64,000 nt of DNA from Cellulomonas sp. RIT-PI-Y (lineage in GTDB: Bacteria; Actinomycetota; Actinomycetes; Actinomycetales; Cellulomonadaceae). A program made the position numbers and the translations under genes. Under the pieces are notes generated by a model. That model ran no database searches. It worked only from the letters and a program-made list of their open reading frames with translations, and had not been told where the DNA came from. Position 1 is the first letter of the stretch. Each line of letters starts with the position of its first letter. The stretch lies in NCBI RefSeq assembly GCF_025642745.1, contig NZ_JANZKP010000017.1:1-64000 (forward strand), in the 5' to 3' direction. Positions 1 through 64,000 of the stretch are shown here, one piece after another.

Positions 1-2
1 GA

Positions 3-452
3 TCGGGCACCTGGCGCACCGGGTCGTGGGGTTGGGCGTCGAACACCGACGTCTTGCAGGGCGGAAGCCCGTACGTCGCCCAGGACCACCGCGGTGGCTG
101 GTGGCACGGCGACGCACCCCGAGCCGTCGCCGGGCGCACCATCACCGGCGCCCGGGTGCGCCTGGGTTCGCGGCTGCGCGTCGGGGACTACAACACCCCG
201 CTGACCGTGCATCTGCACCTGCTAGCCAACAAGGAACGCCCACCGGCGGACTTCACCCGCACGTCCGGCCCGCACGACATCACCCTCGCCCCCAACCAGG
301 GCGCCGGGTGGTGGACCATCCCGACCTCCTGGGGCCAACTGCTCGCCGACAACGGCGGCGGCGTCGGCATCCAGGGCACTGGATACGGCGGCGTCGCGGG
401 TGTCGGCGCTGACCCCGAATCCGGGCAGGTCGCCCTGGACTGGACCCGATAG
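3..452 (+). CDS. Phage structural protein, C-terminal part (partial)
   Basis: The reading frame is open from the first full codon of the window and stops at 450-452, so only the last 149 residues are present and the start lies outside. The segment is rich in Gly, Trp and beta-prone residues, which fits a tail or minor structural protein of an actinophage, but no specific family is recognised. The next phage gene starts 11 bp downstream behind a GGAG-type ribosome site, so both probably belong to the late transcript. Confidence 0.6.
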   Translation, partial: SGTWRTGSWGWASNTDVLQGGSPYVAQDHRGGWWHGDAPRAVAGRTITGARVRLGSRLRVGDYNTPLTVHLHLLANKERPPADFTRTSGPHDITLAPNQGAGWWTIPTSWGQLLADNGGGVGIQGTGYGGVAGVGADPESGQVALDWTR

Positions 453-463
453 GAGAACCCCTC

Positions 464-1171
464 ATGGCATCTGCCACCACCACCGGCGGCATCGTCGTTC
501 CCGCCGGGATCGACCCGTTCGACCCGCAGGGCGACATGGTCGAGATGGGCGAGTCCATCGACCCGACCATCATCCACATCGTGACGAACCTTGCCGCGCG
601 CACCCAACTCGCGGCGGCGCTGAGCCCCACCCCGGCCAGGCCGCTGTACGTCCACCGCCAGGACACCCTGGACGCCGCGCACCTGGAATCGAGCACCGAC
701 GGGACGACCTGGGCCACGCACTTCGCGCCGCCCGCACTACCAACCCCGACATCAACCACGGCAAACGGCAGCGAGACCAGCGCCGGGAACCTGATCCGCG
801 ACGACAAACTCGGCGGCTTCACATTCCCAGCGCTGGCCGGATGCCAATACCGGGTCGCGTGCGACAGCGTCCTGCTCAACGGCACCGCGGTCGGGGACAT
901 CTACTCGGCCCAGCTGCGCATCATCGCTGGCACCGCCTTGCCGGGCGGGACCGCGACGCTAGTCGCCGCGACCCAGGCAACTGTCGGTGCCGCCGGGTCG
1001 GCAGGCCGTCAGCCCATCGATCTGTCCGGGCCGTGGACCTGCCCTTCGACCGGCCAGTACACAGTCGCGTTTTTCCTCCAGCGCAACGCCGCTGGCACCG
1101 GCGTCGGCACTCCTGTCAGTTCCTCCGCGCCACGCACCCTGTACGCGCACCTGACCGGGCGCGTCGCCTGA
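464..1171 (+). CDS. Phage structural protein of unknown function
   Basis: The product has 235 residues, starting at ATG behind AGGAGA. It has no signal peptide or membrane segment. The composition is Ala, Thr and Gly rich with a beta-sheet look. The C-terminal half reads like a jelly-roll or galactose-binding-like domain, with alternating hydrophobic strands and a 'GPWTCPSTGQYTVAFFLQ' stretch typical of phage decoration or minor tail proteins. This fold assignment is an inference only. The stop codon overlaps the ATG of the next gene (tgATG), so the two are translationally coupled. Its place between the tail-type protein and the lysis genes supports a role in the virion. Confidence 0.6.
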   Translation: MASATTTGGIVVPAGIDPFDPQGDMVEMGESIDPTIIHIVTNLAARTQLAAALSPTPARPLYVHRQDTLDAAHLESSTDGTTWATHFAPPALPTPTSTTANGSETSAGNLIRDDKLGGFTFPALAGCQYRVACDSVLLNGTAVGDIYSAQLRIIAGTALPGGTATLVAATQATVGAAGSAGRQPIDLSGPWTCPSTGQYTVAFFLQRNAAGTGVGTPVSSSAPRTLYAHLTGRVA

Positions 1172-1611
1172 TGCCGGACCGGGTAATCCGTCGCCTGAAC
1201 GGCCCGCGCGGGTCCTTCCTGCTGTGCATGGCGGTCTTGTGCGCCGCGCAGGTCGCCTCGTGCCTGCCCCCGGGCACGTCGGGGGTGGTGCTGCCGGTAG
1301 GGCTCGATGTCCTGGAGGAGACGGTCCCGCTGCCGGTGTACGCCGCGCTGTGGGGTGCTGCCGGGGTGCTGTGCCTGACCGGTGCGTTCCGGACCAGGCA
1401 CACCCGCCGCACCCGGATCGGGGCGGACGTCGCGGCGTTCTCGGCTTGCGCGGGGATGCTCGCCTGCTGGGGCGTGACCTACCTGCTCGGGTGGGTCTTC
1501 GACGACGACCCGTCCCGGCAGTGGGTGATCGCGCTGCTCTACCTCGCGATGGCCGGTGGCACGGCCGCCGCCGGCCGCCTGATCAACCCCGACCCCGGGG
1601 ATGCCCGGTGA
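1171..1611 (+). CDS. Small phage membrane protein
   Basis: The product has 146 residues and starts at the ATG that overlaps the previous stop codon. Four hydrophobic stretches are visible: near residues 14-32 (LLCMAVLCAAQVASC), 50-70, 83-105 and 115-135. They are separated by short charged loops, so this is a small polytopic membrane protein. It sits directly before another small membrane protein and the endolysin, so a part in lysis (holin or antiholin) is possible. The sequence does not prove this. The end overlaps the GTG of the next gene by 4 bp. Confidence 0.55.
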   Translation: MPDRVIRRLNGPRGSFLLCMAVLCAAQVASCLPPGTSGVVLPVGLDVLEETVPLPVYAALWGAAGVLCLTGAFRTRHTRRTRIGADVAAFSACAGMLACWGVTYLLGWVFDDDPSRQWVIALLYLAMAGGTAAAGRLINPDPGDAR

Positions 1612-1868
1612 CCATCGACCCGTCCATCGTCGTCGCGGCCGTCGGCGCCGCGGCCCTCGTGATCGGCACCACCATCACCGCACTCGTGACCCGCCGGTCC
1701 CACCGCGACACCGACATGCGCGCCGACCTCGCCGACCTGCGCCACCGCCTGGACGCGTCCGAGCGGCGCGAGCGGATCCGCGACGACTACATCCACCAGC
1801 TCCGCACCCTGCTCGACGAGGCCGGCGAGGACGTACCGCCCTGGCCCGACGGACTCACCACCACCTGA
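1608..1868 (+). CDS. Small membrane-anchored coiled-coil phage protein
   Basis: The product has 86 residues and starts at a GTG that overlaps the preceding stop codon. Residues 6-30 form one hydrophobic helix (Val/Ala/Gly/Ile/Thr). They are followed by Arg-rich residues and a charged heptad-like stretch (DLADLRHRLDASERRERI) that should form a coiled coil. One membrane span plus a cytoplasmic coiled coil is typical of phage spanin-like or antiholin-like small proteins, but no family was recognised. It lies 10 bp before the endolysin gene. Confidence 0.55.
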   Translation: MTIDPSIVVAAVGAAALVIGTTITALVTRRSHRDTDMRADLADLRHRLDASERRERIRDDYIHQLRTLLDEAGEDVPPWPDGLTTT

Positions 1869-1878
1869 GGAGGGACCC

Positions 1879-2757
1879 GTGGCCTACAGCAACGGCCGTC
1901 TGCCGGACTCCGCGCTCGTCGCGATCAGCGGGAAGCCCGGCGCCCGACTGCGTTCAGGTCCCGCCGCGGCGTGGGAGGACCTGCGCCGGGCGGTGTACTC
2001 GGCCTACGGGTGGTACCCGGTGCCGACGGGCATCTCCGACGCGTACCGGTCCTACGCCGTGCAGCAGTCGATCTTCCTCGACCGCTACCAGACCACCTAC
2101 ACCCAGTACACCACCGGCAAGGTGGACCGCCGGGAGTGGAACGGGATCGCCTACTACCGCACGCGCGGCCAGGCGGCCGCCGCGGTGCCCGGCACCTCGA
2201 ACCACGGCCTGGGGATCACCGTCGACATCACCGGACTCGGCGGTTTCGAGGGCACCCGGTACAAGCAGCTCGCCGCCGTGGCCGTGCCCCTCGGCTGGTC
2301 CAACACCGAGGGCCGCAAGGTCAACGAGGCGTGGCACTGGTCCTACACCGGGCCCGTCGAGCTGACCTCCAACGACACCAGCGCGAGCACCGGCACCATC
2401 CCGACCGTGCCGGATCTGATCGCACCAACACCCCCCAGAGAGTGGGACGAGATGGCATCCCAGGACGAGATCCGTGCCCTGATCCAGACCGAGAACGCCG
2501 AGCTGATCCGTCAGGTCACCGAGCAGCTCGCCGAGCTCAAGCGTGCGTCCGCGTTCATCGCATCGGGCCCGCTCAAGCCGAACGGGCAGGACGACTACGT
2601 CCCCGGCGTGCGGCACTTCTACGCGTGCGAGCCCGCGACCATGACCCGCCGCCACCTGTCCTCCCAGTCCGCGCTCGCCCGCGCCCGGGAGCGACTGCCC
2701 GAGACCACCGACCGCCAGTCCGCCGACTGGCTGCGTGCGTTCACCCTCGTGAAGTAG
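1879..2757 (+). CDS. Endolysin, M15 (VanY-like) D-Ala-D-Ala peptidase
   Basis: The product has 292 residues from a GTG start behind GAGGAGGG. The N-terminal 160 residues are a peptidase M15B/C domain. They contain the zinc motif SNHGLGITVDI (His109, Asp116) and the second motif EAWHWSY (catalytic Glu150, zinc ligand His153). Such enzymes cut peptidoglycan stem peptides. There is no signal peptide, so export would depend on a holin; the holin-like gene follows 8 bp downstream. After a Pro/Thr linker, residues 190-292 form a different C-terminal region with a helical stretch and a 'GPLKPNGQDDYVPG' segment. It is probably a cell-wall or virion-binding part that I do not recognise. Confidence 0.85.
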   Translation: MAYSNGRLPDSALVAISGKPGARLRSGPAAAWEDLRRAVYSAYGWYPVPTGISDAYRSYAVQQSIFLDRYQTTYTQYTTGKVDRREWNGIAYYRTRGQAAAAVPGTSNHGLGITVDITGLGGFEGTRYKQLAAVAVPLGWSNTEGRKVNEAWHWSYTGPVELTSNDTSASTGTIPTVPDLIAPTPPREWDEMASQDEIRALIQTENAELIRQVTEQLAELKRASAFIASGPLKPNGQDDYVPGVRHFYACEPATMTRRHLSSQSALARARERLPETTDRQSADWLRAFTLVK

Positions 2758-2765
2758 GAGACCCG

Positions 2766-3209
2766 ATGTCCCACACCCTCACCCCGACCTCCACCAGCAG
2801 CATCCCGTGGTGGCGGCGGGTCCTGACCCTGGAGCCCGTCGCCGTGCAGGCCGCCGTCCGCGCCGTGGTGCTGCTCGTCGGCGCCGTCCTGGCGGTGTTC
2901 GGCCTCGACCTGCCCGACAACATCGAGCCGTGGCTGCTCGGCGTGGTCGCGGCGTTCTACGTCGCGGTCGAGGCCATCACCACCATGCTCGCCCGGAGCA
3001 AGGCCACCCCCGCCGCGACGGTCGTCCAGACCGTCGAACCGGACGGCACCGTCGTCGCCGGCCCCGCCTCGCCGCTGCCCACCGGCGCCGTGATCGAGCC
3101 CGAACCCGTCGGCATCGTGACGACCCTCGACGGGGAGGAACACGTCGGCGAGATCCCCGACGCTGCGGGCACGGACACCTACGTCGAGTACGACACCGAC
3201 CCCGCCTGA
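2766..3209 (+). CDS. Holin-like membrane protein
   Basis: The product has 147 residues and starts at ATG behind GGAGA, directly after the endolysin. Two hydrophobic helices lie near residues 28-46 (VRAVVLLVGAVLAVFG) and 53-74 (WLLGVVAAFYVAVEAITTML) with a short loop between. A long acidic Val/Glu/Pro-rich tail follows. Two-helix topology beside an endolysin fits class II holins of actinophages. The 70-residue acidic tail is longer than usual, so another lysis-accessory role is possible. A strong terminator hairpin lies just after the stop codon. Confidence 0.6.
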   Translation: MSHTLTPTSTSSIPWWRRVLTLEPVAVQAAVRAVVLLVGAVLAVFGLDLPDNIEPWLLGVVAAFYVAVEAITTMLARSKATPAATVVQTVEPDGTVVAGPASPLPTGAVIEPEPVGIVTTLDGEEHVGEIPDAAGTDTYVEYDTDPA

Positions 3210-3226
3210 TCCGCACCGTGCGACCG

Positions 3227-3270
3227 CGCCCCGGCCTCCTGGACCCACTCGGGCCCAGGAGGCCGGGGCG
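3227..3270 (+). terminator. Terminator after the lysis genes
   Basis: Two perfectly complementary 16-nt arms (3227-3242 and 3255-3270) are separated by a 12-nt loop, just after the holin-like gene. The stem is almost all G/C; the tract after it is short and weakly T-rich (ccttcgtt). It should end the phage late transcript. Confidence 0.75.
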
Positions 3271-3322
3271 CCTTCGTTGCACCCAGACCACTCGTGTCAT
3301 ACCCGACGCGCACACTCGCCCG

Positions 3323-3595
3323 GTGATCGACCCGGCTGACTGGATCCGCACGGCGCGGGGCTTCGTGCGTGTGCCCCCGCGCTACTGCCCGGCGTGCGGG
3401 TGGGGGTGGCCGGCGCAGGGTTCGTACCGACCCCGCCAGTCGGCGATGTTCTGTGGCTGCCGGGCCGGGCACTCGCACTCGGCGTGGACGTGCACGTGCG
3501 GGGCAGTGGTCGCGGAAGGGTGCCTCGACGTTCGGCAGTGGGGGCGGGCCGGGGTACCGGCGGGACTACCGGACGGCCTGCGCTGGGCATGCTGA
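3323..3595 (+). CDS. Small Cys-rich (zinc-ribbon-like) phage protein
   Basis: The product has 90 residues from GTG at 3323. It contains three Cys pairs: CPACGW near residue 22, CGC near 42 and CTCG near 55. These suggest a small treble-clef or zinc-ribbon fold. The rest is rich in Trp, Arg and Pro. It lies behind a strong terminator, so it needs its own promoter, which is not obvious. Small Cys-rich proteins near phage ends may be regulators or late accessory proteins, but no family is recognised. The frame is open further upstream without a good start, so the exact start is uncertain. Confidence 0.45.
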   Translation: MIDPADWIRTARGFVRVPPRYCPACGWGWPAQGSYRPRQSAMFCGCRAGHSHSAWTCTCGAVVAEGCLDVRQWGRAGVPAGLPDGLRWAC

Positions 3596-3747
3596 CCGGG
3601 CGCTGGCGGGGCGCTACAAGAAGCAACAAGCGGATATAAGTGCTGCTCAGCGAGATGAAGCTCCAACCTGCCGCAGCGCCCGGGGTGAGGCCGACCCGGT
3701 GAATTGGCGAAGCCTTATATCCCCTCTGACCTGCGAAACCGAGTGGG
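3596..3747. other. Probable prophage attachment junction
   Basis: This stretch between the last phage gene and tRNA-Val holds no gene. It is lower in GC than its surroundings and includes short A/T-rich runs such as gatataag and cttatatcc. The phage-chromosome crossover is expected at or inside the tRNA 3' end (about 3748-3775). The matching repeat at the other prophage end is outside the window. Confidence 0.4.
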
Positions 3748-3821
3748 TGGGCCCGGCCGGGCTCGAACCGGCGACCTCCGCGGTGTAAGCGCGGCGCTCT
3801 GACCAACTGAGCTACAGGCCC
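3748..3821 (-). tRNA. tRNA-Val (TAC)
   Basis: Read on the minus strand, the 74 nt fold as a tRNA. The acceptor stem is GGGCCTG/CGGGCCC with one G-U pair. The D arm is GCTC..GAGC, the anticodon stem is CCGCG/CGCGG with loop CTTACAC (anticodon TAC), and the T arm is GCCGG-TTCGAGC-CCGGC. The discriminator is A at 3748 and CCA is not encoded. Its 3' end points at the prophage, so it is the likely integration target. Confidence 0.93.
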
Positions 3822-3839
3822 CTCGTGGGGTGCGTCAGC

Positions 3840-4325
3840 CTACCGGGCCACCAGCCCGGACACGGCCTCCCGGTACAGCTCGGGATCCCGTCCCCGACCG
3901 GCCGGCGACAGCGTGGACCACCGCACGACCCCCTCGGTGTCCAGCAGGAAGCTTCCCCGTCGCGCGTAGCCCTGCTCGTCGTCGAACACCCGGTAGGCCC
4001 GCGCGGCGACGCCGTGGGGCCAGAAGTCGGACAGCAGCGGGAAGGCGAAGCCGTCCCGCTCGGCCCAGGCGCGCAAGGTCGAGACCGCGTCGCAGGACAC
4101 CGCGACCACGTCGACCGTGGCCGCGAGGTCGGGATGCGCCGCGTTCAACCGGGACAGCTCGTCGCCGCACACCGGGGAGAACGCGAACGGCACGAAGACC
4201 ACCAGCGTGGGACGCGCGGCAGGGCCACCGAGCGTCACCGGTCGCCCGGTGTGCTCGGTCAGGGGGACGGATCCGGGAGCAGTTCCGACCGGCAGGATCC
4301 CGGGCGTGTCGCTCCCCGCCGTCAT
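3840..4325 (-). CDS. ahpE: AhpE-type one-cysteine peroxiredoxin
   Basis: The product is a cytoplasmic protein of 161 residues with a thioredoxin fold. The peroxidatic motif PFAFSPVC places the active cysteine at Cys53. This matches mycobacterial AhpE-like enzymes that reduce hydroperoxides with mycothiol or mycoredoxin as partner; the partner is family knowledge. Asp/Arg residues of the family appear around 'LLSDFWPHG' and 'RRGSFLLDTEGVVRW'. It starts 7 bp after the DUF3052 gene on the same strand and is probably co-transcribed with it. The order AhpE, DUF3052, divergent aceE is the same as in Mycobacterium tuberculosis (Rv2238c-Rv2241). Confidence 0.85.
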   Translation of the reverse strand: MTAGSDTPGILPVGTAPGSVPLTEHTGRPVTLGGPAARPTLVVFVPFAFSPVCGDELSRLNAAHPDLAATVDVVAVSCDAVSTLRAWAERDGFAFPLLSDFWPHGVAARAYRVFDDEQGYARRGSFLLDTEGVVRWSTLSPAGRGRDPELYREAVSGLVAR

Positions 4326-4332
4326 CGTCGGC

Positions 4333-4752
4333 TCAGCGACCCCGGCCGCGGGAGCCCATCCGGGTCGCCGACCAGTCGTCCGCGATGGAGAAGGTGCTGG
4401 TGGCGTGCAGGCCCGCGGTGGTGCCGGCCTCCTGGATGTCGTCGTGGCCGACGTGGCCCGGTCGACCCGGCTTCGGGGTGAAGACCCAGATCAGGCCGCC
4501 GTCGTCCAGCACGGTCAGGGCGTCGACCAGGGTGTCGGCGAGGTCGCCGTCGTCGTCCCGGTGCCAGATGATCACGCCGTCGACCACGTCGTCGTAGTCC
4601 TCGTCGACGAGCTCGGCGCCGGTGATCTCCTCGACCCCGGTGCGCAGCGCCTCGTCCACGTCGTCGTCGTAACCGAACTCCTGCACCACCTGTCCGGTGG
4701 AGTATCCGAGTCGGCCTGCCCCCTGAGGGGCGTCGCCCGTGCTGGTCGCCAC
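4333..4752 (-). CDS. DUF3052 family protein
   Basis: The product is an acidic protein of 139 residues. GTG at 4752 was chosen as start because the family begins shortly before '[19 protein letters not shown]' and GGAAGGA lies upstream; the frame is open further out. The family is restricted to actinobacteria. Its fold looks like a degenerate methyltransferase-type alpha/beta domain ('[22 protein letters not shown]') and its function is unknown. It is divergently transcribed from aceE, an arrangement kept in many actinobacteria, so a link to pyruvate dehydrogenase regulation is suspected but unproven. Confidence 0.8.
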
Positions 4753-4903
4753 GTCCCGCCTGTTCCTTCCGTCCGAGACCGCCCGTCGTGGGCCGTCTGC
4801 GCTCGCTCGATCACCGAACGGTAGCCCACCGAGCACGTCGCGCGCGTGGCGAACGGCCAGGTGTGGGGACCACGCGCCGATCCGCCGACCTGTGGACGAA
4901 CGT

Positions 4904-4923
4904 GATCAGGACCACCCCTGATC
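4904..4923. promoter_or_regulatory. Inverted repeat in the DUF3052/aceE divergent region
   Basis: GATCAGG-accacc-CCTGATC is a perfect 7-bp inverted repeat about 185 bp before the aceE start. It lies in the 356-bp divergent region 4753-5108, which holds no other gene. It could be an operator for a pyruvate dehydrogenase regulator. No regulator family is recognised from the motif. Confidence 0.3.
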
Positions 4924-5108
4924 GGGTCGATTGTCACGGACGTCACGCCTCAGTCGGGCACGATGGGGAGACTTTCGACCCGGGGACGGAACAGAATGGG
5001 TCGCAACCGCGCCAGCCGCCTCATGGCGACAGACCTGACATGTCCGGCGCGGGCCGAATGCGCATCGGGGCCGACCGGCCCGCACGCGTGGAGAGACGAG
5101 GAGCACTG

Positions 5109-7850
5109 GTGGCTTCCAATGACGGGCGCGGGCCGCTCATCAACGGCCTGCTGAGCCAGGTACCGGATGTCGACCCCGAGGAGACGTCCGAGTGGGTCGA
5201 GTCCATCGACGGGCTGATCGACGACAAGGGCGGGCCGCGGGCGCGGTACGTGCTGCTGAACATGCTGAAGCGCGCGCGTGAGCGCAACGTCAGCATCCCT
5301 CAGGAGCTGAACACCCCGTACGTGAACACCATCGGTGTGCACGACGAGCCCTACTTCCCCGGCGACGAGGTGCTGGAGCGCAAGTACCGCTCCTGGAACC
5401 GGTGGAACGCCGCGGTGATGGTGACCCGGGCGCAGCGCCCCGGGATCGGGGTCGGCGGGCACATCTCCTCCTACGCGTCGGTGTCGACCCTGTACGAGGT
5501 CGGCCTGAACCACTTCTTCCGCGGCAAGGACCACCCGGGCGGCGGCGACCAGGTCTACTTCCAGGGCCACGCCTCCCCCGGCGTCTACTCCCGCGCCTAC
5601 CTGGAGGGCCGCTTGTCCGAGCACCAGCTCGACGGCTTCCGCCAGGAGATGTCGCACCCGGGCGGCGGTCTGCCGTCCTACCCGCACCCGCGCCTGATGC
5701 CGGACTTCTGGGAGTTCCCGACGGTGTCGATGGGCCTCGGCCCGGCCTCGGCGATCTACCAGGCGTGGACCAACCGCTACCTGCACCTGCGCGGGATCAA
5801 GGACACCAGCCAGCAGGACGTCTGGGCGTTCCTCGGCGACGGCGAGATGGACGAGCCGGAGTCCCGCGGCATGCTGCAGCACGCCGCCCAGCAGGGGCTG
5901 GACAACCTGACCTTCGTGGTGAACTGCAACCTGCAGCGCCTCGACGGCCCGGTCCGGGGCAACGGCAAGATCATCCAGGAGCTCGAGGCGCAGTTCCGCG
6001 GCGCGGGCTGGAACGTCATCAAGGTGATCTGGGGCCGCGAGTGGGACGCCCTGCTCAACGCGGACAAGGACCGCGCGCTGGTGCACCTGATGGGCGAGAC
6101 CCCGGACGGCGACTACCAGACCTACCGTGCCGAGAACGGCGCGTTCATCCGCGAGCACTTCTTCGGCCGGGACCCGCGCACCAAGGCGCTGGTCGAGAAG
6201 ATGACCGACGACGAGATCTGGGCGATGAAGCGCGGTGGCCACGACTACCGCAAGATCTTCGCGGCGTACAAGGCCGCCCGGGAGCACACCGGCCAGCCGA
6301 CCGTGATCCTGGCGCACACCGTCAAGGGCTACGGCCTGGGATCGGGCTTCGCCGGTCGCAACTCGACGCACCAGATGAAGAAGCTCAAGGGCGACGAGCT
6401 GAAGACGCTGCGCGACTCGCTGCACATCCCGATCACGGATGAGCAGATCGACGAGAACCCGTACGTCCCGCCGTACTTCCACCCCGGCCAGGACGACCCG
6501 GCGATCCAGTACCTGCAGGAGCGTCGTCGTGCGCTCGGCGGGTACGTGCCGGAGCGCCGCAGCACGCACACGCCGCTGACCCTCCCGGGTGACAAGTCCT
6601 ACGAGCTGCTGAAGAAGGGCTCCGGCAGCCAGGAGGTCGCCACCACCATGGCGCTGGTCCGGCTGTTCAAGGACCTGGTCAAGGACAAGGAGTTCGGTCA
6701 CCGGCTGGTCCCGGTCATCCCGGACGAGGCCCGCACCTTCGGTCTGGACTCGATCTTCCCGAGCGCCAAGATCTTCAACACCAACGGCCAGAACTACCTG
6801 GCCGTGGACCGCGACCTCATGCTCTCCTACAAGGAGTCCGAGTCCGGCCAGATCATGCACACCGGCATCAACGAGGCCGGTTCCGCGGCCGCGTTCCAGT
6901 CGGTGGGCACGTCCTACGCCACCCACGGCGAGGCGCTGATCCCGTTCTACTTCTACTACTCGATGTTCGGCTTCCAGCGGACCGCCGACCAGTTCTGGGC
7001 GGCCGGGGACCAGATGGCCCGCGGCTTCCTGATCGGCGCCACCGCCGGTCGGACCACCCTGACCGGTGAGGGTCTGCAGCACGCCGACGGCCACTCCCCG
7101 TTGATCGCCGGGACCATGCCGCACGTCGTGCACTACGACCCGGCCTACGGGTACGAGATCCGGCACATCGTCAAGGACGGCATCCAGCGGATGTACGGCG
7201 ACGACGGGCGCGACCCCGACGTCATCTACTACCTCACCGTCTACAACGAGCCGATGGTCCAGCCGGCCGAGCCGGAGGACGTCGACGTCGAGGGCATCCT
7301 CAAGGGCATCCACCAGGTCGCGACGGACGAGGGCGAAGGCCCCAAGGCCCAGATCCTCGCCTCCGGCGTGGCGGTGCCGTGGGCGCTCGAGGCCAAGAAG
7401 CTGCTGGCAGAGGACTGGGGCGTCTCCGCCGCGGTCTGGTCGGTCACCAGCTGGAACGAGCTGCGTCGCGAGGCCCTGGCCGCCGACGAGCAGGCGTTCC
7501 TCGACCCGGGCGCCGAGGCGCAGGTCCCGTACCTGACCCAGAAGCTCCAGGGCGCCGAGGGCCCGTTCGTCGCCACCACCGACTACGACCACCTCGTGGC
7601 CGACCAGGTGCGCGAGTGGATCCCCGGCCGCTACGCCACCCTGGGTGCGGACGGCTTCGGCTTCTCCGACACCCGCGCGGCGGCCCGTCGGCACTTCAAG
7701 ATCGACGGACCGTCCACCGTGGTCCGGGTGCTGCAGCAGCTGGCCCGCGAGGGCAAGGTCGCGGCGGACGCCCCGGCCCGTGCGATCGAGCAGTACCGCC
7801 TGCACGACGTGAACGCCGGCACCTCCGGCAACGCGGGCGGCGACGCCTGA
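5109..7850 (+). CDS. aceE: Pyruvate dehydrogenase E1 component (homodimeric)
   Basis: The product has 913 residues, close to the usual 890-930 for the family. GTG at 5109 was chosen because GAGGAG lies 5 bp upstream and the family N-terminus begins shortly before '[14 protein letters not shown]'. It decarboxylates pyruvate with thiamine diphosphate and passes the acetyl group to the E2 lipoyl domain. The thiamine-binding motif is visible as [10 protein letters not shown] followed by VVNCNLQ. The glutamate-containing '[13 protein letters not shown]' belongs to the transketolase-type pyrimidine domain, and the C-terminal transketolase domain is complete. E2 and E3 are not nearby. A long terminator follows, so it is transcribed alone. 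Confidence 0.97.
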
Positions 7851-7861
7851 CCGGCTGAGCA

Positions 7862-7913
7862 CGCACGCGAGAGCCCCGCATCCCACCCCAGGGATGCGGG
7901 GCTCTTGCGTGCG
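7862..7913 (+). terminator. Terminator of aceE
   Basis: A very long hairpin begins 12 bp after the aceE stop. Its core arms of 15 nt (7870-7884 and 7891-7905) are perfectly paired around a 6-nt loop. Pairing continues outward, with one G-U pair, to 7862 and 7913. It can act in both directions, protecting the convergent gene at 8050. Confidence 0.85.
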
Positions 7914-8049
7914 GTCGGATCACCTCGCGCGCAAGGATCGAACGCGCACGGAGGCGAGTCTGCGGATCGCAGCGTGCACGAACGCAGGTCTGAGGGTCGG
8001 GGTCGGGTCCGTCGAACGGGGCCCGAACTGTCGTCCGGGGTCCGGCGGC

Positions 8050-8748
8050 TCAGGCCTGCGGGGCCTCGTGCTCGGCGCGCTCGACCACCCGGGCGAGCTC
8101 CTCGCGCAGCGCCGCGGTCCGCGACGGGTGCGGGGCCAGCTCCAGGGATGCCAGATGCTGCTTCGCGTCCAGCGGACGTCCGGCCTCGACCGCGGCCAGG
8201 ACCAGTTCGCGCCCGACCTCCGGGTCGTGCTCGCGGGGGTGCCAGTGCCCGGTGCCCAGGTTCAGCGCCTCGACCGGGAGTCCCGCCTCGCGCAGCAGCC
8301 GCAGCCCGGCCACCAGGGCCTTGCCCGAGGGATCCCGCTCGGCGGCCGTGGTGAGCCGGCGCACCGTGCCCTCCAGATCGTCCCGGACCGACAGGCGCGC
8401 GACCTCGACCAGCGGGTACCAGGCGCGCGGGTTGCCGGACAGTTCCTCGCCGAGCGCCCAGACCGCCAGATCGGCGACCCGCTGCTTCTCGGCCTGGACC
8501 GCGAGCAGGGCATCCTCGGACTCGGCGGTCAACGGGTCGTCGTCGGAGCCGGTCACCGCGTGGCGGCGGACGATCTCGGCCAGCGCGGCGAACGCCCGCT
8601 CGTCGTTGGGGTTGTCGCCCAGGGCGGCGCGCAGTGCGTCCTCCTGGGGCACGTCGCCGTGTCGGCTGGAGCCGGGTCGGCGCGCACCGACCCGGGACGT
8701 GGACGCGGTGCGGCCGAGCAGCCGGCGGAGTCGGGGCAGCAGAGCCAT
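8050..8748 (-). CDS. Conserved TPR-like hypothetical protein
   Basis: The product has 232 residues with a basic N-terminus and helical repeats from about residue 35 onward (DALRAALGDNPNDERAFAALAEIVRR; GNPRAWYPLVEVARL; DPSGKALVAGLRLLREAG). The spacing fits tetratricopeptide-like helix pairs. It has no signal peptide and no catalytic motif. It is divergent from the fasR-like regulator gene. TPR proteins usually bind partners; none can be named here. The gene converges on aceE across the terminator. Confidence 0.7.
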   Translation of the reverse strand: MALLPRLRRLLGRTASTSRVGARRPGSSRHGDVPQEDALRAALGDNPNDERAFAALAEIVRRHAVTGSDDDPLTAESEDALLAVQAEKQRVADLAVWALGEELSGNPRAWYPLVEVARLSVRDDLEGTVRRLTTAAERDPSGKALVAGLRLLREAGLPVEALNLGTGHWHPREHDPEVGRELVLAAVEAGRPLDAKQHLASLELAPHPSRTAALREELARVVERAEHEAPQA

Positions 8749-8822
8749 GACGCGACACTATCGTCCGTCGTCGCGGACGGCCGGGCGAACGGGGTGACGG
8801 CGGCGCCCGAGCGCGCGGCACT

Positions 8823-8839
8823 TTGTGGATTCCCCACAA
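8823..8839. promoter_or_regulatory. Candidate FasR operator upstream of its own gene
   Basis: TTGTGG-attcc-CCACAA is a perfect 6-bp inverted repeat with a 5-bp spacer. It lies just upstream of a TATGCT -10-like box (8848-8853) and the probable leaderless ATG at 8861, so it overlaps the -35 position. A repeat of the same design lies upstream of fabD (10166-10182), which points to the PucR-like regulator as binder. Confidence 0.55.
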
Positions 8840-8860
8840 CCGGGCCGTATGCTCAGCGCC

Positions 8861-10114
8861 ATGCCTGACTCCGTGCGGCCCCCCGGCGCCGGTGACGCCG
8901 ATGCCGGTCTGTCGCCCGCACGCACCCGCACCCGTGCCGGCCGGATCGCGACCGCCCCCGACGCCTCGAACGGGGAGACACTGCGCCGCGTCCGCGACGG
9001 CTCCGGGATGCTCGCCGCCGCGGCGATGCGCCGGCTGGACGAGGACCTGGACTGGTACCGCGCGCTGCCCGCCGACGACCGGTCCTGGGTCGGCCTGGTC
9101 GCGCAGGCCGGCATCTCCGCCTTCGTCACCTGGTTCGCCGATCCGTCCAAGCCGCCGCACGGGGTGGGCGAGATCTTCGCCACCGCTCCCCCGGAGCTGA
9201 CCCGGTCGATCTCGCTGCAGCACACCCTGCAGCTGGTGCGCGTGGTGGTCGACGTGGTCGAGGCCCATGCGGAGAAGCTGGCCGCTCCGGGGGCCGAGCG
9301 CGATCTGCTGGAGGCGGTCCTGCGCTACTCCCGTGAGGTGGCGTTCTCCGCCGCCGAGGTCTACGCACGGGCGGCGGAGATCCGTGGCGCGTGGGACGCC
9401 CGACTGGAGGCGCTGGTGGTCGACGCGCTGCTGCGCGGGGACGTCGACGACTCGCTGCGGTCCCGGGTCGCGGCGCTGGGCTGGAGCGGACGCGGGCAGA
9501 CGATGGCGGTGGTCGGCACCACCGGCGAACCGCTGGACGACGTGCGCACCTCCGAGCTGCGCCGGGCGACCCGTCGCGCCGCGGACGACGCGCTGGTCGG
9601 TATCCAGGGCGAGCGCCTGGTGATCTTCCTGGGCGGCAACGGCGATCTGCGCGCGTCGGCGGAGGCGTTGCTGCCGCGGTTCGGGCCCGGCCCGGTGATC
9701 TTCGGCCCGCTCGGCGACGACCTCGCCGACGCGGCACGGTCCGCCCGGTCGGCGCTGGCCGGTCTGCTGGCGGTGGCGGCGTGGCCGCAGGCGCCCCGGC
9801 CGGTCCCGGCGAACGATCTGCTGCCCGAACGGGTGCTGGTCGGCGACGCCGCGGCCCGGGCGGTGCTGATCGAGCAGGCGTACCTCCCGCTGCTGGCCAG
9901 CACCGGGTCGTTGCTGGAGACGCTGGGTGCCTACGTCGGCGCGGGGCGGTCGCTGGAGGCCGCCGCCCGCACGCTGTACGTGCACCCGAACACGGTCCGC
10001 TACCGCCTGCGCCGGGTCGCCGAGGTCACCGGCTGGGACCCCCTGGACCCGCGGGAGGCCTTCGTGCTGCAGACCGCGCTGTCCGTCGGCCGCCTGGACC
10101 ACCGCCCGAGCTGA
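8861..10114 (+). CDS. fasR: PucR-family regulator of fatty acid synthesis
   Basis: The product has 417 residues. ATG at 8861 is preferred over ATG 8849 and GTG 8825, because GTG 8825 lies inside the operator and the TATGCT box is 7 bp upstream of 8861, which suggests a leaderless message. After a low-complexity N-terminus come a helical sensory region (about 45-190) and a GGDEF-like degenerate region. The C-terminal PucR helix-turn-helix reads AARTLYVHPNTVRYRLRRVAEVTG. The position immediately before fabD matches Streptomyces FasR (SCO2386) and Rv2242. FasR activates the fab operon in Streptomyces; the same role is inferred here. Confidence 0.87.
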   Translation: MPDSVRPPGAGDADAGLSPARTRTRAGRIATAPDASNGETLRRVRDGSGMLAAAAMRRLDEDLDWYRALPADDRSWVGLVAQAGISAFVTWFADPSKPPHGVGEIFATAPPELTRSISLQHTLQLVRVVVDVVEAHAEKLAAPGAERDLLEAVLRYSREVAFSAAEVYARAAEIRGAWDARLEALVVDALLRGDVDDSLRSRVAALGWSGRGQTMAVVGTTGEPLDDVRTSELRRATRRAADDALVGIQGERLVIFLGGNGDLRASAEALLPRFGPGPVIFGPLGDDLADAARSARSALAGLLAVAAWPQAPRPVPANDLLPERVLVGDAAARAVLIEQAYLPLLASTGSLLETLGAYVGAGRSLEAAARTLYVHPNTVRYRLRRVAEVTGWDPLDPREAFVLQTALSVGRLDHRPS

Positions 10115-10165
10115 GCCCACGCGCGACCCCGGCGGCGAGATCGGCCGCCGGCGCGGCCGCGGGCT

Positions 10166-10182
10166 TTGTGCGACCCGCACAA
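10166..10182. promoter_or_regulatory. Candidate FasR operator upstream of fabD
   Basis: TTGTGC-gaccc-GCACAA is a perfect 6-bp inverted repeat with a 5-bp spacer. It has the same outline as the site at 8823-8839 and both are preceded by CT. It lies about 70-85 bp before the fabD GTG, a usual distance for an activator upstream of the -35 box. The region 10115-10249 holds no gene. Confidence 0.55.
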
Positions 10183-10249
10183 GACGCCGCCGACAGGTTG
10201 GTGCGGGTCGTGTGCCGACGATCCCGGGCGGACCGGGCAGAGTGGTCGG

Positions 10250-11203
10250 GTGCTTGCGATCGTCTGCCCGGGACAGGGCGCCCAGACCCCCGGCATGCTC
10301 GGCCCCTGGCTGGAGCTGCCCGGCACCACCGACCGGCTCGCCGCCTTCTCCGAGGCCGCGGGCATCGACCTGACCGTGCACGGCACGACCTCGGACGCGG
10401 ACACCATCCGGGACACCGCCGTGGCCCAGCCGCTGATCGTGTCGACCTCGCTGCTCGCGCTGCGGGCGCTGGAGGACACCCTCGACGCGCCGCTGGTACC
10501 GGACGCCACCGCCGGTCACTCGGTGGGCGAGTTCGCCGCCGCGGCCGTCGCCGGGGTATTCGAGGACGCCGCCGCCGTCGGGCTGGTCGCGCGCCGGGCC
10601 GGGTTCATGGCCGAGGCCGCCGCCGCGGAACCGACCGGGATGACCGCCGTGCTCGGTGGCGACCCGGCCGAGGTGACCGCCGCGATCGAGGCCGCCGGGC
10701 TGTGGCCCGCCAACGTGAACGGCGGCGGGCAGATCGTCGCCGCCGGGTCGCTGGACGCGATCGCCGCCTTCGCCGCGAACCCCCCGGCCCGGGCGCGGGT
10801 GATCCCGCTCCAGGTCGCCGGTGCGTTCCACACGCCGTTCATGCAGCCCGCGCTGGAGTCCTTCGGCGCGATCGCCGCGGACTGGCCGCGCAGCGCCCCG
10901 CGCACCCGGTTCCTGACCAACGCCGACGGCTCGGTGTACGCCGAGGACGCCGACGTGGTGGGCAGCCTGGTCCGGCAGATCGCCGCGCCGGTCCGGTGGG
11001 ACCTGTGCCAGGCCACGCTGGCAGACCTGGGGGTGACCGCCCTGCTGGAGCTGGCGCCGGGTGGTGTGCTCAAGGGTCTGGCCCGGCGTAGCCTGCCCGG
11101 GGTGGAGACCGTGGCGATCACCTCGCCCGAGGACCTCCCCGCCGCCCGCGACCTGATCGCGGCGCACCTGCACACCGATGGATCCCAGGAGAGCGCGAAG
11201 TGA
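10250..11203 (+). CDS. fabD: Malonyl-CoA:ACP transacylase
   Basis: The product has 317 residues from GTG at 10250. A CAGAGT -10-like box ends 7 bp before the start, so the message may be leaderless. It moves malonyl groups from CoA to acyl carrier protein. The N-terminal CPGQGAQ motif, nucleophile motif GHSVGEF (Ser91) and histidine motif AGAFHTPFM are all present. It is the first gene of the fabD-fabH-acpP-fabF operon and overlaps fabH by 4 bp. A lower-confidence alternative is a longer frame extending upstream, rejected because it would cross the operator. Confidence 0.95.
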   Translation: MLAIVCPGQGAQTPGMLGPWLELPGTTDRLAAFSEAAGIDLTVHGTTSDADTIRDTAVAQPLIVSTSLLALRALEDTLDAPLVPDATAGHSVGEFAAAAVAGVFEDAAAVGLVARRAGFMAEAAAAEPTGMTAVLGGDPAEVTAAIEAAGLWPANVNGGGQIVAAGSLDAIAAFAANPPARARVIPLQVAGAFHTPFMQPALESFGAIAADWPRSAPRTRFLTNADGSVYAEDADVVGSLVRQIAAPVRWDLCQATLADLGVTALLELAPGGVLKGLARRSLPGVETVAITSPEDLPAARDLIAAHLHTDGSQESAK

Positions 11204-12204
11204 CCCGTCCCACCCTGACCCAGGCCACCGGCCCCGCCCACACGCGGATCCTCGGCCTGGGCGCCGCCCGCGGCGAGAACGTCGTCCCCAACGACGACCT
11301 GGTCGGCCCGATCGACTCCTCCGACGAGTGGATCCGCCAGCGCACCGGGATGATCACCCGGGTCCGGGCGAACGCCGACACCGGCGTGCTGGACCTCGCG
11401 GAGAAGGCGGCCCGGGAGGCGATCGCGAACGCGGGCCTGACCGGCGCGGACATCGACGCGGTGATCCTGTCCACCGTCACCTACTTCCACCAGACTCCCT
11501 CCGGTGCGGCGATCCTGGCCGACCGGCTGGGCGCGACCCCGGCGGCGGCCTTCGACATCTCGGCCGCCTGCGCGGGCTACTGCTACGGCATCGGCCAGGC
11601 CGACGCGCTGGTCCGCGCCGGCAACGCGAGGCACGTGCTGGTGATCGGCGCGGAGAAGATGAGCGACTTCATCGACCCGACCGACCGCAGCATCTCCTTC
11701 CTGCTGGGCGACGGCGCGGGCGCCGTGGTGATCGGCCCGTCGGACATCCCCGGCATCGGCCCGACCGTGTGGGGCTCGGACGGCTCGCAGTCGCAGGCCA
11801 TCCGCCAGACCCACTCCTGGCTGGACACCCGGGACAGCGGGGCCGGCTGGCCGACCCTGCGCCAGGAGGGCCCCAGCGTCTTCAAGTGGGCGGTCTGGCA
11901 GATGGCCCCGGTCGCGCAGAAGGCGCTCGACGCCGCCGGTGTCACCGCGGACCAGATCGACGCCTTCATCCCGCACCAGGCGAACATGCGGATCATCGAC
12001 CAGATGATCAAGCAGCTGAAGCTGCCGGAGTCCGTCGTGGTCGGCCGGGACATCGCCGACACCGGCAACACCTCCGCCGCCTCGATCCCGCTCGCCACCG
12101 AGCGTCTGATCCGCGAGGGTCAGGTCGGCAGCGGCGCCCTGGCACTCCAGATCGGCTTCGGTGCCGGCCTGGTCTACGCCGCACAGGTGGTCGTGCTCCC
12201 CTGA
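11200..12204 (+). CDS. fabH: Beta-ketoacyl-ACP synthase III
   Basis: The product has 334 residues from a GTG overlapping the fabD stop codon. It condenses an acyl-CoA primer with malonyl-ACP to start each fatty acid chain. The full Cys-His-Asn triad is visible: Cys124 in DISAACAGY, His259 in IPHQANMRI and Asn290 in DTGNTSAAS. In actinobacteria this enzyme usually prefers branched-chain primers, which cannot be read from the sequence. It is followed after 77 bp by acpP, whose AAGGAG ribosome site is clear. Confidence 0.96.
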   Translation: MTRPTLTQATGPAHTRILGLGAARGENVVPNDDLVGPIDSSDEWIRQRTGMITRVRANADTGVLDLAEKAAREAIANAGLTGADIDAVILSTVTYFHQTPSGAAILADRLGATPAAAFDISAACAGYCYGIGQADALVRAGNARHVLVIGAEKMSDFIDPTDRSISFLLGDGAGAVVIGPSDIPGIGPTVWGSDGSQSQAIRQTHSWLDTRDSGAGWPTLRQEGPSVFKWAVWQMAPVAQKALDAAGVTADQIDAFIPHQANMRIIDQMIKQLKLPESVVVGRDIADTGNTSAASIPLATERLIREGQVGSGALALQIGFGAGLVYAAQVVVLP

Positions 12205-12281
12205 CCGGGCGCTCGACCGCAGTACAGTTCCCACGCTTCCGCCGACCGCGCGGGGCGCACCACACACACAAGGAGAAACCG

Positions 12282-12530
12282 ATGGCGCACACCGAGCAGG
12301 AGATCCTCGCCGGACTGGCCGAGATCGTCAGCGAGGAGACCGGCCTGCCCACCGACTCCGTCCTGCCCGAGAAGTCCTTCACCGACGACCTGGACATCGA
12401 CTCGCTGTCGATGATGACGATCGTCACCCTGGCCGAGGAGAAGTTCGAGGTCCGGATCCCGGACGACGAGGTCAAGAACCTGGCCACCGTCGGCGACGCC
12501 GTGAAGTTCATCGAGGGCGCGCAGGCCTGA
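12282..12530 (+). CDS. acpP: Acyl carrier protein
   Basis: The product has 82 residues, acidic, starting at ATG behind AAGGAG. It carries growing acyl chains on a 4'-phosphopantetheine arm. The attachment serine is Ser41 in the signature DDLDIDSLSMM, with the usual four-helix layout around it. It lies between fabH and fabF, the normal actinobacterial order. A hairpin in the 100-bp gap to fabF may tune the high ACP output against the synthase. Confidence 0.96.
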   Translation: MAHTEQEILAGLAEIVSEETGLPTDSVLPEKSFTDDLDIDSLSMMTIVTLAEEKFEVRIPDDEVKNLATVGDAVKFIEGAQA

Positions 12531-12544
12531 GCCTGTCCCTCCTT

Positions 12545-12591
12545 CACCGGGGTCGTGCTGTGCCCCTCGACGGCACGGCGCGGCCCCGGTG
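12545..12591 (+). terminator. Hairpin between acpP and fabF
   Basis: CACCGGGGTCGTG pairs with CGCGGCCCCGGTG through 13 positions including G-U pairs, around a 21-nt loop. No T-tract follows. It is probably a partial terminator or mRNA-stabilising stem that allows more acpP than fabF message; this is inferred. Confidence 0.45.
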
Positions 12592-12630
12592 TGCCTTCCA
12601 AGCCACGCATCTGACACAGGAGCCACCACC

Positions 12631-13869
12631 ATGAGCACGCGAGTCGTCGTCACCGGCCTCGGCGCCACCACGCCCCTCGGCGGGGACGCCGCGAGCACCT
12701 GGCAGGCCGCTCTGGCCGGTACCTCCGGTGCGCGCACCCTGCAGAACGACTGGGCCGCGACGTACGGCATCCCGGTCGACTTCGCCGCGACCATCAAGGT
12801 CGATCCGTCGGAGGTCCTCCCCCGGCCCGAGCTGAAGAAGATGGACCCCTCCGCGCAGTACGCGCTGATCGCCAGCCGCGAGGCCTGGGCGGACGCCGGT
12901 GCGCCGGAGATGGAGCTGGAGCGGCTCGGTGTCGTGGTGTCCTCGGGCATCGGCGGCATCTGGACCACCCTGGACGGCTGGGACACCCTGCGGGAGAAGG
13001 GCGCCCGCCGCGTCCTGCCGATGACCGTCCCGATGCTGATGCCGAACTCGCCCTCCGCCTACGTGGAGCTGGAGCTGGGTGCCCGCGCCGGTGCGCACGC
13101 CATGGTCTCCGCCTGCGCCTCCGGTGCCGAGGCGATCGGCTACGCGGTCGACATGATCCGTTCCGGCCGTGCCGACGTCGTGGTCGCCGGTGGCACCGAG
13201 GCCGTCATCCACCCGATGCCGATCGCCGCGTTCGCCGCCTCGCGCACTCTGTCCACCCGCAACGACGACCCGCAGGGCGCCTCCCGCCCCTACGACGTCG
13301 ACCGGGACGGGTTCGTGATCGGCGAGGGCGCCGCGGTGCTGGTGCTGGAGTCCGAGGAGCACGCGAAGGCCCGTGGGGCGCGGATCTACGCCGCGGTCTC
13401 CGGCGTCGGCCTGTCCTCCGACGGGTACCACATCACCTCGCCGGAGCCGAACGGTCGCGGACAGATCGCCGCGATGCGGATGGCGCTCAAGGACGCCGGG
13501 GTCACCCCGGAGGACGTGCGACACGTCAACGCGCACGCCACCTCGACCAAGGTCGGGGACCTGATCGAGGCCCGTTCGGTCCGCGAGACCCTGGGGTCGG
13601 CGATCGACGGCGCGGCCGTGTCCGCGACCAAGTCGATGACCGGTCACCTGCTGGGCGGCGCCGGCGCCCTGGAGACGCTGTTCTCCGTGATGGCGATCGC
13701 CGACCGCAAGGCCCCGCCGACGATCAACGTCTCCACCCCGGACCCGGAGATGGCGATGGACCTGGTCCGCGACGTGCCGCGCGACCTGCCCACGGGCGAC
13801 CTCGCGGTGATCAACAACAGCTTCGGCTTCGGCGGGCACAACGTGGCGCTGGTGGTCACGAACCACTGA
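12631..13869 (+). CDS. fabF: Beta-ketoacyl-ACP synthase II
   Basis: The product has 412 residues from ATG behind CAGGAG. It elongates acyl-ACP with malonyl-ACP. The catalytic Cys162 lies in VSACASGAEA; the two histidines lie in VNAHATSTKVGD and KSMTGHLLGGAG; the C-terminal GFGGHN motif is present. It closes the fab operon, and a 44-nt palindrome terminates it 6 bp downstream. Length and motifs are all standard. Confidence 0.96.
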   Translation: MSTRVVVTGLGATTPLGGDAASTWQAALAGTSGARTLQNDWAATYGIPVDFAATIKVDPSEVLPRPELKKMDPSAQYALIASREAWADAGAPEMELERLGVVVSSGIGGIWTTLDGWDTLREKGARRVLPMTVPMLMPNSPSAYVELELGARAGAHAMVSACASGAEAIGYAVDMIRSGRADVVVAGGTEAVIHPMPIAAFAASRTLSTRNDDPQGASRPYDVDRDGFVIGEGAAVLVLESEEHAKARGARIYAAVSGVGLSSDGYHITSPEPNGRGQIAAMRMALKDAGVTPEDVRHVNAHATSTKVGDLIEARSVRETLGSAIDGAAVSATKSMTGHLLGGAGALETLFSVMAIADRKAPPTINVSTPDPEMAMDLVRDVPRDLPTGDLAVINNSFGFGGHNVALVVTNH

Positions 13870-13875
13870 GTGCCG

Positions 13876-13919
13876 ACGAGAACGGCCCGGGTCTCCGCGG
13901 AGACCCGGGCCGTTCTCGT
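13876..13919. terminator. Bidirectional terminator between fabF and the flavin operon
   Basis: A perfect 44-nt palindrome (arms of 22 nt; central bases form a small loop) lies between convergent fabF and the NqrB/RnfD-type gene. It should stop transcripts from both sides. Confidence 0.9.
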
Positions 13920-13936
13920 GTGTCAGGCGGCCGGAC

Positions 13937-15439
13937 TCAGTAGCCGCTGAACGCGTCCGTCCGCACCCGCCGCACCCCCGCCGCACGGAGCAGCGCCCGG
14001 GTGTGGTCGACCATCGCCGGCGGCCCCGACACGTAGGCCACTCGTTGGTCGGCGTCCGGCACCGCCTCGGCCAGCGCCTCGGCGGTCAGCCGGTCGACCC
14101 CCAGGTGCAGATACCCCTCGGGCAGCGCGGCGCCGGGCGTCGGGGAGGCGACCAGCACCCGGGTCCCGGCACCGCGGAACACCTCGTCGTAGGCGAGGTC
14201 CCCGTGATCGGAGACGGCGTGCAGCAGCACCGCGTCCCGTCCGGTGTCCTCGGCGATCTGGCTGGCGAACGGCGTCACCCCGATCCCGCCCGCGACCAGC
14301 AGCACCGGCCGGCGGTCGGTCGGCAGCAGGAAGTCGCCGCCCACGCCGGTCGCGCGCAGCCGGGCGCCGACCGGGAGCTCGGCCAGGGCGCGCTTGAAGC
14401 TGCTGGGCCGCTGGGGCAGGGTCAGGGCGACGGTGAGCTCGCCGTCCCGGGGCGCGGAGCTGATGCTGAACACCCGGCGGCTGCCCCGGCTGTCCGGACG
14501 ACGGTGCGGGACCGTGAGCTCGAGGTACTGACCGGGCCGGAACCGCACCGGGCGGTCGGCGCGGAACCGCAGTTCCAGGGTGCGCGGACCGATCCGCCGG
14601 TTGTCGATCAGCGTGAGCCGGATACCGCCGCGCTGACCCCAGGCGAAGCCGAGCAGATTCCCCACGATCAGGGCCAGCTCGGGCGTGTTGGTCAGCGGAC
14701 CGGCGGTGAACGGGATCGCCAGCACGATCGCGACCAGTGCCGCCTCGGCCAGCCTCTGCCACCGCCGGGGCGGCAGGGTGAGCGGCTCGGTGAGCATCAC
14801 GGTGCCGAGGAAGAGCACCGGGTAGGAGGTCACGGCCGACCACAGCGCGGGGCCGAACGCCTGCCCCTCGGCGGTCAGTCGGATCGCGATCGCGAGCAGG
14901 GCGATCGCCACGAACGTCCCGACCAGTGCGAAGGTCCGGGTCCGGACCACGATCAGCACTGCGAGCAGCAGCACCGGGACCAGCAGCGCCGGGTCGGCGA
15001 TCCACCACGTGCTGGAGTCCAGGCCGGTCAGGCCGATCACCAGTGCTCCGGCCGCGGCCGGGTTCACCAGATGCCGGCCGCGCCAGGCGATCAGGTACTT
15101 GCTGAGGTTCGCGAACACGGCGGCCAGCGCGAGGGCGCCGAGGTAGCGCGGCTCACCGGTCGGCCAGAACAGGAAGAACAGGATCAGACCGGTGATCAGC
15201 GTCGACTCGAGGTGTGCCCGGGTGCGGAACAGCCGGGCGAGCAGCCAGCCGGAGGCCGCGGAGGCGATGACCGCCACGGCCAGGCTGAGCAGCATGTCCA
15301 GCGGTGCGAAGAACAGGGTCCCGGTGGCCGCCAGCAGGATCGCGATCGCGGCGATCGCGGTCAGGCCGAGGGTGAGCAGGCGGTACATGGTGACCCGGCC
15401 GAGACGTTCGTCCAGCCAGGCTCCGGCGCGCACGATCAT
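13937..15439 (-). CDS. NqrB/RnfD-like membrane domain fused to FAD/NAD reductase
   Basis: The product has 500 residues. Residues 15-265 form about nine hydrophobic helices with the NqrB/RnfD-type 'RHLVNPAAAGALVIG' segment and 'STWWIAD'. Residues 270-500 are a ferredoxin-reductase domain: FAD motif RRVFSISS, NAD(P) motif VAGGIGVTPFAS, and a C-terminal aromatic tail (FSGY). It should take electrons from NAD(P)H in the cytosol and pass them across the membrane to flavin sites outside. It overlaps apbE by 4 bp and ends the three-gene operon. The usual SGAT-type flavinylation site of NqrB/RnfD is not visible. The domain order is clear; the electron path is inferred. Confidence 0.82.
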   Translation of the reverse strand: MIVRAGAWLDERLGRVTMYRLLTLGLTAIAAIAILLAATGTLFFAPLDMLLSLAVAVIASAASGWLLARLFRTRAHLESTLITGLILFFLFWPTGEPRYLGALALAAVFANLSKYLIAWRGRHLVNPAAAGALVIGLTGLDSSTWWIADPALLVPVLLLAVLIVVRTRTFALVGTFVAIALLAIAIRLTAEGQAFGPALWSAVTSYPVLFLGTVMLTEPLTLPPRRWQRLAEAALVAIVLAIPFTAGPLTNTPELALIVGNLLGFAWGQRGGIRLTLIDNRRIGPRTLELRFRADRPVRFRPGQYLELTVPHRRPDSRGSRRVFSISSAPRDGELTVALTLPQRPSSFKRALAELPVGARLRATGVGGDFLLPTDRRPVLLVAGGIGVTPFASQIAEDTGRDAVLLHAVSDHGDLAYDEVFRGAGTRVLVASPTPGAALPEGYLHLGVDRLTAEALAEAVPDADQRVAYVSGPPAMVDHTRALLRAAGVRRVRTDAFSGY

Positions 15440-16314
15440 GCGAAGACCTCTCCGTCCAGGTCGAGCGACCAGCGCAGGCGGCGGTCGGCGTCGAGCACGA
15501 CGTATCGGATCCCGAAGCGGGCGGCCACCAGGTCGGGATCGGCGAAGAACAGTGCGGTGGCCGCGATGTCGGCGGTGAGCGCGTCCGGCGCCACCGCCCA
15601 GGTCGCCAGCACCCGGTCGGTGGGGCGACCGGTGCGGGCGTCGACGACGTGGTGCAGGCCAGGGCCCCAGGCACGACGGTTGGGCGCGGAGCCCGCGATC
15701 GCCCCGTCGGTCACCCGGAGGACACCGAGCGCCCGGGCCGGGTCGGCCGGGTCCTCCAGCGCGACGCGCAGCGTGCTGCCGAGCACCCGGATGTCCCCAC
15801 CGGCGTCGACCACGTGGGCGTCGAAGCCCCGTTCGGTCAGCACCTCGGACACCAGGTCGACCAGGTAGCCCTTCCCCGCGGCGCCCACATCGATCAGCGT
15901 GTCGGCGGGCAGCGTGATCCGCCCGTCCGCGCGCGGGGCGTCGGACCAGGCCGGGACCGGGTGGACGATCAGCTCGCCGTCCTCGTCCCGGCGCGGGCGG
16001 AGCCGGTAGTCCGCGTCGTAGCCCAGGTCCTCCAGCGCACGGCCCACCAGCGGGGACACCGCCCCGCCGGTACAGCCCGCGGCCGTGTCGTAGGCGGCCA
16101 GCAGCGGCCCCGCGTCGCCGGGCAGGTCGTACTCCCCTGCCCCGGCGTCCGCGGTCCGGGTCACCCAGGAGTCCGGGCGGAACCGGGACCAGTCCGCGTC
16201 GAAGCGCGCGATCCGGTCGTGCAGGGCCCCCAGGCCGGCGATGTCCAGCGGCCGGTCGGTGTCGACCTGCCAGTGGGTGCCGATCGCCTGGAACCGGGTA
16301 CTAGGCCGTGGCAT
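15436..16314 (-). CDS. apbE: ApbE-type FAD:protein FMN transferase
   Basis: The product has 292 residues. ApbE enzymes attach FMN covalently to Thr or Ser of extracytosolic proteins. Family motifs are seen in order: RFRPDSWVTRT, a GAAGKGYLVD segment for FAD, DAGGDIRV, HHVVDARTGRP and DALTADIAATALFF with the metal-binding Asp. No signal peptide is evident, so it may act on unfolded substrate at the membrane or be exported by another route. Its start overlaps the end of the FMN-binding lipoprotein gene by 14 bp, and its end overlaps the reductase gene by 4 bp. The substrate is almost certainly the lipoprotein. Confidence 0.92.
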   Translation of the reverse strand: MPRPSTRFQAIGTHWQVDTDRPLDIAGLGALHDRIARFDADWSRFRPDSWVTRTADAGAGEYDLPGDAGPLLAAYDTAAGCTGGAVSPLVGRALEDLGYDADYRLRPRRDEDGELIVHPVPAWSDAPRADGRITLPADTLIDVGAAGKGYLVDLVSEVLTERGFDAHVVDAGGDIRVLGSTLRVALEDPADPARALGVLRVTDGAIAGSAPNRRAWGPGLHHVVDARTGRPTDRVLATWAVAPDALTADIAATALFFADPDLVAARFGIRYVVLDADRRLRWSLDLDGEVFA

Positions 16315-16798
16315 CGGCGCGGATCTCGTCCAGGGCCGCGTTGAACCCGTCCCCGGTCAGCGAGGAGCCCGCGACCTTGTCCACGCTCAGGTCGGACAGC
16401 TCCTTGCCGACCACCTCGTCCGCGATGCCGGAGGCGAACTCCTGCTGGAAGCGCGCGGCGTTGCCGCTGGTGGCCTCCGGGGTGACGGTGACGTCGGTGA
16501 CCACGCCGTCCGCGATGGTGAGCTCGACCTCGATCGACTCCTCACCGCCCGGCGAGGAGTAGGAGCCCTCGGCGGTGTAGGTGCCGTCGGCGTACTCACC
16601 GGTCGAGGCGGAGTCCTCCGAGTCGGCGCTGGAGTCCGTGCTCGTGCCGGTGTCGGCGGAGGCGCTGGCGTCGCTGGAGCCGGAGGTGGTGTCGCTGTTG
16701 TCGACCGCGTCGGCATTGTTCCCGCACGCGGCCAGCGTCACGGCGATGGACAGCCCGGACAGCGCGGCGAAGGTGCGGCGTCGAGTGGTGTGCTTCAT
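16301..16798 (-). CDS. FMN-binding-domain lipoprotein
   Basis: The product has 165 residues. The N-terminus has a lipobox (LAAC, Cys at about residue 25) after a basic start, so it is anchored outside the membrane. A Ser/Thr/Asp-rich linker spans about 26-65. An FMN_bind domain follows, with 'GSYSSPGGEESIEVELTIADG'. The flavin attachment site is probably the Thr of AGSSLTGDGF, which corresponds to the [S/A]G[A/S]-x-x-T motif recognised by ApbE. It is the first gene of the operon and an NqrC/RnfG-like electron carrier. Confidence 0.88.
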   Translation of the reverse strand: MKHTTRRRTFAALSGLSIAVTLAACGNNADAVDNSDTTSGSSDASASADTGTSTDSSADSEDSASTGEYADGTYTAEGSYSSPGGEESIEVELTIADGVVTDVTVTPEATSGNAARFQQEFASGIADEVVGKELSDLSVDKVAGSSLTGDGFNAALDEIRADATA

Positions 16799-16846
16799 GG
16801 TCGGGTCCTCCCTGGCGGGGCCGCGGACGGCCTGACGACTGATTGA

Positions 16847-16895
16847 ATCCGATCGGATCCAGTGGTCACGACGCTAGGGGCGAATCCTGCGGATT
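16847..16895. promoter_or_regulatory. Two related inverted repeats upstream of the flavin operon
   Basis: ATCCGATCGGAT (16847-16858) is a perfect 12-bp palindrome, and AATCC-tgc-GGATT (16883-16895) is a second repeat with the same half-site. They lie 49-97 bp upstream of the lipoprotein ATG on the minus strand, in the 177-bp gap to the DUF3145 gene. Together they may be an operator; the regulator is unknown. Confidence 0.35.
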
Positions 16896-16975
16896 TCCTG
16901 GGAGCGGCCGGTGGATCGGCGATGTCAGCCGGTGATCATCACCGCGCCGAGCTCGCCGACCGGGTCGGACAGCGG

Positions 16976-17473
16976 TCAGCCGACCCGGTGCAGCCAGCGG
17001 ACCGGAGCACCGGCTCCCGCGTAGCGGAACGGCTCCAGCTCGTCGTCCCAGGACTGCCCGAGCGCCAGGTCCAGCTCCTCGCGCATCGACCGGGCATCGG
17101 AGGACTCCAGGGCCGCGCGGATCCGGTTCTCCGGCACCACGACGTTGCCGTGCACGTCGGTCTGGGCGTGGAAGATCCCCAGCTCCGGCGTGTGGCTCCA
17201 GCGAGCACCGTCACTGCCGTGACTGGCGTCCTCGGTCACCTCGTACCGCAGGTGGGTCCAGCCGCGCAGCGCGGACGCCAGACGCGCACCGGTGCCCTGC
17301 TGGCCCTGCCAGGACAGCTCGGCCCGGAACATGCCGGGCGCGGCGGGCTGGTCGGTCCAGTCCAAGGACACGCGGACGCCCAGGACGTTGCCCGCCGCCC
17401 ACTCCAGGTGGGGGCAGAGCGCACGGGGCGCAGAGTGCACGAAAAGAACACCGCGGGTGATCGCACCAGCCAT
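16976..17473 (-). CDS. DUF3145 family protein
   Basis: The product has 165 residues and no membrane segment. It belongs to an actinobacteria-specific family often found beside fabF, recognised by 'TRGVLFVHSAPRALCPHLEWA' and 'SWQGQQGTGARLASALRGW'. The function is unknown. The recurring position close to the fab genes hints at lipid metabolism. Here it is separated from fabF by the flavin operon, which therefore may have been inserted into an ancestral fabF-DUF3145 pair. Confidence 0.85.
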   Translation of the reverse strand: MAGAITRGVLFVHSAPRALCPHLEWAAGNVLGVRVSLDWTDQPAAPGMFRAELSWQGQQGTGARLASALRGWTHLRYEVTEDASHGSDGARWSHTPELGIFHAQTDVHGNVVVPENRIRAALESSDARSMREELDLALGQSWDDELEPFRYAGAGAPVRWLHRVG

Positions 17474-17580
17474 GTCATCCCTCCCAGACGGTTTCGAGGT
17501 TCGTCTTCCCCAACGACCTCAGGCCCGGACTGGGCGGTACAGGTGGCACATGTTCCTGCGGCGTGCTGACCTGATCATGC

Positions 17581-17614
17581 CGCACATCGGGCGGCTCGCA
17601 CCACCCGATGTGCG
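17581..17614 (-). terminator. Terminator of def
   Basis: CGCACATCGGG (17581-17591) pairs perfectly with CCCGATGTGCG (17604-17614) over a 12-nt loop, 7 bp beyond the def stop on the minus strand. Confidence 0.7.
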
Positions 17615-17621
17615 TGTCGGA

Positions 17622-18110
17622 TCAGAACTGCTCGCGGATCGCGCGCATCGCCTTCTTGCGCACCGAGCGCTCCAGACGGTCGATGTAGAGGTGGCCGTCC
17701 AGGTGGTCGACCTCGTGCTGCAGGCAGCGCGCCATCAGCTCGACCCCCTCCACGACGACCTTCTTGCCGTCCAGATCCGTGCCCTCGACCCGCGCGTACC
17801 AGGCGCGCTTGGTCGGGAACCACAGCTCCGGGACCGACAGGCAGCCCTCGTCGCCGTCCTGGTACTCGTCCTCGCTGAGCTCGACGATCACCGGGTTCAG
17901 CACGTAGCCGAGCTCGTCGTCGATGTTCCAGGAGAACGCGCGCAGGCTCACGCCGATCTGGTTGGCGGCGAGTCCGGCCCGGCCGTCGGTGTCCACCGTC
18001 TCCAGGAGGTCCTCGACCAGACCGCGCACCCGGTCGTCGATCGTCGTCACCGGTTCGCACGGGGTGCGGAGCACCGGGTCGCCGACCACACGGATCTCTC
18101 TCATCGCCAT
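17622..18110 (-). CDS. def: Peptide deformylase
   Basis: The product has 162 residues. It removes the formyl group from new N-terminal methionines with a metal at the active site. All three motifs are present: GLAANQIG (46-53), EGCLS with metal-binding Cys90, and QHEVDHLDG with the two His ligands and Glu133. A second ATG two codons in (MREIRVVG) is an equally plausible start. It is monocistronic, with a terminator after it and the TetR-controlled exporter operon diverging upstream. Confidence 0.95.
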
Positions 18111-18238
18111 GCGGGGATTCTTTCATGCCCCGCGCGCCGGCGAGGCGCGCGGGGGAGGTCACCGCGCGTCGGCGACGTCCGTGGCGGAGGTCACCGCGCC
18201 CGGGGGCGACAGCGAACCGGAGGGCGCGTAGCGTTTGT

Positions 18239-18252
18239 ACTGACCGGTCAGT
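18239..18252. promoter_or_regulatory. TetR-type operator of the exporter operon
   Basis: ACTGACCGGTCAGT is a perfect 14-bp palindrome 20 bp before the GTG of the ATPase gene. The TGACCGGTCA core is typical of TetR-family operators. The TetR gene at 21550 closes the same operon, so autoregulation is likely. Confidence 0.65.
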
Positions 18253-18271
18253 TTGATGGAGCGAGGCAGCG

Positions 18272-19324
18272 GTGACCGAGAGCGATCAGGAGCACGACGT
18301 GGCACAGCACGAGGAGCAGGCGGGGACGACTGCGACGCCGCACGCCGATGCCGATCCCGGTGCGGACCACGGCGGCGCCGACACGGGGCGCCACCGGGCC
18401 GACCACCGGAGCGGTTCCGCCACCGCGACCACCCACATCGCGACGGCGGGTCTCGCGGCCACGGATGTCGCGACGGCCGAGCGCGGGACCACGGATCTCC
18501 CGACGGCGGGTCCGCAGCGACCGGACCCGAAACCCGAGGACGCGGTGGGGACCCACCCGGACCTGGAGCAGGACTCCGCCACCGAGGAGACCGCCGCCAC
18601 CGCTGACGACGACACCGCGGACCTCGACGTCCCGCCGGCCGTCGTCGCCCGCGACCTCCGGTTGCACGGCTCACGCGGACCGGTCTACGGGCCGGTCGAC
18701 CTGGAGCTCACGGCCGGTGCGCTCACCCTGGTGCAGGGGCCGCAGGGCGCCGGGCGCTCCAGCCTGCTGCTGACCATCGCCGGGCGGATGACCCCGGACC
18801 GCGGTGGCGAGCTCACCGTGCTGGGCGAGTCGCTCCCCCGGCGCCGCAACGCGGTGCAGAAGCGGTCCGCCGTGGCCGGGTTCGACGGCATCGACGACCT
18901 GGACGAGTCGGTCACGGTCGGCGACCTGGTCCGGGAGCGGCTGCACTGGCTGTCGCCCTGGTACCGGCACACCGGCAGGGTCTCCCAGCAGCGGTTCGGC
19001 GAGCTGGCCGCGCCGGTGTTCGGCGAGCGGCCGCTGCCGCGGGTCGACTCGGTGGTCTGGGACCTGGACGAGGTGGACCGGATGCTGCTGCGGATCGCGC
19101 TGGCCATGACGCAGCACCCGGAGCTGCTGGTCGTCGACGACGTGGACCAGGTGCACGACACCGAACGGCGCCGCACCGTCTGGGCCCGCCTGGAGGCCCT
19201 GGCGGCCGACGGACTGACCGTGATCGCGACCGTCGCGTCGCTGGACGAGGCCGCCCGGGTGCCGTGGAGCACCCCGCCCCAGCTGGTCACCCTCGCGACC
19301 GGCCCGCACGCTCTTCCCGCCTGA
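18272..19324 (+). CDS. Degenerate ABC-type ATPase of a YhgE exporter
   Basis: The product has 350 residues from GTG behind GGAGCGAG. The first 115 residues are low-complexity and include three imperfect 10-residue repeats. An ABC nucleotide-binding domain follows. Its Walker A reads GPQGAGRSS (156-164) with Arg162 where Lys is normal. No LSGGQ signature is seen; 'EVDRMLLRIALAM' stands in its place. Walker B is LLVVDD, with Asp instead of the catalytic Glu. Such degenerate ATPases occur with YhgE/Pip membrane partners in actinobacteria. It precedes the YhgE gene by 19 bp. Whether it hydrolyses ATP is open. Confidence 0.75.
   Translation: MTESDQEHDVAQHEEQAGTTATPHADADPGADHGGADTGRHRADHRSGSATATTHIATAGLAATDVATAERGTTDLPTAGPQRPDPKPEDAVGTHPDLEQDSATEETAATADDDTADLDVPPAVVARDLRLHGSRGPVYGPVDLELTAGALTLVQGPQGAGRSSLLLTIAGRMTPDRGGELTVLGESLPRRRNAVQKRSAVAGFDGIDDLDESVTVGDLVRERLHWLSPWYRHTGRVSQQRFGELAAPVFGERPLPRVDSVVWDLDEVDRMLLRIALAMTQHPELLVVDDVDQVHDTERRRTVWARLEALAADGLTVIATVASLDEAARVPWSTPPQLVTLATGPHALPA
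18425..18514 (+). repeat. Three tandem 30-bp imperfect repeats inside the ATPase gene
   Basis: Units start at 18425, 18455 and 18485. Each encodes a variant of (A/G)TTxxxTA(G/E) in the disordered N-terminal tail. In-frame repeats of this kind can change copy number and alter tail length without breaking the gene. Confidence 0.7.
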
Positions 19325-19343
19325 CCTCCCCGGAGTCTGAGAG

Positions 19344-21536
19344 ATGTTCTCCTTCCTGACCGGCACCGAGCTGCGGCGCTTCCGTCGCGGGGTGCTGCCC
19401 AAGCTCGCCGTCGTGGCGATGATCTGCATCCCGCTGCTCTACGGCGCGCTCTACCTGTGGGCCTACTGGGACCCGACCGGGAACCTGGACCGGCTGCCGG
19501 TCGCCCTGGTCAACGCCGACACCGGCGCGACCACCGACGACGGCGAGCAGCTGACCGCCGGGGACGACGTGGTGACCGAGCTGGTCGACTCCGACGCGCT
19601 GGACTGGCGGCAGACCGACGCCGAGGACGCCGCCGCCGGGGTGAAGGACGGCACGTACTACTTCGCGGTGACCATCCCCGCCGAGTTCAGCACCGACATC
19701 GCCTCGGCGGCCGGGGACGACCCGGTGCCGGCGGAGCTGCAGGTGACCTACAACGACGCGAACTCCTACCTCGCGTCGACACTGGGCCGCAGCGCGATGA
19801 CCCAGATCCGGGCCGCGGTGTCCTCCACCATCGGCGAGCAGGCCGTGGACCAGGTGCTGGTCGGCCTCGGATCGGCCCGGGACGGCTTCGCGCAGGCGTC
19901 GGACGGCGCCCTCACGCTGAACGCGGCCTCCGGCGACCTCTCCGACGGCGCGCACCAGGTCGCCGACGGCGCGAGCACCGCGGCGGACGGCGCCCAGCGG
20001 CTCGCCTCCGGCGCGACCACCCTGGCGAACGGCACCACGCAGCTCGCCGACGGGACCGGACAGCTGGCGGACGGCACCCGGCAGCTGAGCGACGGCGCCT
20101 CCCAGCTCTCCAGCGGGATCGGCACGGCCGCCTCCGGCGCCTCGACCCTGGCGCAGAAGTCCACCGACCTGGCCTCCGGCGCGACCACCGCCGCGACGTC
20201 GTCGACCGACCTCGCCACCGGGGCGAAGCAGGTCAGCGACGGCGTGGACGAGCTCGCGGCGACACTCGGCCCGGTGGCGGCGGCACTGCCGGACGTCAGC
20301 ACGCAGCTGACGTCCGTGGGCACCCAGCTCCTGACGATGGCGGCACAGGCGGACGCCGCCGGTGACACCGAGACCGCGGACACGTTGCGCGCGACGGTCT
20401 CCGACCTCACGACGGCGACCGAACCGCTGACCAGCGCCTCGCTGGACGCGGGGAAGCTCTCCACGCTGGTCGCCGGGGCGCACGATCTCCGGGACGGCTC
20501 GGCCGACCTGTCCACCGGCCTCACGTCGCTCTCCACCGGCGCGGGTCAGCTCGCGACCGGGGCGCAGCAGCTCGCCGACGGGACGGGTCAGGCGGCCACC
20601 GCGGCGGCGACCCTGGCCTCGGGCGCCGCCACCCTGGACACCAACGTTGACACCCTCGACTCGAAGGTCGGCACTCTGGACTCGGGTGCCCAGGAGCTCG
20701 CCACCGGCGCCACCACCCTCGCCGACGGCACCAGCACCCTCGCGGACGGCTCCGCCGAGCTCGCGGACGGGTCGGACCAGATGATCGACGGTTCCCAGGA
20801 GCTCGCCGACAAGCTGGCCGACGGCGCGAGCCAACTGCCGGACGACGACGACACCACCCGGGCCCAGCGCGCGGACACCATCGCGACCCCGGTCCGGGCG
20901 GACGACACCGACATCGCCAGCTCGGCGACGATGGGCGAGGGCTTCGCACCCTTCTTCATCCCGCTCGCGCTGTTCGTCGGCGGGCTGATCACCTGGCTGC
21001 TGCTGCGCCCGCTGCCGAACCGCGCACTGGCCACCCCGGTGGCCGGCTGGCGGATCGCACTGTCCGGGTACTTCCCGGCCCTGGTGATCGGTGTCGCGCA
21101 GGTGGCCGTGCTGCTGGCGGTGGTGCACCTGGGCCTGGGGCTGAGCTGGTCGACCGCGGTGGGCACCTTCGCGTTCACCGTGCTGGTCGCGGCCGCGTTC
21201 CTGGCGGTGCAGCAGATGCTGACCGCGGTGCTCGGGTCGGCGGCCGGGAAGGTGGCGATCATCGCGCTGCTGATGATCCAGCTGACCTCGGCGTCCGGCA
21301 CCTACCCGGTGGAGACCACGCCGGAGATCTTCCGGGCGATGCACCCCTACCTGCCGATGACCTACGCGATCACCGGACTGCGCGAGCTGCTGACCGGCGG
21401 CACCGAGGGCCGGCTGTGGCTGTCGGTGGCCGCACTGGCCGCGTTCTCGATCGGGTCGCTGGCGGTCACCGCCTGGCGGGCGGGTCGGATGCGGACCTGG
21501 ACGCTCAGTCGCCTGCACCCGGCGCTGACCATCTGA
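19344..21536 (+). CDS. YhgE/Pip-family membrane protein
   Basis: The product has 730 residues. One N-terminal membrane helix (about 18-38) is followed by the family's extracellular domain ('PVALVNADTGATTDDGEQL', 'FAVTIPAEFSTDIASAA', 'VTYNDANSYLASTLG'). A long region of repeating LxxGAxxLxxGT-type heptads (about 190-510) should form a long helical rod outside the cell. Five or six membrane helices occupy 535-715 and resemble the permease part of ABC-2 exporters. The family includes the phage infection protein and exporters of lipids or drugs. It is sandwiched between the ATPase and TetR genes. The substrate is unknown. Confidence 0.85.
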   Translation: MFSFLTGTELRRFRRGVLPKLAVVAMICIPLLYGALYLWAYWDPTGNLDRLPVALVNADTGATTDDGEQLTAGDDVVTELVDSDALDWRQTDAEDAAAGVKDGTYYFAVTIPAEFSTDIASAAGDDPVPAELQVTYNDANSYLASTLGRSAMTQIRAAVSSTIGEQAVDQVLVGLGSARDGFAQASDGALTLNAASGDLSDGAHQVADGASTAADGAQRLASGATTLANGTTQLADGTGQLADGTRQLSDGASQLSSGIGTAASGASTLAQKSTDLASGATTAATSSTDLATGAKQVSDGVDELAATLGPVAAALPDVSTQLTSVGTQLLTMAAQADAAGDTETADTLRATVSDLTTATEPLTSASLDAGKLSTLVAGAHDLRDGSADLSTGLTSLSTGAGQLATGAQQLADGTGQAATAAATLASGAATLDTNVDTLDSKVGTLDSGAQELATGATTLADGTSTLADGSAELADGSDQMIDGSQELADKLADGASQLPDDDDTTRAQRADTIATPVRADDTDIASSATMGEGFAPFFIPLALFVGGLITWLLLRPLPNRALATPVAGWRIALSGYFPALVIGVAQVAVLLAVVHLGLGLSWSTAVGTFAFTVLVAAAFLAVQQMLTAVLGSAAGKVAIIALLMIQLTSASGTYPVETTPEIFRAMHPYLPMTYAITGLRELLTGGTEGRLWLSVAALAAFSIGSLAVTAWRAGRMRTWTLSRLHPALTI

Positions 21537-21549
21537 GACGCTGTGCAGC

Positions 21550-22113
21550 ATGAGTGACACCGCCGCCACCCTGACCACCCGGGAGGCGATCCAGCGAGCC
21601 GCGATCGCGCTGATCGCCGACCGCGGGTTCACCGCCACGTCGGTGGACGACATCGCGGCCGAGGCCGGGGTGGCCAAGGGGTCGGTGTTCTACAACTTCG
21701 GGTCCAAGACCGCGCTGTTCGAGACCCTGATCGACGACGGCGTGGAGCGACTGACCAGCTCGCTGCGCGCGGCCCGCCAGGGGCTGTCCGGACGCCGGGC
21801 GATCGGCGCTCTGGTGCACGAGCTGCTGGAGCAGATCCACACCCACCCGGACTTCGCCAAGCTGATGACGGCCGAGGTCTTCCGCACCGGACGGGAGTGG
21901 GAGGACTCGATCCGGCAGGTGCGGGACCGCTCGTTCGCGGTGTTCGCGGAGGTGGTGGCGGAGAGCTGGCCGCAGCGCGACCCGTCCCTCACGGCGGCGA
22001 CGCTGTTCGGCGCCACCCTGGTCGCAGGGCTGGAGTGGCTGGCGTTCCAGCCCGAGCGCTCTATCGTCGAGGTCCGGCGCGCGGTGCTGTCCACCCTCCT
22101 CGACCCCCTCTGA
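21550..22113 (+). CDS. TetR-family repressor
   Basis: The product has 187 residues. The N-terminal helix-turn-helix is typical: AIQRAAIALIADRGFTATSVDDIAAEAGVAKGSVFYNFGSK in consecutive segments. A C-terminal ligand-binding helical domain follows. The gene starts 13 bp after the YhgE gene and should sense a substrate of the exporter. Its target is probably the palindrome at 18239-18252. Confidence 0.92.
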   Translation: MSDTAATLTTREAIQRAAIALIADRGFTATSVDDIAAEAGVAKGSVFYNFGSKTALFETLIDDGVERLTSSLRAARQGLSGRRAIGALVHELLEQIHTHPDFAKLMTAEVFRTGREWEDSIRQVRDRSFAVFAEVVAESWPQRDPSLTAATLFGATLVAGLEWLAFQPERSIVEVRRAVLSTLLDPL

Positions 22114-22181
22114 CCCCGGGGGTTCTCTCCGGCACGTCGGACCGGTCGAGCTCGGCAGTCCACGCCGGGAACAGGGTGGCC

Positions 22182-22238
22182 AACTGCCGACCTCGGGTCG
22201 AACTGCCGACCTCGGGCCGGGCTGCCGACCTCAGCGTG
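22182..22238. repeat. Three tandem 19-bp intergenic repeats
   Basis: AACTGCCGACCTCGGGTCG, the same with CCG at the end, and a diverged third copy (GGCTGCCGACCTCAGCGTG) follow each other directly. An inverted, partial copy (GAGCTCGGCAGT) lies upstream at about 22148. The repeats fill the gap between the tetR stop and the bldC terminator. Confidence 0.65.
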
Positions 22239-22272
22239 CGTCCTGCGCCGTGGCTGAGCACGGCGCAGGACG

Positions 22273-22313
22273 CGGAACGGCCCCGCTGCCCTGAGGGCGG
22301 CGGGGCCGTTCCG
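22273..22313. terminator. Terminator between convergent tetR and bldC
   Basis: CGGAACGGCCCCGC..GCCC pairs with GGGC..GCGGGGCCGTTCCG with a 3-nt loop (19-bp stem, one mismatch at most). It serves both convergent genes. Confidence 0.85.
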
Positions 22314-22325
22314 GTCGGATTCAGC

Positions 22326-22544
22326 TCAGGCGCGAGCGCCCATCTGGTGCGGGACGGCGCTCAGCAGCTCCATGACCTCGGACTCGAGGAAACGGCGGTG
22401 GCCGCCGAGGGTCCGGACGGCGGAGAGCTTGCCGGCCTGGGCCCAGCGGGTGACGGTCTTCGGGTCGACCCGGAACATCACCGCGACCTCACCGGGGGTG
22501 AGCAGCGCGGAAGCCTGGGGGCGGGTCTCGAGGGGGAAGGCCAT
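22326..22544 (-). CDS. bldC: BldC, MerR-like DNA-binding protein
   Basis: The product has 72 residues and consists only of a MerR-type winged helix: LLTPGEVAVMFRVDPKTV followed by TRWAQAGKLSAVRTLGGHRRF. It is nearly identical in layout to Streptomyces BldC, which controls development genes by binding direct repeats. Non-sporulating Micrococcales also keep it. The ribosome site is CTAGGAG, 6 bp before ATG. A promoter-like pair and a Crp-like site lie upstream. Confidence 0.95.
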   Translation of the reverse strand: MAFPLETRPQASALLTPGEVAVMFRVDPKTVTRWAQAGKLSAVRTLGGHRRFLESEVMELLSAVPHQMGARA

Positions 22545-22646
22545 GATGACTCCTAGTCGGTTCGGTAGCCCGGCTGACCTTCGAGGGTCCCGTGGCTTTG
22601 CGTCCCCACCTCGCGGCGGGTTTGCCGTTGTCGCTCAACAGGAGGA

Positions 22647-22676
22647 AAGCTATCCCGAAAACGGACAGATCGGCAA
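22647..22676 (-). promoter_or_regulatory. Candidate bldC promoter
   Basis: On the minus strand TTGCCG (-35) and TAGCTT (-10) are spaced by 18 bp. The predicted start gives a 5' leader of roughly 95 nt before bldC. This is the best sigma-A-like pair in the 225-bp gap to kdpE. Confidence 0.4.
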
Positions 22677-22758
22677 GTACCGCCCGAGTAGGGACAGAAC
22701 CGCAGGTGGGAGCCCTGGCAAGCGATTGCCCGGCAGGCCACCGCATCGGGTGAACAGA

Positions 22759-22774
22759 TGTGACCTGCGTCACT
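22759..22774. promoter_or_regulatory. Crp/GlxR-like binding site
   Basis: TGTGACCTGCGTCACT matches the Crp/GlxR consensus TGTGA-N6-TCACA in 9 of 10 conserved positions. It overlaps the last codon of kdpE and is about 85 bp upstream of the candidate bldC -35 box, a normal activator position. Confidence 0.45.
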
Positions 22775-23519
22775 TCTGGTCGGTGTCGGAGCCCCCGACC
22801 CGTTCCTGCTGGTCAGCGGCAAGGGTGCCAGCACCTGTCGGGTCGAACCGGTAGCCCATCCCGGGCTCGGTGAGCAGGAAGCGCGGCGTCGCAGGGTCGG
22901 GTTCGAGCTTCTTGCGGAGCTGGGACAGATAGAGCCGGAGGTACCCGGTGTCGGTGACGTGCTCCGAGCCCCAGATGTCCGACAGCAGGGTCTGCCGGGT
23001 CACCAGCCGCCCGGCATTGCGGACCAGGATCTCCAGCACGCGCCACTCGGTCGGGGTGAGGCGGACCGGGGCTCCGGCCCGGGTCACCGTGGTCGCGGTG
23101 AGGTCGACGACGGCGTCCCCGATCCGGATCAGCGGTTCGGCGTCCCGGGCCGCCGCTCCCCCGTCGGCGCGGCGACCCAGCGCACGGATCCGGGCCAGCA
23201 GCTCGTCGATGTTGAACGGCTTGGTCACGTAGTCGTCCGCACCCACGTCCAGCGCCTCGACCTTGTCCGCGGACCCGGTGCGGCCGGAGACCACCAGGAT
23301 CGGTGCGGCCGTCCAGCCGCGCAGCCCGGCGATCACCTCCACCCCGTCCAGGTTCGGCATGCCGAGGTCGATCAGGTACAGGTCCGGCTTGTGCTCGACC
23401 GCGCGGTTCACCGCCTGGACGCCGTCGGTCGCGACGATCACCTCATAACCGCGGGCCCGCAGGGTGATCCGGAGGGCGCGCAGGATCTGCGGGTCGTCGT
23501 CGGCGATCAGGATCTTCAT
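22770..23519 (-). CDS. kdpE: KdpE response regulator
   Basis: The product has 249 residues and belongs to the OmpR/PhoB class. The receiver domain (1-120) has the acidic pair in IADDD, phospho-acceptor Asp in LIDLGMP and conserved Lys in VTKPF. The C-terminal winged helix contains LTPTEWRVLEILVRNAG and TGYLRLYLSQLRKKLE. It overlaps kdpD by 4 bp on the same strand. The normal targets are the kdpFABC potassium pump genes, which are not adjacent on either side. Confidence 0.93.
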   Translation of the reverse strand: MKILIADDDPQILRALRITLRARGYEVIVATDGVQAVNRAVEHKPDLYLIDLGMPNLDGVEVIAGLRGWTAAPILVVSGRTGSADKVEALDVGADDYVTKPFNIDELLARIRALGRRADGGAAARDAEPLIRIGDAVVDLTATTVTRAGAPVRLTPTEWRVLEILVRNAGRLVTRQTLLSDIWGSEHVTDTGYLRLYLSQLRKKLEPDPATPRFLLTEPGMGYRFDPTGAGTLAADQQERVGGSDTDQK

Positions 23520-26011
23520 CGGGCGCTCCCTCGGTCGGGCTCGGCGATCGGCAGGGACACCACCATGGTCAGGCCGCCACCGGGGGTGTCCTCCGGGGTG
23601 AGCGTGCCGCCCATCCCCTCGGTGAAGCCGCGGGACAGCGCGAGGCCGAGGCCGAGGCCGGTGAGGTTGTCGGTGTCGCCCAGCCGCTGGAACGGCACGA
23701 ACAGGCCCTCGCGATGGTCCGGGGCGACACCGGGGCCGTGATCGGTCATCCGGATCTCCACCCGGTCGCCGAACCCGCTGGTGCTCACCCGGGGGCGGTC
23801 CGGGTCGAACCGCACCGCGTTCGCCAGGATGTTCACCAGCACGCGGCGCAGCAGGGCGGGATCGGCGGCCACCGGCGGAAGCGCGGGATCGAGGTCGAGC
23901 TCGACGTCGTCCGGGCCGAGTCCCAGCTCGTCGAGCGCGGGCAGGATCACGTCCTCGACGTCGGTCGGCAGCCGGGTCACCCCGAGCACCCCGGCCTGCA
24001 GGCGGGTGACGTCCAGCAGGTCGGTGACCAGGGCGGTCAGGGTACCCAGCGACTCGTCGGCCGTGGCCAGCAGCTCCGCGCGGTCGGCCGGGGACCAGTC
24101 GACGTCCGACTGCCGCAGCGAGCCGATGGCGGTGGTGGCCGCGGTCAGCGGACGGCGCAGGTCGTGGCTGACCGCGGACAGCAGGGCGGACCGGACCTGG
24201 TCGGTCTCCACCAGCGGTCCGACCTCCTCGGCGGTGGCGCGCAGCCGTTGCTGCTCCAGGGCGGCGGCGATCTGGGAGACCACCACCGCGAGCAGCCGGG
24301 CGCCCGCGTCGTCCGGATCGGGGCCGATCCGGTCCAGCACGGTGCGGTCGTCGACCGGGACGGTCCGCACGTCGGCGTCGTCCGCCCAGTCGCCGTCGGC
24401 CGCCAGCACCGTCCCGTCCACCGACCGCAGCCGTACCGCGGTCAGGCCGAAGGACTCCCGGGCGCGGGCCAGCAGTGCCGCCACCGCGTCCTGTCCGCGC
24501 AGCACGCCCCCGGCGACCGTGGTCAGCAGCTCCGACTCGGCGGTGGCCCGTTCGGCGGCCCGGGTGCGGCGCGCCGCCTGGTCCACCACGTAGGAGACCA
24601 GCACCGCGTTCAGGATGTAGAGCAGCAGCGCGACGACATGTCTCGGGTCGCCGACGGTGATGGTGTGCAGCGGCTCGATGAAGAAGTAGTCCAAGGTCAG
24701 CCCGGACAGCACCGCGGCGAACAGGGCGGGCCAGAGGCCGCCGACCAGGGCGACCACCACGACCAGCAGCTGATAGGCCAGCACGTCCCCGACCAGGGTG
24801 TCCTCGGTGCGGGTGGCGCGCAGCACGGCGGTCAGCACGGGTCCGGCGACCAGCGCGAGCAGCAGGCCGAGCACCCGTCGGCGCACGGTCAGCGCCCCGC
24901 CCAGCGGCGGCAGCACCCGTCGGCGGCCACCGGCCGCCTCGTGGTTGACGATGTGCACGTCGATCGGCCCGGCGGCCCGGATGACGGTGGCACCGATCCC
25001 CGGCCCGGACACCAGTGCGGACAGCCGGCTCCGGCGGCTGATCCCGATCACCAGCTGGGTGGCGTCGGCGGCGCGGGCGAAGTCGACCAGCGTCTGCGGC
25101 ACGTCCTCCCCCACCACCTGGTGGAAGCTGCCGCCCAGCTCCTCGGCGAGCGCCGCCTGCGCCGTGAGTGCCCCCGGATCGGAGTCCCGCAGGCCGCTGT
25201 GCGTGGTCACGTGCACCGCGACCAGTTCGCCCCCGGCGCTCCGGGCCGCGATCCGGGCGCCGCGACGCAGCAGGGTCTCGCCCTCCGGACCACCGGTCAG
25301 CGCCACGACCACCCGCTCCCGGGCCTCCCACGGGGCGTCGATCGCGTGCTCGGCGCGGTAGCGGCGCAGCGCGGAGTCCACCTCGTCCGCCAGCCAGAGC
25401 AGGGCCAGCTCGCGCAGGGCGGTGAGGTTGCCGAGCCGGAAGTAGTGCGACAGCGCCGCGTCCACCCGCTCGGCCGGGTACACCTGCCCGTCGGCCAGCC
25501 GGTCCCGCAGCGACTGGGGCGCCAGGTCCACCAGCTCGACCTGGTCCGCCGCGCGCAGCCGGGCGTCCGGCACCGTCTCGCGCTGGGGCACCCCGGTGAT
25601 GGTGCGCACCACGTCGTTCAGCGACTCGATGTGCTGGATGTTCACCGTGGTCAGGACGTGGATCCCCGCGTCCAGCAGCTCCTGGACGTCCTGCCACCGC
25701 TTGGCGTTGCGGGAGCCGGGGGCATTGGTGTGCGCGAACTCGTCGACCAGGGCGACCTCGGGTGCTCGGGCCAGCACCGCGTCCAGGTCCAGCTCGTCCA
25801 GCCCGACACCGCGGTGCTCGACCCGGCGACGCGGCACCACCTCCAGCCCCTCGACCAGGGCGGCCGTGGCGGCGCGGCCGTGGGTCTCCACCACGGCGAC
25901 CACCACGTCCTTGCCCTCCGCGCGCAGATCCCGGCCCGCCTCCAGCATCGCGTAGGTCTTCCCCACACCCGGGGCGGCACCGAGCAGCACCCGCAGTCGG
26001 CCGCGCCTCAT
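23516..26011 (-). CDS. kdpD: KdpD sensor histidine kinase
   Basis: The product has 831 residues. ATG at 26011 was chosen because the family begins just before 'LRVLLGAAPGVGKTYAML'; the frame runs 44 codons further without family sequence. In order there are the KdpD N-terminal domain with Walker A (GAAPGVGKT) and DEFAHTNAPGSRN, a universal-stress-like domain (about 225-350), four membrane helices (about 370-470), a GAF-like region, HisKA with phospho-His in SAVSHDLRRPL, and an ATPase domain with NILANAVRF and GLGLALSRGF. It senses potassium limitation or ionic stress and phosphorylates KdpE. It is shorter than the E. coli protein (894) but complete. Confidence 0.93.
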   Translation of the reverse strand: MRRGRLRVLLGAAPGVGKTYAMLEAGRDLRAEGKDVVVAVVETHGRAATAALVEGLEVVPRRRVEHRGVGLDELDLDAVLARAPEVALVDEFAHTNAPGSRNAKRWQDVQELLDAGIHVLTTVNIQHIESLNDVVRTITGVPQRETVPDARLRAADQVELVDLAPQSLRDRLADGQVYPAERVDAALSHYFRLGNLTALRELALLWLADEVDSALRRYRAEHAIDAPWEARERVVVALTGGPEGETLLRRGARIAARSAGGELVAVHVTTHSGLRDSDPGALTAQAALAEELGGSFHQVVGEDVPQTLVDFARAADATQLVIGISRRSRLSALVSGPGIGATVIRAAGPIDVHIVNHEAAGGRRRVLPPLGGALTVRRRVLGLLLALVAGPVLTAVLRATRTEDTLVGDVLAYQLLVVVVALVGGLWPALFAAVLSGLTLDYFFIEPLHTITVGDPRHVVALLLYILNAVLVSYVVDQAARRTRAAERATAESELLTTVAGGVLRGQDAVAALLARARESFGLTAVRLRSVDGTVLAADGDWADDADVRTVPVDDRTVLDRIGPDPDDAGARLLAVVVSQIAAALEQQRLRATAEEVGPLVETDQVRSALLSAVSHDLRRPLTAATTAIGSLRQSDVDWSPADRAELLATADESLGTLTALVTDLLDVTRLQAGVLGVTRLPTDVEDVILPALDELGLGPDDVELDLDPALPPVAADPALLRRVLVNILANAVRFDPDRPRVSTSGFGDRVEIRMTDHGPGVAPDHREGLFVPFQRLGDTDNLTGLGLGLALSRGFTEGMGGTLTPEDTPGGGLTMVVSLPIAEPDRGSAR

Positions 26012-26174
26012 CGCGCGTCGGGTGCAACGAGTGCCAGGCCGAGCGCCAGCACGTTCACGGTCGGCTCCCTCGGATCGCCCAGTCGCCTGTCGGCGATCGT
26101 AGCCCCGGCCAGGGCCGCGACCCGGCTCCGGGTGGCCGTGCATCCCGGCCGCGCCCGGTCGACCGGGCGGCCGC

Positions 26175-27386
26175 TCAACCTCCCGCGACCAGGTGTCGCG
26201 GCGCCAGCTCCTCCTGCAGCACCAGCGCCGCCGCCCCGACCGCCGCCGCGTCCGCCACCTGCCCGGACAGCATCACCCGGACGTCGTGCCGGGCGGCCGG
26301 GAAGAACTCCGCCGCGATCCGCTCCTGGACCGCGCGCAGGTAGATCGCGCCCGCGGTGGTGAACGACGGGCCGGCCAGCACCAGGGAGTCCAGGTCGAGC
26401 AGGTTCGCCACGGTCACCGCCGCGTCGGCGAGGTAGTCCGCGGACTCCTGGATCAGGTCCCGGCACAGGGCGTCGCCGTGCACCGCGGCGGTGGCGACCG
26501 CGGTGAAGTCGAGGAACGGATCACCGTCGGCGCTCAACCGCACGGCGGAGTCCCGGCCGCCGGCGACCGCCTCCCGGGCCCGTGCGGCGACGGCACGCGG
26601 ACCGGCCAGGTCCTCGACCGTGCCGCCGTCGGGGCGGTGCAGGCGCATCCGGCCGAGCGGTCCGGTGTTGGAGCTGGCGCCCCGGTAGACCGAGCCGCCG
26701 ACCACGATCCCGGCGCCGATGCTCGCGCCCATGTAGAGGGTGCAGTGCGCGAGCGAGCCCGCGATCCGGCCGCTCCAGAACTCGCCGATCGCGGCGGCGG
26801 TGGCGTCGTTGTCCAGCAGCACCGGCAGCGCGGTGGCGGCGGCCAGTGCGTCGCGCAGGGCGTATCCCTGCCAGCGTTCCAGACTGCGGGAGACCAGGAT
26901 CGCGCCCTGGACCAGGTCGAGCGCGCCGGGGGCGACCACGCCGATGCCGACCACCGCGGACGGGTCGACGGCGGCGGCGCGCAGCAGGACGTCCAGTTCC
27001 CCGGCGACGTGCGCGACCACCTCGTCCGGGTCGCGGTCCCGGGCACCGCGCAGCCGGGCGCGGGCGATCACCTGCCCGGCGGCGTCGGCGAGCACCAGCA
27101 CGATCCAGTCGGCGCCCAGCTGGACCCCGACCCCGCACCGGGCGCGCGGGTTGAGGCTGAGCAGCACCCGGGGCTTGCCGCCGGTGTAGGTGCGCTGGTC
27201 GGTCTCGACCAGGAGACCGTCGTCGATCAGGGACCGGACGGCGTGCGAGATCGCGGCCTGGGTGAGCCCGGTGATCCCGGCCAGCTCCACCCGGCTGATC
27301 GGTGCACGGGTGCGCACCAGATCGAGCACCAGGCCACGGGAGGGCGTCGTGCTGCGTGCAGCCCGCCGGCCCGACCGTTCGGACAT
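26175..27386 (-). CDS. ROK-family repressor
   Basis: The product has 403 residues. An N-terminal winged helix (SRVELAGITGLTQAAISHAVRSLIDDGLL) is followed by a ROK sugar-kinase-like domain with 'VLLDNDATAAAIGEFW' and 'MGASIGAGIVVGG'. The zinc-binding CxCGxxGC motif of typical ROK proteins is missing; 'GTVEDLAGPRAVAARA' replaces it, so metal binding is probably lost. It is divergent from the LacI-like gene across 59 bp. As a neighbour of alpha-galactosidase and mannosidase genes, it probably responds to a hexose or an oligosaccharide. Confidence 0.85.
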   Translation of the reverse strand: MSERSGRRAARSTTPSRGLVLDLVRTRAPISRVELAGITGLTQAAISHAVRSLIDDGLLVETDQRTYTGGKPRVLLSLNPRARCGVGVQLGADWIVLVLADAAGQVIARARLRGARDRDPDEVVAHVAGELDVLLRAAAVDPSAVVGIGVVAPGALDLVQGAILVSRSLERWQGYALRDALAAATALPVLLDNDATAAAIGEFWSGRIAGSLAHCTLYMGASIGAGIVVGGSVYRGASSNTGPLGRMRLHRPDGGTVEDLAGPRAVAARAREAVAGGRDSAVRLSADGDPFLDFTAVATAAVHGDALCRDLIQESADYLADAAVTVANLLDLDSLVLAGPSFTTAGAIYLRAVQERIAAEFFPAARHDVRVMLSGQVADAAAVGAAALVLQEELAPRHLVAGG

Positions 27387-27445
27387 GCCGACCAGTATGG
27401 CGGCTGCTCTGTCGGTGGCGGACCGGGCGCGCCATACTCACGGTC

Positions 27446-28309
27446 ATGACGAGCGATGGCGACCGTCTGCGGTTCGGCCTGGTGCTGACCGACGGTCCGG
27501 GGGACGGCCCGTTCACGCCCTTCTACCGGGACCTGCTGGCGGGGGTGGAGGAACACCTCGATCCCCGTGGCGGCGCGGTGCTGATGGTGACCGCCGAGGA
27601 CCGGGCGGCCGAGCTGGCGCTGTACCGCCGCTGGGCGGCCGAACGGCTGGTGGACGCCGTGGTGGTGACCGACCTGACCGACGGCGACGACCGCGCGTCG
27701 GTGTGCGCGCGGGAGGGCCTGCCGGTGGTGCTGCTCGGCGGCGACCCGGCCTGGGGGCTGCCGGTGGTGGACAACTACGACAACGGCGCGGCGATGCGGA
27801 CCGCGGTGGAGCACCTGGTCGCGCTCGGGCACCGCCGGATCGGCCGGGTCGGCGGCCCGGAACGGTTCCTGCACACCCGGGCACGCACGGTGAGCTTCGG
27901 TCGGGCGCTGGCGGAGCACGGACTGACCGGCACGGCGCTGGCGGGCGACTACGGAGCGACCAGCGGGGCGCAGGCGACCCGGGCGCTGCTCACCGAGCCG
28001 GAACCGCCGACCGCCGTCGTGTACGACAACGACGTGATGGCGGTGGCCGGGCTGGCGGTCGCGGCGGAGCTCGGTCTCCGGGTGCCCGACGACCTCTCGT
28101 TGCTGGCCTGGGACGACTCGGACCAGTGCCGGCTGGCCTCGCCCGCGCTGTCCGTGGTGAGCAGGGACGTGCACGACCTGGGCGCGGCGACGGCGACCGC
28201 GCTGCTGGACACCGCGGCGGGACGGGCGGCCCGGCCCGGGCGGGCACCGCTGGTGCGGGTGGTGGTGCGGGGCTCGACCGGTCCGGCGCCGCTGGCGGCA
28301 CGGGTCTGA
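27446..28309 (+). CDS. LacI-type sugar-binding protein lacking the HTH
   Basis: The product has 287 residues from ATG at 27446. A CATACT -10-like box ends 7 bp before the ATG, suggesting a leaderless message. The whole protein is a LacI/GalR effector-binding fold: 'VDAVVVTDL', 'GLPVVLLGGDP', 'VDNYDNGAAMRTAVEHLVALGHRRIG', 'AVVYDNDVMAVAGL' and 'DLSLLAWDDSD'. The N-terminal DNA-binding helix-turn-helix and hinge are absent, and the longer open frame upstream does not encode one. There is no signal peptide, so it is not an ABC binding protein. It may sense a sugar for a partner regulator such as the divergent ROK protein; this is speculation. Confidence 0.75.
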   Translation: MTSDGDRLRFGLVLTDGPGDGPFTPFYRDLLAGVEEHLDPRGGAVLMVTAEDRAAELALYRRWAAERLVDAVVVTDLTDGDDRASVCAREGLPVVLLGGDPAWGLPVVDNYDNGAAMRTAVEHLVALGHRRIGRVGGPERFLHTRARTVSFGRALAEHGLTGTALAGDYGATSGAQATRALLTEPEPPTAVVYDNDVMAVAGLAVAAELGLRVPDDLSLLAWDDSDQCRLASPALSVVSRDVHDLGAATATALLDTAAGRAARPGRAPLVRVVVRGSTGPAPLAARV

Positions 28310-28358
28310 CCACGCGGCGACGGTGCCGAGGCCCGCCACCGCCCGCCGTCGCGGCAGC

Positions 28359-30494
28359 TCAGACCGCCTCGACGTCCAGCACCAGCGCCTGCGCCGGCCA
28401 GAGACACGGCACCTGGAGCCCGGCCCCGGTCAGCACCCGGCCCGGCAACGTCACCTCGCCCGCGGCGATCCAGGGCGGGCTGCCGGGGGTCCAGCGCGCC
28501 GCGCCGATCTCGTCCCGGACCCGCACCCGGTAGCGCCGGTCGGGGTCGAGTCCCGGCAGCCGGATCGGCTCCGGACGAGCGTCGGCCAGGGTGGCGACGG
28601 TGGCCAGGACGTAGACCGCCCGGTCGGGCAGCACCGCGCCGGTGAGCCGCCAGGCCGGGTCGCGCAGGTCGCCGTGCACCGCCTCGCCGCGGTGGACCAC
28701 CTCCCGCAGCTCCCGGTAGAGCGCGCCGAACCGGCGCAGCGTCCCGACCTCCTCCGGTGGGCAGCCGGTGAGGTCCCACTCGAACCCGGCCGACCCGATC
28801 AGCGCGGTCGCCAGCCGGTAGGACAGGTCGACGGTGCGGCCCGAGGAGTGGGCGGTGGGCGGCCCGACGTGCGAGCCGACCAGCTCGGGGGGCAGCAGCA
28901 GTCCGGTCCACCGCTGGATGTCCTGACGCTCCACCGCGTCGTTGGAGTCCGAGGCCCAGACCCGGTCGGTGACCTCCAGCACGCCCAGGTCGCTGCGCGC
29001 GCCGCCGGAGGAGCAGGACTCGATCTCCAAGCCGGGGTGCCGGGCTTTCAGCTCGGCCATCAACCGCAGCACCGCCACGGTCTGGGCGTGCACCCCGGGC
29101 CGTCCCCCGTGCCGGGCGTCGACCAGGTCGCGGTTGTGGTCCCACTTGAGGAAGGCGATCCCCAGGTCGCCGACCAGCGTGGACAGCCGGTCGAGCAGGT
29201 GGGCGTAGGCCTCGGGACGGGCGACGTCGAGCACCCACTGCCGCCGCCAGGACAGCCCGGCGGGTTCGGGGACCGCCGCCGGGTCGTGCAGCAGCCAGTC
29301 CGGGTGCGCGCGGGCCAGGTCGGAGTCGAGGTTGATCATCTCGGGCTCCACCCAGAGGCCGAACTCCATCCCGAGCGACCGGACGTGCTCGGCCAGCGGC
29401 AGCAGACCGTCCGGCCAGACGGTGCGGTCCACGGTCCAGTCGCCGAGTCCGCGGGTGTCGTCGCGCCGGGCCGGGAACCAGCCGTCGTCCAGCACGAACC
29501 GCTCCACGCCGATCTCCGCGGCCCGGTCGGCGAGCCGGGTGACGGTGGCCGGGTCGTGGTCGAAGTAGACCGCCTCCCAGGTGTTCAGCACGAGCGGGCG
29601 CTGCCGGGCCGGGTGCTGCGGGCGGGCGCGCAGGTGCCGGTGGAAGCGCGCGGTGATGCCGTCGAGTCCCCGGTCGGACCAGGCGAACCAGGCGGTCGGC
29701 GTGGCGTACTCCTGCCCCGGTGCCAGCACCAGCTCACCGGGACGGGTCAGCTCCCCGGCACCGAGCAGGGTGGGGAACTCCGGCCCGTGGTCGGTGCGGT
29801 AGCTGGTGTCGGCGGGCCAGCCGAGGTGCACCGCCCAGACCTCGCCGGTGCGGTTCCGCGGCTGCTCGGGGGTGAGGGCGTACAGCCAGGGCTGGTCGTG
29901 GCCCGGCCGGCCGCGGCGGGACTGACGGACCTGCGCGCCGGGGGCGAGCTCGCCGGTGACCGGGGCCTTCTCCCGGGTCCAGCGCCCGGTGAAGCTGGTC
30001 AGCAGGTGCGCGCGGCTCGGCACCGGCAGGGTGGGCTCCAGCCAGTCGACCTCGACCGGGCCGGTGGCGTCCTCGGTCACGGCGAGCCGGTGCCGGACCC
30101 CGAGCAGTCCACCGGGCCGGAAGGCCAGCTCGACGGTGAGCCGCAGTCCGGGTGCCTCGGCACGGACGGTCACGCGGTCGTCCGCGGCCTCGACCCGTGC
30201 GGCCCAACGGGGGCTGAGCGCCACACCGTCCCGGATCAGCTGGGCTCCCGGACGCCCCGCCCAGCCGTCGGTCTCCTGGGGCAGCAGGCTCACCTGCCAC
30301 GCGGCGTCCAAGGTGCCCGGCGCGGTCTGCCGCCCTGCCCCGGCACGCCAGGCGAGCAGGTCCTCGTCGGTCAGGTCGCCCGGGTCCGCGCCCCAGTGCA
30401 GCACCGCGGGCAGACCGGTGGGCTGCGGGTCGAGCAGCACGGCGACACCGTCACGGCGCAGCAGGACGGGCAGGTCGGCGGGGATCGCTGTCAC
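28359..30494 (-). CDS. Alpha-galactosidase, GH36
   Basis: The product has 711 residues, the usual GH36 length. It has a beta-sandwich N-terminal domain followed by a TIM barrel with FVLDDGWFPARR, GLWVEPEMI and the nucleophile motif KWDHNRD (Asp452). The acid/base Asp lies in WASDSNDAVER (near 517). There is no signal peptide, so it acts on imported oligosaccharides by removing alpha-1,6-galactosyl side groups from raffinose-type or galactomannan-type sugars. It is transcribed alongside the ROK gene at 30560 and converges on the LacI-like gene. Confidence 0.93.
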   Translation of the reverse strand: MTAIPADLPVLLRRDGVAVLLDPQPTGLPAVLHWGADPGDLTDEDLLAWRAGAGRQTAPGTLDAAWQVSLLPQETDGWAGRPGAQLIRDGVALSPRWAARVEAADDRVTVRAEAPGLRLTVELAFRPGGLLGVRHRLAVTEDATGPVEVDWLEPTLPVPSRAHLLTSFTGRWTREKAPVTGELAPGAQVRQSRRGRPGHDQPWLYALTPEQPRNRTGEVWAVHLGWPADTSYRTDHGPEFPTLLGAGELTRPGELVLAPGQEYATPTAWFAWSDRGLDGITARFHRHLRARPQHPARQRPLVLNTWEAVYFDHDPATVTRLADRAAEIGVERFVLDDGWFPARRDDTRGLGDWTVDRTVWPDGLLPLAEHVRSLGMEFGLWVEPEMINLDSDLARAHPDWLLHDPAAVPEPAGLSWRRQWVLDVARPEAYAHLLDRLSTLVGDLGIAFLKWDHNRDLVDARHGGRPGVHAQTVAVLRLMAELKARHPGLEIESCSSGGARSDLGVLEVTDRVWASDSNDAVERQDIQRWTGLLLPPELVGSHVGPPTAHSSGRTVDLSYRLATALIGSAGFEWDLTGCPPEEVGTLRRFGALYRELREVVHRGEAVHGDLRDPAWRLTGAVLPDRAVYVLATVATLADARPEPIRLPGLDPDRRYRVRVRDEIGAARWTPGSPPWIAAGEVTLPGRVLTGAGLQVPCLWPAQALVLDVEAV

Positions 30495-30559
30495 GGCGGG
30501 CTCCAGACGTGGGTCGAGGTCGCAGGGGTCGGGGTGGGAGCGTTACGGGTCGTGGGACT

Positions 30560-31819
30560 TCATGCTGGCACCACACCGGCGCCCCAGACCTCCCCCAGCG
30601 TGGCCCCTGGGGACGACACCCGGCCGACCGGTCCGGTGGACAGGTCGGTTCCGCGCGATCCCCGCAGCACCACCAGCGCACCGCCGACCGCGGCCACCGC
30701 CTCCGGGTCCGCGGACATCCGCAGCTGCACCGGTCGCAGCAGCCGGGCCAGCGCACCGCGTTCCACCACCGGACGTGCCGCCGCCAGCACCAGGGGTCCG
30801 GCCACCGCGAATCCCGGCCCGGCCAGCACCACGGTGTCCAGATCGAACAGGTTCATCAACGTCACCGCCGCGGCGCCCAGGTGTGCGGCCGCTCGGTCCA
30901 GCACCCGGCGGACGGCGGTGTCGCCGTCCAGCGCGGCCCGGGCCAGCGCGTCGAAGTCGTCCAGCAACCGGTCCGGGTCGCCGGTGAGCCCGAGTCTCCC
31001 CGCGACCCCGGGCAGCAGCGCGGCCTCGCGGACCACGGCGAAGGGCCCGGCCACCTGCTCGGTGCACCCCACGTTGCCGCACCCGCACACGCCGGACCGG
31101 GTGGGGTCGAGCGGGATGTGCCCCACCTCCACGACGTTGGCCGCGTCGTCGCCGTAGACGTCGCCGCCCAGGATCACCCCGCCGCCGATCCCGCTGGCCA
31201 GGTACAGCACGCCGAAGGTGTCGGTGCCCGCGTCGCCCGCCCACTGCTCCCCGACCGCGGCGGCCGTCGCGTCGTTCTCCAGCAGCACCGGGAGGTCGAG
31301 CAGGGCGGACAGCGTCGCGGTGAGCGGGAAGTCCTGCCAGGCCGGGGTCGGCTGCGCGGTGCGGATCACCCCGCGCGCCCGGTCCTGCGGGCCGTGGGTG
31401 ACCAGACCGGCGCCGAGCACCAGGCCGCGCGGCACGGCGGCCTCGGCCAGCACCCGTTCCACCTCGGCGGCCAGGGCGGCGAGGGTGTCGGCGGGTTCGC
31501 CGTGCCCGACCCCCGGCAGCACCGTCCCGGCCAGGCGGCGGCCGAAAAAGTTGGTGACCACCACCGTGGTCCGGCAGCGATCGAGCTGGATGCCCACCGC
31601 GTAGCGGGCGTCGGCGACCAGCTCCAGCAGCCGGCGCGGCGACCCGCCGTTCGACCGGGCCCGGCCGACCTCGTGCACCAGACCGTCGCCGATCAGGTCC
31701 CGGACCGCGTGCGTGATGGTCGCCGGGGTGAGGCCGGTGCGATCGGCCAGCTCGACCCGGCTGAGCGTGCCGGCGGTCCGCAGCAGATCGAGCACCCGGA
31801 CCCGAGTGGAAGGAGACAT
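30560..31819 (-). CDS. ROK-family repressor of the ABC importer
   Basis: The product has 419 residues. A winged helix at the N-terminus (SRVELADRTGLTPATITHAVRDLIGDGL) is followed by a ROK domain with 'LLENDATAAAVGEQW', 'LASGIGGGVILGG' and the intact zinc motif CGCGNVGC. It is divergent from the importer's binding-protein gene and co-oriented with the alpha-galactosidase gene. The 14-bp A/T-rich palindrome at 31836-31849 in the shared promoter region is its probable operator. The effector is likely a sugar released from the imported oligosaccharide. Confidence 0.9.
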   Translation of the reverse strand: MSPSTRVRVLDLLRTAGTLSRVELADRTGLTPATITHAVRDLIGDGLVHEVGRARSNGGSPRRLLELVADARYAVGIQLDRCRTTVVVTNFFGRRLAGTVLPGVGHGEPADTLAALAAEVERVLAEAAVPRGLVLGAGLVTHGPQDRARGVIRTAQPTPAWQDFPLTATLSALLDLPVLLENDATAAAVGEQWAGDAGTDTFGVLYLASGIGGGVILGGDVYGDDAANVVEVGHIPLDPTRSGVCGCGNVGCTEQVAGPFAVVREAALLPGVAGRLGLTGDPDRLLDDFDALARAALDGDTAVRRVLDRAAAHLGAAAVTLMNLFDLDTVVLAGPGFAVAGPLVLAAARPVVERGALARLLRPVQLRMSADPEAVAAVGGALVVLRGSRGTDLSTGPVGRVSSPGATLGEVWGAGVVPA

Positions 31820-31829
31820 GCGCAGTATC

Positions 31830-31859
31830 TTGACGTACTAAATTTAGTAGGGCAAGAAT
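31830..31859 (+). promoter_or_regulatory. Importer promoter with embedded ROK operator
   Basis: TTGACG (-35, 31830-31835) and AAGAAT (-10, 31854-31859) are 18 bp apart. The spacer contains the perfect palindrome TACTAAATTTAGTA (31836-31849), very A/T-rich for this genome. A repressor bound there would block RNA polymerase. NagC/XylR-type ROK operators are similarly A/T-rich. Confidence 0.65.
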
Positions 31860-31912
31860 CTCCTTCAGCCTCACCAGAGCCGGTGGGGACCCGCCCGGGG
31901 AGAGGACCAACG

Positions 31913-33607
31913 ATGTTCCTGAGGTCGCGCAGCACCAGAGCCAGGGCCCTGACGGCCACCGCCGCACTCGCGGCCGCCGCACTCACCCTCTCCGCCTGTG
32001 GCGGGGGCGGCGGAGGCGGCGGGTCGACCGGCGGCGGCGACGGGTCGATCACGATCTTCAACGGCGCCACCGGCACCATCACCGAGAACTTCAACCCGTT
32101 CTCCACCACCGCGCTGCAGCCGACCCTCGGGGTCATCTTCGAGCCGCTCTCCTACTACAACCTCGCCGCGGACGTGGAGCCGGAGCCGCTGCTCGCCACC
32201 GACTTCTCCTGGAACGACGACGGCACCGAGCTGACCATCACCACCCGGGACGACGTGTCCTGGTCCGACGGCGAGCCGTTCACCGCCGAGGACGTCGCCT
32301 TCACCTTCAACCTGATCCAGCAGACCCCGGCGCTGAACACCGGCGGCATCGCGGCCACCGCCGAGGCCACCGACGACCACACCGCCGTGCTGACCTTCCC
32401 GGAGACCTCCTTCATGCAGGAGCCCCAGGTGCTCGGCAACCAGGCGATCGTCCCGGAGCACATCTGGAAGGACGTCGCGGACCCCACCACCGAGGTGAAC
32501 CACGACCCGGTCGGCACCGGCGCGTTCACGGTCGAATCGATCTCCGCGCAGTCCTACGTGCTCGCGGCCAACCCGGACTACTGGGGCGGTGAGCCGAAGC
32601 TGCAGCAGGTCCGCTACGTGTCGCTGGACAACGCCGACGCCGCGAGCGCCTCCCTGGTCGCCGGGGACGTGGACTGGATGAGCGCCTTCCTGCCCGGCCT
32701 CGAGGACATCATCACGGGCAACGACGACCTGTCCTACGTCAACACCCCTGCGCTGACCACGGTCATGGTGTCCTGCGCGAACGCCGACCTGGGCTGCTCC
32801 GGCCCGCAGACCGACCCTGCCGTCCGGCAGGCGATCTACCACGCGCTCAACCGGGACCAGCTGAACAACCTGGCCGGCGGCGGGTTCGCCGCGACCGCCT
32901 CCCCCACCATGCTGCTGCCGGAGCGCGACCAGAAGTGGATCGCCGACTCCGACCAGGTCGAGATCCCGCAGAGCGCCGACACCGACACCGCCGCGCAGAT
33001 CCTGGACGACGCCGGCTGGGTCGCCGGCTCGGACGGCATCCGCAGCAAGGACGGTCAGCGGCTGTCGCTGACCATCCAGACCGTCACCGGCTGGTCGGAC
33101 TACATCTCGCTGAACGACGCGATGACCCAGCAGCTGGCCGAGGTCGGCATCGAGCTCAAGCCCACCCAGGTGTCCTGGAACGAGTGGAGCGCGGCGCAGA
33201 CCAACGGCAACTTCCAGCTGTCGCTCGACTCGATCGGTCTGGGCGCGTCCAGCAACCCGTACTTCACGTACAACAAGTTCTACGCCAGCGACAACACGGT
33301 GCCGGTCGGTGAGTCGGCCTCCGCGGGCAACGCGTCCCGGTTCTCCGACCCGACCGTCGACGCCGCCCTGGAGACCGCCCGCTCCACCTCGGACGAGGCC
33401 GTGCAGCAGGAGGCCTACGCCGAGATCCAGAGCGTGATCACCGAGCAGTTCCCGTACATCCCGATCTACATCAACTCGATGCTCACCGAGTTCAACACCT
33501 CCCGCGCCACCGGCTGGCCGACCGCGGACGACACCTACGCCATGCCCGCATCCTGGAAGTCCTGGGACAACGGCCAGGTGTTGAAGACCATCACGCCGGT
33601 GGGGTGA
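31913..33607 (+). CDS. ABC importer solute-binding lipoprotein, family 5
   Basis: The product has 564 residues. It has a basic signal peptide with lipobox LSAC and a Gly-rich linker, so it is a surface lipoprotein. The rest is an SBP_bac_5 (OppA/DppA-type) domain with 'NFNPFSTTAL', 'VSWSDGEPFTAEDVAFTFNL' and 'DPVGTGAFTV'. This family binds peptides but also oligosaccharides such as cello- and manno-oligomers. The neighbouring glycosidases favour the sugar option. It is the first gene of a five-gene importer operon under the ROK operator. The GGGGAGAGG ribosome site is 7 bp from the ATG. Confidence 0.92.
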   Translation: MFLRSRSTRARALTATAALAAAALTLSACGGGGGGGGSTGGGDGSITIFNGATGTITENFNPFSTTALQPTLGVIFEPLSYYNLAADVEPEPLLATDFSWNDDGTELTITTRDDVSWSDGEPFTAEDVAFTFNLIQQTPALNTGGIAATAEATDDHTAVLTFPETSFMQEPQVLGNQAIVPEHIWKDVADPTTEVNHDPVGTGAFTVESISAQSYVLAANPDYWGGEPKLQQVRYVSLDNADAASASLVAGDVDWMSAFLPGLEDIITGNDDLSYVNTPALTTVMVSCANADLGCSGPQTDPAVRQAIYHALNRDQLNNLAGGGFAATASPTMLLPERDQKWIADSDQVEIPQSADTDTAAQILDDAGWVAGSDGIRSKDGQRLSLTIQTVTGWSDYISLNDAMTQQLAEVGIELKPTQVSWNEWSAAQTNGNFQLSLDSIGLGASSNPYFTYNKFYASDNTVPVGESASAGNASRFSDPTVDAALETARSTSDEAVQQEAYAEIQSVITEQFPYIPIYINSMLTEFNTSRATGWPTADDTYAMPASWKSWDNGQVLKTITPVG

Positions 33608-33610
33608 GCA

Positions 33611-34603
33611 GTGCGCTACTTCCTGCAGAAACTCGGCTTCTACGCCGTGGCACTGTGGGCGGCGCTGACGATCAACTTCGTCATCCCGCGGCTGATGCCC
33701 GGCAATCCGGTGGACATCATGCTGTCCAAGCTGGCCACCAAGGGACCCGTCAGCCCGGCCACCCGGGAGGCGGTGGAGGCGCTGCTCGGCACCGACTCCT
33801 CCGCATCCCTGTGGCAGCAGTACCTCGACTACCTGCACGCGCTGGTCAGCGGTGACCTCGGCACCTCGGTCGCGTACTTCCCGGCGGGGGTGGGCGAGAT
33901 CATCGGCCAGACCCTGCCGTGGACGGTGGGCCTGATCGGGCTGTCGACCGTGCTGTCGTTCGTGATCGGCGTCGGGCTCGGCACGTTCGCCGGCTGGAAG
34001 CGCGGGTCATGGCTGGACAACCTGATCCCGTTCACGACCATGCTGCAGTCGGTGCCGTACTTCTGGCTGGCGCTGCTGCTGCTGTTCGCCTTCGGCAGCG
34101 TGTGGCAGATCTTCCCGCTGAACGGCGGCTACGACGTGTGGACCTATTCCGGCCCGGAAATGAGCTGGGGCTTCCTCACCTCGGTGGTCCAGCACGGCAC
34201 GCTGCCCGCGCTGACCATCGTGATCAGCTCGATCGGCGGCTGGATGCTCGGGATGCGCAACATGATGGTGTCCACGCTGTCCGAGGACTACATCGTCACC
34301 GCCGAGGCCAAGGGACTGCGGCCGCGCCGGATCCGGATGGCCTACGCGGCCCGGAACGCGGTGCTGCCGTCGGTGTCCGGCTTCGCCATCTCGCTCGGGT
34401 TCGTGGTCGCCGGGTCCATCGTCACCGAGGCGGTGTTCAGCTACCCCGGGGTCGGCTCGGCGCTGCTGATGGCGGTGAACAGCAACGACTACGCGCTGAT
34501 GCAGGGCGTGTTCCTGGTGATCACGCTCTCCGTGCTCGGCGCGAACCTGATCGTCGACCTGCTCTACGGCCTCATCGACCCGCGCACCCGCGCGCGCTCC
34601 TGA
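33611..34603 (+). CDS. ABC importer permease, DppB-type
   Basis: The product has 330 residues from GTG, 3 bp after the binding-protein gene. Six membrane helices are visible. The first (FYAVALWAALTINFVIPRLMPGNPVD) carries the usual DppB-type motif, and the coupling helix reads 'EDYIVTAEAKGLRPRRIRMAYAARNAVLP'. It forms the channel with the next gene product. Confidence 0.93.
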   Translation: MRYFLQKLGFYAVALWAALTINFVIPRLMPGNPVDIMLSKLATKGPVSPATREAVEALLGTDSSASLWQQYLDYLHALVSGDLGTSVAYFPAGVGEIIGQTLPWTVGLIGLSTVLSFVIGVGLGTFAGWKRGSWLDNLIPFTTMLQSVPYFWLALLLLFAFGSVWQIFPLNGGYDVWTYSGPEMSWGFLTSVVQHGTLPALTIVISSIGGWMLGMRNMMVSTLSEDYIVTAEAKGLRPRRIRMAYAARNAVLPSVSGFAISLGFVVAGSIVTEAVFSYPGVGSALLMAVNSNDYALMQGVFLVITLSVLGANLIVDLLYGLIDPRTRARS

Positions 34604-34615
34604 GGAGGAGGACCC

Positions 34616-35562
34616 ATGGCTGTCATGACTCAGGAAGCACCCGCGGCGCTCGCGGCCCGTCCACCCCGGCGGTTCACCGTCCGGGTCACCCCCAAGCTGA
34701 TCACCGGTGTGGTCCTGGCCGGCGCCATCGTGCTGTTCGGCGTCCTCGGGCCCCTGCTGGTCGGCAATCCCTCCACCGTGCGGGACATCGGCCTGTCCGG
34801 CCCCTCCGGGGAGCACCTGCTGGGCACCACCCAGACCGGGCAGGACGTGCTGGCCCAGCTCGCGCACGCCACCCGCGGCTCGCTGACCATCGGCCTGGTG
34901 GTCGGCGTGCTGACCCTGGTGCTGAGCGCCTTCTTCGGCATCGTCGGCACCTTCGCCGGCGGCGGCTGGGACGAGGGGTTCAGCCTGTTCAGCAACGTCA
35001 TGCTGGTGATCCCCGGCCTGCCGCTGGTGATCGTGATCAGCTCCTACGTGCCGGACAAGAGCATCTGGCTGATCGCGGTGGTGCTGGCCATCACCAGCTG
35101 GGCCGGATCGGCACGGGTGCTGCGCGGGTACACGCTCAGCCTGCGCAACCGGGACTACGTGCTCGCCGCCCGGGTCGCCGGGGAGAAGCGCTGGCGGATC
35201 CTCGCGGTGGAGATCCTGCCCAATCTGATCCCGCTGCTCGCGTCCCAGGTGGTGCTGGCGATCATCGCGGCCATCCTCGGCGAGGCCGGCCTGTCCTTCC
35301 TCGGCCTGGGCGCCACCGGCTCTTTCACCTGGGGAACCATGCTGTTCTACGCCCAGAACGGCCTGGCGCTGCGGCTGGGCGCCTGGTGGTGGTTCGTGCC
35401 GCCGGGCCTGCTGCTGGCCGTGTTCGGCGCGGCCCTGTCGCTGATCAACTTCTCCATCGACGAGATCATCAACCCCAAGCTCCGCGCCCAGACCCGGGCG
35501 GTCCGCAAGAAGTGGCGGATGTCCCGGTCCCAGATCGTCGGGCGGGGAGAGGAGGCGACAGT

Positions 35563-35566
<4 letters not shown>
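34616..35566 (+). CDS. ABC importer permease, DppC-type
   Basis: The product has 316 residues and starts behind GAGGAGGAG. It has six membrane helices. The DppC N-terminal extracytosolic segment 'EHLLGTTQTGQDVLAQL' and the coupling loop 'RDYVLAARVAGEKRWRILAVEILPNLIP' are present. It overlaps the next ATPase gene by 4 bp. Confidence 0.93.
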
Positions 35567-36416
<850 letters not shown>

Positions 36417-36420
<4 letters not shown>

Positions 36421-37205
36421 CCACCCTGGAACTGCGTGACGTCGTCAAGGAGTACCGGCTCGGCCGCCGCACCCTGCGCGCGGTCGACCGGGTCACTCTG
36501 ACGCTGGAGCCCGGTCGCACCCTCGCGCTGGTCGGGCAGTCCGGCTCCGGGAAGTCCACCATCGCGAAGCTGCTGATGCAGCTGGAGCGACCCACCTCCG
36601 GGCAGATCCTGGTGGACGGCAAGCCGGTCGCCCGCCGGGGGCGTGGCCTGCGCGACTACCGCAGCGAGGTGCAGATGGTCTTCCAGGACCCGTTCGCCTC
36701 GCTGAACCCGTACCACTCGATCGGCCACCACCTGGCGCGGCCGGTGGCGCTGCACCACCCCGGGTTCTCCTCCGGCCAGGTCGAGGAGCGGGTGCTCGAC
36801 CTGCTGCGCCGGGTCCGGCTCGACCCCGAGATGGCCCGGCGCCGACCGCACGAGCTCTCCGGCGGTCAGCGGCAGCGCGTCGCGATCGCCCGGGCGCTGG
36901 CCCCCGAGCCGGGCATCCTGGTCGCCGACGAGCCGGTCTCCATGCTGGACGTGTCGATCCGGCTCGGCGTGCTCAACCTGCTGTCCCGGTTGCAGCGCGA
37001 GGAGAACCTCGGCGTCCTCTACATCACGCACGACCTGGCCACCGCCCGGCACTTCTCCGACGAGATCCTGGTCCTCTACCGGGGCGAGGTGGTCGAACGC
37101 GGCCCCGCCGACGACGTCATCCTGCGCCCGCAGCACGAGTACACCCGGCTCCTCGCGCAGGCCGCCCCCGACCCCGACCGCCGCCTCGCCGAACTCGCCG
37201 GCTGA
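36417..37205 (+). CDS. ABC importer ATPase, DppF-type
   Basis: The product has 262 residues. Walker A is GQSGSGKST, Q-loop MVFQDPFASLNP, signature LSGGQRQRV and Walker B ILVADEPVSMLD. The glutamate is preserved. It closes the importer operon. The following 186 bp contain direct and inverted repeats and then the mannosidase gene. Confidence 0.93.
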
Positions 37206-37260
37206 CAGTCCCGCACCGGCCGTCCGCCTCGCCCGGTCTCAGCCCGGCCCAACCCCCACC

Positions 37261-37365
37261 CCGCTCGCCGTCAGCCCGCTCGCCGTCAGCCCGCTCGACT
37301 TCGGTACATCCGCGTCGAGTTCGGTACCCGGGCCACCGAACTCGGTGCCGACGTACCGACCTCGA
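37261..37365. repeat. Cluster of short direct and inverted repeats
   Basis: A 15-bp unit CCGCTCGCCGTCAGC is repeated in tandem at 37261 and 37276. A family of TCGASTTCGGTAC units follows in direct (37295, 37316) and inverted (about 37336, 37353) orientation. It lies between importer and mannosidase genes, in an otherwise gene-free 186-bp stretch, and resembles the repeats at 22182-22238 in sequence style. Confidence 0.6.
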
Positions 37366-37390
37366 CCACCACCCGCGTAGGAGCGCCACC

Positions 37391-40078
37391 ATGCACCACA
37401 CCCCACTCATCGACGGGTGGACGATCGCGCCCACCGGCGGACCCGTCCCGGCCGCGATCACCGACGCCGCACCGCTGCACGCCACCGTCCCCGGCAGCGT
37501 GCACACCGACCTGCTCGCCGCCGATCTGATCCCCGACCCCTTCCTGGACGCCCACGAGGACGACCTGCGCTGGTTCCACCACACCGACTGGCGCTACAGC
37601 CGCGACCTGCTGCTCGACCCGCCCTCACCCGGCGAACGCGTGGACCTGGCCTTCGACGGCATCGACACCGTCTCGACGGTGACCTACGCCGGGTCGGCGC
37701 TGCTGCACACCGCCAACATGCACCGCTCCTACCGGGTGGACGTCACCGACCTGGCCGACGGCGTCGCGCACCCGCTCACCGTGGACCTGCGCTCCGCGAC
37801 CGCCTACGCCGAGGAGCTGCGCGACCGGCTGGGCGACCGTCCGTCCGCCTACCACCCGGTGCCGTTCAACTTCGTCCGGAAGATGGCCTGCTCCTTCGGC
37901 TGGGACTGGGGCCCCGACCTGCGCACCGCCGGACTGTGGCGGGCGGTGCGGGTCGAGCGCTGGCGCACCGCCCGGCTCGCCGAGGTGCGCCCCCTGGTCA
38001 CGGTCGACGACGACGGCACCGGCCACGTCGAGCTGCACGTCGCCGTCGAACGCTCCGGACTGGAGGACGCCGCACCGCTGCCGGTCTCCGCGCAGGTGCA
38101 CGGGGTCCGGGTCGAGGGCACCGTCGACGACGACCGCACCGTGCTCCACCTGGCCGTCCCGGACGCCCCGCTGTGGTGGCCGGTCGGACACGGCGACCAC
38201 CCGCTGCACGAGCTGACCGTCGTCCTGGGCGACGACCTGGACCGGTGGACCCGCCGGATCGGCTTCCGCACGGTCCGGCTCGATCTCACCGACGACGAGC
38301 ACGGCACCTCGTTCGTCCTGGTGGTCAACGGCCGGCCGATCGCGGTCCGCGGCGCCAACTGGATCCCGGACGACCACTTCCTGACCCGGATCACCCGGGT
38401 GCGCCTGGACCGCCGGCTCGACCAGGCCCTCGGCGCGCGGCTCAACCTGCTGCGGATCTGGGGCGGCGGGATCTACGAGTCCGAGGACTTCTACACCGCC
38501 TGCGACGAGCGGGGCCTGCTGGTCTGGCAGGACTTCCTGCTCGCCTGCGCCGCCTACCCCGAGGAGGACCCGATCGGCGCGGAGATCGAGGCCGAGGCCC
38601 GGGAGAACGTCAAACGTCTGGCCCCGCACCCGTCGCTGGTGATCTGGAACGGCGGCAACGAGAACCTCTGGGGCCACGAGGACTGGGACTGGAAGCGCCG
38701 GCTCGGCGACGCCACCTGGGGCGAGCGCTATGCCGTTGACCTGTTCCGCACTGTGGTCGGCGAGCTCGACCCCACCCGCCCCTACACCGACAACAGCCCG
38801 TTCACGCCGGGCCGACCCGAGCTGCACCCCAACGACCCGGACCACGGCAGCCACCACCAGTGGGAGGTCTGGAACCGGGTCGACTACCGCGAGTACCGCT
38901 CGGAGATCCCCCGGTTCTGCTCCGAGTTCGGCTTCCAGGGTCCGCCGACCTGGCGCACCCTCACCGACTGGGTGCACACCGGTGACGACCCCAAGACCGA
39001 CCCCACCTTCCTGATCCACCAGAAGGCCGAGTGCGGCAACGGCAAACTCGACCGCGGGCTGGCCCCGCACCTGGGCGTCCCGGTGGACTTCGCCGACTGG
39101 CACTGGGCCACCCAGCTCAACCAGGCCCGCGCCGTCGAGCACGCCGTGACCCACTACCGGGGCTGGTGGCCGCGCACCGCGGGCTGGATCGTCTGGCAGC
39201 TGAACGACTGCTGGCCGGTGACCTCCTGGGCCGCGGTCGACTCCGAGGAGCGCCCCAAGCCGCTCTGGTACGCGCTGCGCAACGCCGGGTCGCCACGGCT
39301 GATCACCGTGCTGGACGGCGACGTCGTCCTGGTCAACGACACCGACCAGGTCTGGGACGGGGACCTGACCCTGCGGCGGCAGCGGCACGACGGGACGGCG
39401 CTGTCCGGCACCACGCACCCGGTCACGGTGGCGGCCCGGTCCGTCACCCGCGTCCCGGCGCCGAACGCCGAGCACCCCGCCGTCGAGGTCCTGGTCGCCG
39501 GGCTGGGCGAGACCCGCCACCTGCACGTCTACGCCGAGGACATCGACTCCGCCCTCGACCCGCACCCCATCACCGCCACCGCCGAGCGCGTTCCCGGCGG
39601 CTACCGGGTGCACGTCACCGCGCACTCCACCGCTCGCGACGTCACCCTGCTGCCGGACCGCCTGGCCGCCGACGCCGTCGTCGACGAGGCCCTGGTCGAC
39701 CTGCCCGCGGGCGCCACGGCGACCTTCACAGTCCGCACCGCCGCCGACCTCGACCCCGCCGACCTCACCCGCTCCCCCGTCCTTCGCACCGCCAACGAGC
39801 TGCGGGCGGTCGACGTCGTGGCGGCCGCGGACCGCACGACGGACCCGGGCGTGCGGCAGACTGCACCCGTCCCGATCAGCGACGATGCCGAGGCCACCGC
39901 ATCACCCAGGTCGACCTGCCCCTGTCCGCCCTGCGCGAGTACCGGCCGGACGTCCCCGCCCCCGCCGACTTCGACGACTTCTGGTCCCGGACCCTCGCCG
40001 AGGCCCGCCGGCACCCGATGGACGTCACCCTGCGCCGGGTGGACGGCCCCCTGTCCCTGGTCGACGTCGACGACGTGA
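37391..40078 (+). CDS. Beta-mannosidase, GH2, with abnormal read-through C-terminus
   Basis: The product reads 895 residues. Residues 1-837 are a complete intracellular GH2 beta-mannosidase: jelly-roll N-terminal domain, 'WDWGPDLRTAGLWRAV', acid/base Glu424 in GGNENLW, nucleophile Glu512 in FCSEFGFQ, and 'WQLNDCWPVTSW'. It removes mannose from the non-reducing end of manno-oligosaccharides. The last 58 residues are out of character (Pro/Ser/Thr/Cys). They are the esterase gene read in a wrong frame. The codon at 39902-39904 is TCA; a G at 39903 would make TGA and end the protein at the expected place. Confidence 0.88.
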   Translation: MHHTPLIDGWTIAPTGGPVPAAITDAAPLHATVPGSVHTDLLAADLIPDPFLDAHEDDLRWFHHTDWRYSRDLLLDPPSPGERVDLAFDGIDTVSTVTYAGSALLHTANMHRSYRVDVTDLADGVAHPLTVDLRSATAYAEELRDRLGDRPSAYHPVPFNFVRKMACSFGWDWGPDLRTAGLWRAVRVERWRTARLAEVRPLVTVDDDGTGHVELHVAVERSGLEDAAPLPVSAQVHGVRVEGTVDDDRTVLHLAVPDAPLWWPVGHGDHPLHELTVVLGDDLDRWTRRIGFRTVRLDLTDDEHGTSFVLVVNGRPIAVRGANWIPDDHFLTRITRVRLDRRLDQALGARLNLLRIWGGGIYESEDFYTACDERGLLVWQDFLLACAAYPEEDPIGAEIEAEARENVKRLAPHPSLVIWNGGNENLWGHEDWDWKRRLGDATWGERYAVDLFRTVVGELDPTRPYTDNSPFTPGRPELHPNDPDHGSHHQWEVWNRVDYREYRSEIPRFCSEFGFQGPPTWRTLTDWVHTGDDPKTDPTFLIHQKAECGNGKLDRGLAPHLGVPVDFADWHWATQLNQARAVEHAVTHYRGWWPRTAGWIVWQLNDCWPVTSWAAVDSEERPKPLWYALRNAGSPRLITVLDGDVVLVNDTDQVWDGDLTLRRQRHDGTALSGTTHPVTVAARSVTRVPAPNAEHPAVEVLVAGLGETRHLHVYAEDIDSALDPHPITATAERVPGGYRVHVTAHSTARDVTLLPDRLAADAVVDEALVDLPAGATATFTVRTAADLDPADLTRSPVLRTANELRAVDVVAAADRTTDPGVRQTAPVPISDDAEATASPRSTCPCPPCASTGRTSPPPPTSTTSGPGPSPRPAGTRWTSPCAGWTAPCPWSTSTT

Positions 40079-40872
40079 CCTTCCCCGGCTTCGACGGCGA
40101 CCCGGTGCGCGCCTGGCTGGTCCGGCCGGCCGGCCGCACCGACCCGCTGCCGGTGATCGTCGAGTTCAACGGCTACGGCGGCGGACGCGGTCTCCCGCAC
40201 GAGCGCCTCGCCTGGCCCACCGCGGGCTACGCGCACCTGTTCGTGGACTCCCGGGGCCAGGGCTCCGGCTGGGGCAGCGGCGGCGAGACCCCGGATCCGC
40301 ACGGCTCCGGCCCCGCCGGGACGGGCTTCCTCACCCGCGGCATCCTCGACCCCGCCGAGCACTACTACCGCCGCCTGATCACCGACTGCGTCCGCGCGGT
40401 CGACGCGGTCCGCACCCTGGACGGCCTCGACCCGGATCGGATCGTGGTCGCGGGCGGGTCCCAGGGCGGCGGGCTCACCGTCGCGGTCGCCGGGCTCGTC
40501 GACGGCCTGGCCGCCGCCCTGCCCGACGTCCCGTTCCTCTGCCACATCGCCCGCGGCGTCGAGGTCTCGGACACCGACCCCTACGGCGAGGTCACCCGCT
40601 ACCTCGCCGTGCACCGCGACCAGGCCGACCAGGTGTTCCGCACCCTGTCCTACCTGGACGGCCTGCACCACGCCGCCCGCGCCACCGCCCCCTCGCTGTT
40701 CTCGGTCGGCCTCCAGGACACCGTCTGCCCGCCGTCGACCGTCTTCGCCACCCACCACGCCTGGGCCGGCCCCTCGTCCATCGAGGTCTACCCGTACAAC
40801 CAGCACGAGGGCGGCGGCGGGCACCACTGGCAGCGCCAGGCGGCGTGGCTGCGGGAGGTGCTCGGGTCCTGA
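39901..40872 (+). CDS. CE7 acetyl esterase with missing start codon
   Basis: The frame encodes a complete CE7 (acetylxylan esterase / cephalosporin-C deacetylase) protein of 323 residues if it begins at 39901. The family N-terminus 'QVDLPLSALREYRPD' is intact. Motifs are RGQGSGWG, GGSQGGG with nucleophile Ser187, and the late catalytic Asp/His region ('GLQDTVCPPST', 'NQHEGGGGHHW'). The first codon is ATC, not ATG. The next in-frame ATG is at 40018 and would lose 39 residues. A single C-to-G change at 39903 would restore both this start and the mannosidase stop (ATGA). The enzyme deacetylates imported mannan or xylan fragments in the cytoplasm. Confidence 0.85.
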   Translation: MTQVDLPLSALREYRPDVPAPADFDDFWSRTLAEARRHPMDVTLRRVDGPLSLVDVDDVTFPGFDGDPVRAWLVRPAGRTDPLPVIVEFNGYGGGRGLPHERLAWPTAGYAHLFVDSRGQGSGWGSGGETPDPHGSGPAGTGFLTRGILDPAEHYYRRLITDCVRAVDAVRTLDGLDPDRIVVAGGSQGGGLTVAVAGLVDGLAAALPDVPFLCHIARGVEVSDTDPYGEVTRYLAVHRDQADQVFRTLSYLDGLHHAARATAPSLFSVGLQDTVCPPSTVFATHHAWAGPSSIEVYPYNQHEGGGGHHWQRQAAWLREVLGS

Positions 40873-40918
40873 CCGGGCACGAGTCGTCCGACGGGTCCGC
40901 TAGCCTGACCGACACCAA

Positions 40919-40992
40919 GGGCCAGTAGCTCAGCCGGTCAGAGCAGCGGACTCATAATCCGTCGGTCGTGGGTTCAAGCCCCACCTGGCCTA
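40919..40992 (+). tRNA. tRNA with CAT anticodon (Met or Ile2)
   Basis: The 74 nt fold cleanly. The acceptor is GGGCCAG/CTGGCCT with G-U at the first pair. The D arm is GCTC..GAGC, the anticodon stem GCGGA/TCCGT with loop CTCATAA, and the T arm GTGGG-TTCAAGC-CCCAC. CCA is not encoded. The CAT anticodon fits elongator Met or lysidine-modified Ile2. The AGCAG...CGGTCG frame around the anticodon arm is somewhat Ile2-like, but this cannot be settled here. Confidence 0.9.
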
Positions 40993-41062
40993 CCTCGATC
41001 CGGCTGCGGGCCGCGCGACACGTCCCGGGTCCGCAGCCGTCGACGGCGACTACCGTGGGCAC

Positions 41063-41578
41063 GTGCCGCTCTTCACCCGTCGCCCCACCCTGCCCGACGC
41101 GCTGCGCCGCAGCCTCGACCTGCCCGCCCGGGACACGGTCCTGGCCGCCGCCGAACTCGGCGCCGACGGCGGGTGGCTTGTCGCAACCCGGCTCGCCCTG
41201 CACGTCCTGCCCGCCGCGGGCGACCGCCTCACCCGCTCCTGGTCCCAGGTGGACCGCGGCACCTTCGACCCTGAGGTCCCGTCCATCACGGTGCACTGGG
41301 TGACCGGCGACGCCGACGAGTACGTCCTCGCCGACCCCCGCCCCGCCCGGTTCACCCAGACCTTCCGCGAACGCGTCCAGTCCTCCGTGGTGCACGTGCA
41401 GAACGTCCAGGTCCCCGGCGCCGGCACCGTCCGGGTGGCACTGCGCCGCGACCCCGACGGCACGCTGCTGACCCAGGTGATCGGCTCCGCGCAGGTCGAT
41501 CTGGCCGACCCGGGCACCGTCGCACTGGTCGACGCCGCCGAGCGGGAGGTCCGGGCCGCCGCGGGGCTGCGCGACTGA
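41063..41578 (+). CDS. Conserved hypothetical protein between tRNA genes
   Basis: The product has 171 residues from GTG at 41063. It is a soluble protein with alternating strands ('GGWLVATRLALHVLP', 'RSWSQVDRGTFDPEVPSITVHW'). The pattern resembles PH-like beta-barrel folds. A charged C-terminal helix follows. No enzymatic motif is seen. It is an ordinary chromosomal gene by composition, and its position before tRNA-Asn marks the last core gene before the integrated element. The function is unknown. Confidence 0.7.
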   Translation: MPLFTRRPTLPDALRRSLDLPARDTVLAAAELGADGGWLVATRLALHVLPAAGDRLTRSWSQVDRGTFDPEVPSITVHWVTGDADEYVLADPRPARFTQTFRERVQSSVVHVQNVQVPGAGTVRVALRRDPDGTLLTQVIGSAQVDLADPGTVALVDAAEREVRAAAGLRD

Positions 41579-41632
41579 GCGGGACGTGTGCCTCAGCACC
41601 GCCCGAGTGCTGCTAGAGTTTTCCCCGCACGA

Positions 41633-41999
<367 letters not shown>

Positions 42000-42006
42000 G
42001 TGCGTC

Positions 42007-42071
42007 AATCTAGGACATTCCTCCTGCGACTGTCCACAAGCTTGACGCCTGTGTCGCGCCGGTCGTACGTT
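42007..42071. promoter_or_regulatory. Back-to-back leaderless promoters of the element's switch
   Basis: On the minus strand TGGACA (42031-42036) and TAGATT (42007-42012) have an 18-bp spacer. On the plus strand TTGACG (42042-42047) and TACGTT (42066-42071) also have an 18-bp spacer. The two -35 boxes are 5 bp apart, and each -10 box ends 6-7 bp before its ATG, so both messages should lack a leader. Confidence 0.6.
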
Positions 42072-42077
42072 CGGCTC

Positions 42078-42296
42078 ATGTCTAGAACTATGAGGACTGA
42101 TCGAGAGTCCGAGTGGTTGGGCTCGGCTGGAGCATGCGACTTGCTTCCTGGAGTGACGTTGCGCACATTGCAGCGTTGGGCGGCTACAGAGCGGGTGCCG
42201 TCTCTCCGACTGCCGAGCGGCCAGCTCCGGTTCCGCCGACGCGACATCGAGGCGCTGCTGCAAGGTCAGGGTTCCTCGAAGGGTGATGACGCGTGA
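42078..42296 (+). CDS. MerR-like excisionase/regulator
   Basis: The product has 72 residues. A single winged helix of the excisionase/AlpA type is visible: 'LGSAGACDLLPGVTLRTLQRWA' then 'PSLRLPSGQLRFRRRDIEALL'. Such proteins bend DNA at attachment sites or activate integrase genes. ATG at 42078 is set by the promoter 7 bp upstream. It overlaps the next gene by 4 bp. The position beside the attachment site fits an excisionase. Confidence 0.75.
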   Translation: MSRTMRTDRESEWLGSAGACDLLPGVTLRTLQRWAATERVPSLRLPSGQLRFRRRDIEALLQGQGSSKGDDA

Positions 42297-43375
42297 GCAC
42301 CGTCACGGAGGTGCCCGAACCGGGTGCGGCGTCTCCGCCAGAGCTGTCCGCTGAGGCCGCCCGCGAGTTGACGTCGCAGATTCGCTCCGCGGTGGCCCGC
42401 ACGATCGACGTGCTGTCCGAGGTCGATGTGCTCGTAACCCGCGCGTTCCAGGGCCGGGCGTGGCGCGCTCTGGGCCATGAGTCATGGGAGGCGTACTGCG
42501 CCGAGGAGTTCTCGGGTGTCCGACTCTGGGAGAGCGTCGCGGAGCGTCAGCGCGCGACTCTTCGTCTGCGGGACGCTGGACTGTCCGAGCGGGCCGTCGC
42601 GGCGGTCCTCGGAGTCGGCGCGGGCACCGTTCATCGCGATGTCCAGGCGCTATCGACTGCTCCAGATGGAGCAGTCGATAGCACAGTCGGCCGTGACGGG
42701 CGCGAGCGGCCGGCTCGTCGGCAGGACTCGGAGCAAGTGCGTCGTCGGACTGCGGCGGTGGTGGATCTCCGCTCGCAGGGGCGCACGCAGGTCCAGATCG
42801 CGCAGGAGTTGGGTGTCGCGCAGTCGACGGTCAGCGCGTACCTGTCCGCCGCGGCGGCCCGCGGCGCGCTCGATCCGGTGGTGATGTTCGACCTGCCCCG
42901 GGATCAGGAGCAGCAGCTCTCGCAGACCGAGGACCCGGCGATGGCTCGTTCAGTCGCGGGCGGGCTGCTGACCGAGGCCCAGATCCGTGCGGCAGCGCTG
43001 GCCAGTCACGCGCGGACGCTGCGCGAGGTCGTCGTGGACGCCGACGCGTGGGCCACGGACCCGCTGCTGCCCGCGGACGTGGCCGTCGCCGCCGGGCCGA
43101 GCCTCGCGGACGCCGCGGCGCAGCTGCAGTACGTGCTCGCGCACCTGGACCTCGATCCGGCCGATGTCCATGTCCCCGCGTCTGCCGGAGTGCACGTGAC
43201 CAGGTCGGTACGGGTTCGCGAGATCGCTGGGCTTCTCGCCAGTGGTGCGCCGCCGGCCAAGGTCGCCGCAGACCTCGGTCTGGACGTCGAGGTCGTCACG
43301 TCAGTCGCGCGTGAGGTGGCTGCGCTACCGGCGGACCGACGACCGAACGCCTCGTCGCCGACCGGCAGCGGGTAG
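42293..43375 (+). CDS. Multi-HTH regulatory protein
   Basis: The product has 360 residues from GTG. Three helix-turn-helix units are visible: LSERAVAAVLGVGAGTVHRDV (about 100-120), RTQVQIAQELGVAQSTVSAYL (about 163-183) and PAKVAADLGLDVEVVTSVARE near 320-340. The N-terminal part ('GRAWRALGHESWEAYCAEEF') is found in proteins of actinobacterial plasmids and ICEs that control copy or transfer. Partner and target are unknown. It is co-transcribed with the excisionase gene. Confidence 0.7.
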   Translation: MSTVTEVPEPGAASPPELSAEAARELTSQIRSAVARTIDVLSEVDVLVTRAFQGRAWRALGHESWEAYCAEEFSGVRLWESVAERQRATLRLRDAGLSERAVAAVLGVGAGTVHRDVQALSTAPDGAVDSTVGRDGRERPARRQDSEQVRRRTAAVVDLRSQGRTQVQIAQELGVAQSTVSAYLSAAAARGALDPVVMFDLPRDQEQQLSQTEDPAMARSVAGGLLTEAQIRAAALASHARTLREVVVDADAWATDPLLPADVAVAAGPSLADAAAQLQYVLAHLDLDPADVHVPASAGVHVTRSVRVREIAGLLASGAPPAKVAADLGLDVEVVTSVAREVAALPADRRPNASSPTGSG

Positions 43376-43403
43376 TCCGCCCGCGGTTCTTTGACCCCGG
43401 ACA

Positions 43404-43444
43404 CGACGAAGGCCGGCTGCTTTTGCCCGGCACCGGCCTCGTCG
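43404..43444 (+). terminator. Hairpin after the multi-HTH gene
   Basis: CGACGA-GGCCGG (with one bulged A) pairs with CCGGCC-TCGTCG around a loop containing TTTT. It may end the early transcript of the element, although no T-tract follows. Confidence 0.45.
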
Positions 43445-43474
43445 CTCTCGAAGAGATTGCAGAGGAAGCATCGC

Positions 43475-43807
43475 ATGACCTACCCCGGCACGCACAGGCC
43501 CCTGACCGACGAGTTGTTCGACGACACCCACCGGTGGGCCGTCTCCGAGGCCTTCAGACTGCACGGCACGGACCTCGCGCGCGAGGTCGCCATGAGCCTG
43601 GCTCTGTTTGCCGGGTCGACGCGCGGCCGCGCACACGCCGGGGTGTTCCTGGCCGCGTTCGCCTCAACCTGTGCGGCGCTCGACCGCGAGGCTGGCGACC
43701 TTTGCCGAGAGCTGGGCCGGGTAGCCGAGCAGTGGTGGGCCGACCCCGCTCACGACCGCTGGGGCACGTGCTACGGGGCGCCGTGGTCGCAGGTGGGTGC
43801 GCAGTGA
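43475..43807 (+). CDS. Small ICE protein of unknown function
   Basis: The product has 110 residues from ATG at 43475, behind AGAGGAAG. It is soluble, helical, with Trp- and Cys-containing C-terminal part ('GDLCRELGRVAEQWWADPAHDRW'). No family is recognised. It overlaps the following membrane protein gene by 4 bp, the first of a long overlapping series typical of ICE operons. Confidence 0.6.
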   Translation: MTYPGTHRPLTDELFDDTHRWAVSEAFRLHGTDLAREVAMSLALFAGSTRGRAHAGVFLAAFASTCAALDREAGDLCRELGRVAEQWWADPAHDRWGTCYGAPWSQVGAQ

Positions 43808-44235
43808 GCGCCGAGCGCGGCCGGGTCGGCCGCTGGGTGGACGGTCTGGGGCTCGGCGAACTGCACACGCTGGGGTGGGCGTGGGTCGCGGTCCTGGCCT
43901 GGTGCTGGCTCCTGCGGCAGCTCGCCGGCCCGGGCCTGATGGTCTTGGGAGTCTGGCTCGTGCTGGGTCTCGCTCTGGTGGGGCTGGGCCGCACGGCGAA
44001 CCGAGAGCGGCGTCTGTTGCTGTGGGCGGTGGTCCACGCCGGCGCGCACGTCGGATGGATGTCAGGTCAGCTCGCTGGCTTCGCTCTGGTCCCGGTCGTG
44101 GTCGCCGCCCTGGCGGCGAGCGTCGCGGTGTCGGTGTTGGCCCGTCGGGCGCCGGCCGCGGCGTGGTTCGCATGGGTGGTGACCGTGCTCGCCGTTGCGG
44201 CGTCGTGCGGCCGTCTGCTGGGTGGCGCCTCGTGA
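43804..44235 (+). CDS. Small polytopic membrane protein of the ICE
   Basis: The product has 143 residues from GTG overlapping the preceding stop. Four or five hydrophobic helices lie between residues 24 and 140, with short loops. It resembles small spread (Spd)-type membrane proteins encoded on actinomycete plasmids in topology only. It overlaps the WhiB gene by 4 bp. Confidence 0.6.
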   Translation: MSAERGRVGRWVDGLGLGELHTLGWAWVAVLAWCWLLRQLAGPGLMVLGVWLVLGLALVGLGRTANRERRLLLWAVVHAGAHVGWMSGQLAGFALVPVVVAALAASVAVSVLARRAPAAAWFAWVVTVLAVAASCGRLLGGAS

Positions 44236-44546
44236 ACGCCGACCCGTCGCTGACGCATGCGGGCGTTTGCGTCGGTGGTGGGCGCGGGTGGATGGCCCGG
44301 GCGTGGTGCGCCACCCCGGAGGCCGCTGACCTGTCGTGGATCGCCGAGGGGCATAGGGCGATCGCGCGGGCGAAGGCGGCGTGCGCGGCGCACTGCCCGG
44401 TCGTGGACGAGTGCGGGGCGTGGGAATTGGCCGCCGAGGGCGCGATGACTGAACCGGGCAGGGCCGGGGTGTGGGGCGCGATGAGCACCCGTGAACGGGA
44501 CGCCGCTGCCCGCACCCGACGCAAGCAGGAACGAGGCGAGAAGTGA
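44232..44546 (+). CDS. WhiB-family iron-sulfur regulator, unusual Cys spacing
   Basis: The product has 104 residues. WhiB proteins bind a [4Fe-4S] cluster through four Cys and regulate transcription together with sigma-A. Here the four Cys are Cys26 (AWCATPE), Cys51, Cys55 and Cys61. The middle pair is C-x3-C (CAAHC) instead of the usual C-x2-C, whereas C-x5-C is normal. The turn motif is GVWGAM, followed by a basic tail (STRERDAAARTRRKQER). It overlaps both neighbours by 4 bp. Cluster binding is likely but the spacing is odd. Confidence 0.78.
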   Translation: MNADPSLTHAGVCVGGGRGWMARAWCATPEAADLSWIAEGHRAIARAKAACAAHCPVVDECGAWELAAEGAMTEPGRAGVWGAMSTRERDAAARTRRKQERGEK

Positions 44547-45151
44547 ACGCGACGCAAGTGCCGGCCAAGCACCGGGGCAGGCCGCGGCGACGTTGGGCCG
44601 GGGTGGGGTGGTCGGCGTGGACGGTCGTCCTGCCGGAGCAGGCTCCGTGGTGGCATCGACGGCTGGTGGCGTACGCGGGGATGAATCCGGGTCGCCTGAC
44701 CGCGGCGGTGTGGGCACTGGTGGCGGTGCAGATCTGCGCTGTGCTGCTGACCGTTGTCATCGGGTGGGTTGGATGCATCAGCGCCGTTCTGCACCTGGGG
44801 GCTCTCGCGCTATGCGCTCTGAGCGTCGTGACCGCAGGCATGGTCCGTGGGGATCGCTGGTGCGTGCACCTAGTACGGGCGGTCTGCCGAGGGCGCGTGG
44901 TGCCGCCGGTGCGGGTGCACGGGGAGACGTTCGTGCACAGCGCCGGTGCCGCTGATGTCCTCGCTGAGCACGACCCTGGTGTGGTCGAGGTCCTCGGCCA
45001 TGTCCTGTGGGATGCCGGGCAGGACCGACTGACCTCGATCGGCGCGGCGTGCTGCCCGGTGCATGGGCACGACGCGGCACGCACGGACACGGCGTGGCGG
45101 GAGTGGACGGTCCTCGCGCGGCGGGCGTTCGCGATCGGGTGGCCCCGGTGA
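44543..45151 (+). CDS. ICE membrane protein of unknown function
   Basis: The product has 202 residues. Two or three hydrophobic helices lie at about 52-105. A basic N-terminus and a soluble C-terminal part with 'VEVLGHVLWDAGQDRLTSIG' and 'CCPVHGHD' flank them. No family was recognised. It lies between the WhiB and DUF2637 genes with 4-bp overlaps on both sides. Confidence 0.55.
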   Translation: MNATQVPAKHRGRPRRRWAGVGWSAWTVVLPEQAPWWHRRLVAYAGMNPGRLTAAVWALVAVQICAVLLTVVIGWVGCISAVLHLGALALCALSVVTAGMVRGDRWCVHLVRAVCRGRVVPPVRVHGETFVHSAGAADVLAEHDPGVVEVLGHVLWDAGQDRLTSIGAACCPVHGHDAARTDTAWREWTVLARRAFAIGWPR

Positions 45152-46158
45152 GCGCCGCCGGAGGTCGTGCAGAGGTCGCGGGGTCCCGGAGTGGGTTCGG
45201 GGCGGCGATGTGGCCGGGCCTGTGGCTGTCAGGGCTGCTGGCGGTGCTGGCGTTCGTGCTGTCGTTCTCGGCTCTGCGGGCGGTGGGTGTGGCTTCGGGT
45301 ATCGACGTGCGGTTGGGGTGGGCGTTCCCGTTGATCGTGGACGGGTTCATCCTCCTGGCGACGTGGGCGGCGTGGCGGTTCCGGGCCGGGCGTCTGCGGG
45401 GCGCGTGGTATCCGTGGGCGGCGTTCGTGGTGTTCTCGGTGGTTTCGATGACCGGCAACGCGCTGCATGCCCGCCCGGTCGCGGTCGATGGGCTGTTGCT
45501 GGCGGGGTGGGCTGCCACGGCGTTCTCGACGGTGCCGTCGGTAGCGCTGTTGGTGGCCTCGCACATGCTGTTGATGATCGCGACGGCTCGACCCGCCATC
45601 ACGGTCGCCACCGACGGCGGGGCCACCGGTGCGGAGCCGGCGACCGTGGCTCAATCGGCAGTGTCCGGCCTGGCGCCGGCGTCCGAGGTGGGCATCCCAC
45701 CGTCGCGCGCCAGTGCGGTTCCGTTGGCGCCGGACCGGGCTGCGGGGTCGTCCTCGCACCGACCCCCTGGGGGCCAGTCCGTGCGGGCCGCGCGTGAAGT
45801 CGCCAGCGCTCCGGGGTCGTCCGGGCTTGCCAGGTCTGTCGGTTCTGGCCCTCGCGGGGCCGGCACGCTGGGTGCCGGTTTGTCGGTGGTCGGGGGCCAT
45901 GGCGGTCGGGCGCTGCGGGTTGTGGGCGAACCGTCGCCACTTCGGGCGGTCTCGGACCCCGTCCCGCCATCGCCGGAGCCCGCACCGAACGCGGTGGCGG
46001 AAGGGGATCCGGCGCTGGTGGCCTGGGTTCAGTCGCAGGTGCGCGAAGGCAGGCCGGTCAACGGTCCGGAGTTGGTGGCCGCGGGGCTTGCTGGTTCGAC
46101 GTCGACAGCCAGGCGGTGGCTGCGCGAGCTGCGTGCGGCCCGGCCCGAGGTGTTCTGA
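45148..46158 (+). CDS. DUF2637 membrane protein with C-terminal HTH
   Basis: The product has 336 residues from GTG. The N-terminal 150 residues are a DUF2637 (Spd-like) domain with four membrane helices and the marker 'FPLIVDGFILLATWAAWRF'. A disordered Pro/Ala/Gly linker spans about 160-275. The C-terminus looks like a winged helix ('VNGPELVAAGLAGSTSTARRWLRELRA'). Proteins of this family occur on Streptomyces plasmids and ICEs and are linked to intramycelial spread and transfer. The DNA-binding tail suggests a membrane-tethered regulator. Confidence 0.78.
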   Translation: MSAAGGRAEVAGSRSGFGAAMWPGLWLSGLLAVLAFVLSFSALRAVGVASGIDVRLGWAFPLIVDGFILLATWAAWRFRAGRLRGAWYPWAAFVVFSVVSMTGNALHARPVAVDGLLLAGWAATAFSTVPSVALLVASHMLLMIATARPAITVATDGGATGAEPATVAQSAVSGLAPASEVGIPPSRASAVPLAPDRAAGSSSHRPPGGQSVRAAREVASAPGSSGLARSVGSGPRGAGTLGAGLSVVGGHGGRALRVVGEPSPLRAVSDPVPPSPEPAPNAVAEGDPALVAWVQSQVREGRPVNGPELVAAGLAGSTSTARRWLRELRAARPEVF

Positions 46159-46325
46159 TGCGCCCGCCGGTGCCGTACTTCGGCGGCAAGCAGCAGATCG
46201 CTGCGCAGATCGTGTCGTACTTCCCGGCACACGAGCATTACGTCGAGCCGTTCGCGGGCGGGTTGTCGGTGTGGTCCAACCGGGCTCTGGCCCACCAGGG
46301 CGAGCTCGACCTGGGGGTCGGGTGA
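46158..46325 (+). pseudogene. N-terminal fragment of a D12-class adenine methyltransferase
   Basis: The product has 55 residues. It contains the start of a Dam-like (D12 class) N6-adenine methyltransferase: 'VPYFGGKQQIAAQIVSYFP' and motif I 'YVEPFAGGLSVW'. The protein stops soon after motif I, so the target-recognition domain and the catalytic DPPY motif are missing and no continuation is found in other frames. Both ends overlap neighbouring genes by 1-4 bp, so the fragment is kept within the operon. Confidence 0.7.
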
Positions 46326-47245
46326 TGAGCCTGGCCCAGCTCGCCACCGTCGCCCATGACGCCGGCGACCCGGCGGAGCTGGTGGCGTGGCGTCCGGAGT
46401 TGGAGGCGTTCGCGCGACGGCGTCTGGCCGGAGCGTGTGCGAGTTCGCGTGCGGTGCGCGCCGGGGTGGGTGACCTGGACGCCGCTGCCTGCGACGTCGT
46501 GGGTGAGGTCCTGGTGACGTTGTGGAGCAACCGGGTGCGCTGGGCCGATGTGCGCGACGCGCGAGCGTGGGCGTTCGGGGTGACCCGGATCCAGGTGGCC
46601 AGGTGCGTGCGCGCCGCCCGAGCGCGCGCCGCACTCGAGGTGCCGCTGGCCGACGGAGAGGCCGAACGCCTGCCGGATCCCGAGACCCGGCCCCGTGGCT
46701 CAGACACGACGGTGGGTCCGGACTGGTCCGGGCCGCTGTGGCAGGTCCGCGCGCAGGTCGTCGACCGGCTCGGGGCCGAGGCTTGGGACCGGGTGTGCGT
46801 GATCGTGCTGGGGCCCGCCCATGGCCGGTGCCGGGCGCTGCGGACGCTCCTGGTGTCCCAGCTCGCCGCGGTCTCCGCCGGCGGCCGGGTGGACGTCCCG
46901 CGGATCGCCCGGACCGCTCAGATCAGTGCGGGGATGTGGGCGGCCGGCCGTCGGTGCGCGGATCGGGATCTGAATCCGGCGCATGCGGTGCGCGACGGGG
47001 TGTGCGCCGACACCACCCGGGCCAGGCGAGACCTGGCCGTGTGGTGGGCGACCGGGCAACCGCACGAGGGCACCGACATCGACGCGGGCGTGCTGCGGGA
47101 GGTGGGGTTGGTTGACGACCACCCGGTCCCGCAACGGGCCGGCGCGGCACGGGCATTGGCGGCGTGGCTGTCATGGACGCACCCCGAGCTGGTGCCGAAC
47201 AGCGCAGACGCTACTGATCCGCTCGAGAACCGGCGGCCAGGGTGA
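46325..47245 (+). CDS. Sigma-region-2-like protein without region 4
   Basis: The product has 306 residues. Residues 30-110 follow the pattern of sigma-70 region 2: 'DLDAAACDVVGEVLVTLW' and 'DARAWAFGVTRIQVARCVRAARARA'. This corresponds to the core-binding helix and -10 recognition helix of ECF sigma factors. The usual region 4 HTH for -35 recognition is not visible; a longer, different C-terminal part (130-306) with several Cys and Trp replaces it. It may be an ICE-specific sigma-like regulator. It overlaps the replication gene by 4 bp. Confidence 0.55.
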   Translation: MSLAQLATVAHDAGDPAELVAWRPELEAFARRRLAGACASSRAVRAGVGDLDAAACDVVGEVLVTLWSNRVRWADVRDARAWAFGVTRIQVARCVRAARARAALEVPLADGEAERLPDPETRPRGSDTTVGPDWSGPLWQVRAQVVDRLGAEAWDRVCVIVLGPAHGRCRALRTLLVSQLAAVSAGGRVDVPRIARTAQISAGMWAAGRRCADRDLNPAHAVRDGVCADTTRARRDLAVWWATGQPHEGTDIDAGVLREVGLVDDHPVPQRAGAARALAAWLSWTHPELVPNSADATDPLENRRPG

Positions 47246-49473
47246 TCGAACGGTCGGCCCCAGCCGGCACGGCGGGCGGCGACGTCCGGCAGCTCGACGA
47301 TCTTCTGTTTCTTCCCCGAGGCTGGTTCGCGATCGACCGGCGCAACACCCGCGTGCGGGGCGTGAACCCTCCGACGTTGACCGCGGGCTTGGCGTTGATC
47401 GGTCAAGGGCGTGTCGCATCCATCGTCGGGACGCTGCGCCCCGAGGCTCGGGCCGTCGACATCGACCTGGGTGGTGAGCTCGGGGCGACCGCCATCGCCT
47501 CAGTCGCCGACTGGTGTGCGCGTCGGGGTCTGTGGCACCTGGTGCGGCAATCCGGGGGCGGGTGGGGGCGCGCGCACGTTCTGGTCTTGCCTGGTGTGCA
47601 CCTGGACCGCATGGTCGAGATGCTCGGCGGGCTACGTCGGGAACTCGGCGGCGTGCCAACCCACAGCATCGCGCTGCTGGAGAAGATTCGGCCGCTATCC
47701 GCGCCGCACAGGGTCTCCGGGCCAACACCCGTACCGGACGGTCTAGCTTCTGCGATCGCGTCCGCGTCGGAGGCGCTGTCGTGGCAACCGGCCAGTGCTC
47801 GGGTGCGGGCCGGGCGTGCACGACGTGCCCCGGCGACGCCGTTGCGCGGGCCGATCCAGCCTCTGACGCCGCGCACGGGGCGGCGCCGCCGGGACCTACC
47901 GCAGGTGTGGCAGGCGTACATAGCCCGCGGTCGCGGCGCAGCCCGTGCGGTCGACGCCCAGCCCGAGCACCGGTCGCTGATCGAGGCGGCCGCCACTTAT
48001 CAGCTAGTGATCGCCGGGTACACCGAGGACGAGGCTTGGACGACGATCACGACCTCGGCCCGGACCGCGTTCGTGAAGGCCAAGGAGCGAGGTCGGCGCT
48101 GGTGGTGGCACCAGTGGAACCGCGCGGTCGTCGACGCCGACGTGTGGACGGCCGAACACCGGGCTGAGTCCGTAGCCACCGCAGGCGAAGGCGTCGGGCT
48201 CCGGGACTGGGCCGAGCGCGAATGGCTGACGTGGCCAGTCCGCACCCGCCGGGTGGACTACGAGGTGGCCACCGCCCTGGCAGACCTGATGGACCGGCAC
48301 GCCAGCACGGCGCTGCACCTGTCCCAGCGTGAGTTGCTCCTGCACACCGTGATCGCCAGCAGGAACACCTTGCGAGCCGCCATGGCCCGCCTCACGGCCG
48401 CCGGCGGGATCCAGGTCGAGGCGACCTACGAACCCGGCACCACCGACACCAGCAACACCATCCGCGCTGTCGTTCGACCACCCGAACCACAGGCTGACGG
48501 AGCAGCTGTGCGGGTCATTGACCCACATTGGGTTTCACACCCCCAGCCGCCCCCATCCCTGTCCGTCCGCCTCACCCTTGGACTCGCCAGTGCCCAGCTG
48601 TGGACTCACCTGCCAGCGGACACCGGCGACGGACTCTCCCTGGCTGCCGCAGCCGCAGCAGGAGGTTTCTGCCCCGAGCATGGCCTCTCCCCCACAGCGT
48701 CATCTCTGCGCACTGCCGCGGCCCATCTGGCCGAGCTCGGGCGACTCGGGTTGGCCGACGTGGACTCTGAGGGCCGATGGCACCGGACCGCGGCGAGTCT
48801 GGCCGTCGAGCATGCGGGCGCAGGACGCGACGAGCTGCGCCGCAAGACCGCCGTGATCAGAGCTGAGCGAGCCGAGTTCCGAGCGGTGGTGAGCGTGGAC
48901 GCGCGCCGAGCACGGTGGCGGGTCCAACGTGCCGCGGCGATCGCGAGTAGCCGCAAGGCCCAGCGGGTCCGGCAAGTTCAGTGGTGGGCGTCGTTGGCCT
49001 CCGAAGAACGCCATCACCGACGCGCTCAGTGCACCGCGAGCTTCCACGCGCTGTCCCTCGCCGATCAGGCGGCTAGCAAGGACCGGTGGGCGCGTCGGCG
49101 GGACGGGACGGGGATGAGCGAGCGGCAGCGCTACGAGCAGTGGAGGGCATCGCTTAGGCCCGGGGAGTACGCGCGGCGATCGCTCGAAGCCACGGCGCGG
49201 TTCGCGCTCCTGGACCCGCTGGCGCAGGTCGACAAGCTCATCCGTCTGGACGAGCACCGCGCACGTTGGGGTCTTCCCCACGGCGATACGCGTGCGATCT
49301 CGGCTCCTCTGCGCCAACCAGTCGTCACGGATCGAGCCGTTACCCGCACGCGAGACCCCGACAACCTCGCAGTCAACCTGGCGGACTCACGGGCACCTAA
49401 CTGCAGCGTTGTTGACGCGGTTGGTACGTCGCGGCTGCGAGCCGGGCACAACACACCACCCGGGGCGGGTTAG
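47242..49473 (+). CDS. Primase-like replication protein of the ICE
   Basis: The product has 743 residues from GTG. The N-terminal domain resembles archaeo-eukaryotic primase folds: an acidic motif in AVDIDLG (Asp73, Asp75) and a later SGGGWGRAHV segment (His112). These correspond to motifs I and II of primase-polymerases. Residues 230-460 contain helical and winged-helix-like stretches, and the C-terminal third is highly charged and helical. ICEs of this kind often replicate with such a protein while excised. No helicase Walker motif is visible. A terminator overlaps its stop codon. Confidence 0.6.
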   Translation: MIERSAPAGTAGGDVRQLDDLLFLPRGWFAIDRRNTRVRGVNPPTLTAGLALIGQGRVASIVGTLRPEARAVDIDLGGELGATAIASVADWCARRGLWHLVRQSGGGWGRAHVLVLPGVHLDRMVEMLGGLRRELGGVPTHSIALLEKIRPLSAPHRVSGPTPVPDGLASAIASASEALSWQPASARVRAGRARRAPATPLRGPIQPLTPRTGRRRRDLPQVWQAYIARGRGAARAVDAQPEHRSLIEAAATYQLVIAGYTEDEAWTTITTSARTAFVKAKERGRRWWWHQWNRAVVDADVWTAEHRAESVATAGEGVGLRDWAEREWLTWPVRTRRVDYEVATALADLMDRHASTALHLSQRELLLHTVIASRNTLRAAMARLTAAGGIQVEATYEPGTTDTSNTIRAVVRPPEPQADGAAVRVIDPHWVSHPQPPPSLSVRLTLGLASAQLWTHLPADTGDGLSLAAAAAAGGFCPEHGLSPTASSLRTAAAHLAELGRLGLADVDSEGRWHRTAASLAVEHAGAGRDELRRKTAVIRAERAEFRAVVSVDARRARWRVQRAAAIASSRKAQRVRQVQWWASLASEERHHRRAQCTASFHALSLADQAASKDRWARRRDGTGMSERQRYEQWRASLRPGEYARRSLEATARFALLDPLAQVDKLIRLDEHRARWGLPHGDTRAISAPLRQPVVTDRAVTRTRDPDNLAVNLADSRAPNCSVVDAVGTSRLRAGHNTPPGAG

Positions 49474-49502
49474 CGCCCGAGACGCATCCGGTCTCGGGCG
49501 CT
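49472..49502 (+). terminator. Terminator after the replication gene
   Basis: AGCGCCCGAGAC pairs perfectly with GTCTCGGGCGCT around a 7-nt loop, directly at the stop codon. It closes the long overlapping operon begun at 43475. Confidence 0.75.
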
Positions 49503-49575
49503 GACCCGGCGCGGTGTTCTTCACCTGTGTCCGGGGCCTCGCGGGGTCACGATGACACCCTGCGGAGCCCCCGTG

Positions 49576-50205
49576 TCAGGAGATGTAGTCCGAGTCCGAC
49601 GGGCCGCCGCTGAAGCAGATCGTCCCGTTGTTCAGTACGGCGTTGCTGGTTCGCGATACGGAGGCGATGTAGGTGCCGGCGGCGGGCACCGTGTGGGCGA
49701 AGGTGTGCTGCCAGGTCGTGCGCAGCGCGAGACCACCCGAGAAGGTGCGCCGGGTCGAGGTGGAGTTACCCGTGATGTCCACGAACCAGGTGTAGCCGAC
49801 CGCGGGGTGGGTCACCGTGAAGGAGGTGCTGATTCCGGCGTCGCGGAAGCCGGCACCGTCGGCGATGACGATTCGGGACGACCCGCAGTCCCCCGCAACC
49901 ACCGTTGCCAGCGGCGAGACCGTCCCCTCGGCCTGCTGCTGGGCCAGGATCTGCGCGTCGGCGGCTTTCGCCGCGGCGGTCACCGGCACGGAACGCTGCT
50001 CACCGTTCGCGTCGGTGACGATCTTGTATCCGTTGGCCCGCGCGACGTCCTCGTCGAAGCCGCCCGCGACCATGGGGGTCTCGATCACCGTGATGATCGG
50101 ATCCGTCTGGGTGGGAGTGTGGTTGGCGGGCGCGAACCCGCACAGTGCCGCAACCATGCCCGCGGCTACGAGAATGGCCGATCCGCGGCCGAGCTTCGTC
50201 TTCAT
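49576..50205 (-). CDS. Secreted protein of unknown function (ICE cargo)
   Basis: The product has 209 residues. It has a clear signal peptide (basic start, hydrophobic core AILVAAGMVAALCGFAP) and no lipobox. After processing the protein has two Cys ('GDCGSSRIV' and 'GTICFSGG'), probably a disulfide, and a beta-rich C-terminal half ('TWFVDITGNSTSTRRTFSGGL'). The ribosome site AAAGGGGG is strong. It is divergent from the next cargo gene and transcribed against the operon direction. No family is recognised. Confidence 0.65.
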   Translation of the reverse strand: MKTKLGRGSAILVAAGMVAALCGFAPANHTPTQTDPIITVIETPMVAGGFDEDVARANGYKIVTDANGEQRSVPVTAAAKAADAQILAQQQAEGTVSPLATVVAGDCGSSRIVIADGAGFRDAGISTSFTVTHPAVGYTWFVDITGNSTSTRRTFSGGLALRTTWQHTFAHTVPAAGTYIASVSRTSNAVLNNGTICFSGGPSDSDYIS

Positions 50206-50222
50206 CGATCCCCCTTTATTCT

Positions 50223-50245
50223 GTAGCCTCGAAGGTGAGGCTTAC
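50223..50245. promoter_or_regulatory. Inverted repeat in the divergent cargo promoter region
   Basis: GTAGCCTC and GAGGCTTAC form an inverted repeat (one extra A) around 6 bp. It lies in the 54-bp region between two divergent cargo genes, suggesting joint control by one regulator. Confidence 0.35.
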
Positions 50246-50259
50246 TTCGCAGCATATTG

Positions 50260-50784
50260 ATGGGGGTTCTCGTGCGTGCGAGTTTCGATGACGAGTTTGT
50301 GAACGATGAGGCTCCTTCAGGAGTCGACAACCCGAGGCTCCATCGAGCGCTCAGGCGCGCGGGCGGCACGGTGTTGAACTGCACCGAGCTGACCTGGTCG
50401 GGCGAAGGAGGGCCGGCCACCGGTGCGTTCTCTCGATGGGGTCTGGGCGACGACACCCTCCTGACCGTCACCGTTGCTCAGAGGGAGCACTCGCCCGAAG
50501 TCGCCGCGGCCACCGCGATTCGCAGTTGGTTTGCTGACGGCGCGGGGACCGGGTCCCCCACGAAGGACGAGCTGCGGGCGGCGATGCAAGTCCAGCCTGA
50601 GTCGGTGACGCCCACCGACGAGGCCCTGCTGGTTGACGGCGCGCCCGCGGCTGGAGTGGTCGCAACCGCACGGGGCGTGACCGCTCGGTCGGCCGACCAG
50701 GGTGGGGCGGTAGTGACCGTCGTGCATGCGAATACCGTCAACGGTCCGATCGAACTGGTCACCGAGATCCCCGTTCTCAACTGA
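50260..50784 (+). CDS. Hypothetical cytoplasmic protein (ICE cargo)
   Basis: The product has 174 residues. ATG at 50260 was chosen over the TTG one codon upstream. The protein is soluble with alternating strands ('DTLLTVTVAQREHSPEVAAATAIRSWFADG', 'GGAVVTVVHANTVNGPIELVTEIP'). It has no known motif. It pairs divergently with the secreted protein gene and may be functionally linked to it. Confidence 0.55.
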   Translation: MGVLVRASFDDEFVNDEAPSGVDNPRLHRALRRAGGTVLNCTELTWSGEGGPATGAFSRWGLGDDTLLTVTVAQREHSPEVAAATAIRSWFADGAGTGSPTKDELRAAMQVQPESVTPTDEALLVDGAPAAGVVATARGVTARSADQGGAVVTVVHANTVNGPIELVTEIPVLN

Positions 50785-51088
50785 CAGAAACAACTCAGTG
50801 CCGTGCGAGCCGGAGCGCCGACTCGCGAGCATCCGCGCAAGTACCGCATGCGCGTGAGCCGCGCGTCTCCGAGCGCACCTAATCTCCGCGGAGTTCGTCC
50901 GTCGTGACGGTGGCGGGCGGTGCGGGCGCGGCATTGCGCCGGTCGACTCTGGTCGCGGTGGTAATCAGACCCCGGAGCACGTTGTACGCAGTAGTCTCGG
51001 CTCGATCGCACGGGAATTGTGGGGCGGGGGTCTCGGCCCGCACGCCCCGTCACCGGCGACGAGGAGAGCTGGGGGCAGGGAGAATCCG
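50785..51088. other. Gene-free stretch in the cargo region
   Basis: No convincing gene, tRNA or hairpin is seen in these 304 bp. A weak TTGTAC...TAGTCT pair near 50980-51000 could be a promoter for the DUF4236 gene. Confidence 0.3.
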
Positions 51089-52246
51089 ATGGCCAGACGC
51101 CGAGTAAGTTTCAAGGTGGCTCCGGGGGTGCGCATCAGCGCCTCAAGCCGCGGGGTACGCACGAGTATCGGGACCAACACGGCCCGAGTCTCCTTTGGTG
51201 GAGGGCGCACCTACACCTCGATGAAGGTCGCTGGCGTCCGGGTCTCGCAGAACACATACTCCTCGGGACGCACGTCAACCCGCGTCAGCGCTGCAGGGTT
51301 CAGCACGGGCGCAGGTTCGTCGGCCGGCCATCGGCCGACCGAGCGGCGCCCATCGCTCGCCCAACTGGAACGAGCCGCGCAGGCAGAGGAAGTCACGCAG
51401 ATCGAGCGTCAGCTCACCTCACTGCATCTCGAGCAGTTTCCGGCTGCCGTACCCGAGCCCATCCCAGCCCCAGAACCAACCGACGTCGATGTCGTGGCGA
51501 AGGAGTATCAGCGTGCCGCTGTGAAGGGCATCGCGTTCTATCGACCCGGACAGCGGCGCGCAGCCAAGGAGCGTGCACGCGCTGAAGCGGTCTCGCAAGC
51601 AGCTCGCGTCGACGCCGACAACCTGAGAATCTATCGCGAGTGGCTCGCGGCTGCCGCGGCGGATTTCCAACGCTTGGTCGAGCACGACCCTACAACAGTG
51701 ATCTCGGCGGTTGATACCGCCTTCGCGGACAACGCGTCCGAGTCCACCTGCGTGGACGCCGGCATCGAACAGGACGGCACCAGGTACACGACCGTTGTGA
51801 TCGTGTTCGACTCGGCCGACCTCATTCCGGAAAAGGCCGCCGTGCTGACCCCCGCGGGCAAACCCACGTTGAAGAAGCGCACCAAGACCGACCGCAACGC
51901 GCTGTACGTCCGAGCGTTGGCTTCGACGGTCCTGGCAACGGTGCGCGAAGCGCTGATGACCTCCCCATCTACCGATGAGGTACGGGTCGTTGTCCTGCGC
52001 CGTGACCGGAGAGCGGCGGGTCCTGAGAGGCGGGTCGAGCCGATCTACGCTGCGACGTTCGAGCGCGGGCCTCTCGAGCAGGTTCGACCTGCGCTGGTGG
52101 ACCTCGACCACATCCTGACGCAGATCCCGGACGCGCGATTCGTTCGTCGGGGCGTGACCGCAGAGGTGATGCCTCTCGGTACCGACGACGATGACGAACT
52201 CAGGCAGCTTGCCGCACAGTTCACTAGGGCGCTCACCGCGTCGTGA
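51089..52246 (+). CDS. DUF4236 domain protein (ICE cargo)
   Basis: The product has 385 residues. ATG at 51089 was chosen because the DUF4236 domain begins at once: 'RRRVSFKVAPGVRISASS' then 'GVRTSIG' and 'ARVSFGGGRTYTS'. This 60-residue beta-rich domain is common at the N-termini of uncharacterised bacterial proteins, often in accessory regions. The rest (about 130-385) is helical with a central region containing 'VIVFDSADLIPEKAAVLTPAGK'. No catalytic residues are recognised. The AGGGAGAA ribosome site fits this start. Confidence 0.7.
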   Translation: MARRRVSFKVAPGVRISASSRGVRTSIGTNTARVSFGGGRTYTSMKVAGVRVSQNTYSSGRTSTRVSAAGFSTGAGSSAGHRPTERRPSLAQLERAAQAEEVTQIERQLTSLHLEQFPAAVPEPIPAPEPTDVDVVAKEYQRAAVKGIAFYRPGQRRAAKERARAEAVSQAARVDADNLRIYREWLAAAAADFQRLVEHDPTTVISAVDTAFADNASESTCVDAGIEQDGTRYTTVVIVFDSADLIPEKAAVLTPAGKPTLKKRTKTDRNALYVRALASTVLATVREALMTSPSTDEVRVVVLRRDRRAAGPERRVEPIYAATFERGPLEQVRPALVDLDHILTQIPDARFVRRGVTAEVMPLGTDDDDELRQLAAQFTRALTAS

Positions 52247-52623
52247 CAAGGCTCTGCATCGGTTACCGCTCAAGCGGCCGGCGCTAGCGCGCGTGGGCCG
52301 CCGGGCAGTGCCCGATGGTCTTGGCGCCCCGGGCGTCGATGACGTCCGTTACACCATGTGGTGTCTTGCGTGCTGGGGACGGTCCGGGCTGCAGCGGGGA
52401 GCCCCTCGACCTCCTCGAGGTGAGGTGCACGTCGAGGGCGGCAGCGTTGTCCTCGAGGCGGGTCGGAGTTGCTGCGCGCGTGCGATATCGCTGACCGGCA
52501 CGTGACGGCGAACCAGCGAGGCATTGGGTGACCTGATCGCACCCATCGGGAGGCCACTGTGCCCGCCGCCGTCCACCATCCGCGTCGTCCAACTCAAGGT
52601 GTGTCCCGCGTCGAGGTGGCGTC
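52247..52623. other. Gene-free stretch before the transfer operon
   Basis: These 377 bp hold no gene that I can support. They contain a tight inverted repeat, ACACCA-tg-TGGTGT (52351-52364), and several short GC-rich stems around 52400-52470. Because the stretch separates cargo from the transfer genes and precedes the first transfer gene, it is a reasonable place for the transfer operon promoter or an origin of transfer. No nick-site motif is recognised. Confidence 0.3.
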
Positions 52624-53364
52624 GTGAGCGTCGAGGTCCTGGCCGCGCGCCAGATCGCGAAGAAGGTCGGGTCGCAGAGGTTCCGCCGACGGGTCGGCTG
52701 TGGGTGCCTGGTCGCGGTGGGGCTGCCATTGATGTGCGTAGGTCTGGTACTGATCGGGATCGTCGGCGGTGCGCAGATGGTGCTCGGTGGCTTCGACGAG
52801 GCGGAAGGGCTGGCCTCGGCGAGTCCGACCGCGGGGGCCGGCGGCACGATCACCGCAGATGTGTCCTACGACCCGGACGGTTCGACGTTCGTGGACCGGG
52901 GCGGGTCGGCGAACGCCTGGGGTGGGTACGCCAACGGGGTGATCCCGACCAGCGAGTTGTGCGCGCTGAGCATGGCGCCGTCGCTGCGGGCGCGCTGTGA
53001 TGCTGCGCAGGCTCTGGATCGGATGTCGGCCGCGTATGCCGCGCAGTTCGGGGAGCCGATCAAGGTGACCGACGCCTACCGGGACTTCGCCGGACAGCAG
53101 TCGGCGAAGGCGTCGTGGTGCGCGCGGGGCAAGTGCAATATGGCCGCGACCCCTGGCACGTCGAACCACGGGTGGGCGCTGGCCTTCGACCTGGGCGAAG
53201 GCATCAACTCCTACGACACCGCGCCGTACGCGTGGATGAAGAACCACGGGTCTGAGTTCGGTTTCTTCCATCCGACGTGGGCAGAGCCCGGGCACAAGGA
53301 CTACGCGAAGTCCGAGCCGTGGCACTGGCAGTACCTGCCGGACGCAGACCCGTCCAAGCCCTGA
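52624..53364 (+). CDS. Membrane-anchored M15 D-Ala-D-Ala peptidase
   Basis: The product has 246 residues from GTG. One membrane helix lies at about 27-55, then a short linker, then an outside M15 peptidase domain. Zinc motif SNHGWALAFDLG gives His182 and Asp189; the second motif EPWHWQY gives Glu231 and His234. It should open peptidoglycan locally for the conjugation channel, as VirB1-type hydrolases do. It is distantly similar in motif to the prophage endolysin at 1879 but has a different anchor and layout. It opens the transfer cluster. Confidence 0.85.
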   Translation: MSVEVLAARQIAKKVGSQRFRRRVGCGCLVAVGLPLMCVGLVLIGIVGGAQMVLGGFDEAEGLASASPTAGAGGTITADVSYDPDGSTFVDRGGSANAWGGYANGVIPTSELCALSMAPSLRARCDAAQALDRMSAAYAAQFGEPIKVTDAYRDFAGQQSAKASWCARGKCNMAATPGTSNHGWALAFDLGEGINSYDTAPYAWMKNHGSEFGFFHPTWAEPGHKDYAKSEPWHWQYLPDADPSKP

Positions 53365-53416
53365 CCGTCGTGCGCCCACAACTCGGCGCGCGCTCCCCCG
53401 ACCTCCGGAGATCCTG

Positions 53417-54088
53417 ATGGCTGACAACCCCGCACCGTCCACGGCGTCCGCCAATCCTGCGGCCCTGCCCTCGCGGCGCCGGTTGGTCGCTACCGGCACC
53501 GCCGCCTTGCTTGCGTGTGCGGCGATGATCGCCGCTGCGATCTGGTTGCTGGTCACCCCCGGCGGCTCGCCGGAGACCGCTGATGCCGGCACCGCATCGG
53601 CCGAACCTGCCGTGAGCGGGACGGTCGGCACCTCACCGGACGCCGGGCAGCTCGAGGGACCGACGCCGTCGGCTCAGGGGTCTGGGGACGTTGAGTCCAG
53701 TGAGGTTGAAGTCGCCTTGCAGTGGGTCCGGACGCTGGTCGGGTGGGCGCCGCAGGAGCAGGACGCCGCGGCGGCGCGGTCCCGGGCGCAGGAGTTGGCT
53801 CCGGGTGCGGAGGTGGACATCGTGGCCGGGGCGGTCTTGGACCACGCGGCGGCGCTCTCCGCGGGTGCGCCGACCCCGAACGAGGTCGCGGTGGTGGATG
53901 TCACCGACCCGCAGATCTGGCCGGCGGGGTGGGTGGTAGTGGAGGTCACGGTCACCACGGCCGGGTCGCCGGAGGTCGGGGTGTCGGCGATGGCCCTGCA
54001 CGTGACCTGCGAGGTCGAGGTTTCCGGCGGTCAGGTGTCGGCGGCGTTGATCGGCGACGGAGCGGCGTGGATCGAGTACCTGCCGTGA
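53417..54088 (+). CDS. Membrane-anchored T4SS accessory protein
   Basis: The product has 223 residues with one hydrophobic helix at about 27-48 (ATGTAALLACAAMIAAAIWLLV), a disordered linker and an outside domain (about 95-223) of alternating helix and strands ('EVEVALQWVRTLVGWAPQ', 'WVVVEVTVTTAG'). Topology and place match VirB8/TcpC-like scaffold proteins, but the sequence itself is not diagnostic. It overlaps the next gene by 4 bp. Confidence 0.6.
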   Translation: MADNPAPSTASANPAALPSRRRLVATGTAALLACAAMIAAAIWLLVTPGGSPETADAGTASAEPAVSGTVGTSPDAGQLEGPTPSAQGSGDVESSEVEVALQWVRTLVGWAPQEQDAAAARSRAQELAPGAEVDIVAGAVLDHAAALSAGAPTPNEVAVVDVTDPQIWPAGWVVVEVTVTTAGSPEVGVSAMALHVTCEVEVSGGQVSAALIGDGAAWIEYLP

Positions 54089-54390
54089 GTGGGCGGGTGG
54101 GCATGGACATCGACGGGTTCGGGCTGGACTTCACCTGGTTGGGTGCGGACACCGTCGCCACGCTGCAGGACCTCGCCGGCGGACTGCTGGCGGCGGCGTT
54201 GATCGGCTGCGGGATTGCCACCGTGATCGGGGTGCTGACGGTTGTGGCCGGGAAGGTCGGGTTTCCGGTGAGTCAGAAGGCTGCTTCGTTCGCCTCGGGT
54301 GCGGTGACCGCGGGGTTGCTCGGGGCGCTGGTGCTGGGGGCGGTGACCGCGGCGATGACGCACTACGCGGGGATCACCGTCGGCTGGTGA
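54085..54390 (+). CDS. Small two-helix membrane protein
   Basis: The product has 101 residues from GTG overlapping the preceding stop; ATG at 54103 is an alternative. Two hydrophobic helices lie at about 33-58 and 75-98. It resembles pilin-like or VirB3-type subunits of Gram-positive secretion systems in size. The family is not recognised. Confidence 0.55.
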   Translation: MSGRVGMDIDGFGLDFTWLGADTVATLQDLAGGLLAAALIGCGIATVIGVLTVVAGKVGFPVSQKAASFASGAVTAGLLGALVLGAVTAAMTHYAGITVGW

Positions 54391-54493
54391 CGGGGCGTCG
54401 ATATCGCACGCGGCGCGCGGCCCTGCCTGGGGCGGGGCCGGTTACAGGCGGGGTCAGCAGGACTCCGCGCTCGGGCAGAAGGAGCAGATCGTG

Positions 54494-54871
54494 ATGACAG
54501 CAGTGGGCGGCCTTGCCGCGTACCTCGCGGCAGGCCAGGTCTCCGCGGAGGACGAGATCCCGGACAACATGGGGGTGTCGATCAACTTCTCCGCCTTCCC
54601 GTGGATGGCCCAGTTGCAGGAGTGGGCGGGCGGGTTGCAGGCCACGTGCCTGATCCTGGTCGGGATCTGCGCGGTGCTCGGCACGGTGATGTTCGTCGCC
54701 GGGCGGCTGTCCTCGTCCCAGCAAGTGCAAAAGGTGTCCGCGACGATCCTGCTGTGGGCGTTCATCGCCGGGATCGCGATCGCGGTGATCTTCGCGGTCC
54801 TGGTCTGGGCGACCGGGTTCGACCTCGGTTTCGGTTCCGCCTCCGGCATGCTCGACCCGGTCGTGGCATGA
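54494..54871 (+). CDS. Small T4SS membrane protein, pilin-like (VirB2 type)
   Basis: The product has 125 residues. ATG at 54494 is favoured by AAGGAG 8 bp upstream; GTG one codon earlier is possible. After a short amphipathic start, two membrane helices at about 55-78 and 88-112 are separated by a polar loop. Layout and length are like VirB2/TrbC or small TcpD-type proteins. It overlaps the VirB6-like gene by 4 bp. Confidence 0.55.
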   Translation: MTAVGGLAAYLAAGQVSAEDEIPDNMGVSINFSAFPWMAQLQEWAGGLQATCLILVGICAVLGTVMFVAGRLSSSQQVQKVSATILLWAFIAGIAIAVIFAVLVWATGFDLGFGSASGMLDPVVA

Positions 54872-56727
54872 GCACTGCCACCACACCCGTGCCCACGGAC
54901 GTCTTCCCGCAGGCGGGTGTGCGTAGGTCGGCCGCCGAGCTGGCGGCTGCTCCCGCGCTGGTCCGAACCTGGTGGGCGAGCCAGCGCGAGCCCGGGCATC
55001 GGCGCCGTCGGGTGCTGGGCGCTGGTGTGGTGGCGGTGGGGGTGGTGGCGCTGTGTTCGGCCGCGTGGTGGGACCCGGCCGTGGAGGCGGTGTTCAACAA
55101 GATCGGTGAGTGGATCGTCAAGGCTGCGATCGATGCGATCTCGACGGCGTGTGAGCAGTTCATGTCGTTGGCGTTCAACAACCCGCTGACCGAGATCTCC
55201 GACGTCGAGTGGCAGATCGCGACCCGGCAGGCCGCACGTTGGGGTGCGGTGTTCGCCGTTGTGGCGGTCGCGATGTGCGCGGTCGAGGTGGTGGCTGCGC
55301 TGATCGTGCGTGACGCGACCCGGGTGCTGCGGGCCGGGATGATCGCGGTGCTGTCCTGGCCGATGACCGTGGCGGCTATTTTGCTGCTGGCCCAGCTGGT
55401 GTCGATCACCGACGGACTGTCGGGGCAGATGTTCGACAACGTCGCCGGGTCCGGCGCGACAGGGTCCGCGGCGGCGGCCACCGCGATGGGGGCGGCCGCC
55501 GGCGGGCTGACCGCGCTGACCGTGGGCGGCGGGTGGATCGTGATCGTGATCGGTGCGCTGGTGTGCATCGTCGGGCTGGTACTGATCGCGATGGTGATGG
55601 CCGCACGCGCGTTCGGCCTGCTGGTGGCCACGGGGTTCGCCCCGACGGCGCTGATGATGGTCGGGTTCAAGGGCACCCGGGGAATGGCCAGCAAGTGGGT
55701 CGAGGTCGTGGTCGGTCTGCTGCTGACCAAGCCGCTCGGCGCCGGGATAATCGTGCTCTGTCTGGAGATGGCCGGTGAAGGCAATCTGGACAGCTTCATC
55801 ATGGGCACGGTCGGGATCTGGGTCGCGGTGTTCTCCCCCGCCCTGGCCCTGTCCCTGGTGTCGTTCGCCGGTGGGCAGTTGTCGGCCGCGCTGACCGCGC
55901 ACTCCGACGCGGTCAAGTCCGCGGGTTCGCAGGCGACCCAGGCTGGGATGACCCGGATGGCGTTGGGGGGCCCGGACAAGGAGGCGTTGTCCACGCTCGG
56001 CAACCAGGCCGCGGGGCTGGCGAAGGCGATGGGAATGTCGGGGCTCGCGTCCAAGCTGAGCGACCTCGGCTCGAAGGACAAGGACAAGAGCGAGGACGCC
56101 GAATCCGGCGGTGCCGGTGCCGCGCCCGCACCAGACGATGACGGTGCGAGCAGGCCGGGCCAGCCGCCCGCTGGCGCGGCGGTGCCTGAGGGACCCGATG
56201 GCGACGTTCAGGGCGCCGGCGAGGACAGCGTTCGGACTGCCGGTCAGGACGGGCTCGGGGTTGCCGGGGACAGCGGTGAGAGTGTCGACGGCGATTTCGA
56301 TACCGGTGGCGGTCTCGGAGCCTCGTCCGGGCCTGAGGGTGTGGGTGCTGCCGCCGCGGACCAGGTCCGTGAGCGAGGTGACTCCTCCGGTGCTGTCACC
56401 GGTGGTGAGTCGGGTGCGGGCTCGGCGCGTTCTAGTGGTGGCGGCGGCGTGCAGGCTGGGCCGGTCCACGAGAGCGGTGAAGTGCCCGCAGGATCGTCTG
56501 AGGCAGCTGCCGGGGGCAGGTCCACGGGGTCAGGTGAGTGTGAGCCGCCGGCTCCCGCGTCGTCGGGTGATGGCGGGACGGGCGGCCCGGGGTCGGGTGG
56601 CTCGGGTGGGGGTGGCGTGCAGCCGGGACCGAGTGCGCCGTCCTCGCCCGCTGCGACTCCGGCTCCTTCGCCGCCATCATCCGGCGGTGAGGGTGGCCGT
56701 GGTCCGAACCCGTTCGGTGGGCGGTGA
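54868..56727 (+). CDS. VirB6/TrbL-like polytopic T4SS protein
   Basis: The product has 619 residues. About six to seven membrane helices lie between residues 45 and 345, with a large loop containing 'ACEQFMSLAFNNPLTEISDVEW'. The C-terminal 250 residues are low-complexity Gly/Ser/Pro/Glu/Asp and should be extended or flexible. This is the layout of VirB6/TrbL-type channel proteins of Gram-positive ICEs. The gene begins 4 bp inside the previous one and ends 6 bp before the PrgI-like gene. Confidence 0.75.
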   Translation: MSTATTPVPTDVFPQAGVRRSAAELAAAPALVRTWWASQREPGHRRRRVLGAGVVAVGVVALCSAAWWDPAVEAVFNKIGEWIVKAAIDAISTACEQFMSLAFNNPLTEISDVEWQIATRQAARWGAVFAVVAVAMCAVEVVAALIVRDATRVLRAGMIAVLSWPMTVAAILLLAQLVSITDGLSGQMFDNVAGSGATGSAAAATAMGAAAGGLTALTVGGGWIVIVIGALVCIVGLVLIAMVMAARAFGLLVATGFAPTALMMVGFKGTRGMASKWVEVVVGLLLTKPLGAGIIVLCLEMAGEGNLDSFIMGTVGIWVAVFSPALALSLVSFAGGQLSAALTAHSDAVKSAGSQATQAGMTRMALGGPDKEALSTLGNQAAGLAKAMGMSGLASKLSDLGSKDKDKSEDAESGGAGAAPAPDDDGASRPGQPPAGAAVPEGPDGDVQGAGEDSVRTAGQDGLGVAGDSGESVDGDFDTGGGLGASSGPEGVGAAAADQVRERGDSSGAVTGGESGAGSARSSGGGGVQAGPVHESGEVPAGSSEAAAGGRSTGSGECEPPAPASSGDGGTGGPGSGGSGGGGVQPGPSAPSSPAATPAPSPPSSGGEGGRGPNPFGGR

Positions 56728-56733
56728 TCGGGC

Positions 56734-58185
56734 GTGGGTGAGCAGCAGGTGCCGACGGCGGTGTTCGCGCCGATCTCCCGTACCGGTGTCATCGCCGGGC
56801 TGTCCGGTGCGCAGCTGGTGCTGGTGGCGGTGGGCCTGGTGCGTCCGGTGTGGGATCTGGTGGCTGCGGGTGATCTCGGGGTGGCGTTGGTGTCGTTGCT
56901 GGTGTGGACGGCGCCGGTCGGGGTGCTGGCGTGCGGGTCGTGGAAGGGCAGGTCGTTCCTGGAGAGGGTGAGCACGGTGGGGCTGTTCGGGCTGCGCAAG
57001 GTCCTGGGCCAGACGCGCACCGTCGTGCGGGTTGGCGCCGAGCAGGTCGACGGCGCGGTGGCCGTGCCGGGTGCGGTCGGGGCGCGGTTGACCGTGCTGG
57101 ACATGGTCGGGACGGTCTTCGACGGCGGGTGCTTCCTGTGGGACAAGGTCGCCCAGGAAGCCACGGTTGTGTTGCGGGTGACCACGCACGGGTGGGCGCT
57201 GGCCGCCGAGGAGGAGAAGATCGCCCGCGCCCAGGGCCTGTCGGACCTGTGTCAGCGTCTGGCCTCGGCCGAAGGCGTGGTGCGGGTGGTCAAGCACTCA
57301 CGCACCCACCCGCTGCCGGCTCCCCCGCCGGCGGGCGGCGACCCGGAGGATCTGGCGGTGCGCGACGCGGCCGAGCTGGCCGCGCACCCGGCGATGGCGG
57401 CGCTGCGAGGCCGGGACGAGGTCATCACGATCACCGTGTCCGCGAAGGTCTGCTCGGCGCAGATCGACGCGGCCGGCGGCGGGGTCAGCGGGTTGTCCTG
57501 GGTGCTCGGTGACCGGGTCGGTCAGGTGCTGGCCGGACTGCCGGCCTGCGGGGTGCGCACCCAGGACGCCGCCTGGTGGTCCGCGGGCCAGATCCGCGCC
57601 GCGGTCCGCCTTGCGTTCGACCCTGCGGCGGCGCCGATGCTCGCCGAGGCGGGGTGGGCGCTGGGTGATGGGCAGGTGCTGGCCTCGGTCGTCGACGAAC
57701 GTCTGGATCATCTGGTCACCGATACCGCGGTGCATCGCACCTACTGGGTGGAGTCGTGGCCGGCCACTCCCGCTCGGGCGGGGTTCCTGGCGAACCTGGT
57801 CGCCACCGGGACGGCGTGCCGCACGGTGACGCAGATGTGGTGCCCGGGGCAGGCGTACTCGGCCGAGCGCCGGTTGCTGAACGAGGAGGCGTCCTACAAC
57901 TCCGCCGGCGCGGTCAACGCCAAGCTCAAGCGCCCGGCCACAGTCGCGCACAACTCCCAGGGCAAGGAGCTCGCGCGCCGGCGCAGCGAGCTCGAGGCCG
58001 GGTACGCCGACGTGCGGCACTCGGGCTGGGTGACGCTCACTGGTGGCGACATCGAGGAGCTGCGGGTCGGTGAGCTGTGGCTGCGGACCACCGCCCGTGG
58101 CCTGCATCTGAAGGTGCTGCGTGGGGATCAGTGGGCGGGGTTCTGCACGAGCGCTCTGCCGCTGGGGATCGGACCGCGGTCATGA
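56734..58185 (+). CDS. PrgI/SCO6880-like T4SS protein
   Basis: The product has 483 residues from GTG. Two membrane helices at about 18-60 are followed by a large soluble part. The order (membrane pair, 'GWKGRSFLERV'-type segment and a domain resembling the N-terminal half of VirB4) matches the SCO6880 family in actinobacteria, where the VirB4 function is split in two genes. The ATPase half follows with a 4-bp overlap. No Walker motif is present here, as expected. Confidence 0.72.
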   Translation: MGEQQVPTAVFAPISRTGVIAGLSGAQLVLVAVGLVRPVWDLVAAGDLGVALVSLLVWTAPVGVLACGSWKGRSFLERVSTVGLFGLRKVLGQTRTVVRVGAEQVDGAVAVPGAVGARLTVLDMVGTVFDGGCFLWDKVAQEATVVLRVTTHGWALAAEEEKIARAQGLSDLCQRLASAEGVVRVVKHSRTHPLPAPPPAGGDPEDLAVRDAAELAAHPAMAALRGRDEVITITVSAKVCSAQIDAAGGGVSGLSWVLGDRVGQVLAGLPACGVRTQDAAWWSAGQIRAAVRLAFDPAAAPMLAEAGWALGDGQVLASVVDERLDHLVTDTAVHRTYWVESWPATPARAGFLANLVATGTACRTVTQMWCPGQAYSAERRLLNEEASYNSAGAVNAKLKRPATVAHNSQGKELARRRSELEAGYADVRHSGWVTLTGGDIEELRVGELWLRTTARGLHLKVLRGDQWAGFCTSALPLGIGPRS

Positions 58186-59849
58186 CCCGCCGGCTCGTGC
58201 ATCCCACCCGCCGGGGCCTGCTCCGGCGGCGACGGACCTCCGGCTCCCCCACGCCGGAAGCGACCCCCGGTGACGCGTTCGGGCTCCCCGCACCCGAGTC
58301 CGACGCGGACCCCGGCGACCATGCTCGTGAGGTGGCGCCGGTGCGGATGCCGCCGCGGGGTCGTCGTGGTGGCGGGTCGGACCCGGTGGGCACCAGGACG
58401 CTGACCGCGACCGGGCGCTCGTCCTCGCGGCGTGCCCGGCGCCAGGCGGTCCGTGCGGCTGCGGCGGCGGTGACCGCACGCACGCATGCGGGCGACACGG
58501 ACAGCGAGGACGCCCTGCCCGGTGCCGGGAACCGGGCCGCACGCCGGTGGGCGCGCTGGGGACGGCTCGCGCGGGGGGCGGTGTGGGGTCCGGTCGGGGT
58601 CGCTACCCCGGCGCATGTGACCTCCGCGGCCCGGGTGGGGGTGCTCACCTCGTTCTGTGTCCCGCAGGCCTCGGCGATCGACGGGCCGATCATCGGGATC
58701 GAGGTCACCACGACCGCGCCGTTCACCTTCGACCCGTGGGGCGTGTACCCGCACCTGGCCACGTCCCCGTGCATGTTGATCTGCGGGTTGCAGGGATCGG
58801 GCAAGTCGTACGGGACGAAGGTCATCATGACCCGCCTGGTGCACGCCGGCCGGCAGGTGATCGTGTCCTCGGACCCGAACGGTGAGTGGTCGGCCCTCGC
58901 TGGCGGGCTGGGCGGCCAGGTCATCCACCTGGGGCCGGGCACCGGCACGGTGATCTGCCCGCTGGACGAGGGCGCACGCCCCGCGGACACCAGTGCCGCG
59001 GACTGGCGGCGCGCGGTCGACTTGCGCCGAGGCCAGGCGCTGGAGTCGATCGTGTCGGTGCTGCGCACCAGCGGCGCCGTGGACGATGAGGAACGCACGG
59101 TCCTGGACACCGCGGTCGAGCAGATGGGCGCCGGGACGCTGGGAGCGACGATCGCGGCCCTGGTCGCCTGGTTGGACGCCCCGCCGGCGGAGCTGATCGA
59201 GCGGGCCGGCTCGGGCGCGGCGCGGCGGTTGTCGTTGGTGTTCTCCCGGCTGACCCGGGGTCCGCTGGCGGGGATGTTCGACGGGGCCTCGAGCACCCGC
59301 CTGGACCCGGGCGCGCCGATGATCGCGGTAAACACGATGGGGCTGGGTGGGGCCGGTGACACGGTGCGGCAGATCGCCGCGGCGTGCACGTCGGCGTGGA
59401 TCGACACCACGTTGCGCTCCCGCGACGGGCGGTGGCGGGTCGTGGTCAGCGAGGAGGGCTGGGACGAGCTGCACAACCCGGCCCAGGCGCGGGCGATGGA
59501 CGACCGGATCCGCCTGGCCGGGCACCTGCGGTGCGCGTCGGTGTTGATCATCCACGAGCTCAAGGACGTGGAGATCTTCGGTGAGGCCGGGTCCTCGCAC
59601 CGCGGGCTGGTCGAGCGGGTGCTGTCCAAGTGCGCGATCAAGGTCCTGTACCGGCAGTCCAGCGACTGCATGGCCGCCGTGCACCGGATCGCCAAGCCCA
59701 CCTACACCGCCGCGGACCTACTGCTGACCCTCCCCCAGGGTCAAGCGATCTGGTGCATCGGGACGACCACCCCGATGTGGGTGCAACCGGTCGCCGGACG
59801 AACCCTCGACTCGCTGATCGACACCGACGCCGGAAGGACCGGACGATGA
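58182..59849 (+). CDS. VirB4-like T4SS ATPase
   Basis: The product has 555 residues. The N-terminal 125 residues are Arg-rich and disordered. The ATPase domain has Walker A GLQGSGKSY (about 202-210), Walker B VVVSEEGWDEL, and conserved C-terminal segments 'SSDCMAAVHRIAKPTYTAADL' and 'LLTLPQGQAIWCIG'. It powers assembly of the conjugation channel. It follows the PrgI/SCO6880-like gene, which supplies the N-terminal half that VirB4 proteins normally contain. Confidence 0.88.
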   Translation: MTRRLVHPTRRGLLRRRRTSGSPTPEATPGDAFGLPAPESDADPGDHAREVAPVRMPPRGRRGGGSDPVGTRTLTATGRSSSRRARRQAVRAAAAAVTARTHAGDTDSEDALPGAGNRAARRWARWGRLARGAVWGPVGVATPAHVTSAARVGVLTSFCVPQASAIDGPIIGIEVTTTAPFTFDPWGVYPHLATSPCMLICGLQGSGKSYGTKVIMTRLVHAGRQVIVSSDPNGEWSALAGGLGGQVIHLGPGTGTVICPLDEGARPADTSAADWRRAVDLRRGQALESIVSVLRTSGAVDDEERTVLDTAVEQMGAGTLGATIAALVAWLDAPPAELIERAGSGAARRLSLVFSRLTRGPLAGMFDGASSTRLDPGAPMIAVNTMGLGGAGDTVRQIAAACTSAWIDTTLRSRDGRWRVVVSEEGWDELHNPAQARAMDDRIRLAGHLRCASVLIIHELKDVEIFGEAGSSHRGLVERVLSKCAIKVLYRQSSDCMAAVHRIAKPTYTAADLLLTLPQGQAIWCIGTTTPMWVQPVAGRTLDSLIDTDAGRTGR

Positions 59850-60433
59850 CCCCCACCCGCGAACGCAACCACCTCCTCGATACTGAGGCACTGCGGGCGA
59901 GCCTTGGCCGCACACGGGCTTTCTCGGCGCTGGGTCGGCAGACTCGGGCCGGGGTGTGGGCGCGCCGGCACCTGCCGGTGTACCGGTGGGTCGCCGACCT
60001 GGACGACAAGACGATCGCCGGTTTAGTCGCCGCGGGTTGGGTGGTCTGGGTGGTGGGCGGGTTCCTGACCGCCGTGCTGGGTCTGCCTGGGGCGGCCCTG
60101 GTCGGTCTGCTGCTCGCGGTGGCCGGTGTCGTGGTCAACGTGGTCGCCGTCAGCTGGTGGATGGGGTACCGGCGCTCCCCTGCCCGGTTACGGCACCAGA
60201 TCCTCGCCCGGACCCAGATCGCGGCCGGGCGGGAGCTGTCCGACTGCTCACTGTCCGCCGCGCAGGCGGTCGACCTCGGCGCGCACGTGCGTCCGGCACT
60301 GGCCGCCCAGACGGCACCGCAGCAGACCGGGGGGCGGGCGCTCACGGCGACCGGCCCGCACGGCGCGACACGCGATGTCCAGCCGGGCGAGCTGCCGGTG
60401 TGCTCGATGTCGCAGGAGGGTGCCTCGTGGTGA
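59846..60433 (+). CDS. T4SS-associated membrane protein
   Basis: The product has 195 residues. Two membrane helices lie at about 57-80 and 86-108 (AGLVAAGWVVWVVGGFLTAVL and VGLLLAVAGVVVNVVAV). Soluble segments flank them. It may anchor or regulate the coupling ATPase whose gene it overlaps. Family not recognised. Confidence 0.55.
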   Translation: MTPTRERNHLLDTEALRASLGRTRAFSALGRQTRAGVWARRHLPVYRWVADLDDKTIAGLVAAGWVVWVVGGFLTAVLGLPGAALVGLLLAVAGVVVNVVAVSWWMGYRRSPARLRHQILARTQIAAGRELSDCSLSAAQAVDLGAHVRPALAAQTAPQQTGGRALTATGPHGATRDVQPGELPVCSMSQEGASW

Positions 60434-61803
60434 GCCTGAGTCCGGGGCAGGTCGCGTTGCCGTTGGGGTCCTCGCGGGGCGTCGCGTTGTGGGTGACGTT
60501 GGAGCGGCCGATCTACGTGCTCGGCCCGGCGCGTTCGGACAAGGGCACCCGCCTGGTGGTCCCGTTCATCCTGGCCGCGCCCGGCGCGGTGGTGACGACC
60601 TCGACCCGCACCGACAACCTGCGTCTGACCGCGGCGTGCCGGGCCGGGCTCGGGCCGGTGGAGGTGTTCAACCTCGACGGCGTCGGCGGGCTGCCGCACA
60701 CCCTGGGGTGGTCGCCGTTGGAGGGATGCGAGGACCCGATCGTGGCGCAACGGCGGGCCCGGACCCTGGTCGCGGCCACGGGGATGTCGGGTGAGAACGC
60801 GCCGTGGGCGACCACCTCGGGGTCGATCGTCCAAGCGCTGCTGCACGCCGCCGCGTTGGACGGGCGGACCATCGCGGATGTCTACACCTGGTCGCGGTCC
60901 CCTGCGAAGGCCGACGAGGCGATGCGGATCCTGGAGACCCGCGGGCTGGGTGACGCCTGGCACCTGACGATCGCGCAGGTCCGCGAGGAAGACCCGCGGA
61001 TGCGCGCGAACCGGTGGTTCGGTGTCGACAACGCGTTCGCCGGCCTGGCGGTCAAGGCCGTGCGCGACCGGCTCGTGCCGAAGACCGGACGGGCCTTCGA
61101 CACCGAGGCGTTCCTCGCCTGCTCGGGGACCTGCTACATGGTCGCGCGCGGGTCGGACGTCACCGACGAGGCCACCACCGCCGGGACCGTGGGCGGGTTC
61201 TACTCCCTGTTCCTGGACCACCTGACCGACACCGCCCGCCGCCTGTCCCAGCGTGCGCCGGGTGGGCGCCTGGACCCGCCGTTGACGATCGTCGCTGACG
61301 AGCTCGCGCACATCGACCCGTGGCCGGCCGCCCCCAGGATGACCGCCGCCGGCGGCGGTGAAGGCATCCAGCTGGTGGTGATCTTCCAGTCCCGCGACCA
61401 GGCGGCCGCCGCCTACGGCGAGCACGCCGAGGCCACGATGTGGGACAACTGCACGAACGTGATCCTTGGCGGCGGGAAGTCCGAGGACTACCTGTCGGCG
61501 CTGTCGCGGTCGATGGGCGAACGCGAACACACCCGCACCCGCACGTCGTTCAACGGGCGGGACCTGTGGTCCAAGGACACCTCGATCGACGCCGAATGGC
61601 GCCCGGCCGTGGACGTCGACGAGCTGCGGCGCCTGCCCCGAGGCACCGCCCTGGTGCTGCAGGACCGGATACGCCCGGTGCTCACCGACCTGACCCCGTA
61701 CTGGGAGGGTCCGCACGCTGGGCACATCACTGCCGCGTCGATCTGGCACGAGAGCCACCCCGGATGGGTCCTCGGGTCCCGCATGGCCGGAGCAGACCGG
61801 TGA
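60430..61803 (+). CDS. VirD4/TraG-like coupling ATPase
   Basis: The product has 457 residues from the GTG that overlaps the previous stop codon. The P-loop is GPARSDKGT (32-40), where Asp37 replaces the Gly of the usual TraG motif GPTRSGKGT. Walker B is TIVADELAHID. Motifs of the family such as 'VVTTSTRTDNL', 'SRSMGEREHTRTR' and 'RLPRGTALVLQ' are present. It links the DNA-relaxase complex to the secretion channel. It has no membrane helix of its own, so the preceding gene may provide one. Confidence 0.85.
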   Translation: MSLSPGQVALPLGSSRGVALWVTLERPIYVLGPARSDKGTRLVVPFILAAPGAVVTTSTRTDNLRLTAACRAGLGPVEVFNLDGVGGLPHTLGWSPLEGCEDPIVAQRRARTLVAATGMSGENAPWATTSGSIVQALLHAAALDGRTIADVYTWSRSPAKADEAMRILETRGLGDAWHLTIAQVREEDPRMRANRWFGVDNAFAGLAVKAVRDRLVPKTGRAFDTEAFLACSGTCYMVARGSDVTDEATTAGTVGGFYSLFLDHLTDTARRLSQRAPGGRLDPPLTIVADELAHIDPWPAAPRMTAAGGGEGIQLVVIFQSRDQAAAAYGEHAEATMWDNCTNVILGGGKSEDYLSALSRSMGEREHTRTRTSFNGRDLWSKDTSIDAEWRPAVDVDELRRLPRGTALVLQDRIRPVLTDLTPYWEGPHAGHITAASIWHESHPGWVLGSRMAGADR

Positions 61804-62417
61804 GCCTCGCCGACCCCGGAGGACGCGACGCCGCCGCGGACATCGACGCGCTGCTCGGAGGCGCGCCACCGCTCAGCTCCCCCGCGGCGCACGCCGGCGG
61901 CAAGCCGGAGGACGTGGTGGCCCGGCGCCTGGCGGTGCTGGTCGACTTCTGGGGGCACGAGGACCCCGGGGTGTTCGCCTGGCAGGACGCGAAGCCCGCG
62001 ACCCGGCACGCGGCGCTGGTGCGGGTGCAGCGGTTCACCGAGTGGCTGATCGCCACCTTCGACGTCCGGGAGATCAAGCCCTGCTGGGTGCTGCACCCCG
62101 CCGTCGTGGCCGAGCTGTGGGCGCTCGAACGCCTGCACCACGCGACCCACACCGTGACCACCGACCCCTCGGCGCCGGTCGTGTTCTACAACCAGGTCCC
62201 TACCACCCGCGCCCGGCTGCGCACCGACACCGGGATGGACTCCTGCACCGCCACCGAGCACACCGTCCAGGTCCGGGAGGTCGCCGACCGGGTCCAAGCC
62301 CGGCGCGCCAGCTACGACACCTCCGAGCGGTGGACCGCGTCGTGGGCCTGGCCGCAGGTCGATGACGCCGGCGAGGCCGTACCCGCCCCGGCGCACGCGA
62401 ACGGAGGGACACGATGA
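61800..62417 (+). CDS. DUF4913-type ICE protein
   Basis: The product has 205 residues from GTG overlapping the coupling protein gene. It carries the DUF4913 pattern with 'CWVLHPAVVAELWALERLHHA' and 'VFYNQVPTTRARLR'. These proteins are found next to TraG-like genes in actinobacterial ICEs and are probably accessory to DNA processing. The biochemical role is not known. Confidence 0.7.
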   Translation: MSLADPGGRDAAADIDALLGGAPPLSSPAAHAGGKPEDVVARRLAVLVDFWGHEDPGVFAWQDAKPATRHAALVRVQRFTEWLIATFDVREIKPCWVLHPAVVAELWALERLHHATHTVTTDPSAPVVFYNQVPTTRARLRTDTGMDSCTATEHTVQVREVADRVQARRASYDTSERWTASWAWPQVDDAGEAVPAPAHANGGTR

Positions 62418-63697
62418 ATTACTCCCCCGAGCCCGTCGATTCCGAACCGGTCGAGGAGCCCGGCGGGTTGGCGGCGCAGCTCGCCGCCGGGCAAGCCGCC
62501 CTCGCCCACGCACAAGAACAAGCATCCGCGCCGAGGCGCACACCACGGCGCGGGCGAACCAAGCTCAAGCACCAGGACGCACCCGCCACCAACCACACCG
62601 CAGACGACGATGCCGGCTCACCCGCGGGCAAAGCGACCGTGCCCGTACCCACCGAGGTCACCGAGGTCGTCCCCGCGCCGCTCGCAGAACCGCCTTCGCC
62701 TCCCAGACCCGAGCCCGAGCTAAAGCCAGAGCCGGAGCTGGAGCTGGAGCCGGAGACAGCGGAGTTGCCGGCCACAGCGGCCGGGGCTTCGTCCCGCGAC
62801 GACGCCGTGAGGACTCCCGTCGTCCCGGCCGACGACGAGGACGACACCGTGGTGATCGCGCCGATCCCCGGCATCGGCGACAGCGCCAGCGGTGCGCAGG
62901 ATGTGGTGGCCCTCGTGACGGGTCTGGCCGACCGTGCGCGCGCCGCCGAACAGGACGCCGCCGGCGCACGCGCCGAGCTGCACGAGCTGAAAGCCGCGAT
63001 CACCACGATCACCACCGGTGCGCCGGGCAGCGACCGGGTGCCCGGTCCCGAGGGGTCACCGCCGCGGCGGCGACGCCGAGTGGTGCCGGTGATCGCAGGG
63101 GGCGCCGTGTGCGCCGCCGTCGCGCTCACCGCCTGGGGCCTGGCCGCACGCACCGACCCCGGTACCGCGCTCCAGCCGCACCCATCGCCGACAGCCACAA
63201 GTGCGGTCAGCACGCCGACGTCGAACCCCGACCCGGTACCCAGCACTGAACCCGCCCCGGCAGAACCAGAAGACCCCGACGCCGCGGCACAGGCTCAGGC
63301 CCAGGCGGCTGCCGACCAGGCCGCCATCGACCAAGCGGCAGCTGAGGCCGCTGAGGCCGCCGAACGCAGCGCCCGCGACCGCGCCGAGCGAGCGGCAGCC
63401 GCGCAGCCCAGCACCGCCGAGCAACCCGCCCAGGTCACTCAAGAAGCTCCCGCCGCGGCGCCGGTCCGGGCGACCTACGCGCAATCGGTCAACTGCACTG
63501 CGGCGGCCACGGTGACGTTCACGGCCACCGGCGGCGGTCAGGTCGACCTGAGCGCCGACGGGCGCACCTCGAGCGGGAACGGCAGCGCCACGCTCGAGGT
63601 GCAAGGCGGGCCCGGAACCATCAGTGCCACGAGCGTCGGCGACGACTGGACGACCATCACGTTTACGTGGGTCGCCGTCGGAGGCATTTGCAGCTGA
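62414..63697 (+). CDS. Membrane protein with disordered head and outside beta domain
   Basis: The product has 427 residues. The first 200 residues are acidic and Pro-rich with a coiled-coil-like stretch ('DVVALVTGLADRARAAEQDAAG'). One membrane helix lies at about 220-243 (VVPVIAGGAVCAAVALTAWGLA). After an Ala/Glu/Gln-rich helical stalk (290-350) a short beta domain with two Cys ('SVNCTAAATVTFTATGGG' ... 'VGGICS') ends the protein. Such an anchored surface protein could aid mating contact or cell wall attachment. No family is recognised. Confidence 0.6.
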   Translation: MNYSPEPVDSEPVEEPGGLAAQLAAGQAALAHAQEQASAPRRTPRRGRTKLKHQDAPATNHTADDDAGSPAGKATVPVPTEVTEVVPAPLAEPPSPPRPEPELKPEPELELEPETAELPATAAGASSRDDAVRTPVVPADDEDDTVVIAPIPGIGDSASGAQDVVALVTGLADRARAAEQDAAGARAELHELKAAITTITTGAPGSDRVPGPEGSPPRRRRRVVPVIAGGAVCAAVALTAWGLAARTDPGTALQPHPSPTATSAVSTPTSNPDPVPSTEPAPAEPEDPDAAAQAQAQAAADQAAIDQAAAEAAEAAERSARDRAERAAAAQPSTAEQPAQVTQEAPAAAPVRATYAQSVNCTAAATVTFTATGGGQVDLSADGRTSSGNGSATLEVQGGPGTISATSVGDDWTTITFTWVAVGGICS

Positions 63698-64000
63698 CCG
63701 GCCGCCATCTCAACGCCCGCGCTCACGAGGGTCGGGTGGAACGTCGGCCTCGCGACAAACGGTCGACCTGCGCCGAGAGTGACTACCAAGTGGCTCACCG
63801 GTGGACGCCGGCTCCTCGTGGTCCAGCAGAGATGCCAGGGCTTCTCGTCGTGGCTGGCCTTGCGATATCCGGGGCAATCGGGTGATGTTTGATCGAACCG
63901 ACCATCTCTTCGACCTGGTGCAGCCAAGATTCCGACCGTGCATGATCAGCGGCGGGATGCCGACCACATCCGGAACTTCGTCCGACGCCGCAGGGCAGAA
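63698..64000. other. End of window without a supported gene
   Basis: No complete gene is seen in these 303 bp. A short frame starts at ATG 63885 and is open to the edge, but it shows no family pattern and its coding character is not convincing. The GC content appears lower than in the core genes. Confidence 0.3.

Follow-up and report, generated by a model that had tools for sequence, protein, structure and literature searches.

Does a single base in Cellulomonas sp. RIT-PI-Y deprive a β-mannosidase gene of its stop codon and the adjoining acetyl esterase gene of its start codon, and, if so, does the change belong to the organism or to the assembly? We analysed a stretch of 64,000 nucleotides (the window) that holds both genes. 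A reading made from the letters and open reading frames, without database searches (the sequence-only reading), had proposed that ATCA stands at 39901–39904 in place of an overlapping start and stop, ATGA. Reading the window directly confirmed both the letters and their coordinates. The mannosidase open reading frame runs from ATG at 37391 to TGA at 40076–40078 and comprises 895 codons, compared with 837 if it ended at 39901, and translation to this next stop places 58 residues past the expected end. The esterase frame contains no stop over 323 codons (39901–40869), has ATC as its first codon and is open upstream as far as TGA at 38983. The in-frame ATG, GTG or TTG codons nearest to 39901 are GTG at 39166 upstream and ATG at 40018 downstream. 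The GTG lies 245 codons earlier, within the mannosidase gene, and was ruled out as the esterase start; beginning at the ATG removes 39 codons. The frames agree with the sequence-only reading on the normal lengths of the two proteins (837 and 323 residues) and on the choice left to the esterase, which must start at ATC or at 40018 with the loss of 39 residues. They also bear out its description of the mannosidase extension as a junk tail: the 58 residues are the esterase gene read out of frame, and a Pfam search found no match in them. Seven nucleotides before 39901 is a GAGG (39890–39893), a possible Shine–Dalgarno sequence for a start at that position.

Table 1. Positions of the features discussed, numbered from the first letter of the window
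Feature	Position	Strand	Basis or remark
GH2 β-mannosidase, part aligning with relatives (837 codons)	37391..39901	+	tblastn, Pfam, solved structures
GAGG, candidate Shine–Dalgarno sequence	39890..39893	+	Upstream sequence; role inferred
ATCA where both relatives carry the overlapping start/stop ATGA	39901..39904	+	Three-way alignment, unaligned flanks
AXE1-type acetyl esterase gene, with ATC at the start position	39901..40872	+	Pfam AXE1, 1vlq, orthologues with ATG
Out-of-frame extension of the mannosidase frame (58 codons and TGA)	39902..40078	+	Translation, next stop
First ordinary start (ATG) of the esterase frame, after 39 codons	40018..40020	+	Frame scan
α-Galactosidase (Melibiase)	28359–30494	-	Upstream neighbour
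ROK regulator	30560–31819	-	Upstream neighbour
Two ABC permeases	33611, 34616	+	Upstream of mannosidase
Two ABC ATPases	35563, 36417	+	Weak matches; second just above cut-off, to an oligopeptide-transporter C-terminal model

Both proteins were compared with known families. The closest solved relatives of the upstream protein are β-mannosidases (5n6u, E 7.1e-118 over residues 23–635; 2vjx, E 1.8e-92), and it matches the Pfam family Glyco_hydro_2_N2, although a search of NCBIfam gave no model above its cut-off. From its relation to the solved enzymes, the gene is predicted to encode a GH2 β-mannosidase. The downstream protein matched the Pfam family AXE1 (PF05448) at E 1.3e-99, with 333.5 bits against a cut-off of 21 and coverage of profile positions 4–319 of 321, and the solved acetyl xylan esterase 1vlq at E 7.5e-109. 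Its GGSQGGG motif aligned unchanged to 1vlq and corresponds to the conserved region of the catalytic serine; we take the serine of this motif to be the nucleophile, and the AXE1/cephalosporin C deacetylase family to be carbohydrate esterase family 7. The esterase thus resembles this family over nearly the full length of both the Pfam profile and 1vlq, but its gene differs in lacking an ordinary start codon where the N terminus is encoded: none allows the whole AXE1 domain to be made, as the first codon is ATC and the next start is at 40018. A product begun at 40018 would be without AXE1 profile positions 4–40 of 321, scored 283 rather than 333 bits and would be expected to fold badly. A second copy of the esterase was ruled out, as this gene is the single match in the genome at E 0.001.

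We then compared the junction with those of other members of the genus, using a set of 81 genomes that includes the window's own and a match threshold of E 0.001. Esterase matches were found in 76 of these genomes and mannosidase matches in 65. The two abut in three of the 81 (G000, G009 and G073), as judged by eye from the match tables, in which contig breaks could hide others. Mannosidase residues 1–837 were 83.8% identical to G009 and 81.4% identical to G073 by tblastn. The junction reads GC-ATGACCCAGGTCGA in G009 and G073 and GC-ATCACCCAGGTCGA in this genome, so that both relatives have ATGA in the aligned columns, as the sequence-only reading had predicted for close relatives (here two). 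The shared stop and start bases of an ATGA gene pair are therefore present in both relatives and absent here. As ATGA occupies these columns in each relative whose pair abuts, the difference from ATCA is not a chance one. Neither relative shares ATCA, and a conserved tail was ruled out, as the mannosidases of both stop earlier. Nor did the alternative of an indel elsewhere in the junction hold: the three-way alignment contains none from 39850 to 40078, and the nearest gap is one of three bases between 39849 and 39850. The three genomes are approximately equidistant (86.0 to 86.9% over the 37 to 41 kb aligned), and, since G009 and G073 agree, we placed the change on the branch leading to this genome. 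A single-base change at an ancestral ATGA almost certainly explains the difference.

These comparisons suggest the following history. The ancestor of the clade would have had β-mannosidase and acetyl esterase genes that shared a four-base ATGA overlap, an ordinary arrangement by which translation is often coupled. A single base of this overlap would later have changed in the lineage of this genome, seen as a G-to-C difference on the + strand. The C at 39903, present here and absent in G009 and G073, as written removes the mannosidase stop and the esterase start together. Ribosomes translating mannosidase would then continue out of frame through 58 codons of the esterase gene and, instead of stopping beside its start, would terminate 174 nt further downstream, within that gene; little or no full-length esterase would be made. 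The mannosidase is probably still functional despite the short tail. According to PMC10666635, a ribosome finishing the first gene of an ATGA overlap can restart on the second, and a spacing of about 20 nt nearly abolished coupling in six tested pairs; in PMC6728339, coupling was not uniform among E. coli pairs. The junction in G009 and G073 has the same form as the four-base ATGA or GTGA overlaps that couple adjacent genes in these two papers, whereas here a single base abolishes it. When an upstream stop is lost, the first gene can extend into a long overlap with its downstream neighbour, which PMC10666635 and PMC3887535 describe as a route to overlapping genes. The present case is similar in that the stop is lost and the frame next closes within the downstream gene, and differs in that the same base also removes the downstream start. 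We regard the change as an ordinary single-base lesion of a familiar type of gene overlap. It shows the weak point of overlapping genes, where a single base can cost one gene its end and its neighbour its beginning.

Some low-level initiation at ATC, aided by the GAGG, may still occur. We consider it improbable, however, that the organism carries the change and yet makes useful amounts of esterase from ATC, as a natural ATC-started gene with the retained GAGG as its ribosome-binding site, and a shade less probable still that translation from a natural ATC beside this site proceeds at a level uncoupled from that of mannosidase. The spacing of the GAGG would suit such a start, and the frame and body of the esterase are intact and constrained. 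Non-canonical start codons also exist in bacteria, such as AUU in the gene for IF3 (a work cited in PMC2268962), although such starts are reportedly inhibited when IF3 is elevated (PMC2268962). However, with the stop gone, ribosomes arriving from upstream terminate elsewhere than beside the start, and both relatives have ATG at this position.

Both reading frames are open from 38986 to 40075, and the two proteins might instead be joined as a mannosidase–esterase fusion through −1 frameshifting. This stretch contains one heptamer of the X XXY YYZ type, CCCGGGC at 39844, which lies in the mannosidase frame and has identical letters at the aligned place in G009 but is absent in G073. Such heptamers are not above chance in the mannosidase gene (2 in 896 codons versus a mean of 5.3 in shuffled codons), and the mannosidases of both relatives end at the TGA of the junction. 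We therefore give a frameshifted fusion hardly any credence.

The more serious competitor of a real loss is a sequencing or assembly error, in which case ATGA would be the organism's true sequence and neither gene would be damaged. The lesion is a single base at a site that is alike in both relatives, the esterase gene carries no other signs of decay and the assembly is a draft of 94 contigs, all of which would fit an error. For an estimate of assembly quality, 378 kb of G009 were compared with 264 kb of this genome (3.5 Mb) and 340 kb of G073, with genes called mechanically by a rough gene caller. Base rates were taken from overlaps defined in G009, as the window's own open reading frames were selected for having starts and stops and would make the test circular. 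Overlaps of the NTGA type are common: the 378 kb of G009 contain 31, and the window itself has, for example, ATGA at 35563, 36417 and 15436 and GTGA at 11200. The count of 31 leaves out the mannosidase–esterase junction, the G009 esterase being missing among the called genes. Sixteen of the 31 overlaps were readable here and all 16 are still NTGA; the remaining 15 were unreadable. Of 240 genes called in G009, 136 were matched here; an internal stop was flagged in two of these and a frameshift in none. Both flags are probably spurious: one stop precedes the probable true start, and the other is common to G073 and apparently lies in the wrong frame. The sample thus looks clean, though this is no proof for any individual base. 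With no convincing lesion in 136 compared genes and every readable overlap intact, errors seem to be rare, and it would be coincidental for an error to strike a site of this kind, but no less so for a mutation. Nor is the type of change unusual: of the changes unique to this genome in 38 kb, G-to-C forms the largest class (585 of 1,952), although this spectrum is shaped mainly by accepted changes and bears only loosely on a single lesion.

The age of the change was judged from substitutions unique to each genome, with only the esterase and mannosidase counts used, as the set of frames picked in the window also held several on the wrong strand and at least one row in a wrong frame (32001–33607). 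In the esterase, those at codon positions 1, 2 and 3 numbered 5, 4 and 27 here, 15, 12 and 38 in G009 and 23, 12 and 35 in G073, giving ratios of positions 1 and 2 to position 3 of 9/27, 27/38 and 35/35, respectively; the G009 figures may be slightly too high because of an 8-base alignment gap close to the end of that gene. The share of positions 1 and 2 is lower here rather than raised (Fisher p 0.13 versus G009 and 0.02 versus G073, uncorrected). The mannosidase, with 34, 36 and 80 changes here and 33, 33 and 100 and 47, 41 and 102 in the relatives, showed no difference in position share (Fisher p 0.26 and 1.0). We found neither an internal stop nor, relative to G009 and G073, relaxed constraint in the esterase, the signs sought of a decaying pseudogene. 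Selection has therefore acted on the gene along most of the branch, so that the lesion is recent, absent from the organism or not a full loss; the lack of decay would also be expected from an error or from an ATC start that still functions. On balance, the reading we prefer, with some assurance, is that the organism truly carries the change and that it amounts to a loss. In our judgement, a very recent mutation in the sequenced strain is favoured over a base-calling or assembly error, which we hold to be unlikely but deserving of weight. For annotation, the 58-residue mannosidase tail and a shortened esterase would need support from reads before being treated as biological features.

The genes from 28359 to 37205, which include those for the α-galactosidase, a ROK regulator and ABC transporter components, look, together with the mannosidase and esterase, like a locus through which acetylated galactomannan or galactoglucomannan would be taken up and broken down.

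On the other side of the esterase, similarity to the syntenic stretches of G009 and G073 (matches of more than 400 bases) ends at or just after a tRNA-Asn gene at 41633–41706, and the region from 41706 to 64000 may be an island adjoining this gene. A search within the window for exact repeats of the 3' part of the tRNA, as a mark of the far end of the putative island, revealed no such end; the longest hit was a 14-base inverted match at 23522. We also observed two genes for ROK-family regulators on the same strand, at 26175–27386 and 30560–31819, that cross-match each other's G009 counterparts at 64 to 68% nucleotide identity and look like paralogues. Adjoining the counterpart of the first of these, G009 has approximately 5 kb of extra sequence (G009:C20, about 88.9–94.1 kb).
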